Shown here piece by piece: positions 1-50,836 of a stretch of DNA of 50,836 nt. Position numbers and translations under genes: made by a program. The stretch lies in the NCBI GenBank assembly GCA_018335675.1, contig JAGXRQ010000132.1:1-50836 (forward strand), written 5' to 3'. Origin of the DNA: Bacteroidota bacterium (GTDB taxonomy: Bacteria; Bacteroidota; Bacteroidia; Bacteroidales; UBA7960). The notes under the pieces are model-generated. The model was not told the DNA's origin, searched no databases, and saw only the letters and a program-made list of their open reading frames with translations. Numbering within the stretch: position 1 is the first letter of the stretch; each line of letters opens with the position of its first letter.

Positions 1-1
1 T

Positions 2-211
2 TCATGGGAACGAGGTGCTAATGAAAATATAAATGGGCTTATCAGGCAATACTTTCCTAAAGGGTCTTCTTTTGAAAATATTACTAATCAACAAATTCAA
101 TATGTTCAACACAAGTTAAATAACAGACCAAGAAAAAAATTGGGGTTCTTATCACCAATTGAATTTTTATCATTAAATTTGATTAAACAAAAAGTTGCAT
201 TTGTGACTTGA
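2..211 (+). CDS. IS30-type transposase, C-terminal end (cut by window edge)
   Basis: The reading frame is open from the window edge to a TGA at 209-211 and gives about 69 residues. It contains WERGANENINGLIRQYFPKG and, further on, LNNRPRKKLGF and SPIEF. These are the last part of the DDE integrase core and the C-terminal signature of IS30-family transposases, with the catalytic Glu region near GANENINGL. The N-terminal helix-turn-helix and the first catalytic Asp residues lie outside the window, so intactness cannot be judged. The element sits at the edge of an accessory patch with decayed phage-type genes. The right terminal inverted repeat should lie just after 211, but I could not define it without the left end. 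Confidence 0.85.
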   Translation, partial: SWERGANENINGLIRQYFPKGSSFENITNQQIQYVQHKLNNRPRKKLGFLSPIEFLSLNLIKQKVAFVT

Positions 212-298
212 ATTCAGCAGTCAATTTTGAGCGCGTTTTTGTTTTTAGATGCTCATAAACTCATTAACTTAGCAACCCATAAACCCATAAACTCAAAT

Positions 299-666
299 AT
301 GGCAAAAATTAAGAAAAAAAATACTGATATCGTTCGTTCGTCTGCAGCTGAATATTTAACATTTATTGCGGCACATGGCGATGGTGGTGTGGAAGCGGTG
401 TATGCCGATGAAAATATATGGCTGACACAAAAAATGATGGGTACGCTATATAATATTGAAACCCATACGGTTAATTATCATTTAAAAAAATATTTGCCGA
501 CAGCGAATTGCGGGAAAATTCAGTTATTCGAAATTTTCGAATAACTGCCTCCGATGGAAAAACCTACAATACAAAACATTATAACCTTTCGGCAATTATT
601 GCCGTGGGTTATAAGGTTAATTCCGAGCGGGCAGTGCAGTTCAGGAAATGGGCAACCGGCATTATT
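299..666 (+). pseudogene. RhuM family protein, frameshifted and truncated
   Basis: From the ATG at 299 the translation contains YADENIWLTQKMMGTLY and THTVNYHLKK, the RhuM/virulence-protein N-terminus. After the A7 run at 484-490 the matching continuation is in another frame: IFADSELRENSVIRNFRI, then ITASDGKTYNTKHYN and AIIAVGYKVNSERAVQFRKW. One base missing from the homopolymer explains the break. The similarity then stops at about 664, where sequence of a different origin, read on the other strand, begins. RhuM proteins are usually about 330 residues, so roughly the last two thirds are missing. Their function is poorly defined and they often occur in genomic islands. I infer a dead remnant. 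A sequencing error could explain the frameshift but not the truncation. Confidence 0.8.
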
Positions 667-815
667 TGTTTTATCTACCCATTCTTTTACGCTAATCTTG
701 TAATTGTTTAACCCTGCCTGACTTTTAATTGTGGCGAATTCGCCATAATTAAAATCAGGATTATGCACACGCTCCCAAATGCTGAGATATTCAACAGTGT
801 TACGGTTTCTGCAAA
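664..815 (-). pseudogene. KilA-N domain protein, internal fragment
   Basis: Read on the minus strand, about 50 codons give RNRNTVEYLSIWERVHNPDF, then NYGEFATIKSQAGLN and YKISVKEWVDKTN. This matches the middle of KilA-N domain proteins, in which a WxRNRNTxEFLxxWE motif is followed by NPxFNxxEF and SxKxWIExTxAIG. The expected AIG(L/I)...GRYGGTYAHKDIA half is missing: at about 664 the sequence switches to the oppositely oriented RhuM remnant. Upstream, similarity ends at about 815 next to a dispersed 22-bp repeat. There is no start codon of its own and no complete domain, so this is a remnant. KilA-N proteins are phage-type DNA-binding proteins. Confidence 0.7.
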
Positions 816-816
816 A

Positions 817-839
817 ATGTTATCGGTGCTAACGCACCT
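817..839. repeat. Dispersed 22-bp repeat with hairpin, copy 1
   Basis: The unit is ATGTTATCGGTGCTACGCAC followed by CT. This copy has one extra A in the loop. GGTGC and GCACC can pair around a 3-4 base loop. The same unit recurs twice at 1996-2069. This copy borders the KilA-N remnant. Confidence 0.6.
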
Positions 840-1020
840 CAATTCTCTTCTTTCTCTCCATTCTCTTCGTTCACTTAAGTCGCTTAAGTCGCCTCTTTCG
901 CTTCATTCTCCCTTTCCCACGCTATCCCGCTCACTGTTAGCTTTTAACTTTCTCTGTAAAGATATCATCTGACGGCGTCAGGGTGTGTCGCAGGGTGGGG
1001 TGTTTTTGTGTTTTTGTTTG
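840..1020. other. Non-coding, pyrimidine-rich low-complexity stretch
   Basis: The stretch is dominated by TTCTCTTC/TCACTTAAGTCG-like short repeats, followed by a small CTGAC-GGC-GTCAG hairpin (968-980) and a GT-rich tract. No convincing coding frame is visible; the open frame at 763-972 is biased by the low complexity and matches no family I know. Confidence 0.5.
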
Positions 1021-1122
1021 CGTTTAATTATGCTTATTAGGACAATAGGGACAATAAGGCATTACACTGAAATCAACGTCGTCAATGTCCCACAAAACTA
1101 TGACAAATGCACAAAAATGAGG
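1021..1122. repeat. Imperfect direct repeat, distal copy (decayed 5' region of the four-helix gene)
   Basis: This block aligns with 1793-1895, the upstream region of the minus-strand gene at 1199-1792. Shared elements include TAATTAT.., ACAAT.., a palindromic ATCAACGTCGTCAATGTCC core and CAAAA.TAT.ACAAA. Read on the minus strand it continues into CGCAAACAAAAACAC, which resembles the gene's start ATGCAAACAGAAAAC with the ATG mutated to ACG. I read it as the remains of a duplicated promoter and start region. Confidence 0.65.
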
Positions 1123-1198
1123 ACTATCCATTGAATTTGTATATTATATAGAAGGTGTTGAATATCACACAAGCCATTACTCGCGCGCTCTTCCTATC

Positions 1199-1792
1199 TC
1201 AGCCTCTTCCTCTATTCCTTATTTCAATTCTGGCTTTGGTCATTCTTTCCCTCATACCGCCTTCCTGAAGAAAAGTTTTTTCTAAAGAGTCTATTTGTCG
1301 CTTTAGTAGGTAGGTTGTTATGTTTATAAGGCTTATCATTGCATTGGCGCAGATTTCAGGACTTGGGTTTTCGATCGCTTTTTTGAAAGTATCATAGTTT
1401 GCATCGGGTGTCCTGTTTAGTTCACGAAGCCTTGTAACCAGCTTGTGGTCTTTATGCCATATACTTAGTTTTTTAGTTCTTAAAAAGTCCTGATAATCTA
1501 TTAGAAGTTCCTCAAGGCTGGCTCTGGCAACATTTGTAAGCTTTATTTCCATTTCTTTTGATGTGCCGGATGCAACACTTGCTTCAACAATATTTTGCTT
1601 TCCACTACGTGCTGCCTGCACCATTTGCCCAACCGTACGGTCATATTTTCCAAAAAAACGATTCGTAAAATAAACAGTACCATCATAGATTATTTCTGAT
1701 TTTTTATACGTCAAAAGATCTCTATAACCACCATGCGGTGGTATAAAACCTTCGGTTTTATTTGGTTTATTATTGTTGTTTTCTGTTTGCAT
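1199..1792 (-). CDS. Four-helix-bundle suffix domain protein
   Basis: The 197-residue protein contains YRDLLTYKKSEIIYDGTVYF, RFFGKYDRTVGQMVQAARSG and KQNIVEASVASGTSKEME, the hallmarks of the four-helix-bundle proteins related to the 23S rRNA intervening-sequence protein family. An extra C-terminal helical segment, ending in the basic ARIEIRNRGRG tail, is the suffix domain. These small helical proteins are common and often multicopy in Bacteroidota. Their role is unknown, although some are encoded inside rRNA intervening sequences. The ATG at 1790-1792 is the natural start, just before conserved sequence. The upstream 100 bp are duplicated beyond the 3' end at 1021-1122, and a 21-bp near-palindrome lies 46 bp upstream of the start. 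I assign the family confidently but no function. Confidence 0.85.
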   Translation of the reverse strand: MQTENNNNKPNKTEGFIPPHGGYRDLLTYKKSEIIYDGTVYFTNRFFGKYDRTVGQMVQAARSGKQNIVEASVASGTSKEMEIKLTNVARASLEELLIDYQDFLRTKKLSIWHKDHKLVTRLRELNRTPDANYDTFKKAIENPSPEICANAMISLINITTYLLKRQIDSLEKTFLQEGGMRERMTKARIEIRNRGRG

Positions 1793-1895
1793 CTAATTAT
1801 ATTTATTGTGACAATTAGAACTATTATGCCTTCTCCTGACATCAACGTCGTCAATGTCCCACCAAAATATAACAAAAGTAAAGAAAAATAATAAA
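1793..1895. repeat. Imperfect direct repeat, proximal copy (promoter side of the four-helix gene)
   Basis: This is the partner of 1021-1122, in the same orientation. It covers the whole visible upstream region of the gene at 1199-1792 and includes the 21-bp palindromic core at 1838-1858. Together the two copies bracket the gene. Confidence 0.65.
1838..1858. promoter_or_regulatory. 21-bp near-palindrome, candidate operator
   Basis: The arms are GACATCAACG and CGTCAATGTC around a central T. Eight of ten arm positions pair; only the inner CA/CA positions do not. It lies 46 bp upstream of the minus-strand start at 1792 and is conserved in the distal copy at 1069-1089, where only one outer base differs. 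Conservation of this core inside a diverged repeat suggests a protein-binding site. The binding protein is unknown. Confidence 0.45.
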
Positions 1896-2278
1896 CTTAG
1901 GCTATTATTTTATTTAATTTAAATTAAATAAAATGTGTTTAATATAACACCAACATCTTTTCGCAGGTTATCACGCTCTTCGGTTTACACAATCGATGTT
2001 ATCGGTGCTACGCACCTTATATTTAGGAATTTGCTCTTTATCCACAAATGTTATCGGTGCTACGCACCTATGGGTTTATTGCAACAATAAAGTGACCTCT
2101 CGCTTGCTTCGACTTCGCCCAGCACAAGTCGCTCGAGGTGACGTGCAACACTATCGCATCAACACATCATCGCACTACCGCATTATCACATTGCTACATT
2201 TTCGCATCATCGCATTATCTCATTATCACATTGCTCTTTTAACTTTTAACTTTTAACTTTTAGTTTTTAGTTTTTAAC
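1896..2278. repeat. Non-coding block of REP and short tandem repeats
   Basis: This gap holds two copies of the 22-bp GGTGCTACGCACC hairpin repeat (1996-2017, 2048-2069), a REP unit at 2092-2142 with GTGACCTCTCG and CTCGAGGTGAC ends, degenerate CGCATTATCACATTG repeats (about 2150-2235), and a TTTTAAC/TTTTTAG heptamer array (about 2237-2278) that runs into the stop codon of the next gene. The open frame at 1996-2256 is made of these repeats and is unlikely to be a gene. Confidence 0.6.
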
Positions 2279-2881
2279 TCATTGCCACATTATCCAATTA
2301 ACATAATCTCCCAAATCATTTATATTGGCGAGAATTTTTCCATCATCAACCTCAATCTTTATAGAAGAAAACCTGCTTAAGAACTCCTTAAAATGAAGTT
2401 CATCATCAGTTTCGGATTTTGCAGTTTGTGTGATTTTTTTTGAAACTAAAACCGGATGACCGCCTTTGCCTTGGTATGATGGAATGATATAATCAGCTAA
2501 TTCTGAATTATCAAAAAGTGTTTTTAATAATTTTTGATTAACAAACGGATTGTCAATGTTGTGAAGGAATGTGCAACTTGTATAATTCAAAGCTGTACTG
2601 CCTAACTTTAAAGAATAAAACCTTCCTAAATCAGGAAACTCATTAAGGATTATCCTGGAGTTTACGGGTAGTTTCAAATCATCCTTTTCAATAAATTCTA
2701 ACCCAATCTTATTTACAACAATAATTATTTCACTACAGCCAAATTCGGCATACTCAAAAGCTGCTTTTTGCAGAAAGTTTTTGCTTTCATCAAATCTCAA
2801 AGATAGTTTAGGCACTCCCATTCTTGATGAGTTTCCGGCTGCAAGTATAATGGCGGAAGTTTTCAATTCTTTGTAATTCAT
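2279..2881 (-). CDS. mocA: MocA/YgfJ-like molybdenum cofactor nucleotidyltransferase
   Basis: The protein is 200 residues from the ATG at 2881. I prefer this start to an upstream extension because the NTP-transferase signature LAAGNSSRMGVPK then begins at about residue 13, as expected. LHNIDNPFVNQ resembles the metal-binding Asp segment, and GGHPVLVSKK is the conserved second motif of MobA/MocA-type transferases. MocA attaches CMP to molybdopterin for xanthine-oxidase-type enzymes; YgfJ-type members accompany selenium-linked Mo hydroxylases. It is divergent from ygfK and close to the Mo hydroxylase at 9684, which supports a cofactor-maturation role. GMP transfer (MobA-like) is not excluded by sequence alone. 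A heptamer repeat array abuts the stop codon. Confidence 0.8.
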   Translation of the reverse strand: MNYKELKTSAIILAAGNSSRMGVPKLSLRFDESKNFLQKAAFEYAEFGCSEIIIVVNKIGLEFIEKDDLKLPVNSRIILNEFPDLGRFYSLKLGSTALNYTSCTFLHNIDNPFVNQKLLKTLFDNSELADYIIPSYQGKGGHPVLVSKKITQTAKSETDDELHFKEFLSRFSSIKIEVDDGKILANINDLGDYVNWIMWQ

Positions 2882-2951
2882 TATGGAATTCAATTGTGCT
2901 AAAATACTGATTTTTCCAAAAGATTTGCTATTTTTGGAGTTATAAAAAGAA

Positions 2952-3081
2952 ACTCCGTGATTCTCCGTGTAATCCGTGTCTCCGTGGTTCAAAAACCCTA
3001 TAGAAAGACGGCTATAGACAATAACCACAGAGTCTCACAGTTTGAATTTGCACCTTTCACACTGCGTAACACTGTGTAACT
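2952..3081. repeat. MITE-like CTCCGTGGTT / AACCACAGAG repeat
   Basis: A CTCCGTG-rich segment (2952-2990) is followed by an inverted, degenerate counterpart beginning AACCACAGAG at 3023. The arms pair around about 32 bases, and short CACTGYGTAAC repeats follow. It lies in the divergent mocA/ygfK intergenic region and may carry or disrupt their promoters. Confidence 0.5.
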
Positions 3082-3132
3082 AAAACGTTCTTTATATAAA
3101 TCAAAATAAAATATTATACAAACACCTACATT

Positions 3133-6100
3133 ATGTCAGATAAATTCTACCCGGTTTCATTACAACAATTATTAGAACTATCATTAAACCACCTGAAAAG
3201 CGGTCATTTTTTCGGCATTCCCGATAAATTGTTTTTTAATCCAAAAAACAATCCTAAAATCAAAACAAATATTTTCGGCCATAACCTTGTTACTCCCATT
3301 GGTGTAGCAGCCGGACCTCACAGCCAAATGTCGCAAAACATAATTGGGGCCTGGCTTATGGGCGCAAAATATATAGAGCTTAAAACGGTGCAAACTCTTG
3401 ATGAACTTGAAGTTGCTAAACCTTGCATCGACATGCAGGATGAAGGTTATAACTGTGAGTGGTCGCAGGAATTAAAAATAGAACAAAGCTTTGATGAGTA
3501 CCTGAATGCCTGGATTGTTATACATATCCTCAATCACAAACTTGGAAATCAGGCAGACATCGGTTGTGTTTTCAATATGAGTGTCGGTTATAATCTTGAA
3601 GGCATTCTCAAGGAAAATGTACAGTGGTTTTTTGCAAAAATGAACGATTGCAGCAATGAGCTTAAAGAGAAAATTGAAGAAATCCAAAGTATTTATCCTG
3701 ATATTGACAAAATCAATATTTCCTCAAAAATATCTGACAACATCACTCTTTCAACAATGCACGGTTGTCCGGCAAATGAGATTGAATCTATTGCAAAGTA
3801 TCTTTTGGAAAATAAAGGACTTCACACATTTGTTAAACTGAATCCAACACTGTTAGGCCCTCAAAGACTAAGAGAAATCCTTAATAAAACACTGAAATTC
3901 AAAACCAATGTCCCTGATCAGGCTTTTGAGCACGACCTTAAATATGCTGATGCTTTGAAAATCATAAAATCATTGCAGAAAACTGCAAATGAAAAAAATC
4001 TTGAATTCGGACTTAAACTTACCAATACACTGGAATCGGCAAATATCAAAAATGTATTTGGAGGTGATGTTGATATGATGTATATGAGCGGACGAGCTTT
4101 GCATCCAATTTCCATAAATTTGGCAGCAAAACTTCAGGAAGAATTTAAGGGAGAATTGCAGCTTTCTTTCTCTGCCGGAGCAGATGCTTTCAATATTGCA
4201 GATATTTTAAAGTGTGGCTTTAAAACTGTAACCGTTAGCTCCGATCTTCTTAAGCCCGGTGGTTATATGAGATTAAATCAATATGTAGAAAATCTTGATA
4301 ATGAGTTAAATAAAAAGAAAGTAAACAGCATAAACGAATTTATACTTTCATCTGCGAATAAAACCAACATAAAAGAAGCAGCTTTGGAGAATCTCAAAAA
4401 ATACGCTGCTGAAGTTTTAGAAAATAAGAAGTACAGACGCGATTATATTGTTGATCCAAACATTAAAACAAACAGAGAGTTAAAATATTTCGACTGTATT
4501 TCAGCACCTTGTCGCGATACCTGCTCTACAAATCAAGACATTCCCGAGTATATGTTTTTTACATCAACTCAGAAATTCGACAAGGCTTATGAAGTAATTC
4601 TAAGAACCAACCCCTTCCCTGCCATAACAGGAATGGTTTGCGACCACCTTTGTCAGAATAAGTGCACTAGAGTAAATTATGATAATTCCTTGCTTATTCG
4701 CGAAGTGAAAAGATTTATATCAGAACAAAAAGAAGTTAAACTTTCGCCTAAAAGTAATAACGGCATTAAGGTTGGCATAATCGGTGCGGGTCCTTCTGGT
4801 TTGTCTTGCGCATACTATCTTGCGTTGGCCGGGTTTTCAGTAAATGTTTATGAAGCAAAAACAAAATCCGGTGGAATGGTTCAATATGCAATTCCGGGCT
4901 TTAGACTTACTGAAGAAGCTATTGAAAAAGACTTTAACCGTGTTTATGAACTTGGTGTTAATGTTCATTATAATACAAAAGTAAACAAAGACTTTTTTGA
5001 AAAACTCAAGAAAGACAATCAATATGTTTTCATTGGTGCAGGCGCACAACTTTCATCTGATTTCAAGATTGAAGGAATAGAAACTAAAGGAGTTGTAGAT
5101 TCATTGGATTTTCTGTTTAATGCAAAAGCAGGTAAAGAAACAGGATTAGGAGATAATGTTGTTATAATTGGTGGCGGTAATACTGCTATGGATGCTGCAC
5201 GTACTGCATATAGAATTGTTGGGAAAAATGGAAAAGTGACTATCGTATACAGACGTACAGTTAATGAAATGCCCGCCGACCAGGGTGAAATTAAAGCGGT
5301 GATTGAAGAAGGAATGGATATAATTGAGCTGACTGCTCCCGAGAAAATTATTACTGAAAATGGTAAAGTTAAAGCTTTGCTTTGCTCCAGAATGGAACTG
5401 AAAGGATTGGATTCTTCAGGCAGGCCAAAACCGTTTAGAGTTGATGGTTCTGAATTTGAAATTCCTTGCGACACTATTATTCCTGCAGCTGGACAAAAGT
5501 TGGATATAGACTTCTGCGACAACAATCTTATTGTTAATGACGGAATTGACTATACAACAAGAATTGAAAATGTGTTTATCGGTGGTGATGCATTAAGAGG
5601 CGCATCTACAGCCATAAATGCAATTGGCGACGGAAGAAAAGCAGCAAATTCAATAATGGAAAGTGCAGGAATTGAGTTTAACATTCCAAAACCATCAAAC
5701 GGAAAAAACCTGAGCAAGGAAGACTTGGTTATAAAAAGATCCAAGAGATTATTTGCCCCTGAGCTAAATGAATTACCTTTAGAACAAAGAAAAAGCTTTA
5801 ACCTTGTAAGTGAAACTCTTGATAAAAATACTATTATTGACGAAGCTTCTCGCTGCTTGTATTGTGATGAAATTTGTAATATATGTACAACGGTTTGCCC
5901 GAACTTTGCGAATTTCTCATATAACATAAATCCAAAAGCTTTTAAATTGCAAAAAGTTGCAAGGACAGACAAGGATGGAGTTGAATTTCAAGAAGATACA
6001 ATTGCAGAGATAAAGCAACAATACCAGATATTGAATATTGCTAACTTCTGTAATGAATGTGGAAATTGCAATACTTTTTGCCCGACTTCAAGTGCGCCAT

Positions 6101-6405
6101 ATAAGGAAAAGCCGAAAATTCATCTCACAACGGAATCGTTCAACGAATCTAAAGAAGGGTATTTGTTTGTTAAATTACCGGATAGAACAAACCTTGCTTT
6201 TAAGCACAACAACACTATTTCAACGCTTTCCGATTTGGGTAGTGAATATATTTATCAGTCGGATTATATCTATGCACGATTGACGAAAGAAGATTTCAGG
6301 TTGCTTGAAGCCAAATTCCTAACACCATGCGTAAAACAACACAGGTTTGAGAATGCTTTGCATATGAGTTTTATAATGAAAGGAATGCAAACTTTAGGTA
6401 AATAA
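3133..6405 (+). CDS. ygfK: YgfK-like flavin/iron-sulfur oxidoreductase (putative selenate reductase subunit family)
   Basis: The protein has 1090 residues; family members are usually about 1000-1030. Residues 1-430 resemble a dihydroorotate/dihydropyrimidine dehydrogenase-type barrel. A GltD-like half follows, with iron-sulfur cysteines at C455, C460, C464, C503, C507 and C511, the FAD motif GIIGAGPSG (548-556), and a second nucleotide motif IIGGGNTAMDAAR (678-690). The C-terminus has two ferredoxin-like Cys groups, C908/C911/C915/C918/C922 and C973/C976/C979/C983. The architecture suggests NAD(P)H-linked electron transfer through flavin and several clusters. Despite the historical name, the family occurs with Mo hydroxylases of purine catabolism. 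No separate FAD subunit (YgfM type) is seen here, so this protein may be the electron partner of the hydroxylase at 9684; that is inference. Confidence 0.88.
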   Translation: MSDKFYPVSLQQLLELSLNHLKSGHFFGIPDKLFFNPKNNPKIKTNIFGHNLVTPIGVAAGPHSQMSQNIIGAWLMGAKYIELKTVQTLDELEVAKPCIDMQDEGYNCEWSQELKIEQSFDEYLNAWIVIHILNHKLGNQADIGCVFNMSVGYNLEGILKENVQWFFAKMNDCSNELKEKIEEIQSIYPDIDKINISSKISDNITLSTMHGCPANEIESIAKYLLENKGLHTFVKLNPTLLGPQRLREILNKTLKFKTNVPDQAFEHDLKYADALKIIKSLQKTANEKNLEFGLKLTNTLESANIKNVFGGDVDMMYMSGRALHPISINLAAKLQEEFKGELQLSFSAGADAFNIADILKCGFKTVTVSSDLLKPGGYMRLNQYVENLDNELNKKKVNSINEFILSSANKTNIKEAALENLKKYAAEVLENKKYRRDYIVDPNIKTNRELKYFDCISAPCRDTCSTNQDIPEYMFFTSTQKFDKAYEVILRTNPFPAITGMVCDHLCQNKCTRVNYDNSLLIREVKRFISEQKEVKLSPKSNNGIKVGIIGAGPSGLSCAYYLALAGFSVNVYEAKTKSGGMVQYAIPGFRLTEEAIEKDFNRVYELGVNVHYNTKVNKDFFEKLKKDNQYVFIGAGAQLSSDFKIEGIETKGVVDSLDFLFNAKAGKETGLGDNVVIIGGGNTAMDAARTAYRIVGKNGKVTIVYRRTVNEMPADQGEIKAVIEEGMDIIELTAPEKIITENGKVKALLCSRMELKGLDSSGRPKPFRVDGSEFEIPCDTIIPAAGQKLDIDFCDNNLIVNDGIDYTTRIENVFIGGDALRGASTAINAIGDGRKAANSIMESAGIEFNIPKPSNGKNLSKEDLVIKRSKRLFAPELNELPLEQRKSFNLVSETLDKNTIIDEASRCLYCDEICNICTTVCPNFANFSYNINPKAFKLQKVARTDKDGVEFQEDTIAEIKQQYQILNIANFCNECGNCNTFCPTSSAPYKEKPKIHLTTESFNESKEGYLFVKLPDRTNLAFKHNNTISTLSDLGSEYIYQSDYIYARLTKEDFRLLEAKFLTPCVKQHRFENALHMSFIMKGMQTLGK

Positions 6406-6449
6406 AAGGTCTGGAGCTTAATACAATTTTACGGTTTTCTATGGTGAAA

Positions 6450-6655
6450 TTCCTCGCAAAACCCGCAAAAGCTTAAACGCTAATTACGCAAAGATTTTAG
6501 GACTAGCAAATACTTAGTCAATTCAGCAAACAACTGCTTGCTTTATCTCTTTGTAAGCAAAAGGCATAGAAACTTGCTGATATAAGATATTTCAATTTCT
6601 TCCATTTTCTTTGCAGATTTTGCGAATATGAAATTTTTTCGGTTTTTGCGAGGAA
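6450..6655. repeat. MITE-like element with GCGAGGAA inverted ends, copy 1
   Basis: The left end TTCCTCGCAAAACCCGCAAA is the approximate reverse complement of the right end TTCGGTTTTTGCGAGGAA. The element is about 206 bp with no coding frame. Related sequence occurs at 13931-14046 and about 15463-15650, always in intergenic gaps of this island. The conserved right flank ends in an A-run and ACCTCAAAA. Confidence 0.6.
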
Positions 6656-6730
6656 TAAAAAAAGAGTACCTCAAAAAACATTTACCCAAATCTCAAATAA
6701 TAATTACCTCAATAAATTCAAGTAAATTTG

Positions 6731-6738
6731 TAACTTTG
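6731..6738 (+). promoter_or_regulatory. Putative Bacteroidota -7 element
   Basis: TAACTTTG fits TAnnTTTG exactly and lies 34 bp before the ATG at 6773. I see no clear -33 TTTG box, so this is a weak call. Confidence 0.4.
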
Positions 6739-6772
6739 AAGCTAGACAACAACAAACTCAAAATATTTTTAT

Positions 6773-8242
6773 ATGATACAGATTATAGATAAGGTGATTA
6801 ATGAGAAGCATTTAGAAAATGCAGTTAAGCGATTTAAAGAAAGAGGGATAATTCTTCCAACATTTGAGCAACAAAGAAATCCGGAGCTTATACCTCAAAG
6901 CATAAAAGACAAGTTGAAAAACATAGGTTTATGGGAATTAAATCCTTTAAACCTTTTTAGAATTACCTGGAAAAACGAGCCAAAAGAAAAAGGCGGATTA
7001 TTTGGAAATCCAAACTACATAGAGCTTCCATCAGCACTCACAGGTGTTAAGGCAAGAATCGTATTATTGGTTGGCAAATGGTTCCCAACAGGTGCACACA
7101 AAGTTGGAGCTGCCTACGGCTGTTTGGCACCAAGAATTATCACAGGTGAATACGACCCTACATATCATAAAGCAGTTTGGCCATCAACAGGCAATTACTG
7201 CCGCGGAGGTGCATGGGATTCTAAATTAATGGGTTCGGATTCCGTTGCAATTCTTCCCGAAGAAATGAGTGCAGAAAGATTCACATGGTTGAGAGAAGAA
7301 ATTGGCTGTGAAGTTATTGCAACTCCCGGATGCGAATCAAACGTAAAAGAAATTTACGACAAGTGCTGGGAAATCAGAAGAACACGCCCTGACTGTATGA
7401 TTTTCAACCAGTTTGATGAATTTGGCAATAGCGCATGGCACTACAACACTACAGGGAAAGCACTTGAAGAAGTTTTCAATCTTGTAAAAACCAAAAAAAG
7501 CAATATTGCTGCTTACATTTCTGCAACAGGCTCTGCAGGAACAATTGCCGCAGGCGACTATCTGCGCACAATTGCACCTCACCTTAAAGTTGTTGCATCT
7601 GAAGCCTTGCAGTGCCCTACCATTCTCAACAACGGCTTTGGTGGTCACAGAATCGAAGGTATTGGCGACAAGCATATTCCATGGGTTCACAATGTGAAAA
7701 ATACCGATGTTGTTACTGCTATTGACGATGAATACTGCATGAGACTTTTCAGAATATTTAACGAACCTGAAGGTCATAAATATCTGAAATCATATGGAAT
7801 TGATGATGAAGTGATTAAAACTCTTTACCTTATGGGTATTTCCGGAATCGGCAATCTTCTTTCTGCAATAAAAACAGCAAAATATTACGAAATGACTGAA
7901 GATGATGTGATTCTTACAGTTGCAACTGACTCTGCTGATATGTACAAATCAAGACTTGAAGAACTAACAGCTGACAAAGGAAAATATTCTGAATTTCAAG
8001 CTGCTCTGGATTTTGAAAAATGTATGCTGGGCACTACTGTTGATTATATGAAAGAGCTGACTTACACAGACAAGAAAGCTGTTCACAACTTAAAATACTA
8101 TACATGGGTTGAGCAACAAGCAAAAGAAACAGAAGACCTTAATACATTATGGTATGATAGAGAAATCTGGAACAAACTATTCAACCAGGTTGACAGATGG
8201 GATGAGTTGATTAAGGAGTTTAATGAGAGGGTTGCGAGATAG
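6773..8242 (+). CDS. Fold-type II PLP-dependent enzyme of unknown substrate
   Basis: The protein has 489 residues. PTGAHKVGAAYG (106-116) places K110 as the probable Schiff-base lysine. PSTGNYCRGGAW (137-148) resembles the substrate/phosphate loop of cysteine synthase-type enzymes, and SATGSAGTIAAG (250-261) matches the PLP-phosphate-binding loop. The family is the tryptophan synthase beta/cysteine synthase/diaminopropionate ammonia-lyase superfamily. The long N-terminal and C-terminal regions set it apart from a plain cysteine synthase of about 310 residues. It lies between ygfK and a second PLP enzyme that is translationally coupled to a Mo hydroxylase. In related clusters this position is taken by YgeX, a fold-type II diaminopropionate ammonia-lyase. 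I infer an ammonia-lyase or amino-acid-cleaving step in the same pathway; the substrate is not established. Confidence 0.75.
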   Translation: MIQIIDKVINEKHLENAVKRFKERGIILPTFEQQRNPELIPQSIKDKLKNIGLWELNPLNLFRITWKNEPKEKGGLFGNPNYIELPSALTGVKARIVLLVGKWFPTGAHKVGAAYGCLAPRIITGEYDPTYHKAVWPSTGNYCRGGAWDSKLMGSDSVAILPEEMSAERFTWLREEIGCEVIATPGCESNVKEIYDKCWEIRRTRPDCMIFNQFDEFGNSAWHYNTTGKALEEVFNLVKTKKSNIAAYISATGSAGTIAAGDYLRTIAPHLKVVASEALQCPTILNNGFGGHRIEGIGDKHIPWVHNVKNTDVVTAIDDEYCMRLFRIFNEPEGHKYLKSYGIDDEVIKTLYLMGISGIGNLLSAIKTAKYYEMTEDDVILTVATDSADMYKSRLEELTADKGKYSEFQAALDFEKCMLGTTVDYMKELTYTDKKAVHNLKYYTWVEQQAKETEDLNTLWYDREIWNKLFNQVDRWDELIKEFNERVAR

Positions 8243-8316
8243 GGTGACAGGAAAAGGTGACAGGAAAGTGACAGGAAAGTGACAGAAAAGTGACAGGAAA
8301 GTGACAGGAGGGTGAC
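8243..8316. repeat. Tandem GTGACAGGAAA 11-mer array
   Basis: About six to seven imperfect copies of GTGACAGGAAA start right after the stop codon of the PLP enzyme gene. No function is evident. A heptamer array follows after a few bases. Confidence 0.8.
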
Positions 8317-8323
8317 ACAATTA

Positions 8324-8442
8324 CTCAGGACTCAGGACTCAGGACTCAGGACTCAGGACTCAGGACTCAGGACTCAGGACTCAGGACTTAGGACTCAGGA
8401 CTCAGGACTCAGGACTTAGGACTTAGGACTCAGGACTCAGGA
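8324..8442. repeat. 17-copy CTYAGGA heptamer array upstream of a start codon
   Basis: There are seventeen uninterrupted 7-bp units, fourteen CTCAGGA and three CTTAGGA (at 8387, 8415 and 8422). The array ends 9 bp before the ATG at 8452. Copy number could vary by slipped-strand mispairing and would then change the leader length of the downstream gene. Confidence 0.95.
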
Positions 8443-8451
8443 CTATAAAAC

Positions 8452-9687
8452 ATGGAAACAAAATTCAAATATCAGTGCATTGACTGCGGCAAGGAATTCA
8501 TCACGGATGAAGTAATTTACCTTTGTGATGTTTGCATTAAATCAAACACTGAAACAATGCCGCCAAGAGGTGTTTTGAAAGTGTTGTATGATTATGACAG
8601 TCTTAAAAAAAGGATCCCTTCTTTCACTATTCTAAAACTGCAGCATTTCATTGATCTGCTTCCTTTAAAAAGTCTGGATTCTTATCCTAATCTAAAAGTC
8701 GGACAAACTCCTTTATATGAGTTTAACAGCTTTGATGGCGAAGAATTTCCGTTTCATTTATATCTAAAAGACGACAGCCAAAATCCTACTTTTTCGTTTA
8801 AGGACCGTGCTTCTGCGCTGGTTTCCGCTTATGCAAAAGAGCACGGGCTTAACACAATTGTTGCTGCATCTACAGGCAATGCGGGCTCTTCCTTGGCAGG
8901 AATTTGTGCCTCGCAAAAACAGAAAGCCGTGATAATGGTTCCGGAATCTGCTCCAATTGCGAAGCTTACACAAATTCTAATGTACGGCGCAACTATAGTT
9001 CCCGTTAAAGGAACATACGACAATGCATTCGACCTTAGCATAAAAGCCACAAAAGAATTTGGGTGGTATAACAGAAATACTGCCTTCAACCCAATAACTA
9101 TTGAAGGGAAAAAAACTGTTTCTTACGAATTGTTCGATCAGCTTAAAGAAGAACTTCCTGATAGGATTTTCGTACCCGTTGGCGATGGAGTTATAATCTC
9201 AGGTGTTTATAAAGGTTTTGAAGATTTACTAAACTTAGGATTAATACACAGAATTCCAACTATTGTTGGCGTTCAAGCCGAAGGCAGCAGCAATCTGATG
9301 GATAATTTTGAAGCTGATAATTTCACATCCAAGCCAAACAATACTCTCGCTGATTCAATATCTGTGGATATTCCAAGGAATTATTATTTAGCTAAACAAT
9401 ATCTGAAAAATTACAAAGGTGAAATGGTGAAAGTGTCGGATGATGAAATTCTAAATGCATCAGCAATTTTATCAAAAAACACAGGAATATTTTCAGAACC
9501 TGCAGCATCTGCAGCTTTTGCGGGAATGCTGGCTTATAAAAAAGTCGGAAAAATTGAGGATAAATCAAGAAATGTAGTTTTACTCACAGGTAGTGGCTTA
9601 AAAGACTTAAAATCAGTTGGGAAAATCCTGAATATTCCTGATGCAATTACTCCTGATATTGAAAACTTAAAATCTCTTTTAAAATGA
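8452..9687 (+). CDS. Threonine synthase-like PLP enzyme of the Mo-hydroxylase operon
   Basis: The protein has 411 residues. It begins with a zinc-ribbon-like set C9-C12/C25-C28, followed by the fold-type II motif NPTFSFKDRA with K117 as the PLP lysine and ASTGNAGSSLAG (139-150) as the binding loop. The overall match is to threonine synthase (ThrC), which converts O-phosphohomoserine to threonine. However, its stop overlaps the start of the Mo-hydroxylase gene (ATGA at 9684-9687), and no other threonine genes are nearby. I therefore think it acts on a related beta- or gamma-substituted amino acid made in this pathway, or that a ThrC paralogue was recruited. Real ThrC remains possible. A variable-looking heptamer array directly precedes it. 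Confidence 0.75.
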   Translation: METKFKYQCIDCGKEFITDEVIYLCDVCIKSNTETMPPRGVLKVLYDYDSLKKRIPSFTILKLQHFIDLLPLKSLDSYPNLKVGQTPLYEFNSFDGEEFPFHLYLKDDSQNPTFSFKDRASALVSAYAKEHGLNTIVAASTGNAGSSLAGICASQKQKAVIMVPESAPIAKLTQILMYGATIVPVKGTYDNAFDLSIKATKEFGWYNRNTAFNPITIEGKKTVSYELFDQLKEELPDRIFVPVGDGVIISGVYKGFEDLLNLGLIHRIPTIVGVQAEGSSNLMDNFEADNFTSKPNNTLADSISVDIPRNYYLAKQYLKNYKGEMVKVSDDEILNASAILSKNTGIFSEPAASAAFAGMLAYKKVGKIEDKSRNVVLLTGSGLKDLKSVGKILNIPDAITPDIENLKSLLK

Positions 9688-12239
9688 TAAAATTCAAACT
9701 TAATGGCATTGAAAGAACTTATGATGGTTGTCCTGATGAATCACTTTTATATCATTTAAGAATTGAAAACAGAATAACATCTCCAAAAGATGGTTGCTCA
9801 GGTCAAGGAGTTTGCGGTGCCTGTACAGTTGAAGTAAACGGCAAGGCAAAACTAGCCTGCAGAACAAAAATGGGTAGTTTGGAAGGTGCTGAAATCATTA
9901 CCACTGAAGGCCTGCCCGAATCTTTCAGGAATTTTATAGGTAAAGCTTTCGCTGAAAAAGGCGCAGTGCAATGCGGCTTTTGCTCACCCGGATTTATCAT
10001 GAGAGCTAAGGCTCTTTTTAATTCAAACTCCACCCCTACTCGTGAAGAGATAACGAAAGCAGTAAATCCTAATATTTGCAGATGTACCGGTTATATCAAA
10101 ATTGTTGATGCTATTGAATCTGCATTCAAAGAATTAAACGGAGTAGATATTACCAAGCCTAAAACTACTGCCAAAATCGGTGAGAGATACCCAAAATACC
10201 AGGCTTTTGAGACAGCTCTTGGTATCCGCCCTTTTGTTGATGATATGTTTTTTGACGGAATGCTTTATGGTGCTCTTAAATTTTCCGATCATCCGAAAGC
10301 AAAAGTGCTTAAGATTGACTATTCTGAAGCTGAAAAGCTTGAAGGTGTTAAGAGAGTTTTCACAGCTAAAGATATCCCCGGTGAGCAATATATCGGACTG
10401 ATTTATCAGGATTGGCCTTTTATGATTAAGGAAGGTCAGGTTACAAACTGTATTAGCGATGTTATTGCCGGAGTTGTAGCCGAAACTGAAGCTATTGCAA
10501 GAAAGGCTGTTGCTTTGATAAAGATTGATTATGAAGTTTTGGATGCTATAACAAACATGCATGAAGCTGTTAAGCCCGACAGTATAAAGGTTAGGGATGG
10601 AAAGTCCAACATTCTGGAAACTTGCAGCATTCAATTGGGAGACGTTGAAAAAGCTTTCAAAGAAGCTGCTTATGTTTCTTCAGGCATTTATGAAACACAA
10701 AGGATTGAACATGCTTTTTTAGAAACTGAAACTGCTATTGCACTTCCTGATGGCGATGGCATAAGACTTTATAGCCAAGGGCAGGGAGTATATGTTGACC
10801 GCAGGCAGATTGCCAAAATTCTTGCTTTGCCGGAAGAAAAAATAAAGGTCGTTCAGGTTCAAAATGGTGGTGGTTTCGGTGGCAAAGAGGATATGACTGT
10901 TCAAGGGCATGCTGCAATGTTTGCGTATTATTTAAAAAAGCCCGTGAAAGCTCATCTTACAAGAGAAGAGTCAATTATAATGCATCCCAAACGTCACCCT
11001 GTTTGGATGGATATTAGTCTGGCAGTTGACAAAAATGGGAAATTCACAGGCGTTAAACTAAAATCAATTGGAGACACCGGAGCATACGCGTCTGTAGGAA
11101 CAAAAATTATGGAGAGAGTTGTTGGGCATGCTACAGGTGGATATACCGTTCCTTCGGTTGATATAAAAGCAGATACTGTTTATACAAACAACATTCCTTG
11201 CGGTGCGATGAGAGGCTTTGGTGTTCCCCAGGTGATATTCGCACTTGAAAGTTGCATTGATGAAATTTGCAAAAAAGGAGGTTTCGACCGCTGGCAAATT
11301 CGATATGACAACGCCCTTGAAGACGGAGCAAAAACAGCTACCGGCCAGAAGTTACAGGGAGTTGGATTGAAGAAAACCATGCTTGCTGTTAAAGAAGAAT
11401 TTCAAAAAGCAAAGTATGCGGGTATAGCATTAGGACTTAAAAATACCGGTGTTGGCAATGGTATGAATGATGAAAGTGAGGTTAAAATTATAATAGAATC
11501 TCCTGAAAAAGTAATCATACATCACGGCTGGACAGAGATGGGACAAGGAGTGCACACAATGGCTATCCAAACACTTCACCAGGAAACCGGAATAAACCCG
11601 GAAATGATGGAAGTAATTGTTGACACTACCGCAGATATTCCAACAGGGATGACCACATCTTCAAGAGCTACGGCATTGGTTGGAAATGCTATTATTGACG
11701 CAGCCAGAAGAATTAAAGAAGACCTTAAAACTGCCTCTCTGTCACAACTTTCAGGACGAACATACAAGGGCAAATATATTTGCGACTTCACCTGTAAGCC
11801 CGGATCAGATGTCGAAGACCCTAAAATTCACTTTGCTTACGGATACGCAACTCAGGTTGTAATACTTGACGACAACGGTAAAATTTCAAAAGTCATCGCC
11901 GCCCACGACGCTGGCAAGATAATGAACCAGATGTTTTTCGAAGGACAAATTGAAGGCGCCATCCATATGGGATTGGGCTATGCCCTCACCGAAGACCTCC
12001 CGATGAAAGACGGCAAACCCCTTAGCCTCAACTTCAAAGACCTTGGAATATTAAGAGCACCCGAAATGCCCGAAATGCAAATCATCGGCATAGAAGAAGA
12101 AGACATGTACGGACCATACGGTGCTAAAGGAATTGGCGAAATCGGTATGTGTCCCACCGCCGGCGCAGTAGCCAATGCTTTCTACGCTTTCGACGGTATA
12201 AAAAGGACAAAGCTGCCGATGGGGAAGATAATGGGGTAA
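9684..12239 (+). CDS. Molybdenum hydroxylase with fused [2Fe-2S] domains (selenium-dependent xanthine dehydrogenase-like)
   Basis: The protein has 851 residues. The plant-type [2Fe-2S] domain uses C38, C44, C47 and C59; the second, helical [2Fe-2S] domain uses C97, C100, C132 and C134 (QCGFCSPGF and ICRCTGY). From about residue 165 it is a xanthine-oxidase-type Mo-binding subunit, with NGGGFGGKED (around 394-401), AMRGFGVPQ, and KGIGEIGM near the C-terminus supplying the likely catalytic glutamate (about E819). Length and fusion order fit the selenium-dependent Mo hydroxylase family near XdhD. There is no FAD domain. It probably hydroxylates a purine or related N-heterocycle and passes electrons to the YgfK-like protein. 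Whether it carries labile selenium cannot be read from sequence. It overlaps the PLP gene by 4 bp, so expression is coupled. Confidence 0.88.
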   Translation: MIKFKLNGIERTYDGCPDESLLYHLRIENRITSPKDGCSGQGVCGACTVEVNGKAKLACRTKMGSLEGAEIITTEGLPESFRNFIGKAFAEKGAVQCGFCSPGFIMRAKALFNSNSTPTREEITKAVNPNICRCTGYIKIVDAIESAFKELNGVDITKPKTTAKIGERYPKYQAFETALGIRPFVDDMFFDGMLYGALKFSDHPKAKVLKIDYSEAEKLEGVKRVFTAKDIPGEQYIGLIYQDWPFMIKEGQVTNCISDVIAGVVAETEAIARKAVALIKIDYEVLDAITNMHEAVKPDSIKVRDGKSNILETCSIQLGDVEKAFKEAAYVSSGIYETQRIEHAFLETETAIALPDGDGIRLYSQGQGVYVDRRQIAKILALPEEKIKVVQVQNGGGFGGKEDMTVQGHAAMFAYYLKKPVKAHLTREESIIMHPKRHPVWMDISLAVDKNGKFTGVKLKSIGDTGAYASVGTKIMERVVGHATGGYTVPSVDIKADTVYTNNIPCGAMRGFGVPQVIFALESCIDEICKKGGFDRWQIRYDNALEDGAKTATGQKLQGVGLKKTMLAVKEEFQKAKYAGIALGLKNTGVGNGMNDESEVKIIIESPEKVIIHHGWTEMGQGVHTMAIQTLHQETGINPEMMEVIVDTTADIPTGMTTSSRATALVGNAIIDAARRIKEDLKTASLSQLSGRTYKGKYICDFTCKPGSDVEDPKIHFAYGYATQVVILDDNGKISKVIAAHDAGKIMNQMFFEGQIEGAIHMGLGYALTEDLPMKDGKPLSLNFKDLGILRAPEMPEMQIIGIEEEDMYGPYGAKGIGEIGMCPTAGAVANAFYAFDGIKRTKLPMGKIMG

Positions 12240-12240
12240 T

Positions 12241-12290
12241 GTGGTAATGTGCCAATGTGGTAATGTGCCAATGTGTTAATGTGGTAATGT
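12241..12290. repeat. GTGGTAATGTGCCAAT tandem array
   Basis: Alternating GTGGTAAT and GTGCCAAT units directly follow the TAA of the Mo-hydroxylase gene. They resemble the other post-stop tandem arrays in this window. Confidence 0.75.
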
Positions 12291-12308
12291 CGTATTTTGA
12301 AAAGCACG

Positions 12309-12385
12309 TCATCTCGAACGGAGCGATAGCGGAGTGAGAGATCCCGTGGATAAAAGCACTGTCATTCCCAGCGAATGCGAGGAAT
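12309..12385. repeat. 77-bp direct repeat, left copy (REP type)
   Basis: It starts TCATCTCGAACGGAGCGATA and ends CAGCGAATGCGAGGAAT. It matches 13001-13077 at 75 of 77 positions. The two copies, in the same orientation, enclose the GIY-YIG gene. More REP-like units with GTCATTCC and AGGAATCCCG follow to 12446. Confidence 0.9.
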
Positions 12386-12447
12386 CCCGCAGATAAGCGC
12401 ACCGTCATTCCGACCGTTAGGGAGGAATCCCGTTGATAAAAGCACCG

Positions 12448-12729
12448 TCATCCCATCAAATCCTTCCATTCCGGATTGATTTTATTTATTAGGATTTCCT
12501 TCTTAATACGAGAATATTTTTTAATCTGTTTTTCTCTGGCAATAGCAAAGTCAATACTATCAAATCGCTCAAAATAAACAAGTTTCTTCACATTATATTT
12601 GTATGTAAATCCTTTAACAATTGATGCTTTATGCTCTGAATACCGTCTTTCTAAATTATTTGTCACCCCAATATAAAGAACTGTGTTTCTATCATTTGAT
12701 AGTATGTAAACAAAACCCTGCTTATCCAT
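12448..12729 (-). CDS. GIY-YIG nuclease domain protein (URI/YhbQ type)
   Basis: The protein has 93 residues from the ATG at 12729; an upstream TTG would add seven, but GIY-YIG proteins normally start a few residues before GxVYIL. GFVYILSNDRN and VLYIGVTNNLERR are the paired GIY and YIG motifs with the conserved Arg. EKQIKKYSR contains the likely metal-binding Glu, and NPEWKDL is the usual C-terminus. It is a single-domain nuclease of the UPF0213/URI type; the cellular role of these is unclear. It is placed between two copies of a 77-bp REP-type repeat on the opposite strand to its neighbours, interrupting the spacing from the Mo hydroxylase to ssnA. That suggests insertion as a unit. Confidence 0.88.
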   Translation of the reverse strand: MDKQGFVYILSNDRNTVLYIGVTNNLERRYSEHKASIVKGFTYKYNVKKLVYFERFDSIDFAIAREKQIKKYSRIKKEILINKINPEWKDLMG

Positions 12730-12848
12730 AATATTTTTTATGTCATACAAATATAGTTATTAGTTTTCTAATATGCGCATTTAGTAGAATATTATATGGT
12801 GTTTTTAAATTAATGAAACCGCTTTTACCAAACCTTTCCTATTTTCAA

Positions 12849-12923
12849 CGGGACCTCTCGCTAGCGGTCGAGGTGACAGGTGCATGTAACAACGGGATCC
12901 CTCCCTTACGGTCGGGATGACGG
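12849..12923. repeat. Two REP units
   Basis: The two palindromic units are ACCTCTCGCT...GTCGAGGTGAC (12849-12877) and ACGGGATCCCTCCC...GGTCGGGATGAC (12892-12923). They belong to the same family as units at 2092-2142 and 13094-13125. Confidence 0.7.
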
Positions 12924-12942
12924 CGCACTTTTCAAAGGGAAA

Positions 12943-12979
12943 GGGATAAAAAGGGCGGCTGCGCCGCCCTTTTTATCCC
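12943..12979. repeat. Perfect 17-bp inverted repeat hairpin
   Basis: The arms GGGATAAAAAGGGCGGC (12943-12959) and GCCGCCCTTTTTATCCC (12963-12979) pair perfectly around a TGC loop. On the plus strand a stable GC stem is followed by T5 inside the arm, so it could terminate transcription from either side. It may instead be another REP-type palindrome. Confidence 0.8.
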
Positions 12980-13000
12980 TCATTATCAGCGCGTTGCACT

Positions 13001-13077
13001 TCATCTCGAACGGAGCGATAGCGGAGTAAGAGATCCGGTGGATAAAAGCACTGTCATTCCCAGCGAATGCGAGGAAT
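13001..13077. repeat. 77-bp direct repeat, right copy (REP type)
   Basis: This is the partner of 12309-12385, differing at two positions (G/A and C/G). A further REP unit, ACGGGACCTCTCGCTGACGC followed by TCGAGGTGACGG, lies at 13094-13125. No coding sequence is supported between 12730 and 13167. Confidence 0.9.
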
Positions 13078-13167
13078 GACGGTGCTCTCGTCAACGGGAC
13101 CTCTCGCTGACGCTCGAGGTGACGGTGTGACATAGCGGAACTGGAAGCTTCCTTAGATATCGAACCC

Positions 13168-13830
13168 CTACTCCGCCACAACATCCAATCCTACTCTAAT
13201 TTCATCGTTTATAAGATTATCGCCAAGATTTTCGAAAAACTTCCCACTACCAAACCTCACATCGAACAAGGAACGGTCGAATGAAAAGTCGGCTTTTGCA
13301 GTAAGCTTACCATCCTGAACTTTCACATAAGCAGGGAAAAAAATTCCATGTGTAATTCCCTTAATTGTAAGATTGCCTTTTATCTGAAAATTTGGCAAAC
13401 CATCCGCAGCAGCTTCAATTTGAGAAATTTGAGCCATATCGAAATGTGCTTCTGGAAATTTTTCAACAGAAAAAAAATCATCAGATTCAAGATGACCTTT
13501 TAGTCTGGCATTCATAGCAGGATTTTCAATATCCAAAACAACAATTTTTGTCATATCAATTACAATCTTACCACCAACAAGAACATCATCTACCAAATAG
13601 AGTTCTCCTGATTTAACGCCAATCTTACCATCATGCGCCGAACCAACCATTTTGGAACCAATCCATGCTACAGTTGTTTTGTCAGCATCAATATTTTTCA
13701 CTACAGCATTTTCAGGCTTCTCTCCGGGTGTAAGTGCTCCGGATATTTCAGCAGGATTTCTGACCTCACCACCACAGGAGGCTATAAGTATCGAGATTAT
13801 TACCGGTATAATGTACTTTACTTTCTTCAT
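13168..13830 (-). CDS. YceI-family lipoprotein
   Basis: The protein has 220 residues. The N-terminus has a basic start, a hydrophobic run and the lipobox LIASC with C19 as the probable lipidated cysteine. The YceI lipocalin-like fold is recognised from TTVAWIGSKMVGSAHDGKIG, LKGHLESDDFFSVEKFPEAH and IKGNLTIKGITHGIFFP. YceI proteins are periplasmic or secreted beta-barrels that bind isoprenoid-like ligands; in Bacteroidota they are often lipid-anchored. The gene is transcribed against the Mo-hydroxylase island and separates the Mo hydroxylase from ssnA. I see no pathway link. The cleavage and lipidation call rests on the lipobox alone. Confidence 0.88.
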   Translation of the reverse strand: MKKVKYIIPVIISILIASCGGEVRNPAEISGALTPGEKPENAVVKNIDADKTTVAWIGSKMVGSAHDGKIGVKSGELYLVDDVLVGGKIVIDMTKIVVLDIENPAMNARLKGHLESDDFFSVEKFPEAHFDMAQISQIEAAADGLPNFQIKGNLTIKGITHGIFFPAYVKVQDGKLTAKADFSFDRSLFDVRFGSGKFFENLGDNLINDEIRVGLDVVAE

Positions 13831-13930
13831 GTCGTTTAATTATTTATGTGATTAATCATTGAGTTTTATATCATTAGAACAAGTTTTTTAAAGAAAAGTT
13901 CAAACTACAGACTGGATAATTAAGTGTTCT

Positions 13931-14046
13931 TTCCTCGCAAAAACCGAAAAGAAAAACATACACTAAAATCGCAAAGAATTTGGAAGTAACCATTAAAAGA
14001 ACTTTGCGTATTTTGCGAATACTCATTTTGCGACTTTTGCGTGGAC
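13931..14046. repeat. MITE-like element with GCGAGGAA-type inverted ends, copy 2
   Basis: The left end TTCCTCGCAAAAACCGAAAA and the right end TTTTGCGACTTTTGCGTGGA are degenerate inverted repeats. It is related to the elements at 6450-6655 and about 15463-15650 and lies just upstream of the ssnA promoter region. Confidence 0.5.
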
Positions 14047-14101
14047 CATTTTATCTTACAAGTGGCAATTTCCTTAACCTCAACCTTAATCGTATTTTAT
14101 T

Positions 14102-14109
14102 TATCTTTG
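14102..14109 (+). promoter_or_regulatory. Putative -7 element for ssnA
   Basis: TATCTTTG fits TAnnTTTG and lies 22 bp before the ATG at 14132. No clear -33 box is seen. Confidence 0.4.
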
Positions 14110-14131
14110 CTTACTATCTAAACTTAAACCT

Positions 14132-15403
14132 ATGGCTATACTTCTTAAAAACGCAACTTTTGTTGATTGGCAAACTCTTGATTTTAAAAGCACAAACATC
14201 CTTGTAGAAGAAGGTATTGACGGCAAAATTCAGTTTGTTAGAAATTCAGAACAAGTTGAAAAAAACAAAATAAAGCAAACCATTGATTGCACAGGTAAGA
14301 TGGTTACTAAATCTTTTGCGGTTGGGCATCATCATGTTTATTCTGCTTTAGCGAAAGGAATGCCGGCACCAAAAAAATCGCCGGAGAATTTCTACGAAAT
14401 TCTACAATATATATGGTGGAATATAGATAAATGCCTCGACAAGGAAATGATTGAATTTAGTGCTTATGCCACTGCCATAGCTTGTGCAAAAGCCGGCGCT
14501 ACATTTGCTATCGATCATCATGCATCGCCAAATTTCATTAAAGGTTCACTGAATGTAATCGCTGATGCTTTCGAAAAAGTGGGAGTTAACCATCTTCTCT
14601 GCTACGAAATTACCGACCGCGACGGACTCGATAAAGCACAGCAAGGACTTGATGAAACTGAAGATTATCTTAAGAAAAGGCAAGGACTTGTAGGCTTGCA
14701 CGCATCTTTTACCGTTGGCGACGACACTCTTAAGAAAGCAGTTGAACTTGCAAGAAAATACGATTCCGGTTTGCACGTTCATGCTGCCGAGGACTTATAC
14801 GACCAAACATTCACTTTGGAGAAATATGGCAAAAGGGTTGTTGAAAGATTCCTGGAAGCCGGGGTTTTAAGCTTATCAAAAACTATCTTAGTTCATTGTC
14901 TTCACCTTGATGCCTTGGAAAGAGAGTTTATTAAGAAATCCGTTTGCTGGGTAGTTGAGAACATGGAGAGTAATCTGAATAATAATGTAGGATATTTTTC
15001 AGGTAAAGGACTTGGTGAAAAAATAATGCTTGGCACAGACGGTATGCACAGCGATATGCTTCAGAGCGCAAAAGCCGCATTCTTTGTCGGGCAGCGTCAT
15101 GATATTATTGATTATCCTTCATCATACAAGAGATTCAGAAATGTTCATCATTACCTCAATAGCAATGGATTTAAAGGTGATGGCGATAACAATCTAGTTA
15201 TTCTCGATTATAAAACTGCTACTGAAATAAATCAAAATAATTTCCTCGGACATTTCATCTTTGGTTTGAATTCGAATCATGTAAATGATGTGATATCTAA
15301 CGGAAAGCTTGTAGTTAAAGACAGAAAGATCATGATGGTAGATGAGGTTGCAATACTTGTTGAAGCACAGAAGCATGGGAAAAGGCTGTGGAGAAAGTTG
15401 TAA
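14132..15403 (+). CDS. ssnA: SsnA-like amidohydrolase
   Basis: The protein has 423 residues. It is a metal-dependent amidohydrolase with GHHHVYSAL (65-73) in place of the usual HxH pair, LHVHAAEDLYD (214-224) giving the third metal histidine, VHCLHL (254-259), and MLGTDGMHSDM (299-309) giving the metal aspartate D303. This is the SsnA branch of the guanine deaminase/chlorohydrolase-like family, which co-occurs with YgfK and selenium-linked Mo hydroxylases. The E. coli protein was first named for an effect on stationary-phase survival, but cluster context points to hydrolysis of a purine or ring-opened purine intermediate. It is separated from the Mo hydroxylase by a GIY-YIG/YceI block on the other strand and has its own putative promoter. 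Confidence 0.85.
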   Translation: MAILLKNATFVDWQTLDFKSTNILVEEGIDGKIQFVRNSEQVEKNKIKQTIDCTGKMVTKSFAVGHHHVYSALAKGMPAPKKSPENFYEILQYIWWNIDKCLDKEMIEFSAYATAIACAKAGATFAIDHHASPNFIKGSLNVIADAFEKVGVNHLLCYEITDRDGLDKAQQGLDETEDYLKKRQGLVGLHASFTVGDDTLKKAVELARKYDSGLHVHAAEDLYDQTFTLEKYGKRVVERFLEAGVLSLSKTILVHCLHLDALEREFIKKSVCWVVENMESNLNNNVGYFSGKGLGEKIMLGTDGMHSDMLQSAKAAFFVGQRHDIIDYPSSYKRFRNVHHYLNSNGFKGDGDNNLVILDYKTATEINQNNFLGHFIFGLNSNHVNDVISNGKLVVKDRKIMMVDEVAILVEAQKHGKRLWRKL

Positions 15404-15408
15404 GAGGG

Positions 15409-15455
15409 GTATTAGGTATTAGGTTTCAGGTTTCAGGTTTCGGGTTTCGGGGTTT
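15409..15455. repeat. TTAGGTT/TTCAGGTT short tandem array
   Basis: Degenerate 7-bp units (TATTAGG, TTTCAGG, TTTCGGG) follow the ssnA stop codon within a few bases, as at other gene ends in this window. Confidence 0.65.
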
Positions 15456-15462
15456 GTGTAAA

Positions 15463-15650
15463 TTTGCGGATGAAAAAATGCAGTAAATCCAAGCCAGATC
15501 GAGGAGATTGAAGCTTTCTGCGAAAATCCGCGAAATCTGCGGGAAAATTTTCACATTTCATTTTCTATCATTTTCTTTACGAATTTTGCTGTTATTTAAT
15601 TTTTGCGGTTTTTGCGAGGAAAAAAAAATAGCACCTCAAAATAATATTTA
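15463..15650. repeat. MITE-like element, copy 3
   Basis: The right end TTTTGCGGTTTTTGCGAGGA (15601-15620), an A-run and ACCTCAAAA match the right half and flank of 6450-6655. The left half is GCG-rich (TCTGCGAAAATCCGCGAAAT) but divergent, so the boundaries are approximate. Confidence 0.45.
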
Positions 15651-15744
15651 GTCATTGCATATTTAAAAATCATCAATTTGTTCTTGTTTTATTAATTTTG
15701 TCCAAAAATATTTAAGATATATTGCAATTAAACTTTTTTTAAAA

Positions 15745-16977
15745 ATGAAGACAAAATTCTGTTTATTGGTTTCCTTTTTACTAATTGGCATTTCCTCTTT
15801 TGCAGAAAACGATACTACTGAAGTCTCCACGACTAATTATCACAGGGATTACACACTTCTGTATTCTCCAAATTACGACATGCTAAACTCCAGCGAAAAC
15901 TCCAGAACGGCAGCAAAGATGCTGATTGATGCATACTGGCGTGGGATTGGTCCCAAAATTAAAAACAAGACTATTGGCAGCATTTCCGGATTTCTTTGGA
16001 CATTCGCAACTACATGGTCTGCTACTCTTTGGCCGCATGAGTATGGGCATAAACTTAGGGCTTTACAAATAGGAGGTGATTTCCATATTGAGAAGTTTTC
16101 CTTCCCTGTTGCTTTTGGAAGATTTGAACTACCTGAAAATGTTACCCTTGAAGATGAGACTCTGATAATTATTGGTGGTATTGAAGCTAATAGCATGATG
16201 TCGAGAGATGTTATAAACGATTTATATAAATATGGAGGATTATATAATGATGAGCTTTTTACCGGATTTTTCAACAGATTAATTTGGCCAACATATTCTC
16301 TTATGCTCAGGTTTGATGTTGATGACCCTGCCTCTTGGATAGATGAGAACGGCGACCCAATGTGCTTTGGAGATGCTGCCTGCTTCGCAAAATTTGTTTG
16401 GGAAATGGGTGGGAACGAGTTTTTTATGAATGACGGCTCAATAAATCCAAGTTTTGTAAGCTTTTATCATCAGTTGGGAATTATAGGATTAGCTTGGAAT
16501 CTGGTTGACCTTAACTTTTACAGGGGTGCCAAAGCAATAGCATCCGGAGAACTCAACGGCCAGAAACCTAAATACCTTTTAGGAGATGAATCCAATGGAT
16601 GGGCTTATTCTACATTATTCAACACATCAGTATTAGGAGCTGAATTATATCTGAATAACTATTTAAAAATTCAGAATCAGCTATATTCCATATATCTTAA
16701 GTACGGATTTCCTTTGGAAAATAATGGGATAGGCATAACAGCATACAATGTAATTGACTTACCTCGTTTTAAATCAGATTTAACTATTGAAGGCTGGAAG
16801 CAAAAATTTTACGGAACAGGAATTTCCGCCACAACCACTCTGTCGTTTTCATTGTCGAAAAAGTTCGACATACTTGCACAAGCGGGCTGGAAATCCAAAG
16901 GTTATGTTTTAGGCCGTCCGCTTGATGAAGGTTTTGTTGGTTTCGCAGGATTAAGGTATAAAATGTTTGGGCTTTAG
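15745..16977 (+). CDS. Exported protein of unknown function with an HEYGH motif
   Basis: The protein has 410 residues. A signal peptide is likely (MKTKFCLLVSFLLIGISSFA, then ENDTTEV). Residues 97-102, PHEYGH, form an HExxH zincin-like motif inside the hydrophobic segment FLWTFATTWSATLWPHEYGH, which recalls membrane-associated metalloproteases. IIGGIEANSMM (around 143-153) could supply a third metal ligand (Glu). The C-terminal third has alternating hydrophobic patterns and ends GFAGLRYKMFGL, compatible with outer-membrane beta-strands. I do not recognise the family. It may be an outer-membrane or periplasmic metallopeptidase, but the motif could be fortuitous. TAATTTTG at 15693-15700 is a possible -7 element. 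It is convergent with the BRO-N gene, nine bases away. Confidence 0.7.
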   Translation: MKTKFCLLVSFLLIGISSFAENDTTEVSTTNYHRDYTLLYSPNYDMLNSSENSRTAAKMLIDAYWRGIGPKIKNKTIGSISGFLWTFATTWSATLWPHEYGHKLRALQIGGDFHIEKFSFPVAFGRFELPENVTLEDETLIIIGGIEANSMMSRDVINDLYKYGGLYNDELFTGFFNRLIWPTYSLMLRFDVDDPASWIDENGDPMCFGDAACFAKFVWEMGGNEFFMNDGSINPSFVSFYHQLGIIGLAWNLVDLNFYRGAKAIASGELNGQKPKYLLGDESNGWAYSTLFNTSVLGAELYLNNYLKIQNQLYSIYLKYGFPLENNGIGITAYNVIDLPRFKSDLTIEGWKQKFYGTGISATTTLSFSLSKKFDILAQAGWKSKGYVLGRPLDEGFVGFAGLRYKMFGL

Positions 16978-16985
16978 GATCAAAC

Positions 16986-17849
16986 TTATTTCTTCTTGCC
17001 CTTATTAGCATTAAGTGATTTTTTCTGCTTGATTCCTGTTAACGCATCCTTTGCATTAACAGGAGTTACAACCTTTTTCCCTGTTTTGGCTTCCAATTCC
17101 AGTCTTGCAACTTTTGCAACATTCCCACCTTGTTTTGCAACTATTTTGCTTTCCTCAAAATCTGAAGGGTTTACCACTTGCGAAATATCTTTTGTAGAAG
17201 CTTCTGCAAGCATATTCAAAATCAATTCAGTATTGGTCATATTGTCTCTAAGGTTTTCTTTTTTCAAACCCTTGAGTATTTTGTATTCTTTAGTAGTTTT
17301 ATCCGCCCAGGCTTTGGTTATAATATCTGTTAGGATTGCAAATTGAAAGCCTTCTTTTAGCCCTCGTTTTTTCCATTCATCTGTAAGTTCCTTCCTTATT
17401 TCAATGCTTTTGAGTCGTTGGTTAATCCAGTTTTCAGAATATCCCAACATCATATACTGCTCCAAAGCCCTATCTATGCTTAACTCAGGGTCTTGCATTT
17501 CATCTAATCGCTCAGAGGCCACATGTGCCAGCCACAGTTTAAAAGGTTCCGCTTTAGGTGATGGAATGGATTGAATTAATCGAAAAAGCTGCTCGGCATC
17601 AGCCACATCGGTCAGTCTCATTTTACCATCTGCTGCAATCATTTTCAAACCGTGACAATTCGTCACGGTTTCATTTCCTTCTTCCTTAAGTCGTTGCTTC
17701 AACTTTCGCCAATAGGCAAGTGGATTAACACTATCAGTAAGTACGGCAACCACATCTACAATCGAAATGTACCATTTCTCCTGATCGGCATCCCAAATCG
17801 AACGCACTTGTTTTTCTTCAAACAATTTAATTGCTGTACTTTTGGTCAT
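16986..17849 (-). CDS. BRO-N domain protein, phage antirepressor-like
   Basis: The protein has 287 residues. The N-terminal BRO domain is seen in VRSIWDADQEKWYISIVDVV and AVLTDSVNPLAYWRKLKQRL, followed by CHGLKMIAADGKMRLTDVAD. The middle is helical (ERLDEMQDPELSIDRALEQY) and the last 40 residues are Lys-rich (KQKKSLNANKGKKK). BRO-N proteins bind DNA and occur in phages and as lone chromosomal genes in Bacteroidota, where function is unclear. No phage structural genes are nearby. A 15-bp perfect palindrome 24 bp upstream of the start could be its own operator. Confidence 0.85.
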   Translation of the reverse strand: MTKSTAIKLFEEKQVRSIWDADQEKWYISIVDVVAVLTDSVNPLAYWRKLKQRLKEEGNETVTNCHGLKMIAADGKMRLTDVADAEQLFRLIQSIPSPKAEPFKLWLAHVASERLDEMQDPELSIDRALEQYMMLGYSENWINQRLKSIEIRKELTDEWKKRGLKEGFQFAILTDIITKAWADKTTKEYKILKGLKKENLRDNMTNTELILNMLAEASTKDISQVVNPSDFEESKIVAKQGGNVAKVARLELEAKTGKKVVTPVNAKDALTGIKQKKSLNANKGKKK

Positions 17850-17872
17850 AATTTTAAAATATTTTAATTTGG

Positions 17873-17887
17873 CGAAAACTGTTTTCG
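17873..17887. promoter_or_regulatory. Perfect palindrome upstream of BRO-N gene
   Basis: CGAAAACTGTTTTCG has 7-bp arms around one T. It lies 23 bases upstream of the start codon of the BRO-N gene, a common operator position for autoregulators. No binding data are available. Confidence 0.4.
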
Positions 17888-17995
17888 AGTCTTACCAATT
17901 GCTTTTATTTTTTATATTATGGGTTTCGATCATTATTAAATTATTTAATCTGAGTCGCTAATTTACGTTCTTAGGCTATATAATCCTTATAACAC

Positions 17996-19018
17996 CTATT
18001 GATCCAACAACTGAGCATCTCTTATTCTTCTTTGAAGAATATTAGAATAATCTCTACCCTTTTTTATCCCATAATCAACATATGCTTTTTGCGCCCACTT
18101 TCTGGCAGTTTCAAGGTCGCCCATAATCTCATACATTAGAGCAAGGTTAAACGCCGACCTTCCTGCTGTTTTCCTCTTGTGAGAGTTAACAGATTTATGC
18201 CAGGCTTCCATAGCGCCTTTCCAGTCGTTAACAGTTGCTCTTCTTACTCCAATTTTGAAGTCGGAGTTCCCTCTTCCTTTGGTATAAAACTCTCTGGTTA
18301 CTCTAATCCAAACCGGGCTAATTCTAGTGGCATAAACACTACCTGAGGCATAAGCAGTTTCATTAACAGCCTGACGGTTTTCAATTATAGACCCGATAAT
18401 AAGCTGCAATGCTGTGCCTGTTCGCTCCCACCTATTCACATGATTAAACATATACTCATCCGTAATTTCCTTTTTAACAGGGTCGTACATACGAAATCCC
18501 AACTTAACAGTTGCAACACCTTCTACATAAAACTCTTTTGCCAAAAACTCTTTACCACTTGAATCTTTTTTCTTAACATCTCTGGCTCCATTGGTTACCA
18601 AAAAATTTGAATCAAATGCTTCCAATAAGATCAGAGCATCAACATTATACTTTTTACACAATCTTTCTACTTCTGCCCATTGCATGTGTGATGGCCAATC
18701 ACCCCATAATGAAGGAGTTGTATATTCCTCACTTGTTCTAACAACTTCATACCTATAATTATCTTGTAAACTCCTATACAACCCTTCAATAGCTCTTTGA
18801 GAAGCTTCTTTGTTAAGAGCAGGCAGGCTTCCGGTCAAAACACCTGTAACCATAGCCGCATCCTTACTTTCAGGTATAGACCTATTAACTATTGCTACCT
18901 TATTAATATGTTGCCCAACATACACGGCTGCCGGTTTCTGAACCGGAACATAAACATTGCGGGTACAGGAAGCTGAAACCAATCCAGCTATCACAAACAA
19001 AAACAATAATCGCTTCAT
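17996..19018 (-). CDS. Lipoprotein of unknown function (DUF6340-like) with C-terminal TPR-like helices
   Basis: The protein has 340 residues. The signal ends in a lipobox, GLVSASC, with C17. VAIVNRSIPE, LYRSLQDNYRYEVVRTSEEY and VDALILLEAFDSNF fit a Bacteroidota lipoprotein family I recall as DUF6340. The C-terminal 80 residues, including DWKGAMEAWHKSVNSHKRKT and AFNLALMYEIMGDLETARKW, form TPR-like helical repeats. It is probably periplasmic, anchored in the outer membrane. It lies downstream of the FecA-like receptor on the same strand with a 129-bp gap, so co-transcription is possible but not shown. Function is unknown. Confidence 0.75.
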   Translation of the reverse strand: MKRLLFLFVIAGLVSASCTRNVYVPVQKPAAVYVGQHINKVAIVNRSIPESKDAAMVTGVLTGSLPALNKEASQRAIEGLYRSLQDNYRYEVVRTSEEYTTPSLWGDWPSHMQWAEVERLCKKYNVDALILLEAFDSNFLVTNGARDVKKKDSSGKEFLAKEFYVEGVATVKLGFRMYDPVKKEITDEYMFNHVNRWERTGTALQLIIGSIIENRQAVNETAYASGSVYATRISPVWIRVTREFYTKGRGNSDFKIGVRRATVNDWKGAMEAWHKSVNSHKRKTAGRSAFNLALMYEIMGDLETARKWAQKAYVDYGIKKGRDYSNILQRRIRDAQLLDQ

Positions 19019-19147
19019 AATGGTGTAAATATTAGGTTAATAATGAGTAGTAAAATTACAAAATCTGAAGTTATATTAAAAAAAAAGGTTATTAAACATT
19101 GCAAACAATCACAATGATTAATAACCTTCCAATTATAAATTAATCTC

Positions 19148-21607
19148 TCAGAATGAATAGCTAATTCTCGCAGTTATCATTCTTGGCAATCCCGCTCTAA
19201 TTCCCTGAGGTCTTCTAGTTGCAATGTATCTTTCATCAGTTAAATTTTTAACACCAATATTAATTCCCAAACCAGTTTTTGCGTGATTATACCAAACTGA
19301 TGCATTGATAATATTATAAGCCTCAAGTAAACCTATTCTACCATTTGCAGTGGCTTGAACATATTTATAATCTTCGTCATTATTATCAACTTGAATCCAA
19401 TGATAAACATCATCTGTATTTAACACATCTGTGTATTGCTTACCAATATAGTTTGAAGATAATCTGAAACCAAAGCCTAATGAATGTTCAATATTTAGAG
19501 CACCAAATATTGTTAAATCAGGCGCATATGGAGTTTTATTGCCATTAACATTAATATATTCATCAGGACTATTAGTATTTTGAGATTTTTTGTATAGAAC
19601 ATATCTGTCGCTGGAAAACCTGGAGTCTGTATATGTTGCTGAACCTATTGCATTAACTGACCAGTTTTCGGGTAACCAATAGTCAAATGGAATTAACAAT
19701 GACAGTTCCATTCCCTTATGCAAAGTTTCTCCACCATTAATATAACCTGAACCTAATCCACCTGAAGATTCAGAAACCGGAATTACTTGATTTGAAAAAT
19801 CCATGTGGAACAAAGTGTATTCAAGAGCAAAACCTTTGATGTTGATTCTGGTTCCTAATTCAAAATTCCAACTTTTTTCGGCGTCAAGTTGCAAATCCTG
19901 CCCTTCATTGCTAATCGCATCTTTTATTCTTGGAGGGGCAAATCCCCTATGAATACCAGTAAAAAATCCAATATTTTTGCTTATATTATAGTTTATTCCT
20001 GCACCCGGGATTAAAGCAAATACGCTACTATTAGCTGTTAACAATGTGTCTTTGAAATTTCTTCTCATTATTTCTCTTTCATACCAGATATTCTCACTTC
20101 TAACACCAGCAGTAAATGATAATTTTTCATTAAACAGCAGCATGTTTTGCAAAAAACCACTAGCTGTATTCCCTATACGTATTTCATCATCACGCAAGTT
20201 ACCAGAAGAATACAAAGCATTTGTTCCATCAATCCTTTGCTCATATGCTTTTTCATGTAAAAATCTCACTCCTGCGTCAGTCTTTGAAATCATATTAGCT
20301 ACATTAAATTGATATGACAACCTCGGCTCAATGCCCGCAACTTCAAACTTTCTATTTCTATGCCCTGTTGAATTTCTCATATAAATTGCTCCATCAGGCT
20401 CATCTTCAAACCCATGCCAAATGCCTGTCAAATTAGAGGCAGAAGCATTATTTGTAAAGTCCTGTCGTTTCCAGTTTCTTTCTGTAGTATATGCAAATGC
20501 CGTGGTATTAATCTGTAGATTATCCCCCGAGTTATATTTATGAATTAATCCGACAGAGTATCTTTTTATATTAAGATTATCTTCAGGGGCTATTCTCAAA
20601 TCGTCCATGATTCCAGAATCAAACATAGGTTGAGTGAGACCAACGTAGGTTGAATTAGAATTTTCGTTATAATACCCTAATTTAATTATAGCAGAGGATT
20701 TTTCTGAAAAAGAGGTTATGAATTTTGAATTAATATCATGAAACAAAAACTCTGTTGGTCCAAAGTTCTCTGCTTGTTTTCTTTGGAGATTTAATGTATA
20801 CCCAAAATTATCAATTGTATTTCCAAAATTTATTTTCGCATTATAAAATCCTTTATCTCCAGCCCACAAAGAAGCCTTTCCTTCCAGTTCAGAAGGAGCA
20901 TCTGCTGTAAGGTAATTTATTACCCCTCCAATTGTTTGTGGCCCAAAAAGTATAGAGCCATTACCTTTTAGTATTTCTACACCACTCATTCTATCAATAC
21001 TTGGCGTATAATACATCTCCGGCTCACCATAAGGCGCTAATGCCACAGGAATACCATCTTCAAGAATAAGAACATTCCTGCTTTTATCAGGGTCAAGGCC
21101 TCTAATACCAACATTTAGTCGCAGACCTGCTCCCTCCTCCTCAACAACATTTATCCCGGGAACATTTCTGAAAACTTCATTGCCACTTATTGGCGAAGTA
21201 ATATCTAATTCTCTCTGACTTACTATCTTTGCTGATCCGGGCAAAAATCTCAATATCCCAACTCTACTGCCGGATATTACTACCTGCTCAAGTAGTAAGT
21301 AATCTTCTCCAATGTCAATTTGAATGTTTGAATTAAAATCATCTGGATTAACCTTTTTATAGACACTTTTATATCCCAAACCTTTTACACTCAAAACAAC
21401 TTCAGCATTGGCCGGAACATCAATTGAGAAGTTCCCATCTGCGTCTGTAATAGAGCCATTGTTTGTGCCATTTAAATAAACAGCCACATATGGCACGCCC
21501 TTGCCAGAATTTGTCACTATGCCTTTAACAGCATTATAACTTTCAAATGAATATGATTTAAAACCAATCATTAAAAACAAAATCGAAATTTTAAAAACTT
21601 TCCCCAT
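19148..21607 (-). CDS. FecA-like TonB-dependent outer-membrane receptor
   Basis: The protein has 819 residues. A signal peptide is followed by a carboxypeptidase-regulatory-like domain (about 25-105: VKGIVTNSGKGVPYVAVYLN, GSITDADGNFSI). The plug domain contains FRNVPGINVVEEEGAGLRLN, GIRGLDPDKSRNVLILEDGI and GNGSILFGPQTIGGVINYLT, close to the plug signature of FecA-type receptors. A long beta-barrel ends with ARISYSF, a typical terminal aromatic. It imports a ligand across the outer membrane using TonB energy; ferric citrate or another ferric chelate is the family-based guess. There is no FecR/FecI pair next to it. The LuxR/hemerythrin pair upstream on the same strand would fit an iron theme but is not proof. 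Confidence 0.9.
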   Translation of the reverse strand: MGKVFKISILFLMIGFKSYSFESYNAVKGIVTNSGKGVPYVAVYLNGTNNGSITDADGNFSIDVPANAEVVLSVKGLGYKSVYKKVNPDDFNSNIQIDIGEDYLLLEQVVISGSRVGILRFLPGSAKIVSQRELDITSPISGNEVFRNVPGINVVEEEGAGLRLNVGIRGLDPDKSRNVLILEDGIPVALAPYGEPEMYYTPSIDRMSGVEILKGNGSILFGPQTIGGVINYLTADAPSELEGKASLWAGDKGFYNAKINFGNTIDNFGYTLNLQRKQAENFGPTEFLFHDINSKFITSFSEKSSAIIKLGYYNENSNSTYVGLTQPMFDSGIMDDLRIAPEDNLNIKRYSVGLIHKYNSGDNLQINTTAFAYTTERNWKRQDFTNNASASNLTGIWHGFEDEPDGAIYMRNSTGHRNRKFEVAGIEPRLSYQFNVANMISKTDAGVRFLHEKAYEQRIDGTNALYSSGNLRDDEIRIGNTASGFLQNMLLFNEKLSFTAGVRSENIWYEREIMRRNFKDTLLTANSSVFALIPGAGINYNISKNIGFFTGIHRGFAPPRIKDAISNEGQDLQLDAEKSWNFELGTRINIKGFALEYTLFHMDFSNQVIPVSESSGGLGSGYINGGETLHKGMELSLLIPFDYWLPENWSVNAIGSATYTDSRFSSDRYVLYKKSQNTNSPDEYINVNGNKTPYAPDLTIFGALNIEHSLGFGFRLSSNYIGKQYTDVLNTDDVYHWIQVDNNDEDYKYVQATANGRIGLLEAYNIINASVWYNHAKTGLGINIGVKNLTDERYIATRRPQGIRAGLPRMITARISYSF

Positions 21608-21805
21608 TTCTTTAGTTAGTTAAATTATTATTGTACTTAATTGCCTATTAAGGTTTCTTAAAAAACTTTGTTACACACAAAGCATTCAAATTACATTGGC
21701 AAAAGTACTTCGGAGATAATTCTATGGCAATACCTAAAACTAATGAAAGAATCTGGGTAACTCCCTAAAATGAATGAATATGAATACTGTTTATGCAGTA
21801 AAACA
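21608..21805. other. Intergenic region with no clear feature
   Basis: AT-rich gap between the receptor and the LuxR-type gene. I see no exact TAnnTTTG promoter and no strong hairpin. Confidence 0.4.
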
Positions 21806-22396
21806 TTACATAGCAGCCTCATCCATGCTTATTATATTTTGCAAAATGGCAAAAACAGTTAAGCCAGATATTGATTTAATGCCAAGTTTGTTTGTTATGT
21901 TTTTTCGGTGAGTCATAACAGTATGTGGGCTTAAGTGCATATTAGCGGCTATTTCCTTATTTGAATTGCCCTTCGCTATATACTTCAGAACTTCTGTTTC
22001 TCTTTCACTTAGAGTTTCCGACACATCATTAATTTTCTTTTTTCTAACAGAAGCATCTATTTTATTAAATATTTCAGCTGAATTATCGCGAGGAGTAATA
22101 AATACTTCAAATGTTTTTTTGCAAATTGGTTTTGGATTATCTAGAAAAGGGATTATAGAATGCTGATGAGATTTTGCAGTTGATGTAATGCTTGGAGTAA
22201 TAATATCAATTGGAAGAATTATGCATAATTGTTCATATTGAAGTAATTGTTTTTTGTAATAAGACAGGTCAAAATCCGAAAGTATGAGCAGATTTTCATA
22301 GTTCTTCAAAATGGCCGAAGACAAGGAAAGTCTGACTTGCTCAAACGGTGATACAACGCATATAAATAATGCACTCATATCTAGCTTATTAAACAT
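21806..22396 (-). CDS. LuxR-type HTH transcriptional regulator
   Basis: The protein has 196 residues. The C-terminal LuxR/GerE domain is clear: LSERETEVLKYIAKGNSNKE, then IAANMHLSPHTVMTHRKNIT and NKLGI. The N-terminal 125 residues resemble a degenerate receiver-like fold (MSALFICVVSPFEQVRLSLS, ILPIDIITP) without an obvious phosphorylatable Asp in the usual context. It overlaps the hemerythrin-domain gene by 8 bp, so the two are translationally coupled and the hemerythrin-like protein may sense or report the signal. I recall similar pairs in other Bacteroidota. The target genes are unknown; the FecA-like receptor downstream is a candidate. Confidence 0.85.
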   Translation of the reverse strand: MFNKLDMSALFICVVSPFEQVRLSLSSAILKNYENLLILSDFDLSYYKKQLLQYEQLCIILPIDIITPSITSTAKSHQHSIIPFLDNPKPICKKTFEVFITPRDNSAEIFNKIDASVRKKKINDVSETLSERETEVLKYIAKGNSNKEIAANMHLSPHTVMTHRKNITNKLGIKSISGLTVFAILQNIISMDEAAM

Positions 22397-23114
22397 TTTT
22401 AAATAATTGATTTTCCAATTCCCTTACAACCGGAACCATCATAAGATCTTCAAGCTGCGCGTGCTCATAAACATCCTTTTCAAGCTGAAAAACAGTAACT
22501 AATATTTGAATGACTTCAAAATGATTTTCAAACGGTGGTAAGTATTTTATGATTATATTTTTAAGGTCGTTAAGCTTTTCATCGAGATTATCGTGTTCTT
22601 TTTCAAAATCAACAATTGAACTATGTCTTATTTTATCAATAACACTATTATCCAATCTCCCGGAGTTATATGCCTGATGCAGTTCCAAAACATATGGGAA
22701 TACATTTTTTTCTTCGTTTTCCAAATGAGCAACAAGCTCGGCTTTATATTGATTGAAGAATTTTTTAAGCAACCCAATGTCTTTAATTCTATCTGGCTCC
22801 TTTACTTCAAGCTTCTTAATATTGTCATCAATAAATGGGATAAGCCTTCTGAGGTAATAATCATGCGTTATTCTTAAATACTTTATTAAATCCGTTAGCA
22901 GTTTTTTATTCTCTTCGATATCTGTGGGAACCTCATTATACAAAAACAACCTTACAATTTGCAAAAACAACTTAGGGTTAATTTTATATGATTGACAAAT
23001 ATTATCTATTGTTTTATCTCCAAAGCCAAGTTTTATATTAAGACGATCAAGTATTGACAATGAAAACACATCTGCAAAAATCAGATCTGCCATTCTAGTA
23101 TTTAGTGTTATCAT
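22389..23114 (-). CDS. Hemerythrin-like (Ric/ScdA-type) domain protein
   Basis: The protein has 241 residues. Residues 1-55 resemble the ScdA N-terminal domain, but the usual Cys-Cys pair is replaced (LGFGDKTIDNICQSYKI). The hemerythrin HHE domain follows, with ligands suggested by THDYYLRRLIPFI, VAHLENEEKNVFPYV, FEKEHDNLDEKLNDL and EHAQLEDLMMVPVV, a full set of His and Glu for a di-iron site. Ric/ScdA proteins help repair iron-sulfur clusters after nitrosative or oxidative stress. The altered N-terminus and coupling to a LuxR regulator suggest a sensory role here, as inference. The ATG at 23114 is well placed. Confidence 0.82.
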   Translation of the reverse strand: MITLNTRMADLIFADVFSLSILDRLNIKLGFGDKTIDNICQSYKINPKLFLQIVRLFLYNEVPTDIEENKKLLTDLIKYLRITHDYYLRRLIPFIDDNIKKLEVKEPDRIKDIGLLKKFFNQYKAELVAHLENEEKNVFPYVLELHQAYNSGRLDNSVIDKIRHSSIVDFEKEHDNLDEKLNDLKNIIIKYLPPFENHFEVIQILVTVFQLEKDVYEHAQLEDLMMVPVVRELENQLFKNV

Positions 23115-23185
23115 ATTTTTTTATAGTTTAAGGCAAATTTATAAAAATTGTTCATCTTTGCACTCAAATTAATGATATTGAAGAA

Positions 23186-23809
23186 ATGGGAATTCTTGAA
23201 ATTATTGGTTATTTCGCCTCAGTAACAATTGCGGTCTCTATGACCATGAGTTCGATAGTGAAATTCCGAATAATCAACCTTATTGGCGCATTTACTTTTG
23301 CAACTTATGGATATCTTATTGGTGCTTTACCTATTGGGCTGCTGAATACTTTTGTAGTTTCAGTTGACATTTTTTACCTATATAAAAATTTTTCTAAAAA
23401 AGAGGTATTTGAAACTCTTGAAGTTAGAAGCGACAACAGATACCTTCTGAGATTTGTTGACTTTTACAACAAAGATATTCAGAAGTTTTTTCCGGGTTTT
23501 TCATACAAACCTGAAGTAAATACAGTAAGTTTTTTTATACTCAGAGATATGGCTGTTGCCGGTCTTTTTCTTGCTAGGCGAGAAGATGATAATATTCTTA
23601 GAGTTGGCATTGACTACGTATTACCAGAATATAGAGATTTTAAAAATGGTAAATTTGTATATCAAATTCTTCAAAATAAGTTTATTGAAAAAGGATTTAC
23701 AAAAATTACAACAGATAGCAAAAACAAGCAGCATATTAAGTATTTGAAAAAAATAGGCTTTAAGCAAAAAGAAAGCGGTATCTGGGAATTGGATATCATA
23801 AATAACTAA
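23186..23809 (+). CDS. YgjV-like membrane domain fused to a GNAT-like domain
   Basis: The protein has 207 residues. The first 70 residues form two to three membrane helices: LEIIGYFASVTIAVSMTMSS, LIGAFTFATYGYLIGALPI and LLNTFVVSVDIFYLY, matching YgjV-like or small PQ-loop-like membrane proteins. The C-terminal 130 residues are soluble, and RVGIDYVLPEYRDFKNGKFV plus TDSKNKQHIKYLKKIGFKQK look like the end of a GNAT acetyltransferase fold, where KNxxHxxYLxxxGF is the usual terminal motif. The expected acetyl-CoA-binding Q/RxxGxG/A loop is not obvious, with DFKNGKFV in its place. Function is unknown. Transcribed divergently from the hemerythrin gene. Confidence 0.65.
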   Translation: MGILEIIGYFASVTIAVSMTMSSIVKFRIINLIGAFTFATYGYLIGALPIGLLNTFVVSVDIFYLYKNFSKKEVFETLEVRSDNRYLLRFVDFYNKDIQKFFPGFSYKPEVNTVSFFILRDMAVAGLFLARREDDNILRVGIDYVLPEYRDFKNGKFVYQILQNKFIEKGFTKITTDSKNKQHIKYLKKIGFKQKESGIWELDIINN

Positions 23810-23940
23810 CCATATTGTTATGAAACGAGCATGATTCGTTAAACACAAACACGGATGAAAATCATCATGCGAGTTCCATCCGACAACCGAGCTTGAAAAG
23901 CGAGCTCAGCGAAGCTAAATTAAAAACAAATTATTTACGT

Positions 23941-25251
23941 ATGAAAATCCTCATAAAAAATTGCCATATCATTACTGCAGATAAATCATATTTTTCTGAC
24001 ATACTTATTTGTGATGGGACAATTCAACAAATAGCAAAAAACATAGAATTATCAGATAAGAATGTCAAAATCATAAATGCAGAAAATAAATATGTTTTTC
24101 CTGGAGGAATAGACCCTCATGTTCATATGCACCTGCCTACCCCAGCCGGATATTCGTCAGATGATTTTGACTCAGGAAGTAAAGCTGCAATTGCCGGAGG
24201 AACAACCACGATTATTGATTTTGTGACTCCAAAAAAAGGGCAGTCATTAATTGAAGCACTAGAACTTAGACAAAAGGAAGCCGAAAAATCACATATCAAA
24301 TGCTACTTCCATGTAAGTCCGATAGAATGGACTGAAAATACTGAAAACGAAATTATTGAATGTGTTAATCAAGGCATAAAATCGTTTAAGGTATATATGG
24401 CTTACAAAAAGTCTATTGGTCTTAATGACGATATTTTGGAAAAAGTTATTAAAATTGTTGCTAAAGCAGGTGGAATTCTGACAGTTCATGCAGAAATTGG
24501 AGATTTAATAGAAGAATTAAGAGACGACTTTTTTAATAAAGGAAACACATCACCATTATACCATGCAAAATCTCGACCTGATTACACTGAAAGTGAAGCT
24601 GTAAAAAAGGTTATCTCGTTAACAAAAAAACATTCTTGCCCATTATACATTGTTCATTTGTCGGCTGCTGCTTCCATTGAGCATATAAAGAAAGCGCTGC
24701 AAGACAATCAGCAAGTGTTCGCTGAAGCTTGCCCTCATCATTTGCTTCTGAATGAGACAAAGTATGTTGGGAGTTTCGAAGATACCAGCAAGTTCGTTTT
24801 AAGCCCCCCCTTAAGAACTAAGAATGATAACGAAGCACTTTGGAAAGCTATATCTGAAGGTATCATTAAAACAGTCGGAACAGACCATTGTCCATTTTCT
24901 TCTATCCAAAAATCAATTGGGAAAGATGACTTTCGCAAAATCCCAAATGGAGCCGGTGGTGTAGAACATAGAATGTCGCTTTTATTTACATATGGAGTTT
25001 TAGAAAACAGGATAAGTCTTAATAAATTTGTAGAACTTACTTCAACAAATGCAGCGAAAATATTTGGGCTATACCCTAAAAAAGGTGAGATAGCAGTAAA
25101 CTCAGACGCTGATATTGTTATATGGGATCCTAAATTAGAAAGTATTATATCTTCAAAATCTCACAAACAGAATTGTGACACTAATATTTATGAGGGCTTC
25201 AAAACAATCGGAGGCCCGGAGGTTGTAATCTTGTCAGGCAAAATACTTTAA
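23941..25251 (+). CDS. Hydantoinase/dihydropyrimidinase-family cyclic amidohydrolase
   Basis: The protein has 436 residues from the ATG at 23941; an in-frame upstream TTG start is less likely. GGIDPHVHMHLP gives metal ligands H60 and H62, IKSFKVYMAYK gives the carboxylated lysine K150, LTVHAE gives H183, IVHLSAA another His, and GTDHCPF the Asp. These are the D-hydantoinase/dihydropyrimidinase signatures rather than dihydroorotase. In E. coli-type clusters the homologue (HyuA/YgeZ) sits with ygfK and ssnA and opens a ring intermediate of purine breakdown. Here it is about 8.5 kb from ssnA, next to unrelated genes, so the link is an inference from family co-occurrence. Pyrimidine catabolism is the alternative. 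Confidence 0.85.
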   Translation: MKILIKNCHIITADKSYFSDILICDGTIQQIAKNIELSDKNVKIINAENKYVFPGGIDPHVHMHLPTPAGYSSDDFDSGSKAAIAGGTTTIIDFVTPKKGQSLIEALELRQKEAEKSHIKCYFHVSPIEWTENTENEIIECVNQGIKSFKVYMAYKKSIGLNDDILEKVIKIVAKAGGILTVHAEIGDLIEELRDDFFNKGNTSPLYHAKSRPDYTESEAVKKVISLTKKHSCPLYIVHLSAAASIEHIKKALQDNQQVFAEACPHHLLLNETKYVGSFEDTSKFVLSPPLRTKNDNEALWKAISEGIIKTVGTDHCPFSSIQKSIGKDDFRKIPNGAGGVEHRMSLLFTYGVLENRISLNKFVELTSTNAAKIFGLYPKKGEIAVNSDADIVIWDPKLESIISSKSHKQNCDTNIYEGFKTIGGPEVVILSGKIL

Positions 25252-25272
25252 AAACAAACCAATTTCTATGAT

Positions 25273-27162
25273 TTATAACCACTCCGATAATTCTAACCAT
25301 CGGTCGGTTTTACTATTAAGTTCTTTTTCAATATCAGAAAAAATTTGAGAAGCTTTTGATAATTCATCATGCAACAATGACCCCGAATTCATTTCCTCCA
25401 GTAGTTTCTGTTTCTTGCTCTCAAGAATCGGAATTTCTTTTTCGAGATCTTCAAATTCTTTTTGTTCTTTAAAAGTCAGCTTAGTTTTTTCCTTGCCAAT
25501 TGAAGGCTTCTCTATCTTTTCCTTCTTCTGTGTTTTATCAGCCTGCTTATCAATCGAATCTAGTTCTTTTTTTCGAATTATATATTCTGAGTAATTGCCC
25601 GGAAAATCTTTTACAGGAATATCATAATTAAAAACAAAAACATGATCAACAACTTTATCAAGAAAATATCTATCATGAGAAACAACAATCAGGCATCCGG
25701 GAAATGAAGACAGAAAATCCTCCAACACATTCAAAGTTGCTATATCCAAGTCATTTGTAGGTTCATCGAGAATTAGAAAATTAGGATTAGCCATTAATAT
25801 AGAAATCAGATATAATCTTCGTTTCTCACCACCACTGAGTTTCCTAACAATATCATTCTGTTTGTCGTAGGGGAAATTGAAATAGTACAAGAATTGTGAT
25901 GCTGTAAATGTTTTATTCTTTCCAACAGGAATAATTTCAGCAATATCTTTAATTACATCAATTACTTTTTTCCCTTCATTAACGTTTAATCCCTCTTGAC
26001 GGTAATAACCAAACTTAATAGTTTCTCCGGCAACAACGCTTCCAGAATCGGGTTTTAGTGCCTGAGTAATAATATTCAAAAATGTAGATTTGCCTGTACC
26101 ATTAGGGCCGATAATCCCTACTTTTTCATATCTGCTAAATACGTATGAAAAATCTTTGATAATCTTTGCATCGTCAAAAGACTTAGAAATATTTTTAACT
26201 TCAAGAATTTTCTTTCCGAGACGAGAAGCTTGCACCATTATCTCATTGGGATTATCCTCATTATTGACAGCAGCTTTTTCCTCCAAATCATAAAAAGCTC
26301 TTATTCTGGCTTTAGACTTTGTAGTGCGAGCTTGGGGGGATTTCCTCATCCATTCAGTTTCCTTGCTTAAGAGGTTCCTTGCTTTATCAGTCTGTGAAGC
26401 TTCTGCTGCTTGTCTTTCCATTTTTTTCTCCAGAAAGTAGGTATAATTGCCTGAATATCTGTAGAGATTTCCATTTTCAAGCTCGATAATATCATTGCAG
26501 ACATTATCTATAAAATATCTATCATGACTAACGATTAGCAAAGTAAGTTTTTTCTTAGACAGATAATCTTCCAGCCATTCTATCATATCAATATCAAGAT
26601 GGTTGGTAGGTTCATCTAGAATAATAAAATCAGCTTGTTTCATTAACACCTTTGCCAAGGCTAATCTTTTGGTCTGACCACCGGAAAGTTCGCCAGCTTT
26701 TCTATTTATATCACCAAGCTTGAGTTTTGATATCAATTGTTTAAGAGTAGCTTCGAAATCCCAAGCATTAAGATCATCCATTTCCCCTGATATTCTTTGA
26801 ATATCATTAAGCAATTCTTTATCATTGAGTCCCTTATTAGCCTTTTCGATAAGACTTTCGTATTTAAGAACGGTTTGCGCGATTTCATCATCAGAGTCGA
26901 GCAATGTATTAATAATTGAAACATCAGGATTGAAAGATGGGTCTTGCGGCAGATAAGCTATTTTAATATCATTTCTATAGGAGCATTTCCCTGAGTCAGC
27001 AGTGTCGTTGCCTGCAATAATGTTTAATAGAGATGTTTTCCCGGTTCCGTTTCTGGCAATAAATGCAGTTTTTTGTCCCTGATCAATTGAGAATGTTATA
27101 TTATCAAACAAAACTTTTGGTCCATATGCTTTACTTAATTTTTCAGCCTGAAAGAAATTCAT
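25273..27162 (-). CDS. ABC-F family ATPase (Uup-like)
   Basis: The protein has 629 residues from the ATG at 27162; the longer frame begins at a TTG. There are two nucleotide-binding domains. The first has FIARNGTGKTSLLN, LSGGQTKRLALAKVL and FIILDEPTNHLDI. The second has GIIGPNGTGKSTFLNI, LSGGEKRRLYLIS and FLILDEPTNDLDI. A charged linker lies between them and the last 95 residues form a Lys/Glu-rich coiled coil, as in Uup. There are no membrane helices, so it is a cytoplasmic ABC-F factor acting on ribosomes or nucleic acid rather than a transporter. The first Walker A reads ARNGTGKT, with Ala where Gly is usual; this should not abolish function. Confidence 0.92.
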   Translation of the reverse strand: MNFFQAEKLSKAYGPKVLFDNITFSIDQGQKTAFIARNGTGKTSLLNIIAGNDTADSGKCSYRNDIKIAYLPQDPSFNPDVSIINTLLDSDDEIAQTVLKYESLIEKANKGLNDKELLNDIQRISGEMDDLNAWDFEATLKQLISKLKLGDINRKAGELSGGQTKRLALAKVLMKQADFIILDEPTNHLDIDMIEWLEDYLSKKKLTLLIVSHDRYFIDNVCNDIIELENGNLYRYSGNYTYFLEKKMERQAAEASQTDKARNLLSKETEWMRKSPQARTTKSKARIRAFYDLEEKAAVNNEDNPNEIMVQASRLGKKILEVKNISKSFDDAKIIKDFSYVFSRYEKVGIIGPNGTGKSTFLNIITQALKPDSGSVVAGETIKFGYYRQEGLNVNEGKKVIDVIKDIAEIIPVGKNKTFTASQFLYYFNFPYDKQNDIVRKLSGGEKRRLYLISILMANPNFLILDEPTNDLDIATLNVLEDFLSSFPGCLIVVSHDRYFLDKVVDHVFVFNYDIPVKDFPGNYSEYIIRKKELDSIDKQADKTQKKEKIEKPSIGKEKTKLTFKEQKEFEDLEKEIPILESKKQKLLEEMNSGSLLHDELSKASQIFSDIEKELNSKTDRWLELSEWL

Positions 27163-27189
27163 AGTTTGTTTTTTGTGCAAAAGTATGAA

Positions 27190-27218
27190 AACAAAAAAAC
27201 CCTGTTATAAAACAGGGT
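27190..27218 (-). terminator. Rho-independent terminator after the cold-shock gene
   Basis: On the minus strand, ACCCTGTT and AACAGGGT arms (27199-27218) form an 8-bp stem around a 4-base loop, followed by a T7 run. It separates the cold-shock gene from the ABC-F gene. Confidence 0.75.
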
Positions 27219-27245
27219 AAAAATAAAAATGCTGTAAAAAAATAT

Positions 27246-27437
27246 CTAAGCTTTTTTTACATTCACTGCTTTTTTTCCTTTTTGATCTTCTTCGATCTCG
27301 AAAGTAACTTTATCATCATTATTGATTGGCTCTGTAAGCCCTGAATGATGAACAAAAACGTCAGCTTCAGTTTTGTCGTCAACTATGAAGCCGTAACCTT
27401 TTTTTTGGTTGAAAAATTTAACTGTACCTGTTTCCAT
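27246..27437 (-). CDS. Cold-shock domain protein
   Basis: The protein has 63 residues from the ATG at 27437. GTVKFFNQKKGYGFIVDD contains RNP1 (KGYGFI), and VFVHHSGL is RNP2 (VFVHH). DKVTFEIEEDQKGKKAVNVK is the standard end of the fold. It is a single-domain CspA-type RNA/ssDNA-binding chaperone. The start is chosen because the upstream extension adds residues not found in the family. TAAATTTG on the minus strand at 27473-27480 is a plausible -7 box 35 bases upstream. A terminator follows at 27190-27218, so it is monocistronic. Confidence 0.93.
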   Translation of the reverse strand: METGTVKFFNQKKGYGFIVDDKTEADVFVHHSGLTEPINNDDKVTFEIEEDQKGKKAVNVKKA

Positions 27438-27612
27438 AAGAAAAAATTTAACTAATAATTGCAATTAACAGTCAAATTTACAAAACATTTCCATGCAAAC
27501 AACAATATTGAGTGAAAATAATGAGATTAATATAGCTTTATTGATGTCAAATCGACAACATAGGCACATATTAAAATATTTTCACAAATGCGAATGATGT
27601 CGATTTGTATAA

Positions 27613-29895
27613 TTAGAAATAAAACAATTCTTCAGCCAAATCTTCAGGTCTTGTAAGAAGTTGTGGATTCTTATCAATATGAATCAGGCCAGAAACCGAC
27701 AACCTTTTAATTACAAATTCAGATCTATCTTCATCAACTTTCACTTTTGCAATTAGAAGAGATCCCAGCTTAATTAAAAAGTTTGGAACGTGACTAGAAA
27801 CATCCAATAAGTCTTCCTTGTATGCGATAAACTCCTCATTTATGCATCTTTTATTCTGGAAGCAATTTCCTATATCATCAATAATATCATAAACCTGGGG
27901 CAAGGTAAGATTCTCTCTAGACTTAGTCATTATATCATTCCAGCCATATTTGGTCAATTCTTGATCTGTAACTTCAAAACCGGCAGTTTTCATAAGTTTA
28001 ACAACTGCATTATGACAATTATTTAATTCCGTTTCTGAATTTGTTCCAAACCATGTTATAACGGGAACATGCCTTAATATTGGGCGTTTTTTATAGTCGC
28101 TGTTTATTGAGTTAAAAGAGATATACTCATTAAAAGAATTCTGCAAAATATAAATCTGGTCTTTAAGTCGTGCTATCTCACGTTTGTGTTGTAAATCTAT
28201 TCTCTCAAGCTTTCTTTCATAATAGCGATAATATTGCTTCATGAATTTATTTTGAGGACCTGCAGACACTAGCCTCTGACCTTCCTCTGTGTCTGTAAAC
28301 TTATTGAAATTTTCAATAAATTTCTCTGCAATTATATCGGCTTGTTTAATGTATGCAGACTCATACTTCCATGAGTTTTTAGGATTCAGAATAGCTGTAT
28401 CGACACCATTTACAAACTTTGGAATATTAAGGCCGAAAGGTGCAAGCTCTTCAACTTCAGCATTATCAAGTTCTCCATTCAGAATTGCTCTAATTATTTG
28501 ACGTGTGGATGCAAGGTCTATTCTATGGCCTACTCCGTATGCGCCACCTATCCAGCCGGTATTAACCAAATATGCAGTAGTGCCATGCTGACGCATTTTT
28601 TTAGCTAATTCACGGGCATAAACTGTAGGGTGCAAAGGAAGAAATGCAGCGCCAAAAGCAGGAGAGAAAGTCATAATAGGTTCTTTTACTCCTCTTTCAG
28701 TTCCGGCAAGTTTGGCTGTATATCCACTTAAGAAATAATACATTGCCTGATCACGACTCAACCTTGCAACAGGCGGGAAAACTCCAAAAGCGTCTGCCGT
28801 AAGGAAAATAACTTTCTTTGGGTGAGTTCCCTTAGAAACAGGTTTTACAATATTATCGATATGATAGATTGGGTAAGAAACCCTTGTGTTTTCTGTTTTT
28901 GTAGTGTCAAAGAAATTTATCTCACCTGTTTTTTCATCAAATACAACATTTTCAAGCAAAGCATCTCGGCGAATAGCGTTAAATATATCAGGTTCTTTGT
29001 CTTTACTTAGCCCAATGCACTTAGCATAACATCCACCTTCGAAATTAAAAATACCATCATCGTCCCAGCCATGCTCATCATCGCCAATCAAATATCTTTC
29101 AGGGTCGGTTGAAAGCGTAGTTTTACCTGTGCCGGACAATCCAAAGAAAATAGCAGTATCGCCATTTTTACCCATATTAGCCGAGCAGTGCATTGCTGCC
29201 ATTCCTTGAAGAGGGAGAAAATAATTCATTACAGTAAAAAACCCTTTTTTAATTTCTCCACCATACCATGTACCACCAACAATAGCAATTTTCTCTTTAA
29301 GATTAAACGCAACATATACATCCGAATTCAACTGTTGCTTTTCCCATTTTTCATTTACTGTTTTGCAAGCATTAAACATTACAAAATCCGGCTCAAAACT
29401 TCTTAGTTCTTCTTCAGTAGGCCTGATAAACATATTCTTAACGAAGTGAGCCATCCAGGCCACCTCAGTAATAACTCTAATTTTTATTCGTGTATTCTCA
29501 TTAGCACCGCAAAAAGCATCCATCACATAAAGCTTTTTGCCATTAAATTGTTTTATACTAGTCTGCTTTAAATCATTCCATATCTCTTCGGAAATAGGCT
29601 TATTATCAGACTTATTATTTGCATCTGCCCACCATATATTATCTTTGGAAGTTTCTTCCAATACAATATACTTATCTTTTGGAGAGCGACCGGTAAAAAT
29701 ACCAGTATCTACAGTTACTGCGCCTAAACTCGTCACATAGCCCTTGTCATATCCTTGCAGTGCCGGATCTGTTTCATGAGCAAAAAGTTCGTCGTATGAA
29801 AGGTTGTAAAAAATTTGACTTACGGCCTGTATGCCGTATTGACTTAAATCGGGTGCTTGCAAACCTTCTGTTTGCTGTGCGTTTTCATTATACAT
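27613..29895 (-). CDS. pckA: ATP-dependent PEP carboxykinase with a long C-terminal extension
   Basis: The protein has 760 residues; ATP-type PEPCKs are normally about 530-545. Residues 1-547 are a complete enzyme: [12 protein letters not shown] (67-78), [12 protein letters not shown] (207-218), the P-loop [11 protein letters not shown] (252-262), GDDEHGWDD (271-279), [21 protein letters not shown] (365-375) and [10 protein letters not shown], ending [14 protein letters not shown] where the family usually stops. It converts oxaloacetate to PEP or runs in reverse during anaerobic growth. The frame then continues for 213 residues without interruption: a charged helical stretch (about 548-590, [20 protein letters not shown]) likely to form a coiled coil, then a domain (about 605-760) with [20 protein letters not shown] and [16 protein letters not shown] that I do not recognise. 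Confidence 0.93.
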
Positions 29896-30009
29896 ATTGT
29901 GGAAAATTTATATGGGTTTTTATATATGATTGTTGTGCCCAAAATTATAAAATTCCACTCTGACAAAGGCAATTTGAACAAAATATTTTGAAACAAAAAA
30001 GAAGACACT

Positions 30010-30045
30010 TTCGACTGCCGACTTTCGACTTTCGACTTCCGACTT
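30010..30045. repeat. CGACTTTCGACTTCC tandem array
   Basis: Degenerate 8-9-bp units (CGACTGC, CGACTTT, CGACTTC) end at the stop codon of the DUF5916 gene, as at other 3' gene ends in the window. Confidence 0.7.
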
Positions 30046-32677
30046 AAACCCCAATTCTATATGAAAACTTCAGCATAAATACATTGTGAGGTGTATCAGC
30101 AAAGAGTTCAGAAACATCATGTTGAAAATCAAATTCTCCATCTCTAAGAAAATGGTTTCTGGTTTGAGACCAAACAAAAAACAATGTAGATCCCGGTCTG
30201 AATTCCCATCTTAAAACAAGATTTGAAAGAAATTCCTTAAAGTTGAAGTCAGGGTTATAAAAACCATAATCAGTATTGCCGTTTCCACTTTCAGAAACAA
30301 GATATACCATTTCATTAGCATCATATGATATTTGATTTTCAGTGAAAGAATTAACTCTATCGTTTAATCCTTTGGCACTTGGGTTAACAACTTTCTTAAA
30401 ATCAGAATATTTTCCTGTAGCAATAAAAGGTTGCCCCCAGTATTGAAGCGATAAATCAGGTGTTATTGTATAATTTATTCTCAATGATAATGAAGCTACA
30501 GTTTGATCAAGGTTTCCAACTATATAAACTTTTTCACTGCCAATATTAGTTGTAGTTACATATTGAACCTGATTACTATATTGAGAATATCCCGGAGCCA
30601 ACGATAAAAGCAGAGCATTATGAGGGCGGTATGTAATGCCAACATTAACACCCATAGACTCATAGCTGTTTTCAAATCCATGTTGATAGTTTGAACTTAC
30701 CGAGAATCTAACAGCTTTTCTATCGTCGGTGCCGGCAGACACCCAAGAATTAACACTGCTGTTCATTGCAAAAGATGGTCCGCCTCTTAGCCAAGCTACT
30801 GAAAGAGGCTCATGGTTATAGTTAGCTCCGACCGACATTGACCAGTAGTTTACAAACTGCATCCAACCGTTAACATTTCCTCCCAGATTAGTTCTTTCAT
30901 TTCCAAAAGTAAAAAACGACCATTGGTTAAAATTGACATTAACGTTTCTAACAATCCCAAAAGGTTCATTAATTCTATATCCAGCCCACAAAACCTGCAC
31001 AATGTTATCAGCTTCTCTCAGATATCCAATATCATTTAGTTCCAATCCCGGGCTTTTAATCATCAAAGCTCCAAGCAATCGGAGATTTCCACTAATTTTC
31101 CCTAATTGAAAATTTCCACCAAATCCACTCAAACTTGTTCTATTCGGATCAAACTCAAGGTGGTCAGCATCCGGTCTTTGATAATATCTTGAAGGAGATA
31201 ATTGAGCTCTGGTCATTGCATTTTCACTTCCTCTCACATGGCTGCCATAAACTGAGCTTAAAAATATATATTTTCTTCCACCAAAAATATGCTGAACATC
31301 AACACCTCCTGAATAAGCTGAGCTATTAAGAAAGTCGAGGTATTCCTCTTTTATATTCCTGTTTACAGCTGTACCCATAGCACCAATGGTAGTATTTCCA
31401 TCATTAATTTCCTGGATAACTCTTGCTGCTATGTAGTTTGTAAATGGCTCAACCATCATTTTCGACCTATCTCCCAAATTATCTATTTCAGCGTATTGAG
31501 AAGCTGTTGACGACTGAAGAATTCCCACAGAAAGTCCATTATTGGTTCTCCCGGTAAGTTTTAATGCACCAATTATAGGAGTATATTCAGGTACATCAGC
31601 AAATTGACCATTACTTAATGATGGGCTATATCGTGGCGAGCGACCAATTCGCCTGGAATATAAAAGATTTTCAGTTCCAAGATCACCATCACCCAACCCA
31701 ATGCTAAACATGAATATATCTCTTCCCTCAGTAAAAAATGGCCTTTGTTCCGGAAAAAACGATTCAAAAGCTGTAAGGTTAACTTGAGAAGGGTCGGCCT
31801 CAACCTGTCCGAAATCCGGATTCAAAGTAAAGTCAAGAGTGAAGTAGTTGGTAATTCCAATTTTTCCATCTAACCCCCCATTAAACTTATAATCTTTACC
31901 TGTTTGAAATGGATTATCGGGCTGAGCTTTAAATGTCTCAGCAGAAGTTAGAGTATAGGGAATTAAGTCAAATGTTTTTTTCGCCTTGATATTATCTATG
32001 CCTGACAGAAACCCCATATAATGAACCCATCCTGAAGCATTTCTTGCAACAGGCTGCCAAAGAACAGTTTCATCATTTCTATATATCTTTCTTTCAACCT
32101 GAAAGCCCCATTTATTAGCTTCAGAAGGATTAAACCTTAGTTGTGAAATTGGTATCTTCATTTCAGCATACCAACCTTTATCATCTTTTGAAGTCTTAAC
32201 ATGCCAAATAGGGTTCCAATTGATATCATTATTTCCTCCATCGTTAGAAATAAAATAATCTTTCTTAACGCCGGCAGAGCTAACGAAAAAGCAATATGCC
32301 GTTCTGTGATTAAGATAACTATCAAATTGAATTCCGACATAATCGCCATCAATCTGATCTCTTCTTGTTAAACGACTTACAATGCTGTCAGGAGAATTAT
32401 CAAATGCTTTTATAGCCACATAAATGTAGTTATTGTCAAAAAGTAAAGCAAATTTGGTTTGTTGAGATGGCTCTATTCCTTCTACAGGGTAATACTGAAC
32501 AAAGCCATTGTCCCATTTGGCATCTAGCCAACATGGGTCATCAAGAATTCCATCAATTGTCGGAGATTCAGAACTGACGGGACTTGCGTTGAAAGTCTTC
32601 TTTTCATAAAAAGTAGTATTTGCAAATAAGCCAATACTAAAAATAAATGCAAAAATTAATGTTGCTGCTGTTTTCAT
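30044..32677 (-). CDS. DUF5916 family outer-membrane protein with CBM9-like N-terminus
   Basis: The protein has 877 residues. A signal peptide (MKTAATLIFAFIFSIGLFAN) precedes a carbohydrate-binding-module-9-like domain (about 30-240), with PTIDGILDDPCWLDAKWDNG, NNYIYVAIKAFDNSPDSIVS and YAEMKIPISQLRF. The remainder matches the DUF5916 region, with FTLNPDFGQVEADPSQVNLT and FFPEQRPFFTEGRDIF being highly characteristic, followed by a beta-barrel-like C-terminus ending FSYRIGV. The family is common in Bacteroidota and is often labelled membrane-associated hydrolase without direct proof. It is probably an outer-membrane protein; substrate unknown. Monocistronic by context. Confidence 0.88.
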   Translation of the reverse strand: MKTAATLIFAFIFSIGLFANTTFYEKKTFNASPVSSESPTIDGILDDPCWLDAKWDNGFVQYYPVEGIEPSQQTKFALLFDNNYIYVAIKAFDNSPDSIVSRLTRRDQIDGDYVGIQFDSYLNHRTAYCFFVSSAGVKKDYFISNDGGNNDINWNPIWHVKTSKDDKGWYAEMKIPISQLRFNPSEANKWGFQVERKIYRNDETVLWQPVARNASGWVHYMGFLSGIDNIKAKKTFDLIPYTLTSAETFKAQPDNPFQTGKDYKFNGGLDGKIGITNYFTLDFTLNPDFGQVEADPSQVNLTAFESFFPEQRPFFTEGRDIFMFSIGLGDGDLGTENLLYSRRIGRSPRYSPSLSNGQFADVPEYTPIIGALKLTGRTNNGLSVGILQSSTASQYAEIDNLGDRSKMMVEPFTNYIAARVIQEINDGNTTIGAMGTAVNRNIKEEYLDFLNSSAYSGGVDVQHIFGGRKYIFLSSVYGSHVRGSENAMTRAQLSPSRYYQRPDADHLEFDPNRTSLSGFGGNFQLGKISGNLRLLGALMIKSPGLELNDIGYLREADNIVQVLWAGYRINEPFGIVRNVNVNFNQWSFFTFGNERTNLGGNVNGWMQFVNYWSMSVGANYNHEPLSVAWLRGGPSFAMNSSVNSWVSAGTDDRKAVRFSVSSNYQHGFENSYESMGVNVGITYRPHNALLLSLAPGYSQYSNQVQYVTTTNIGSEKVYIVGNLDQTVASLSLRINYTITPDLSLQYWGQPFIATGKYSDFKKVVNPSAKGLNDRVNSFTENQISYDANEMVYLVSESGNGNTDYGFYNPDFNFKEFLSNLVLRWEFRPGSTLFFVWSQTRNHFLRDGEFDFQHDVSELFADTPHNVFMLKFSYRIGV

Positions 32678-32807
32678 AATTGCAAAAGGCTTGAATAAAT
32701 TTAAGAAACGGAATCGACTCCAATAATTCGCTAAACTGAATATTCATGCATAAGACGAAAAGGCATATTATTTTGTTACAGACGGTATGCAATTATCTTA
32801 TTTTTTG

Positions 32808-32815
32808 TAGTTTTG
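32808..32815 (+). promoter_or_regulatory. Putative -7 element for the lysine catabolic genes
   Basis: TAGTTTTG fits TAnnTTTG, 45 bp before the ATG at 32861. No convincing -33 box at the expected spacing. Confidence 0.4.
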
Positions 32816-32860
32816 CCAAACTTTTACAGCAATATCAAACATATATAAATCACACTAAAT

Positions 32861-34174
32861 ATGAGTTCAATAATAGGAATCCGTCACGAAGACAAGTATT
32901 TAATGGAAAGGCGCACACCGCTTGTTCCAAAACACATTGAAAGACTTATAAAGCAGCACAATTTAGAATTTATTGTTCAATCGTCTCCCAAAAGAATTTT
33001 CACAGATGTAGAGTTTAAAAATTCAGGTGCAAGGGTTGAGCCAGATTTAAAAAAGTGCGATGTAATTTTCGGAGTGAAAGAGATTCCTGAAAGTGCTTTC
33101 GAACAAGGAAAAACATACGTTTTCTTTAGCCATGTAATTAAAGGCCAGCCTTACAATATGCCTATGCTTAAGAAAATGATGGAAATGCAGTGTAACCTTA
33201 TTGATTATGAAGTTGTAACTGATGAGCAAAAAAAGAGATTGATATTCTTCGGCAAGTATGCAGGATATGCCGGTATGATAAATTCTTTGTGGAGCACCGG
33301 GCAAAGACTAAAAGAATTCGGTTATACTGATAATGTGTTTTTGAAAATTCAGCAGTCGTGCAAATACAATTCATTAGCTGACGCAAAAAAGGTAATTTCC
33401 GAAGTTGGGCAAGAAATATCAAAAAATGGACTACCAAAAGAGTTGCTGCCATTCACAATAGGCTTTACGGGATATGGGAATGTATCGATTGGAGCTCAGG
33501 AGATTGCCAACCTTTTACCTTCAATTGAAATTTCACCTGAGGATTTGCTAAGCTTGAAAAACCAGCCTAATTTACCTAACAACGTTATTTACAAGGTAAT
33601 TTTCAAGGAAGAGCATATCTCAAGGCTGGCAAATAATGAAGACAAAGAATTTGACCTTCAGCATTATTACAAAAATCCGGAGAACTATACAAACAACTTC
33701 GAGCAATATATTCCACATTTATCGGTATTGATGAATTGCATGTATTGGGATTCACGCTATCCAAGAATTTTCACTAAATCTTTTGCCAAGAACATATACA
33801 ACCAAGGTAATCCAAAGCTTATAGTTGTTGGTGATATAACATGCGACCCTGACGGATCAATTGAATTTACTCACAAAGGCACAGCTATTGAAGACCCAGT
33901 ATTTGTTTATGATCCGATAAATAATGAGCCAAAAATGGGATTTTCAGGAAATGGAATACTTGTAATGGCTGTTGATATTCTTCCCAGCGAATTGCCAAGA
34001 GATTCTTCTATGGCATTTTCAGAAGCATTATACAACCTTCTTGCACCAATTGCAAATGCCGATTTTGCAGCACCATTGTCTGAATTAAATTTGCCGGGCT
34101 TCGTTAAAAGAGCGTTGATTCTGAAAAACGGAAAGCTAACTCCCGACTTTGAATACATTTCTAAATACCTATAA
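32861..34174 (+). CDS. Lysine-ketoglutarate reductase (saccharopine-forming)
   Basis: The protein has 437 residues. GIRHEDKYLMERRTPLVPKH (5-24) is the alanine dehydrogenase/PNT-type N-terminus found in lysine-ketoglutarate reductases (LKR), and PFTIGFTGYGNVSIGAQEIA matches the Rossmann entry of the LKR half of the animal/plant bifunctional enzyme. VFFSHVIKGQPYNMPMLKKM and DYEVVTDEQKKRLIFFGKYA are also typical of that family. It condenses lysine with 2-oxoglutarate to saccharopine using NAD(P)H. The next gene, 35 bp downstream, is saccharopine dehydrogenase, so the pair corresponds to a split AASS/LKR-SDH. The alanine dehydrogenase label is less likely given that pairing. Confidence 0.88.
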   Translation: MSSIIGIRHEDKYLMERRTPLVPKHIERLIKQHNLEFIVQSSPKRIFTDVEFKNSGARVEPDLKKCDVIFGVKEIPESAFEQGKTYVFFSHVIKGQPYNMPMLKKMMEMQCNLIDYEVVTDEQKKRLIFFGKYAGYAGMINSLWSTGQRLKEFGYTDNVFLKIQQSCKYNSLADAKKVISEVGQEISKNGLPKELLPFTIGFTGYGNVSIGAQEIANLLPSIEISPEDLLSLKNQPNLPNNVIYKVIFKEEHISRLANNEDKEFDLQHYYKNPENYTNNFEQYIPHLSVLMNCMYWDSRYPRIFTKSFAKNIYNQGNPKLIVVGDITCDPDGSIEFTHKGTAIEDPVFVYDPINNEPKMGFSGNGILVMAVDILPSELPRDSSMAFSEALYNLLAPIANADFAAPLSELNLPGFVKRALILKNGKLTPDFEYISKYL

Positions 34175-34209
34175 AATAAATCATTCTACTAAAATATAGT
34201 TTCAACAAA

Positions 34210-35547
34210 ATGAAAAAAGTACTTATACTCGGCGCCGGTATGGTTGCAAGACCAATTGTAACATACTTATTAAAGCAAGGATATTTTGTATCAGTTGCTG
34301 ATCTTGTAAAAGAAAAAGCTGAAGAGCTAACCAAAGGCTATGAAAATTCTCAGGCTATACAATGGAGTGTTGATAACGAGACTGCATTAGACTCTATGGT
34401 AAAAGAACACGACATTACTGTTAGCCTTTTGCCTTGGATGTTTCATGTAATAGTTGCTAAATATTGCATAAAACATAAGAAAAATATGGTTACTACATCT
34501 TATGTTAAGCCTGAGATGAAAGCACTTGATACTGCAGCTAAAGACGCTGATATCATTATTCTTAATGAGCTTGGACTTGACCCGGGAATTGACCATATGT
34601 CGGCATTGAGAATTATAGACAATGTACATGCAAAAGGCGGAAAAATTGAAGAGTTTTATTCAATTTGTGGCGCATTGCCAGCTCCTGAAGCAGCCGACAA
34701 CCCGTTTAGATATAAGTTTTCCTGGAGCCCCAAGGGTGTTGTAATGGCAGGAAACAATGAAGCTAATTATCTTAAACATTGGAAAAATATTAATGTCCCA
34801 ACTGCAGACTTGTTTAAAAATCCATTGACTGTCGATTTTCCACAAGTTGGGAAACTTGAAATATACCCAAACAGAGATTCAGTTTCATATATCGACATTT
34901 ATGGAATTCAGGAAACAAGCACTATTATGAGGGGAACATTCAGGTATCCGGGCTGGTGCGAAACTCTTGATGCCATGAAAGCCCTTAAACTAATAACATC
35001 CGACTCTTATGACTTTACAGGAAAAACTTACGCTGAAATGGTTGCGATGCTAATTGGGGCAGACAGTTCCGCAGACATTATAAGAAAATCGGCAAAATTT
35101 TTAAATATTAGTGATGATGCCTATTCTTTAAAAGCGCTAGAGTGGCTTGGAGTGTTTGACCATAGACCTATGAACAGACAAACCGACTCTCCATTTGAGA
35201 TTACCTCTGACTTAATGATTTCTAAAATGGAACTTGGAAGAAATGAGAGAGACATGGTTGTAATGCAACATATCTTCCTTGTTAAGAACTCTGATGGAAA
35301 GAAAGAAGTTATTAAATCTTCTATGCTTGACTTTGGAACATTGGCAACTGACACGGCTGTTGCCAGAACAGTTGCTCTTCCCGCAGCTGTTGGAGTAGAA
35401 ATGATTTTGGCAGGAGATATTAAAGCCAAAGGAGTGCACATACCTGTGATTCCGGAAATTTACAATCCGATTTTGAACAGGCTGGAAGATATGAATATCA
35501 AGATGGTTGAAGAATTCAACCTACCTATAAATCAGATGATTGGATAG
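34210..35547 (+). CDS. Saccharopine dehydrogenase (glutamate-forming)
   Basis: The protein has 445 residues. The NAD-binding motif VLILGAGMVARPIVTYLLKQ starts at residue 4. VTTSYVKPEM, NELGLDPGIDHMSALRIID, YSICGALPAPEAADNPFRYK and FSWSPKGVV are signature segments of saccharopine dehydrogenase, and KAKGVHIPVIPEIYNPILN is the conserved C-terminal part. It oxidises saccharopine to glutamate and alpha-aminoadipate semialdehyde. It probably forms an operon with the LKR gene 35 bp upstream. No semialdehyde dehydrogenase or aminoadipate transaminase is present in the window, so later steps must be encoded elsewhere. A degradative direction is favoured because the LKR half of this type is catabolic in eukaryotes. 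Confidence 0.9.
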   Translation: MKKVLILGAGMVARPIVTYLLKQGYFVSVADLVKEKAEELTKGYENSQAIQWSVDNETALDSMVKEHDITVSLLPWMFHVIVAKYCIKHKKNMVTTSYVKPEMKALDTAAKDADIIILNELGLDPGIDHMSALRIIDNVHAKGGKIEEFYSICGALPAPEAADNPFRYKFSWSPKGVVMAGNNEANYLKHWKNINVPTADLFKNPLTVDFPQVGKLEIYPNRDSVSYIDIYGIQETSTIMRGTFRYPGWCETLDAMKALKLITSDSYDFTGKTYAEMVAMLIGADSSADIIRKSAKFLNISDDAYSLKALEWLGVFDHRPMNRQTDSPFEITSDLMISKMELGRNERDMVVMQHIFLVKNSDGKKEVIKSSMLDFGTLATDTAVARTVALPAAVGVEMILAGDIKAKGVHIPVIPEIYNPILNRLEDMNIKMVEEFNLPINQMIG

Positions 35548-35645
35548 GCACTTAACTAATCCTTTATCATTTTTTAACAGGTAGTTGGTGAAATTTTGCT
35601 ACCTTTGCAAGTCGAAAAATTAAAAATTAACAAAAAAAAATCACA

Positions 35646-36188
35646 ATGTCAACCAAATCATTATTCAAAGTTATTGTTGCAATTTTACTATTGGCAGTAT
35701 TCCCATTTAATCTATTAGCAATTGATGAGCAGGAAAACAAGTTCAAATATTCAAACGAATCTCTTCTTGGATTTATTGACTCAAACAAAGAGATTAGTGA
35801 ATTAAGAAAAGAAAATAATGAAAAAATTGAAGCTTCAATAGTTGAGCACAACCTAACAATGGAGCGTTACAATCAGATTGCACGCGCATCTCAGATTGGA
35901 GCATTACAGAGTGGAACCTTCTCAGACGAGGAAATTGAAGCATTTAACAATGTTGGGCCAGTCATTAGCCAGCATCAACGCGACATGCAAACAGCTATGC
36001 AAATGATTCTTGAAGAAAATGGATTAAACTCTTCATTATATCAGGAAATACTTCGTTCTTACCAACAAGACACTGCACTACAGGAGCATGTTCGTGAACT
36101 TATGCGTGAAAGAGCGATTGAAGCAGCACGTGAAGCAAGAAGAAAAGAAGCTGAAGAAAAAGCTAATCAAGATAAAGACAAAAGCTAA
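35646..36188 (+). CDS. Exported DUF4168-like helical protein
   Basis: The protein has 180 residues. The N-terminus is a signal peptide or anchor (LFKVIVAILLLAVFPFNLLA). The mature part is helical and charged, with IVEHNLTMERYNQIARASQI and MILEENGLNSSLYQEILRSY, and ends in a Glu/Lys/Arg-rich helix (EAAREARRKEAEEKANQDKD). The ERYNQIA...EENGL..YQEI pattern matches what I recall of DUF4168. It is probably periplasmic; function unknown. TACCTTTG at 35600-35607 is a possible -7 box, 38 bp before the start. A strong bidirectional terminator follows the stop codon. Confidence 0.7.
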   Translation: MSTKSLFKVIVAILLLAVFPFNLLAIDEQENKFKYSNESLLGFIDSNKEISELRKENNEKIEASIVEHNLTMERYNQIARASQIGALQSGTFSDEEIEAFNNVGPVISQHQRDMQTAMQMILEENGLNSSLYQEILRSYQQDTALQEHVRELMRERAIEAAREARRKEAEEKANQDKDKS

Positions 36189-36206
36189 AATATATCTATC
36201 ATAATG

Positions 36207-36238
36207 AAAAAAGGCTGTTTTACTAAACAGCCTTTTTT
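36207..36238. terminator. Bidirectional terminator between DUF4168 and cinA genes
   Basis: AGGCTGTTT (36212-36220) and AAACAGCCT (36225-36233) form a 9-bp stem with a TACT loop, flanked by A6 and T6 tracts. It serves both converging genes; the cinA stop codon falls in its loop. Confidence 0.85.
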
Positions 36239-37467
36239 ATTTGCTTTCTAAGCATATTAAGAGCAGTAACTGAACTTCTCACAATATTTCTATCTCTTCG
36301 ATCACCAAATAAAAACTTTTCAACTATAGTTTCCTTATCAGAAGACACAGCTATATATACCAGTCCGACAGGCTTTTGTTTTGTACCTCCTCCCGGGCCG
36401 GCAATTCCTGTAACAGAAATAGAATAATCGACTTTCAACACTTTTCTAACTCCTTCAGCCATTGCAACAGCAACCTCTTTGCTCACAGCACCGTATTTGT
36501 CAATTAGCTGAAAAGGAATACATAATTGATTTATCTTAACATCATTACTATAAGAAGTTATTGAGCCTTTATAACAAGCAGAACTACCAGGAATACTCGT
36601 AATAAGATGTGAAATATAACCTCCTGTGCAACTTTCTGCTATCCCCAAAGTAAGATTATTTTTTGCAAGTAGCTTTACTAATATCCCCTCCAAAGTATCA
36701 TTATCATATCCGAAAATATATTCCGGAATAAGCTTTCTTAATTTAGCCACTTCAGCGGCAATATCTTTTTGCAGTTGTTTTTTATCTCTTCCTGCAGCGG
36801 AAAGTCTTAATCTAACTATTCCTGCTGAAGGTAAATATGCAAGACTAATATTTTTGGGCAAATTATCTTCCCACTTTTCAATCAGAGCCGCGAGAAAAGA
36901 CTCTCCAACGCCTTGTGTAAGAATAGTTTTATGAACAATATATTCATCACGAATTTTACTTTTTAACTCGGGAATAATAAAATTTTCGAACATATATTTC
37001 ATTTCAAAAGGGACACCTGGCAGAGCAGCTAAAAATCTTTCATTTTTGCGATAAAATAGTCCGGGAGCAGTTCCTTCCGGATTTCTGATAAATCCGAACC
37101 CAACAGGAACCGAAGATTGCAACCTGTTAAGTTCTGTAAGCGGCATACCTCTTTTTTTGAAAAATGAGACTATATCATTAAGCACCGTTTCATTTATTTC
37201 CAGATTTGTTTTGAAATATTTAGCTAAAACATCTTTGGTAAGATCATCTTTTGTTGGGCCAAGACCACCGGTAATAATAACAATTTCTGACCTCTTCAAA
37301 GAAACATCAATTGCATTATAAATATCTTCTTCAACATCAGATATTACCGAAACATATCTAACCCTAACGCCAATTTCGTTCAACTTCTGACACATCCAAG
37401 ATGAATTTGTATTTACAACCTGCCCTATTAATAGCTCCTCTCCTATGTTAATAATTTCGGCATTCAT
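36223..37467 (-). CDS. cinA: CinA family protein, nicotinamide-nucleotide amidase
   Basis: The protein has 414 residues, full length for two-domain CinA. The N-terminal MoCF-like domain starts NAEIINIGEELLIGQVVNTN and contains ITGGLGPTKDDLTKD and ALPGVPFEMKYMFE. The C-terminal amidase domain (about 250-414) has IAESCTGGYISHLITSIPGS, with the conserved Ser-Cys-Thr segment, and SVTGIAGPGGGTKQKPVGLV. It deamidates nicotinamide mononucleotide in NAD recycling and may also cleave ADP-ribose. The name comes from competence loci, but no competence genes are here. Confidence 0.93.
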   Translation of the reverse strand: MNAEIINIGEELLIGQVVNTNSSWMCQKLNEIGVRVRYVSVISDVEEDIYNAIDVSLKRSEIVIITGGLGPTKDDLTKDVLAKYFKTNLEINETVLNDIVSFFKKRGMPLTELNRLQSSVPVGFGFIRNPEGTAPGLFYRKNERFLAALPGVPFEMKYMFENFIIPELKSKIRDEYIVHKTILTQGVGESFLAALIEKWEDNLPKNISLAYLPSAGIVRLRLSAAGRDKKQLQKDIAAEVAKLRKLIPEYIFGYDNDTLEGILVKLLAKNNLTLGIAESCTGGYISHLITSIPGSSACYKGSITSYSNDVKINQLCIPFQLIDKYGAVSKEVAVAMAEGVRKVLKVDYSISVTGIAGPGGGTKQKPVGLVYIAVSSDKETIVEKFLFGDRRDRNIVRSSVTALNMLRKQIKKAV

Positions 37468-37608
37468 ATATGTGTTATTGATTTATACTATTGCAAAAAT
37501 ACTTAAGAAAACGACTCGTCAAGTTATATAGTAAGCCTGTTTTTAGGTATTATGCTATTTTCTCATTATTTTTGTTAGTTCTAAAAATAAACACTAAATA
37601 CAAAGTTT

Positions 37609-38487
37609 ATGAAAAAAGTTTATAAAGAATCGGAACTGATATTAAATCCAGACGGAAGCATTTATCATATAAAATTAAAGCCTGAAAACATTGCACAAAA
37701 AGTTATTGTAGTAGGCGATCAAGGCAGGGTTGAAACAGTTTCAAAGCATTTTGAAAAGATAGAGCACAAATCTCAAAACAGAGAATTTGTTACACATACA
37801 GGATATTTTAACGGAAAAAGAATTACTGTAATGTCGACAGGAATTGGAACAGATAATATAGACATTGCCATCAATGAACTTGACGCTGCAGTGAATATCG
37901 ACTTAGAAAAAAGAATAGCAAAAGACAAACATACTAGTTTAGATATTATTAGAATTGGCACTTCTGGCGCTCTTCAAGCTGATATTGAAGTAGACAGCTT
38001 TGTTGCATCTACACACGGGATGGGCTTTGATGGTTTGCTAAATTTTTATGATTATAAAGAAGGTATAACTGAAGATGATATTTCAAATGCATTTATTGAT
38101 TATGCCAAATGGGGCAAAAAACTAACATATCCATATGTTGTGAAAGGATCTGACATGCTATTGGAAAAAATTGCTCACGGACTAAAAAGCGGCATAACAG
38201 CTACTGCGTCAGGATTTTACGGACCACAAGGACGAGAGTTGAGAATTCCACTTTCAGTGCCGGACTTAAATGAAAAGATTGAAAATTTCAATTATAATGG
38301 TCACAGAATTACAAATTTCGAGATGGAAACATCAGCGCTATATGGCCTTGGAAAAATATTAGGACACAATACTCTTACAATATGTGCAATTATTGCAAAT
38401 CGCCTGGCAAAAACATATAGTAAGGATTATAAGAAATCAGTAGAAACCCTTATTAAATTAGTTTTAGAAAGATTCACATCATATTAA
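37609..38487 (+). CDS. Nucleoside phosphorylase (uridine phosphorylase-like)
   Basis: The protein has 292 residues. VIVVGDQGRVETVSKHFE (33-50) is the phosphate-binding start of the PNP/UDP family, MSTGIGTDNIDIAINEL the second conserved loop, and IRIGTSGALQADI the family signature. FEMETSALYGLGKIL provides the nucleoside-binding Glu-Met-Glu. It cleaves a nucleoside to base and ribose-1-phosphate; uridine is the family-based guess, purine nucleosides cannot be excluded. TATTTTTG at 37567-37574 is a possible -7 box. The SirB1-type gene begins 13 bases after its stop and is probably co-transcribed. Confidence 0.88.
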   Translation: MKKVYKESELILNPDGSIYHIKLKPENIAQKVIVVGDQGRVETVSKHFEKIEHKSQNREFVTHTGYFNGKRITVMSTGIGTDNIDIAINELDAAVNIDLEKRIAKDKHTSLDIIRIGTSGALQADIEVDSFVASTHGMGFDGLLNFYDYKEGITEDDISNAFIDYAKWGKKLTYPYVVKGSDMLLEKIAHGLKSGITATASGFYGPQGRELRIPLSVPDLNEKIENFNYNGHRITNFEMETSALYGLGKILGHNTLTICAIIANRLAKTYSKDYKKSVETLIKLVLERFTSY

Positions 38488-38500
38488 TAAAATCGATTAT

Positions 38501-39394
38501 ATGATAGCAGATGAGGTTGAAAAGAACAAGGAGATAAAAGCCTTGATTAGTTTAATAGACGACCCCGATGAAACAGTTTATACAGAAGTGTTTGACAAAC
38601 TGATAAAAGAAGGTCAAAATGCAATCCCACTTCTTGAAAAAGCATGGGAAAATTCATTACAGCCGGAAATACAAAACAGGATTGAAACGATTACTCATCA
38701 AATTCAATTTGAATCGGTTTGTAATGATCTTGAAATGTGGCTAAATACAGAAATGGATGTTTTATCGGGGTCATTAATAGTTGCCAGATATCAATATCCA
38801 AATCTAACAGAGAACGAAATCAGGTATGAGATAAATAAATTAAGAAAAGATATCTGGATAGAGCTGAATGACAATTTAACGGCATTAGAGCAAATAAAAG
38901 TTTTCAATCATATTTTTTACGAAGTTTTCGGCTTCAAAGGCGACAATACGAATTATCATTCGCCTCAAAACTCTTACATCAATATTGTATTAAATAGCAG
39001 AAAGGGGAATCCGCTTTCTCTTGGAATTATTTACATGATACTATCTCAGAGTCTCGAACTACCAATTTATGGAGTAAATCTGCCTGAGCATTTTGTGCTT
39101 GCATATACAGCAAAATCTTTAGATCCGGACACTTTAACAATAAACGACAAAAATGTACTATTTTACATTAATGCATTTAGTGGAGGAGCTGTTTTGTCGT
39201 ACAAAGAAATTGAGGATTTTCTAAGAAAGCTTGACTTAGAGCCAATCCCGCCTTACTTTAACCCTTGCAGCAATCTCGACATAATAAAAAGGATGATAAA
39301 CAATCTTATACTTTCGTATGAGAAGAACGGAGAAAAATCAAAAGTAAAAGAATTGAAAGTATTAAAGAGTATAATAGAACCAAAAAAGCCCTGA
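38501..39394 (+). CDS. SirB1/transglutaminase-like family protein
   Basis: The protein has 297 residues. The core is FNHIFYEVFGFKGDNTNYHS, PQNSYINIVLNSRKGNPLSL and LPIYGVNLPEHFVLAYT, the conserved region of SirB1-type transglutaminase-like proteins, in which the usual catalytic Cys position is occupied by Ser/Asn and His/Asp-type residues remain. The N-terminal 100 residues are helical and may be HEAT/ARM-like (LISLIDDPDETVYTEVFDKL). Unlike many relatives it lacks long C-terminal TPRs. Function is not defined in the family. The stop codon falls in the stem of a bidirectional terminator. Confidence 0.8.
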   Translation: MIADEVEKNKEIKALISLIDDPDETVYTEVFDKLIKEGQNAIPLLEKAWENSLQPEIQNRIETITHQIQFESVCNDLEMWLNTEMDVLSGSLIVARYQYPNLTENEIRYEINKLRKDIWIELNDNLTALEQIKVFNHIFYEVFGFKGDNTNYHSPQNSYINIVLNSRKGNPLSLGIIYMILSQSLELPIYGVNLPEHFVLAYTAKSLDPDTLTINDKNVLFYINAFSGGAVLSYKEIEDFLRKLDLEPIPPYFNPCSNLDIIKRMINNLILSYEKNGEKSKVKELKVLKSIIEPKKP

Positions 39395-39416
39395 TAATTA
39401 CCAGGGCTTTTTCATT
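39384..39416. terminator. Bidirectional terminator
   Basis: AAAAGCCCTG (39384-39393) and CAGGGCTTTT (39402-39411) form a 10-bp stem with an 8-base loop. It separates the SirB1-type gene from the converging oxidoreductase operon. Confidence 0.85.
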
Positions 39417-39420
39417 ATCA

Positions 39421-40698
39421 TTAAGCTTCAGCGAGCTTAACTTTTATCTTTTCCATTGGCAACTTATCAGTTAGCCCTTTTTCTTCTATCGTTTTGAAAA
39501 GAGATTCAGTGCTAATAATTCCGGATTTCAATGCGAAGTAAAACACTCCATAAATGGAAGCATCTCTGGCTCCAATGCTTCTGAAATCATGAGCAATAAT
39601 TTCGGCTCCGGTTTCAGGAACTGTAAGACTTGAATCAATAAAAAGTTTACCGGATTTCATGTTTTTGATTCTGGCTTTATTATGAGCAAGACCGTCGGCG
39701 CTTGTAATAACAACCACGTCCGGAACATCAATACCATGAAACAATATCTCCTCAGGAGACAAATTCAATTCGGCTGTAGAGAAGCCAACACCAACTGTAA
39801 CAGGGTAGCTACCTTTCTGAGTTACAGACAACCCTGAGCGAATTGAAGCTTCAGAGAGCAATGTTGCAGCAAGCTGAACTCCTTCTCCGGCGGAACCGCT
39901 AAGGATTATTGACATAGGATGTTTCAAATAACTATTAAATACTTTTTTAATATCAGGCACTTTAGCAAAAAGATTATTAGTTTTTCTACCTTGCTGATTT
40001 TCAAAAGCATTTCTTTTATTAATCCACTCTCCTATTTCTCTTCCGGCTTCCTCAACTATTTCTTTAAGTTTTCTTTTAGGATTAAGTTTCACTCCATAGC
40101 TTGGGCAAATTTCCATAACTTCAATTAGAGAGAATCCTTTAGTCCCGAAAGCAACAGCAAGCTTATCGGAATAATCACCAATGCCAATAATTCTGGAAGT
40201 AAGTGTAGCTCCTGCAGTATGACTTAGAGCGCAAATATCATATCCAGCATATGGATTTCCTTCGTAAGAAGTTGTAGTATTAAATCCTTGAGGTGTAAGC
40301 CCTGAAGTCTGACCACCTGTCATACCATAAAGAAAATTATTATGAACAACAACAGTCATAGGTAGATTTAGCCTTGCTGCTTCCATAATATGCTGCAAAC
40401 CGATAGTTGAACCACCGTCACCAATAAAAACAATAACTTTTTTATTAGGATTATCAACGCCAAAAGCTATACCTGCTCCAAGCGCTGCTGATCTACCGTG
40501 AAGACCGTGCACAGTATGAGTATTAAGGCACTTATCAATTATTCCATGACAACCAATATCAGTTACCACAATAACATCCAGTGGGTCGTAACCCATTTTT
40601 TCCAGAGCTTTAGCTGTATTTTTCGCGATAAGGTCATGTCCGCATCCTTTACAAAAAGGAAGAGAATCTGTATTTAAAATTGCTGTATGTATTGTCAT
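39421..40698 (-). CDS. 2-oxoacid:ferredoxin oxidoreductase, fused beta-gamma subunits
   Basis: The protein has 425 residues. Residues 1-215 are the TPP-binding beta subunit: FCKGCGHD with C16 and C19, C50, the TPP/Mg motif IGDGGSTIGLQHIMEAARLN (GDG 93-95) with VVHNN (119-121), and C198, which complete a [4Fe-4S] site. Residues from about 255 are a gamma domain with ILSGSAGEGVQLAATLLSEA and GSYPVTVGVGFSTAELNLS. There is no separate ferredoxin-like delta subunit. The enzyme would oxidatively decarboxylate a 2-oxoacid, usually to an acyl-CoA, reducing ferredoxin. The start shares a base with the alpha-gene stop (TAATG) and a GGAGGT lies just upstream. Substrate is not readable from sequence. Confidence 0.85.
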   Translation of the reverse strand: MTIHTAILNTDSLPFCKGCGHDLIAKNTAKALEKMGYDPLDVIVVTDIGCHGIIDKCLNTHTVHGLHGRSAALGAGIAFGVDNPNKKVIVFIGDGGSTIGLQHIMEAARLNLPMTVVVHNNFLYGMTGGQTSGLTPQGFNTTTSYEGNPYAGYDICALSHTAGATLTSRIIGIGDYSDKLAVAFGTKGFSLIEVMEICPSYGVKLNPKRKLKEIVEEAGREIGEWINKRNAFENQQGRKTNNLFAKVPDIKKVFNSYLKHPMSIILSGSAGEGVQLAATLLSEASIRSGLSVTQKGSYPVTVGVGFSTAELNLSPEEILFHGIDVPDVVVITSADGLAHNKARIKNMKSGKLFIDSSLTVPETGAEIIAHDFRSIGARDASIYGVFYFALKSGIISTESLFKTIEEKGLTDKLPMEKIKVKLAEA

Positions 40699-41825
40699 TA
40701 TTTTACCTCCTGAATAATTTGTTGTGGTGTAATCATTTTACCAAGATTTCCTACAAATCTTAATTTCTCCGGCTTATTCATTCCAAACAAAATATCACCA
40801 AACTGATTATTGATATTTTCTTCAGCCATAACAACTCTGGAATATTTTTCAATAATCTCGAGATATTGCTTTGGAACAGGCAGTAGCGTTTTTGGAATTA
40901 ACAGTGAAGTTTTAATTCCATCGTGTCTAAGTTTATTAACTGCATTTTTAGCTGCAGCGGCAGTTATGCCAAATGAGATAATAAGATTATCGGCACCTTT
41001 TTGCTCATCATAATCATAGAAAGTATAATTATCAAGGCAATGTAGATTCTTATCTTCAAGTCTGCGAGTGTTTGCCATAGACTCGTCGTTAGAGTGCTGT
41101 AAAATTCCCATTTTATCATGAGTAGAAGCATTAATTCTAACCTGACAATCATTTTGAGTAACAGGCAAAAAATCCGGAACTAATCCGTCTCCTCCATAGG
41201 ATTTATAAATGCAATTATTCTTGTCTTTACAGCTGAAGTATTTTTTCTCAACCGGAATTATATCATTTAGTTTATCGAGTTGGAAGCTTTTGTGAGTCAT
41301 AACTTCCTCCTTAGATGTAAGAAGCACTACAGGAGTTCTCAATTCAACCGACATTTTCACAGCTTTTTCAGACAATTCCCAGCTATCTTCAAAATTAGAA
41401 GTACAAAGAACAGGTATTGGATGTCCACCTGAAATCATACCTTTAAGAAGAAGAAGATCTCCCTGAGCACCGCAAGTGGCAGTACCAGTGGCAGGTCCTA
41501 ATCGTTGAACCAGAATAATAACCATAGGAAGCTCCATCATATAAGCCATATTAATGGATTCAACCATAAGAGCAAATCCGGGGAATGACGTTGCAGTTAC
41601 AGGAACTTTTCCAGTAGCAGCCAAACCTGTCATCCATTGAATTGTAGTAATTTCATCAGGTGCAGGCAACATCAAAGGCATTCTTTGACTGCTGTATGCA
41701 TATAATAAATTTGCAGGTGTTATAGGATATCCTATAAACGAATCGGCCCCTGCACGTGCCAGGCCTTCAATTATCAATCTTGAAGCATCTACCAGCGTGT
41801 GTGCGCCTTTAGTGGTTTCTTGCAT
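40698..41825 (-). CDS. 2-oxoacid:ferredoxin oxidoreductase, alpha subunit (KorA-like)
   Basis: The protein has 375 residues from the ATG at 41825, which has AGGAG six bases upstream; the two-codon-longer TTG start is less likely. FIGYPITPANLLYAYSSQR (about 33-51) matches the YPITP motif of KorA/PorA, and QRLGPATGTATCGAQGDLLL is the family segment lining the active site. The C-terminal half has NLIISFGITAAAAKNAVNKL, the usual domain II. It pairs with the beta-gamma gene immediately downstream. KorA-type subunits act on 2-oxoglutarate and larger 2-oxoacids, so 2-oxoadipate is possible. It overlaps the CoA-transferase gene by 17 bp, showing tight co-expression. Confidence 0.87.
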   Translation of the reverse strand: MQETTKGAHTLVDASRLIIEGLARAGADSFIGYPITPANLLYAYSSQRMPLMLPAPDEITTIQWMTGLAATGKVPVTATSFPGFALMVESINMAYMMELPMVIILVQRLGPATGTATCGAQGDLLLLKGMISGGHPIPVLCTSNFEDSWELSEKAVKMSVELRTPVVLLTSKEEVMTHKSFQLDKLNDIIPVEKKYFSCKDKNNCIYKSYGGDGLVPDFLPVTQNDCQVRINASTHDKMGILQHSNDESMANTRRLEDKNLHCLDNYTFYDYDEQKGADNLIISFGITAAAAKNAVNKLRHDGIKTSLLIPKTLLPVPKQYLEIIEKYSRVVMAEENINNQFGDILFGMNKPEKLRFVGNLGKMITPQQIIQEVK

Positions 41826-43029
41826 AAACAACTCCTTTTTTGATTAGGTTTTCAATTATATCTGAATTAAGATTAAGAACATTTTCCAAAATTTCGAAAG
41901 TATGTTGGCCATAATGAGGAGGAGGCGTTAATTTTTCTTCAACAATTTTTTCATTTGAAGAAAAAGCAACAGATCGAACACCCCTTATTTCCCTGCCATC
42001 AAAATAAATATTTTCAAGCATCATATCCTTTGATTCGTGGCTTTCAAAAACTTCCTGCATATTAAATACTCCTCCGGCAGGCACTTTCTTTTCAGACAGC
42101 AAAGATAAAATTTCTTTGCGTGAATATTTGGCAATTAACTCTTGTAAAATGCTATTTATTTCATTTTTATTTACCACTCTATTTTGATTTTTAGCAAACT
42201 TAGGATTAGTAACTAAATCCAGCCTACCCAACTCACTTACCAAAGTAAGAAATTGTTTTTCAGTTCCAACTGCTAGCACAATTTCTTTATCATCAGATGT
42301 TTTGAATATTGTTCCATAAGGCACAATATTAGGATGATCTGAGCCTATTCTTTGAGGAATTTCATTACCAACCAACCAATTAGTGGCCTGATTTGCCAAT
42401 GATGCGAGCCCTGAGCGGAAAAGCGAAGCTTCGATGTATTGCCCTATCCCATTTCTTTCTCTGTTTAACAAAGCTATAAGAATGGCTTCTTTAAGTTGAT
42501 GAGCAGCTAGTATATCCATTAATGCAACCGGCATTTTAACAGGTGGTCCGCCTGCCTCACCATTCATGTATGTAAAACCTGTTTCAGCTTGAATTATGGC
42601 ATCAAATCCTGCACGAGGATTTTGCATACCATAACCAGTAATATGAGCATAAATAATTCGTGGATTTAGTTCCTTCATTTTTTCATAATGAACCATAAGT
42701 TTTTCGGCATCACCCGGCTTGTAACTTACAAGGACAATATCGCTTTTCTCAATTAGCTTATAAACTATTTCCAGACCATCTTCCTCGCACAAATTAAGAG
42801 CAATAGACTTTTTACCCCAATTTACACATGAAAAATATCCTGAAATATCTGTATCAGAGTCTTCTTTAGGGAGTTTCCATTTTCGGGTAACATCTCCTTC
42901 GGTAGTATTATTTTCTACTTTTATAACTTCAGCACCCAACTCGGCAAAAAACATCCCAACGCTTGGCCCTGCCAGTACGCTTGCAAGTTCCAAAACTTTT
43001 AGTCCTTTTAATGGAGAATTATTATTCAT
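41809..43029 (-). CDS. CaiB/BaiF class III CoA-transferase
   Basis: The protein has 406 residues. LKGLKVLELASVLAGPSVGM and FAELGAEVIKVENNTTEGDV form the family N-terminus, and GGPPVKMPVALMDILAAHQL gives the likely catalytic D172. RIIYAHITGYGMQNPRAGFD and NIVPYGTIFKTSDDKEIVLA are also characteristic. Class III enzymes transfer CoA between carboxylic acids through an aspartyl intermediate (formyl-CoA:oxalate, carnitine, and succinyl-CoA:glutarate CoA-transferases are members). Position between a symporter and a 2-oxoacid oxidoreductase suggests activation or recycling of a carboxylic acid used in that pathway. The exact acid is unknown. Confidence 0.88.
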   Translation of the reverse strand: MNNNSPLKGLKVLELASVLAGPSVGMFFAELGAEVIKVENNTTEGDVTRKWKLPKEDSDTDISGYFSCVNWGKKSIALNLCEEDGLEIVYKLIEKSDIVLVSYKPGDAEKLMVHYEKMKELNPRIIYAHITGYGMQNPRAGFDAIIQAETGFTYMNGEAGGPPVKMPVALMDILAAHQLKEAILIALLNRERNGIGQYIEASLFRSGLASLANQATNWLVGNEIPQRIGSDHPNIVPYGTIFKTSDDKEIVLAVGTEKQFLTLVSELGRLDLVTNPKFAKNQNRVVNKNEINSILQELIAKYSRKEILSLLSEKKVPAGGVFNMQEVFESHESKDMMLENIYFDGREIRGVRSVAFSSNEKIVEEKLTPPPHYGQHTFEILENVLNLNSDIIENLIKKGVVYARNH

Positions 43030-43048
43030 GATAAGGTTAAGATTAAGG

Positions 43049-44554
43049 TTAAGAGATGTCTTTTTTAGGGAAAATTTTTATTCCGAATGATTTTTTAATA
43101 AGATTCTTTTGCTTGGCTTTTGCATACATATTCCCAATAATAACAAATACAATTGCTGCGCCAACAGCGATGTAAGTATCTTCCACCTTCCACCATCCGG
43201 AAATTTTCGCAATTATATTAACTAATACAGCGATAGTGCCACCAACAAAAGCCCATCTTACACCATCAGTGCTTATCCAACCTCGCTTATAAATCCCCAT
43301 CATAATAACAATAGCACCAATAGCCCTGATACCATAGGAGATATAAGCCATGCTAAGAATTGCACCTGTACTGTAATACGCTAAAGGAATTGTTACAAGA
43401 TTTACAATAATAACCAGTTTTCTTGCAGTAGAAATGATCTTCTTATCAACAGCAGTTTTATTAATTATTCCGTGATAAATATCTTTTGTAGCAATAGTAA
43501 CAACTGCAAAATTTACCGGTCCAACAGTAGATAAAATTGCAGCAAGAATCCCCGAAAGTGCAATTCCTCCCAAAACAGGATGAATAAATTCAGGAGAAGT
43601 CATAAGAGTTGGCAAAACCATTTTAGGGTTTATTGAATTTGTAGCTGCATCCCAAAGAGGGCTTGTTGCATCAGTAATATTGAAGTATTTTCCGGTTTTG
43701 GCAACCAGTCCCAGCAGTGCTACCATTATACCAAAAGGAGCAATAATAAAGGCCGAAAAGATTGCAGCTTTCTTAGCTATTGGAGCAGTACGAGCAGCAA
43801 AAATAGGCTGAATACTAGCCTGACCGGCCATTCCACCCAGCACTCCACCAAGAATAAGACTCCAGGCATAGCTTAATCCACCACTAAAAGGATTATATAG
43901 ATTTTCAGGAGAGCCTTGACTAACCATGGACTCTTTCAGAACTGCAAAACCTCCTACGTCGCTAACGCCTATCCATGCGGCAACACCTATACCTAAAAAC
44001 ATAACAATAACGTGAATTATTCCGGTAATTGCAAGAGCATGCATTCCTCCAAAGTAAGTATATAAAGTTATAACGAGAGATGCAATTAAGACAGAATAAA
44101 ACCAATCTAGGCCAAACATTGCCGAGATAACAGCTGAAGCTGTTTGCAACTGCACAAAAGCTAACACTATATATGCAAAAAGAAATGCAATAGCTGAAAT
44201 TGCCCTGGCTCTGGGGCCAAAAAGATTTTCAAGCATTTCGCTAACAGTGTGAACATTGTTTTTGCGATAGTGCTTTGCTACCGTAAATCCAATAATTATC
44301 ATTCCGATAGCAGTGGAAATATTATACAGAATGGGCTGCATAGTGCCAGACACGAATGACTTTTCACTAACGCCAATAGTACTCATTCCACCAAGCCACT
44401 CTGAGGCCACAACCACAGCACAAGCAATTACACCAAGGTTTCTACCTGCAACAAGATAGTCGGCTGCAGATCTGCTGGCAACTTTTCTTGTAAGTAACGA
44501 TATAAGTGTGATTAACCCAAAATAGATTAAAACCACAATAAGATATGTACTCAT
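43049..44554 (-). CDS. Sodium:solute symporter family transporter
   Basis: The protein has 501 residues with about 13 hydrophobic helices, fitting the SSS family. YLIVVLIYFGLITLISLL is the first helix, followed by RSAADYLVAGRNLGVIACAV and VASEWLGGMSTIGVSEKSF, the conserved early motif region. GGMAGQASIQPIFAARTAPI and SGILAAILSTVGPVNFAVVT contain the A(I/L)LST segment usually near the sodium sites. It is the first gene of a four-gene operon, 19 bp upstream of the CoA-transferase. A carboxylate or amino acid is the likely substrate, presumably the one processed by the downstream enzymes. Confidence 0.88.
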   Translation of the reverse strand: MSTYLIVVLIYFGLITLISLLTRKVASRSAADYLVAGRNLGVIACAVVVASEWLGGMSTIGVSEKSFVSGTMQPILYNISTAIGMIIIGFTVAKHYRKNNVHTVSEMLENLFGPRARAISAIAFLFAYIVLAFVQLQTASAVISAMFGLDWFYSVLIASLVITLYTYFGGMHALAITGIIHVIVMFLGIGVAAWIGVSDVGGFAVLKESMVSQGSPENLYNPFSGGLSYAWSLILGGVLGGMAGQASIQPIFAARTAPIAKKAAIFSAFIIAPFGIMVALLGLVAKTGKYFNITDATSPLWDAATNSINPKMVLPTLMTSPEFIHPVLGGIALSGILAAILSTVGPVNFAVVTIATKDIYHGIINKTAVDKKIISTARKLVIIVNLVTIPLAYYSTGAILSMAYISYGIRAIGAIVIMMGIYKRGWISTDGVRWAFVGGTIAVLVNIIAKISGWWKVEDTYIAVGAAIVFVIIGNMYAKAKQKNLIKKSFGIKIFPKKDIS

Positions 44555-44720
44555 TGATTTTAAGATTAAAGATTGAAGATTAAAGATTGCTTTTTATAAA
44601 GATTATTAAACTCAATTTTTAATGATTGCTTTTAATAATGCGGCAAAATTATATAATTAGTTCTGATTTTCAACAAGAATTAAACGCTGTTCAAACACTT
44701 TTGTGTTAAAGTTTTTAACG

Positions 44721-44752
44721 TTTGTATTTCAGTTTAAAAATCCCTAATTTTG
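44721..44752 (+). promoter_or_regulatory. Bacteroidota-type promoter for GAPDH
   Basis: TTTG (44721-44724) and TAATTTTG (44745-44752) are separated by 20 bases, an exact fit to the Bacteroidota sigma consensus TTTG-N19to21-TAnnTTTG. The ATG is 64 bp downstream, leaving an A/T-rich leader. Confidence 0.7.
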
Positions 44753-44810
44753 CGTACTTTAAAACAAGAGTTTTTTAAAACATTATAACACTTTACAAAT
44801 TTTAAATTAA

Positions 44811-45821
<1,011 letters not shown>

Positions 45822-45837
45822 TTTTTTGCCGATTGTA

Positions 45838-45910
45838 GAGACGCCATGCCTGGCGTCTCATTAAATGAATACCAACAAGTAGAGACGCCAAGCATGGCGT
45901 CTCTACTTGT
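45838..45910. repeat. Two GAGACGCCA-type REP hairpins
   Basis: Hairpin 1 is GAGACGCCA-TGCC-TGGCGTCTC (45838-45859). Hairpin 2 has perfect 16-bp arms ACAAGTAGAGACGCCA and TGGCGTCTCTACTTGT around AGCA (45875-45910). GTAGAGACGC-type REPs are widespread in Bacteroidota and cyanobacteria. The second hairpin contains the last codons and the stop codon of lpxH and may also terminate transcription of both converging genes. Confidence 0.85.
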
Positions 45911-46667
45911 TTATAGGAAAATATTTTAATTCTAATTTTTCACCATCCCAAACCACGTAGGAATAATTTTTAAACCAATCACCGGTGTTGATGTACTTAA
46001 CATCTTTTTTTATTTGTATCTCCATTGGAAGGTGTCTGTGTCCGAAAAGGAAAAAATCATAATGTTCTTTCCTCAAAACATCTTTACAGTATTGAATTAA
46101 TCTTTCTTTTTCTTCACCAAGAAAAATTTCATCCGAGATTCCATTAGCAAGCCTACTTTTTTTTGAGAAGAAAAGTGCTATTTTAGTTCCAAAACCAGGG
46201 TGTATATATGAGAATAGTTTTTGACAAATTCGTGAAGCAAATATTTTTCTTAATCTCTTATAACCATTATCGCCCGGGCCTAAACCATCGCCATGACCTA
46301 TTAGAAATTGTTTATTATTAATATTAGCACAAATTGGCTTGCGATACATTTTCACACCCAATTCTTTTTCAAAATATCTAAAAGCCCACATATCATGGTT
46401 ACCTGTAAAATAATGTATATTAATCCCGCTATCTGACAATTCGGCCAACTTACCCAACAAACGCACAAACCCTTTCGGTACTACAGTTTTATATTCAAAC
46501 CAAAAATCAAATATATCGCCAAGCAAAAACAACTCAGACGCATCATTTTTAATACTATCAAGAAAAGAAACAATATGTTTTTCTCTTTTGAGGCTTTCTG
46601 TATGATTTGGAATGCCAAGATGAGAATCAGATAGGAAATACACTTTCTTTGAAGCAGTAATCTTCAT
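45903..46667 (-). CDS. lpxH: UDP-2,3-diacylglucosamine diphosphatase (LpxH)
   Basis: The protein has 254 residues. The calcineurin-type metallophosphoesterase motifs are all visible: SDSHLG (13-18), LLGDIFDFWFEY, TGNHDMWAFRYFE, LIGHGDGLGPGDNGYK and FGHRHLPMEI. GDGLGPGD is typical for LpxH rather than generic phosphoesterases. It removes UMP from UDP-2,3-diacylglucosamine to give lipid X in lipid A synthesis at the inner membrane. The C-terminal Asn-Lys and the TAG stop lie in a REP hairpin, so the original end may have been altered by repeat insertion; the core is intact. Confidence 0.9.
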   Translation of the reverse strand: MKITASKKVYFLSDSHLGIPNHTESLKREKHIVSFLDSIKNDASELFLLGDIFDFWFEYKTVVPKGFVRLLGKLAELSDSGINIHYFTGNHDMWAFRYFEKELGVKMYRKPICANINNKQFLIGHGDGLGPGDNGYKRLRKIFASRICQKLFSYIHPGFGTKIALFFSKKSRLANGISDEIFLGEEKERLIQYCKDVLRKEHYDFFLFGHRHLPMEIQIKKDVKYINTGDWFKNYSYVVWDGEKLELKYFPINK

Positions 46668-46817
46668 TTTTATTATTTCTATTTAGATGCAAATATAAGG
46701 TCAATTATTATAAACATAAAGTAATTTCAAATTTTTGCCATTAACAAACAAACATTGCAACGAAATTAAAAATTATTAGTATTTTGGCAGAATATTAACT
46801 GACAACTAGAAATCATC

Positions 46818-48884
46818 ATGAAGAATTATAATTCAAATTGGACTTTTATTGTAAAAATTGCAATAGTTTTAACAACAAGCATCACTTTATCTGCAAAACA
46901 ATCCCTTTCTCAAAAGCCTGTTTTTGAATATGGCAAAATCACAGCCAAAGATTTGGATGTTGAAAAATATAAGCAGAAATATCCAGGGGCTCATGCTGTT
47001 GTAATTGGGGATGTAGGTGAATGTAAGTTTAATATGGAAACAGTTGATCAGGTTCACGCAAAGTTTCAGTATATTTTCACTCAAACAACCAGAATAATAA
47101 TTCTTGACGAGAAAGACCTTGACTACGGAAATATATCTATCCCATATTATGAAGGAGAAAACTCAAAAATGACGATAACTAATTTTCGAGCAAATGTTCA
47201 CAATCTTAAATCAGGAAAAGTAAGTTCAACAAGAGTAAGACAAAGAGATGGCAGTGTAATGGAATACGAAAGCCAAATGAGAACTTTAAATTATTCATTG
47301 CCGGATGTTAGCAACGGTTCTGTTATTGAATACCGATATACTATTGTTTCAGATTTTTACAGGAGACTTCCTGAGTGGAGATTTCAATCATTAATACCTG
47401 TAGAGCATAGTGAGTACAACCTTGATTTGCCAGCTTTTTTTAATTACCGCTTAAGATATCGGGGCTTTGAGGAACTTACTGTTAATTCTCAAAGGGCATA
47501 TACAGAATCAATGAGTTACAAAAAAACATCGCAAGTTTATGGAAAAACTGTTGATGCAGGAATAATAAAAGTTAACGTTCCGGGAACAAGATATAGATGG
47601 GTTGCCAAAAACATGCCTGCACTAATAGCGGAGCCGCTTATCGACAACATTCAGAATTATGCTTCCGCCATTTCATTTGAGCTCCTAAGTATGGACATTA
47701 CACAGTACGACCATAATACAGTTGTTACACATTACGCAAATACATGGAATGAAGTTGCATCAGCTTTAAATGGGCATAATGACTTTGGAGGCTTTTTAAT
47801 GCAAGCACCTATTGCTATTTCAGAGTTATTAAATATAACACCTACAGGAGACACTGAAAAAGATGTTAAAACAGCATATTATGAGCTGCAAAAGAAAATA
47901 AAGTGGAATAAAAACAATAGCGTCACAGCCAGAAGAACGCCCGCTGAAGTAATTTCAAGAGGCAATGGCAATAGCGCAGAAATAAACTTACTTCTATGCG
48001 CTTTACTAAGAAACATGGGGATAACAGCCGACCCAGTTGTATTGAGCACTGTGGATAATATTAAATTATCTGAAAACCCGACTTTTTCCGAACTTAATTA
48101 TGTAATTGTTGCTGTGCCCGACAAAAACGGAAAAAATATGTTTCTTGATGCAACAGAACAATATTTACCTGCAGGTTATTTACCTATTCGTGCATTAAAT
48201 GGCAAAGCTGTTATACTAACATCATCTAGAGCAAACTTTATAAACATATCTAATCCAGAACCTAGGAAAACTGTAAAAAATTATTTTCTCAAAATAAATG
48301 AAGCAGGCGAGTTTGAAGGACATTTTGAAAATCAATATTTGCAGTACAATAGTTATTTGGCTTTAAAAGATTATCATTTAAAAGGAAGGGAATTTTTCTC
48401 AACAAACTTCAGCTCTATCGAGGGGCTCGACCTAAAAGATTATGAGATAATTACACCCGATGTACCAGGAGATGTATTCATAACAAAAGGTAAGTTTTCA
48501 TTAAAAAATGCAACCACTTTTAAAGACAATGAGATTTCATTTCTTCCATTGCTTATTGAATCAATAAAAGAACATCCTTTTAAGAGTGAAACCAGAAGAT
48601 ATCCTATTGAATATTTTGTTACGGAAACAGAAGAGATAACGGTCACTATAGAATTTCCGGAAACTTTTAGGATAAAGAACATTCCCGAGCCACATACTAT
48701 ACTTTGGGGTAGAACATTTTCATATGATTACAAGATTAGTGAAGAAGGGAATAAAATTACTATAAGTACACGACGAGATATAATGGAAACCCCTGTTCAA
48801 GCAGACAGATACAATGGGATTGTTGACTTTCACAACAGGATAGTCAGAAAAAATCTAGAGAGTATAATACTGCAAAGAAAATAA
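46818..48884 (+). CDS. Exported DUF3857/transglutaminase-like protein
   Basis: The protein has 688 residues. A signal sequence (KIAIVLTTSITLSAKQ) precedes the DUF3857 domain (about 60-260), with QYIFTQTTRIIILDEKDLDY, SLPDVSNGSVIEYRYTI and FYRRLPEWRFQSLIPVEHSE. A transglutaminase-like domain follows (about 330-470: RRTPAEVISRGNGNSAEINL), where the usual catalytic Cys of G(D/N)C-type motifs is Ser (GNSAE). YVIVAVPDKNGKNMFLDATE contains the usual His/Asp region in changed form. A DUF3858-like beta domain makes up the C-terminus. The family is common in Bacteroidota and is thought to be periplasmic. Without the Cys it may bind rather than cleave or cross-link peptides. Confidence 0.85.
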   Translation: MKNYNSNWTFIVKIAIVLTTSITLSAKQSLSQKPVFEYGKITAKDLDVEKYKQKYPGAHAVVIGDVGECKFNMETVDQVHAKFQYIFTQTTRIIILDEKDLDYGNISIPYYEGENSKMTITNFRANVHNLKSGKVSSTRVRQRDGSVMEYESQMRTLNYSLPDVSNGSVIEYRYTIVSDFYRRLPEWRFQSLIPVEHSEYNLDLPAFFNYRLRYRGFEELTVNSQRAYTESMSYKKTSQVYGKTVDAGIIKVNVPGTRYRWVAKNMPALIAEPLIDNIQNYASAISFELLSMDITQYDHNTVVTHYANTWNEVASALNGHNDFGGFLMQAPIAISELLNITPTGDTEKDVKTAYYELQKKIKWNKNNSVTARRTPAEVISRGNGNSAEINLLLCALLRNMGITADPVVLSTVDNIKLSENPTFSELNYVIVAVPDKNGKNMFLDATEQYLPAGYLPIRALNGKAVILTSSRANFINISNPEPRKTVKNYFLKINEAGEFEGHFENQYLQYNSYLALKDYHLKGREFFSTNFSSIEGLDLKDYEIITPDVPGDVFITKGKFSLKNATTFKDNEISFLPLLIESIKEHPFKSETRRYPIEYFVTETEEITVTIEFPETFRIKNIPEPHTILWGRTFSYDYKISEEGNKITISTRRDIMETPVQADRYNGIVDFHNRIVRKNLESIILQRK

Positions 48885-48900
48885 TTAATTTTACATCCTA

Positions 48901-48913
48901 ATTCGGGGTGTAG
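48901..48913. repeat. Partial duplicate of the tRNA-Pro 5' end
   Basis: ATTCGGGGTGTAG is repeated at 48964-48976, covering three flanking bases and the first ten bases of the tRNA. The 50 bases after the upstream copy do not fold as a tRNA. It is a scar-like fragment. Confidence 0.6.
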
Positions 48914-48966
48914 TCACGCTTATAGCGGGATAAACTCCGCCCTGGCAGCTTGACAAACATCATATT

Positions 48967-49040
48967 CGGGGTGTAGCGCAGCCCGGTAGCGCGCTTCGTT
49001 CGGGACGAAGAGGCCGGAGGTTCGAATCCTCTCACCCCGA
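48967..49040 (+). tRNA. tRNA-Pro (anticodon CGG)
   Basis: The acceptor stem is CGGGGTG (48967-48973) with CACCCCG (49033-49039), discriminator A at 49040. The D arm is GCGC/GCGC, the anticodon arm CTTCG-TTCGGGA-CGAAG with CGG at 49001-49003, and the T arm GGAGG-TTCGAAT-CCTCT. All stems pair. CCA is not encoded. It reads CCG codons. Confidence 0.95.
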
Positions 49041-49692
49041 CTTTTAAAAACCGCTTTCGTTTTATTGGTAGGTGAAAGCGAATTTTTGTTTGAGAATTAG
49101 ACTGAATAAAGACCGGTAATTTAACAAACATACTTCTATTAAGATTAAGATTTTGAACTAATTAAAGAGTTTGAGCTTTATATTCCAAAGAAATTTTTTT
49201 AACAATCCATTATATATGTGATTTTTTTTAAAAAATGAATTACTTACGAGATACCACTCCCATTTATTATTCTTCAATGAAGCAAAACTTATATTTTCAG
49301 TAATCTTATAAAGCTTTACTTAAAATATAGACACCCTTTTAATATAAAAATCTAATTAGTCAATATAACTAAATATGGTGTTAGGCTATATATTTGAATA
49401 AAATTGTGTGAAATTTCCTACAATCCGCATCAATACTGAAAATATTATTTAGACACATTCTAAATTTTGTTTTAACAAAAATTTTGTTTTGTAATTTGAA
49501 TAATTGTTTATTCCTTTGACGCCAATAATTAGACTATTAGTCTTATAATATAAATAATAGCTAATGTTTCTCAATTGTCTTGATTATTGCGTAGTTTGGC
49601 TTCAGAATAATTGAGGAATGAAAAAGAGTTTTGTGATACATTATTTAAATGAATAAAGACAAATTATACAATTTAACCCTAATTTTATAAAC
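49041..49692. other. 652-bp AT-rich gap with no gene seen
   Basis: No open frame with family resemblance was found on either strand. A TTTTGTTTTAACAAAAATTT inverted-repeat-like stretch lies near 49467-49490, and TAGTTTG-like boxes near 49590 could be promoter elements of the downstream gene, one base off consensus. Base composition is more AT-rich than in the flanking genes. Confidence 0.5.
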
Positions 49693-50520
49693 ATGAAAAA
49701 GTTTTATTTAACAACATTGACTGCATGCTTTTGCGCAATTGCATTGAATACTAGCGCGCAGTCATCTTCACAGGCATTCTGGAGTATAAATGGTAATTCA
49801 ATCCAGCCTGATAAGTTTATAGGAACAATAAATAACCAACCTTTGGTTTTTAAGGCTAATTCAATTGAAGGACTGAGGATAATGCCAAATGGGAATATCG
49901 GAATTGGCACCACAGAACCTAATTCGCTTTTAGATATTAATGGTAATGCAATAGTAAGAGGAAGCCTCTTCGTTAATGGGAATATTGAATTAGGGGAAGG
50001 TGCAAGCCTAATAATTAAACAAGGAATTAGCTTGCCTGAATTGGAGTTATCAAACTTCTTAAAAATAGGAAGTAATTCATTGTTTCTAAGAAGCGATAAT
50101 CATATTTATACAGCTGATGAAAGTGGACCACTTTATATACAAAGTATTGGAGAGCATAATACAATCCTTAATTTAATTGGAGGAAATGTTGGAATTGGCA
50201 CAGACGATACGAAGGGGTATAAACTAGCTGTTGCAGGGGTAATGGTAGCTGAAGAAATCGTAATTAAATATCAAGCAGATTGGCCTGACTATGTTTTTGA
50301 TAATAGCTATGATTTAATGTCATTATCTAAACTCGAAGATTATATTAATGCAAATAAACACTTGCCTAATGTTCCAAGTGCAAAAAAGGTTGAAGAAGAA
50401 GGCGTTAGCATTGGCGAAATGAATGCTATTTTGCTTAAAAAGATTGAAGAATTAACATTGTATATTATTAATCAGCAGAAGGAAATTGAAGAATTAAAAA
50501 AGGTGGTCATAAACTATTGA
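49693..50520 (+). CDS. Exported tail-fibre-like surface protein
   Basis: The protein has 275 residues. A signal peptide ([17 protein letters not shown]) is followed by repeated beta-rich motifs such as [20 protein letters not shown] and [20 protein letters not shown], typical of phage tail-fibre-like and adhesin-like proteins in Bacteroidota. The end has [40 protein letters not shown] and [20 protein letters not shown], a widespread C-terminal module with a coiled coil that probably trimerises. I infer a secreted or surface fibre. No sorting signal of the T9SS type is evident. It is followed directly by an IS element. Confidence 0.82.
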
Positions 50521-50595
50521 TCTTTACCATTATATAAAATAATCACTACTGAACGACTAAAAAAAAATAGGGGTTAATCCCCGAAGGTTTCACCC

Positions 50596-50633
50596 CATGT
50601 TGTAAGTTTGCTTTGCGAACAACAAACAACATG
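50596..50633 (+). promoter_or_regulatory. Leader hairpin covering the transposase start codon
   Basis: CATGTTGT (50596-50603) pairs with ACAACATG (50626-50633), which includes the ATG; an inner GTTTGC/GCGAAC stem (50606-50620) continues the fold. In a transcript reading in from outside, this would sequester the start codon, as known for some IS elements. Confidence 0.5.
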
Positions 50634-50836
50634 AGCAAAAATACGGAAATAAAATTTGTCGGACAGCCGATTTTCAAACAAGTAATAAGTCTTATTGATG
50701 CGATTGGTATCAAAAGCATAGTGAAGAAGCATAATGCAGATCATTATTACAAGGCATTTAAGCTAGGACACAATTGATAACGATGCTTTTTGGTATCATA
50801 AGCCGTTGTGATTCGATGACCGAGATTTGTGAAGGG
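50631..50836 (+). pseudogene. IS4-type (DUF4372) transposase 5' part, frameshifted; cut by window edge
   Basis: From ATG 50631 the translation gives FVGQPIFKQVISLIDAIGIK and KHNADHYYKAFK, the N-terminus of IS4-type transposases with a DUF4372 region. The frame then hits TGA. Shifting by one base at about 50762 restores RTQLITMLFGIISRCDSMTE and ICEG, which matches the family continuation, so one base (probably G of GGCT) is missing. The remainder is beyond the window. Upstream, GGGGTTAATCCCC near 50570-50582 is probably part of the terminal repeat. A sequencing error at the contig edge is possible. Confidence 0.75.

Follow-up and report, generated by a model that had tools for sequence, protein, structure and literature searches.

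A candidate 2-oxoadipate:ferredoxin oxidoreductase operon near saccharopine-pathway genes in a Bacteroidales bacterium

The window analyzed here is the whole 50,836-nucleotide stretch of contig JAGXRQ010000132.1 (assembly GCA_018335675.1) from a Bacteroidota bacterium of the order Bacteroidales, and two of its gene blocks are considered. On the plus strand lie a stand-alone lysine-2-oxoglutarate reductase (LKR; 32861..34174), with the Pfam domains AlaDh_PNT_N/C, and a glutamate-forming saccharopine dehydrogenase (SDH; 34210..35547). The other block is a tight minus-strand operon, whose first gene encodes an SSF sodium:solute symporter (43049..44554; PF00474, 130 bits). It continues with a CaiB/BaiF class III CoA-transferase (CaiB; 41809..43029), proposed to be a glutarate CoA-transferase, and with the two genes of a 2-oxoacid:ferredoxin oxidoreductase (OFOR), a KorA-like alpha subunit (40698..41825; POR_N, and TIGR03710 at 220 bits with a cut-off of 483) and a beta-gamma fusion with a TPP site and one [4Fe-4S] cluster (39421..40698; PF02775 and PF01558). 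The alpha and beta-gamma genes have one base in common. A TTG at 41831 was considered as the start of alpha, but the ATG at 41825 is better, being preceded by AAGGAG, and CaiB and alpha thus overlap by 17 nt. Directly 3' of the operon is an intrinsic-terminator-like hairpin of 15 pairs with a T tract (39381..39414, minus strand); since such hairpins occur at six sites in the region, with 4.0 expected, its assignment rests on its position right behind the stop codon.

All the genes named in the initial annotation were present, and their reading frames ended exactly where it had placed them, with the correction that the last gene is not only an OFOR beta subunit but a beta fused to a gamma (POR) domain. 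The two blocks, described there as about 4 kb apart, are separated by 3.9 kb. Between them, within 35646..39394, are four genes outside the pathway, encoding a DUF4168 protein (+), CinA (-; named by eye from the ORF translation), a phosphorylase superfamily member (+) and a transglutaminase-like protein (+). Because the blocks are on opposite strands with these genes between them, they do not form a single operon, and as the arrangement is also not conserved, a shared operon was ruled out.

Both LKR and SDH are good homologues of the human and fungal saccharopine enzymes. LKR matched no NCBIfam model, and its class follows from full-length alignment with the LKR domain of human AASS (residues 3-434, 250 bits) and from its pairing with SDH. 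SDH scored above cut-off for Sacchrp_dh_NADP and Sacchrp_dh_C (260 bits for the latter), with 306 bits to saccharopine reductase 1e5l and 302 bits to the SDH of human AASS. In 11 of 20 LKR neighbourhoods SDH adjoined LKR, and all 11 carried the LKR type with 58-69% identity. No SDH was found beside LKR in the seven neighbourhoods of the 31-40% type, nor in L141 (46%, at a contig end) and L142 (41%). For one LKR of the 31-40% type, AASS was still the best solved relative.

The OFOR has the features expected of its family, namely the YPITP motif, the carboxylate-binding arginine, a TPP-binding beta subunit, the cluster cysteines and the Pfam domains. With alpha numbered from the TTG start, Arg110 was conserved in 81/81 aligned rows and Thr38 of YPITP in 80/81, and the beta cysteines C16, C19, C50 and C198, presumably the ligands of the [4Fe-4S] cluster, were all found in 86/86 rows, that of the window included. 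These elements are shared with the homologous KorAB enzymes 8ys5 and 6n2n, the second of which we take to be a 2-oxoglutarate:ferredoxin oxidoreductase; unlike in KorAB, gamma is here fused behind beta. The substrate pocket differs as well. In StOFOR1, the beta substitution K49I abolished 2-oxoglutarate activity (PMC5020499). The position of Lys49 is Arg in 8ys5 and 6n2n and also, by eye, in the KorB-like protein of the window's own genome (contig C65), whereas it is Ile in 85 of the 86 beta rows of the window's lineage, so that the basic distal-pocket residue of the 2-oxoglutarate type is lacking. The positions of Leu123 and of a nearby residue, Lys or Asn in KorAB, have become Met and Gly in 86/86 rows, as in the Vor-type enzyme of the same genome. 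The beta pocket carries Ile53, where the Vor-type enzyme has Leu, together with Met126 and Gly128, and judged from these residues it resembles that of a branched-chain enzyme more than that of a 2-oxoglutarate enzyme. However, the basic residue is not universal among 2-oxoglutarate enzymes, since the known 2-oxoglutarate enzyme KorAB of H. thermophilus has no Lys49-type residue at all (PMC5020499). That the OFOR is carried on plasmids was rejected, the plasmid collection containing no match at E 1e-60.

CaiB matched PF02515 with 323.6 bits (cut-off 23.3), and Asp172, presumably the catalytic nucleophile of class III CoA-transferases, was present in 40/40 aligned rows, which places it in that class. 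Its best NCBIfam model of seven was that of succinate--glutarate CoA-transferase (NF052585), at 274 bits. The class, this best model and the conserved Asp are common to the A. tumefaciens CaiB, GcdG and SUGCT; unlike the succinyl-CoA:glutarate CoA-transferases, however, the CaiB of the window lies far below the curated equivalog cut-off of 750 bits, and glutarate is its proposed substrate. The A. tumefaciens enzyme works reversibly as a succinyl-CoA:glutarate CoA-transferase and accepts acetyl-CoA as well (PMC7645780).

If lysine is degraded through glutaryl-CoA, enzymes on either side of the OFOR would be expected elsewhere in the genome, as the initial annotation had proposed. Glutaryl-CoA dehydrogenase (GCDH) was indeed found, on contig C42, and is closest to the solved GCDHs, with 435 bits to 3eom, which we take to be the Burkholderia enzyme, and 415 bits to what is presumably human GCDH. 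Arg97 and Ser101 were conserved in 18/18 readable rows and Glu371 in 17/17 (Arg97 and Glu371 being, we assume, active-site residues), in agreement with its class, and the score to the NCBIfam model GlutCoADH_Des, presumably of the non-decarboxylating type, was 279 bits, below the cut-off of 470. The aminoadipate-semialdehyde dehydrogenase, in contrast, was not recognized: among the three aldehyde dehydrogenases of the genome (one P5CDH above cut-off, one other and one cut by a contig end) none was identified as of the ALDH7 type, the PDB comparison covering the full-length non-P5CDH enzyme and the best 60 of its 149 matches. Neither was an aldehyde dehydrogenase seen by eye among the three ORFs on each side of LKR in the 20 LKR neighbourhoods. 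The two full-length enzymes of the genome likewise had no match among the ORFs of these loci. Four other OFORs are present, assigned by eye from length and sequence to PFOR, KorAB, the Vor type and the Ior type, which leaves the OFOR of the operon free for another substrate. That it serves as the 2-oxoglutarate or pyruvate enzyme of this genome is disfavoured, as both kinds occur elsewhere in it and the pocket differs.

The conservation of the neighbourhood was then evaluated in 86 distinct loci, the named ones being the best 80 of 146; for the tree, which was built by a quick method only, 92 rows were reduced to 80 by removing six duplicates and six that were too short. The initial annotation had taken the closeness of the two blocks as a link, and this did not hold: at E 1e-25 (tblastn) LKR was near OFOR in 0/80 named loci (best 80 of 146; at most 10 kb was available on either side, and contig ends often shortened this), and in all ten other genomes of the order with both genes they were on different contigs. 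A different link appeared instead, with GCDH lying within 4 kb of OFOR in 16 of the 86 loci (the named ones coming from the best 80 of 146), 14 of the 86 having a contig end within 1.5 kb upstream of OFOR. The GCDH-adjacent OFORs fall in two clades, each with an SH-aLRT of 98, and the named loci concerned are from Bacteroidota or Ignavibacteriota, among them a MAG (L102) of the cultured species Melioribacter roseus. In L036, genes for a crotonase, HBD, thiolase, acyl-CoA dehydrogenase, GCDH, SSF, CaiB, OFOR alpha and OFOR beta-gamma all run in the same direction, with Pfam support for HBD, thiolase, acyl-CoA dehydrogenase and GCDH. In L070, the row is SSF-CaiB-OFOR-SDH; this contig belongs to a MAG labelled Brocadiia, but its OFOR groups with Bacteroidales, so transfer or mis-binning is possible. 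Many of the operon-bearing Bacteroidales are sediment MAGs, judging from isolate names (best 80 of 146 loci).

Across 198 genomes of the same order, GCDH (E 1e-100) was present in 9 of the 13 with this OFOR versus 33 of the 185 without it (Fisher p 1.5e-4), and LKR (E 1e-40) in 40 of the 42 with GCDH versus 68 of the 156 others (p 1.4e-10), both tests treating as independent genomes that are in fact related. GCDH thus co-occurs both with this OFOR and with LKR. The LKR counts are the weaker for including the 31-40% type, the only one in 49 of the 108 LKR genomes of the order and in 18 of the 37 of the named-locus set, and OFOR was not enriched with the better-matching LKR type across the order (5/13, p 0.34). 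In the named-locus set, which covers the genomes of 50 of the 80 loci, picked mainly for long flanks and searched at E 1e-80 for GCDH and E 1e-20 for LKR, GCDH was absent from 24 of 27 operon-bearing genomes examined. Perlabentimonas gracilis M08_MB (L077), for example, has the operon and a 34% LKR, and its GCDH was not found at E 1e-80. Within the 25-row OFOR clade of the window, 18 genomes were examined, counting that of the window itself; 16 of them had an LKR of at least 42% identity, and GCDH was absent from 14. An inverse relation between operon and GCDH had three to four independent pairs in a tree-aware test and was not significant.

On balance, we lean slightly towards reading the operon as the ferredoxin-linked middle of a saccharopine-type lysine breakdown, with a 2-oxoadipate:ferredoxin oxidoreductase and a glutarate CoA-transferase, as initially suggested. 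The GCDH adjacency, L036 and L070, the GCDH of the genome itself, the co-occurrence and the four other OFORs argue for this assignment, and the pocket, unlike that of 2-oxoglutarate enzymes, argues against it, as do the absence of GCDH from most of the named operon-bearing genomes examined, a SucA/SucB pair that could accept 2-oxoadipate, the ALDH7-type enzyme not identified among the three aldehyde dehydrogenases, and the occurrence of the OFOR in other phyla and in a different type of gene cluster; the 2-oxoadipate activity is proposed from neighbourhood and co-occurrence. We infer the substrates, direction and transport as follows. LKR and SDH would convert lysine and 2-oxoglutarate to aminoadipate semialdehyde and glutamate, and a presumed aldehyde dehydrogenase and a presumed aminotransferase would lead to 2-oxoadipate. 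By oxidative decarboxylation, the OFOR would then turn this acid into glutaryl-CoA, releasing CO2 and reducing two ferredoxins. Glutaryl-CoA could leave through the GCDH of contig C42 to crotonyl-CoA, or through CaiB, which would exchange CoA with succinate or acetate, release free glutarate and keep the thioester for ATP formation; in the opposite direction CaiB would activate glutarate. The SSF protein may carry glutarate or another acid of the pathway across the membrane.

Three other explanations were weighed. The OFOR may be specific for another 2-oxoacid, branched-chain or hydrophobic, with CaiB and SSF handling the matching acid and the GCDH neighbours reflecting shared regulation of amino acid breakdown. 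The Vor-like pocket fits this, as does the presence of the OFOR in genomes that lack GCDH or LKR (in nine examined from other or unnamed phyla, GCDH was found in none and LKR in one). In L094, L100 and L101, moreover, it sits in a cluster of a different kind, whose genes are hydantoinase-like, KASIII-like or encode an acyl-CoA dehydrogenase and a thiolase. We nevertheless regard it as unlikely, given that the genome already has a separate Vor-type enzyme, that GCDH, which requires glutaryl-CoA, adjoins the OFOR in two clades, and that the next gene in L070 is SDH. Alternatively, 2-oxoadipate could be taken by the 2-oxoglutarate dehydrogenase complex, whose SucA and SucB are encoded on contig C36, both above cut-offs, the operon being an unrelated unit for organic-acid uptake and oxidation. 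Elsewhere in the order sample LKR and OFOR are never on one contig, and 33 of the 42 GCDH genomes do not have this OFOR; even so, this seems improbable, because SucA and SucB were near GCDH in none of 19 GCDH neighbourhoods, against the 16 of 86 loci for OFOR, and because L036 and L070 connect the operon with GCDH and SDH, respectively. These 19, from genomes with GCDH away from OFOR, had no dehydrogenase complex or other OFOR beside GCDH (a twentieth, L153, was left out as its GCDH ORF was not recovered).

Finally, the operon might run in reverse, with glutarate imported by SSF, activated by CaiB and carboxylated by the OFOR from glutaryl-CoA to 2-oxoadipate for aminoadipate or lysine synthesis. 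OFORs are known to carboxylate other acids reductively, and the gene order of transporter, activating enzyme and OFOR suits such a use. In addition, neither the window's genome nor any of six relatives with the operon gave more than 106 bits for lysA, whose cut-off is 298. LysW, however, the marker of the bacterial aminoadipate route of lysine synthesis, was absent from 16/16 genomes, with 4 of 14 control genomes positive, so that the LysW-dependent bacterial pathway that leads from aminoadipate to its semialdehyde, the one covered by this search, is missing, and synthesis by the LysW route was rejected. Further, lysA was above cut-off in 23 of the 40 genomes searched, operon-bearing ones among them, and the GCDH of the genome and the L036 row are catabolic. 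We therefore give this biosynthetic use little credence.

The preferred reading, lysine breakdown through 2-oxoadipate and the OFOR, can be compared with the mitochondrial saccharopine pathway, which consists of AASS, ALDH7A1, KAT2, the DHTKD1 complex, GCDH and SUGCT. LKR, SDH, GCDH and the CaiB-family CoA-transferase are homologous to the human enzymes. The bacterial version differs in that LKR and SDH are separate proteins, in the ALDH7 enzyme not identified among the three aldehyde dehydrogenases, and in the 2-oxoadipate step, where a ferredoxin-linked OFOR would take the place of the lipoate-dependent dehydrogenase. The lysine route of Pseudomonas and E. coli is entered through 5-aminovalerate rather than saccharopine. 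What it would share with the present scheme is glutarate, its activation by a CaiB-type enzyme and the glutaryl-CoA dehydrogenase route (PMC7645780, PMC6265302).

A broader proposal, which we put forward tentatively and consider rather doubtful, is that the beta-gamma-fused lineage is a distinct glutaryl-CoA-forming 2-oxoadipate:ferredoxin oxidoreductase with a pocket of its own (beta Ile53, Met126, Gly128 and His61; alpha Ser236), and that the SSF-CaiB-OFOR operon serves to ferment lysine to glutarate in an energy-saving way, standing in for GCDH in many anaerobic Bacteroidota. No 2-oxoadipate-specific OFOR appeared among the literature matches listed, which covered few subscription journals. 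The familiar substrate classes of these enzymes are pyruvate, 2-oxoglutarate, branched-chain acids and indolepyruvate, and a 2-oxoadipate enzyme would add a further class to a family central to anaerobes. With animal-like first steps present and the SSF-CaiB-OFOR set probably making glutaryl-CoA, such bacteria may follow the mitochondrial route of lysine breakdown, with its middle step made anaerobic. If true, this would be a bacterial saccharopine route that yields reduced ferredoxin, and uncultured Bacteroidales would be predicted to produce free glutarate from lysine.

The genome containing the window (3.36 Mb, 98% complete; of the Bacteroidota type, judging by its named relatives) carries on the plus strand genes for lysine-2-oxoglutarate reductase (LKR; 32861–34174) and saccharopine dehydrogenase (SDH; 34210–35547), both aligning almost end to end with the saccharopine enzymes of humans and fungi. 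On the minus strand lie four contiguous genes, encoding a sodium:solute symporter (SSF), a CaiB/BaiF CoA-transferase (CaiB), and the alpha and fused beta-gamma chains of a 2-oxoacid:ferredoxin oxidoreductase (OFOR). The CaiB and alpha genes overlap by 17 nt, provided that alpha starts at the ATG preceded by AAGGAG, the alpha stop codon and the beta-gamma ATG share one base, and a 15-pair hairpin lies 3' of the operon's final stop codon. The window genes form a coherent, real set. Elsewhere in the window, a cluster that we take to be of the purine/urate type (2279–25251) includes YgfK (921 bits), a selenium-dependent xanthine dehydrogenase (887 bits) and a dihydropyrimidinase (515 bits), all above cut-off, as well as an SsnA-like protein under cut-off, a MocA-like protein and two PLP enzymes. 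An ATP-type PEP carboxykinase of 760 aa (27613–29895) has a Pfam match at residues 27–500 only, its C-terminal ~260 residues having none.

From the ~4 kb between LKR/SDH and the operon, the initial annotation had proposed a saccharopine-to-glutaryl-CoA lysine pathway in which the OFOR acts on 2-oxoadipate. The synteny of the two blocks is not conserved. In the named loci (the best 80 of 146, with flanks of up to 10 kb per side), LKR was near the OFOR in 0 of 80 and SDH in one. The beta-gamma fusion OFOR occurs in 13 of 198 same-order genomes, the window's included; ten of the other 12 have an LKR match, on a separate contig from the OFOR in every case (10/10). Relatives such as L043 and L045 retain the transglutaminase, phosphorylase and CinA neighbours of the operon but have no LKR there.

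The link of the OFOR to glutaryl-CoA holds by another route. Among 92 surveyed loci (86 distinct, the named ones being the best 80 of 146), glutaryl-CoA dehydrogenase (GCDH; >60% identity to that of the window's genome) sits no more than 4 kb from the OFOR in 16 of 86, 14 of the 86 having a contig end near the OFOR on the upstream side; in a seventeenth, L112, it is ~7 kb off. In a tree of the joined alpha and beta-gamma proteins, the GCDH-OFOR loci fall into two clades (SH-aLRT 98 each) separated by a fork with support of 80, and the window's own clade (25 rows, support 98) is nested within one of them. CaiB adjoins the OFOR in 41 of the 86 distinct loci, and together with SSF in 38. One locus, L036, carries in the same direction a crotonase (named by eye), 3-hydroxyacyl-CoA dehydrogenase, thiolase, acyl-CoA dehydrogenase, GCDH, SSF, CaiB and both OFOR genes, and L070, from a MAG labelled Brocadiia, has the row SSF-CaiB-OFOR-SDH. 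As a control, relatives of KorAB, VorB and SucAB were found in 0 of 19 GCDH neighbourhoods from genomes whose GCDH is not beside this OFOR.

Other arrangements were also observed. SSF adjoins the OFOR without CaiB in L084, L108, L110 and L121. Upstream of the SSF gene in L028, L030, L054, L058, L067, L072 and L075 is a FAD/Fe-S protein of ~980 aa, a YdiJ-like 2-hydroxyacid dehydrogenase (the L028 copy scoring 616 bits, under cut-off) that may supply a 2-oxoacid; L085 has a 43% relative of it close to a GCDH-OFOR pair. In L154, L155 and L157, the genes after GCDH encode an epimerase-like protein (by eye) and a 519-aa carboxyltransferase (Pfam on L155 only). The same OFOR stands amid hydantoinase-like, acyl-CoA dehydrogenase, KASIII-like and thiolase genes in L094, L100 and L101, probably a different pathway; L100, the only one of these run against Pfam, adds a methylmalonyl-CoA-mutase-like protein and a CaiB relative, L096 resembles them by tblastn match only, and L097 retains a 672-aa hydroxyacyl-CoA dehydrogenase-like neighbour.

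The GCDH gene sought elsewhere in the window's genome is present on contig C42, next to genes for a membrane Fe-S protein and a cysteine-rich protein; it is one of three acyl-CoA dehydrogenase matches, and was identified by its closest solved structures. The active-site Arg, Ser and Glu of GCDH are retained in every readable sequence among 18. Across the 198 same-order genomes (OFOR 13, LKR 108, GCDH 42; kinship ignored in all tests), GCDH occurs in 9/13 OFOR genomes vs 33/185 others (p 1.5e-4), and LKR in 40/42 GCDH genomes vs 68/156 others (p 1.4e-10). LKR is also found in 11/13 OFOR genomes (p 0.02), while its better-matching type, in 5/13, showed no significant association (p 0.34).

In a sample of 50 of the genomes behind the 80 named loci (best 80 of 146), 37 have LKR and 17 GCDH. 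As exits for one acyl-CoA, GCDH and the CaiB operon appear to be alternatives, because only 3 of the 27 genomes with CaiB beside the OFOR have GCDH (LKR 24) vs all 14 Bacteroidota/Ignavibacteriota genomes with no CaiB there (LKR 12); the other nine, of other or unnamed phyla, have GCDH in none and LKR in one. The inverse relation was not significant in a tree-aware test (3–4 independent pairs). In the order sample GCDH occurs in 3/6 operon-bearing OFOR genomes vs 6/7 of the remaining ones, and the window's genome has both. The best curated model for CaiB is succinate--glutarate CoA-transferase (274 bits vs a cut-off of 750). In one study, an A. tumefaciens CaiB reversibly transfers CoA between succinyl-CoA and glutarate (PMC7645780), the nearest tested activity in the literature searched. 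That study also describes biotin synthesis from glutaryl-CoA via BioZ, with bioZ genes tested from alpha-proteobacteria, an atypical Bacteroides and a Thermus strain (PMC7645780); this is a possible additional use of glutaryl-CoA here.

Which 2-oxoacid the OFOR accepts was approached through pocket residues named from the StOFOR structures (PMC5020499) and transferred by HMMER alignments. Equivalents of Arg344 and Thr349 are retained in 81/81 rows, and the Asp468 position is Ser in 81/81 (Leu in the aligned chains 1yd7, 8ys5 and 6n2n). In beta, the Lys49 position is Ile in 85/86 rows, the Leu123 position Met in 86/86, and a nearby Lys position (Asn in 8ys5) Gly in 86/86. Judged by this pocket, the window OFOR seems unlike a 2-oxoglutarate enzyme, since it has Ile at the Lys49 position, whereas 8ys5, 6n2n and, by eye, the genome's own KorB-like protein (contig C65) have Arg, and since it shares the Met and Gly with the genome's Vor-type enzyme (contig C145; by eye). 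We infer a roomier, less charged pocket, into which a longer substrate would fit only if another group, perhaps beta His51 (82/86 rows) or His61 (86/86), grips the far carboxylate. The same residues would also fit a branched-chain 2-oxoacid, and 2-oxoadipate could instead be handled by SucA/SucB, which are present in the window's genome.

No aminoadipate-semialdehyde dehydrogenase could be assigned among the three aldehyde dehydrogenases of this genome. The lysine synthesis gene lysA scored above its cut-off (297.9 bits) in 23 of 40 genomes searched; of the other 17, ten scored 131–235 bits, possibly variants or fragments, and seven 106 bits or less, being the window's genome G000 (best 73 bits) and six operon-bearing relatives (G199, G200, G205, G212, G215 and G240). 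LysW was found in 0 of 16 genomes. Because of the low lysA scores and this result, the simplest reading is that these seven take up lysine and do not make it by this route.

Taken together, the GCDH-OFOR neighbours, the co-occurrence and the genome's own GCDH favour the proposed lysine-to-glutaryl-CoA route, while LKR proximity falls away as its basis; the proposal has somewhat better than even odds of being correct, though for a reason other than the one given. The route would vary a known pathway by handing one step to a ferredoxin-linked OFOR, an enzyme swap that did not appear among the literature results listed.
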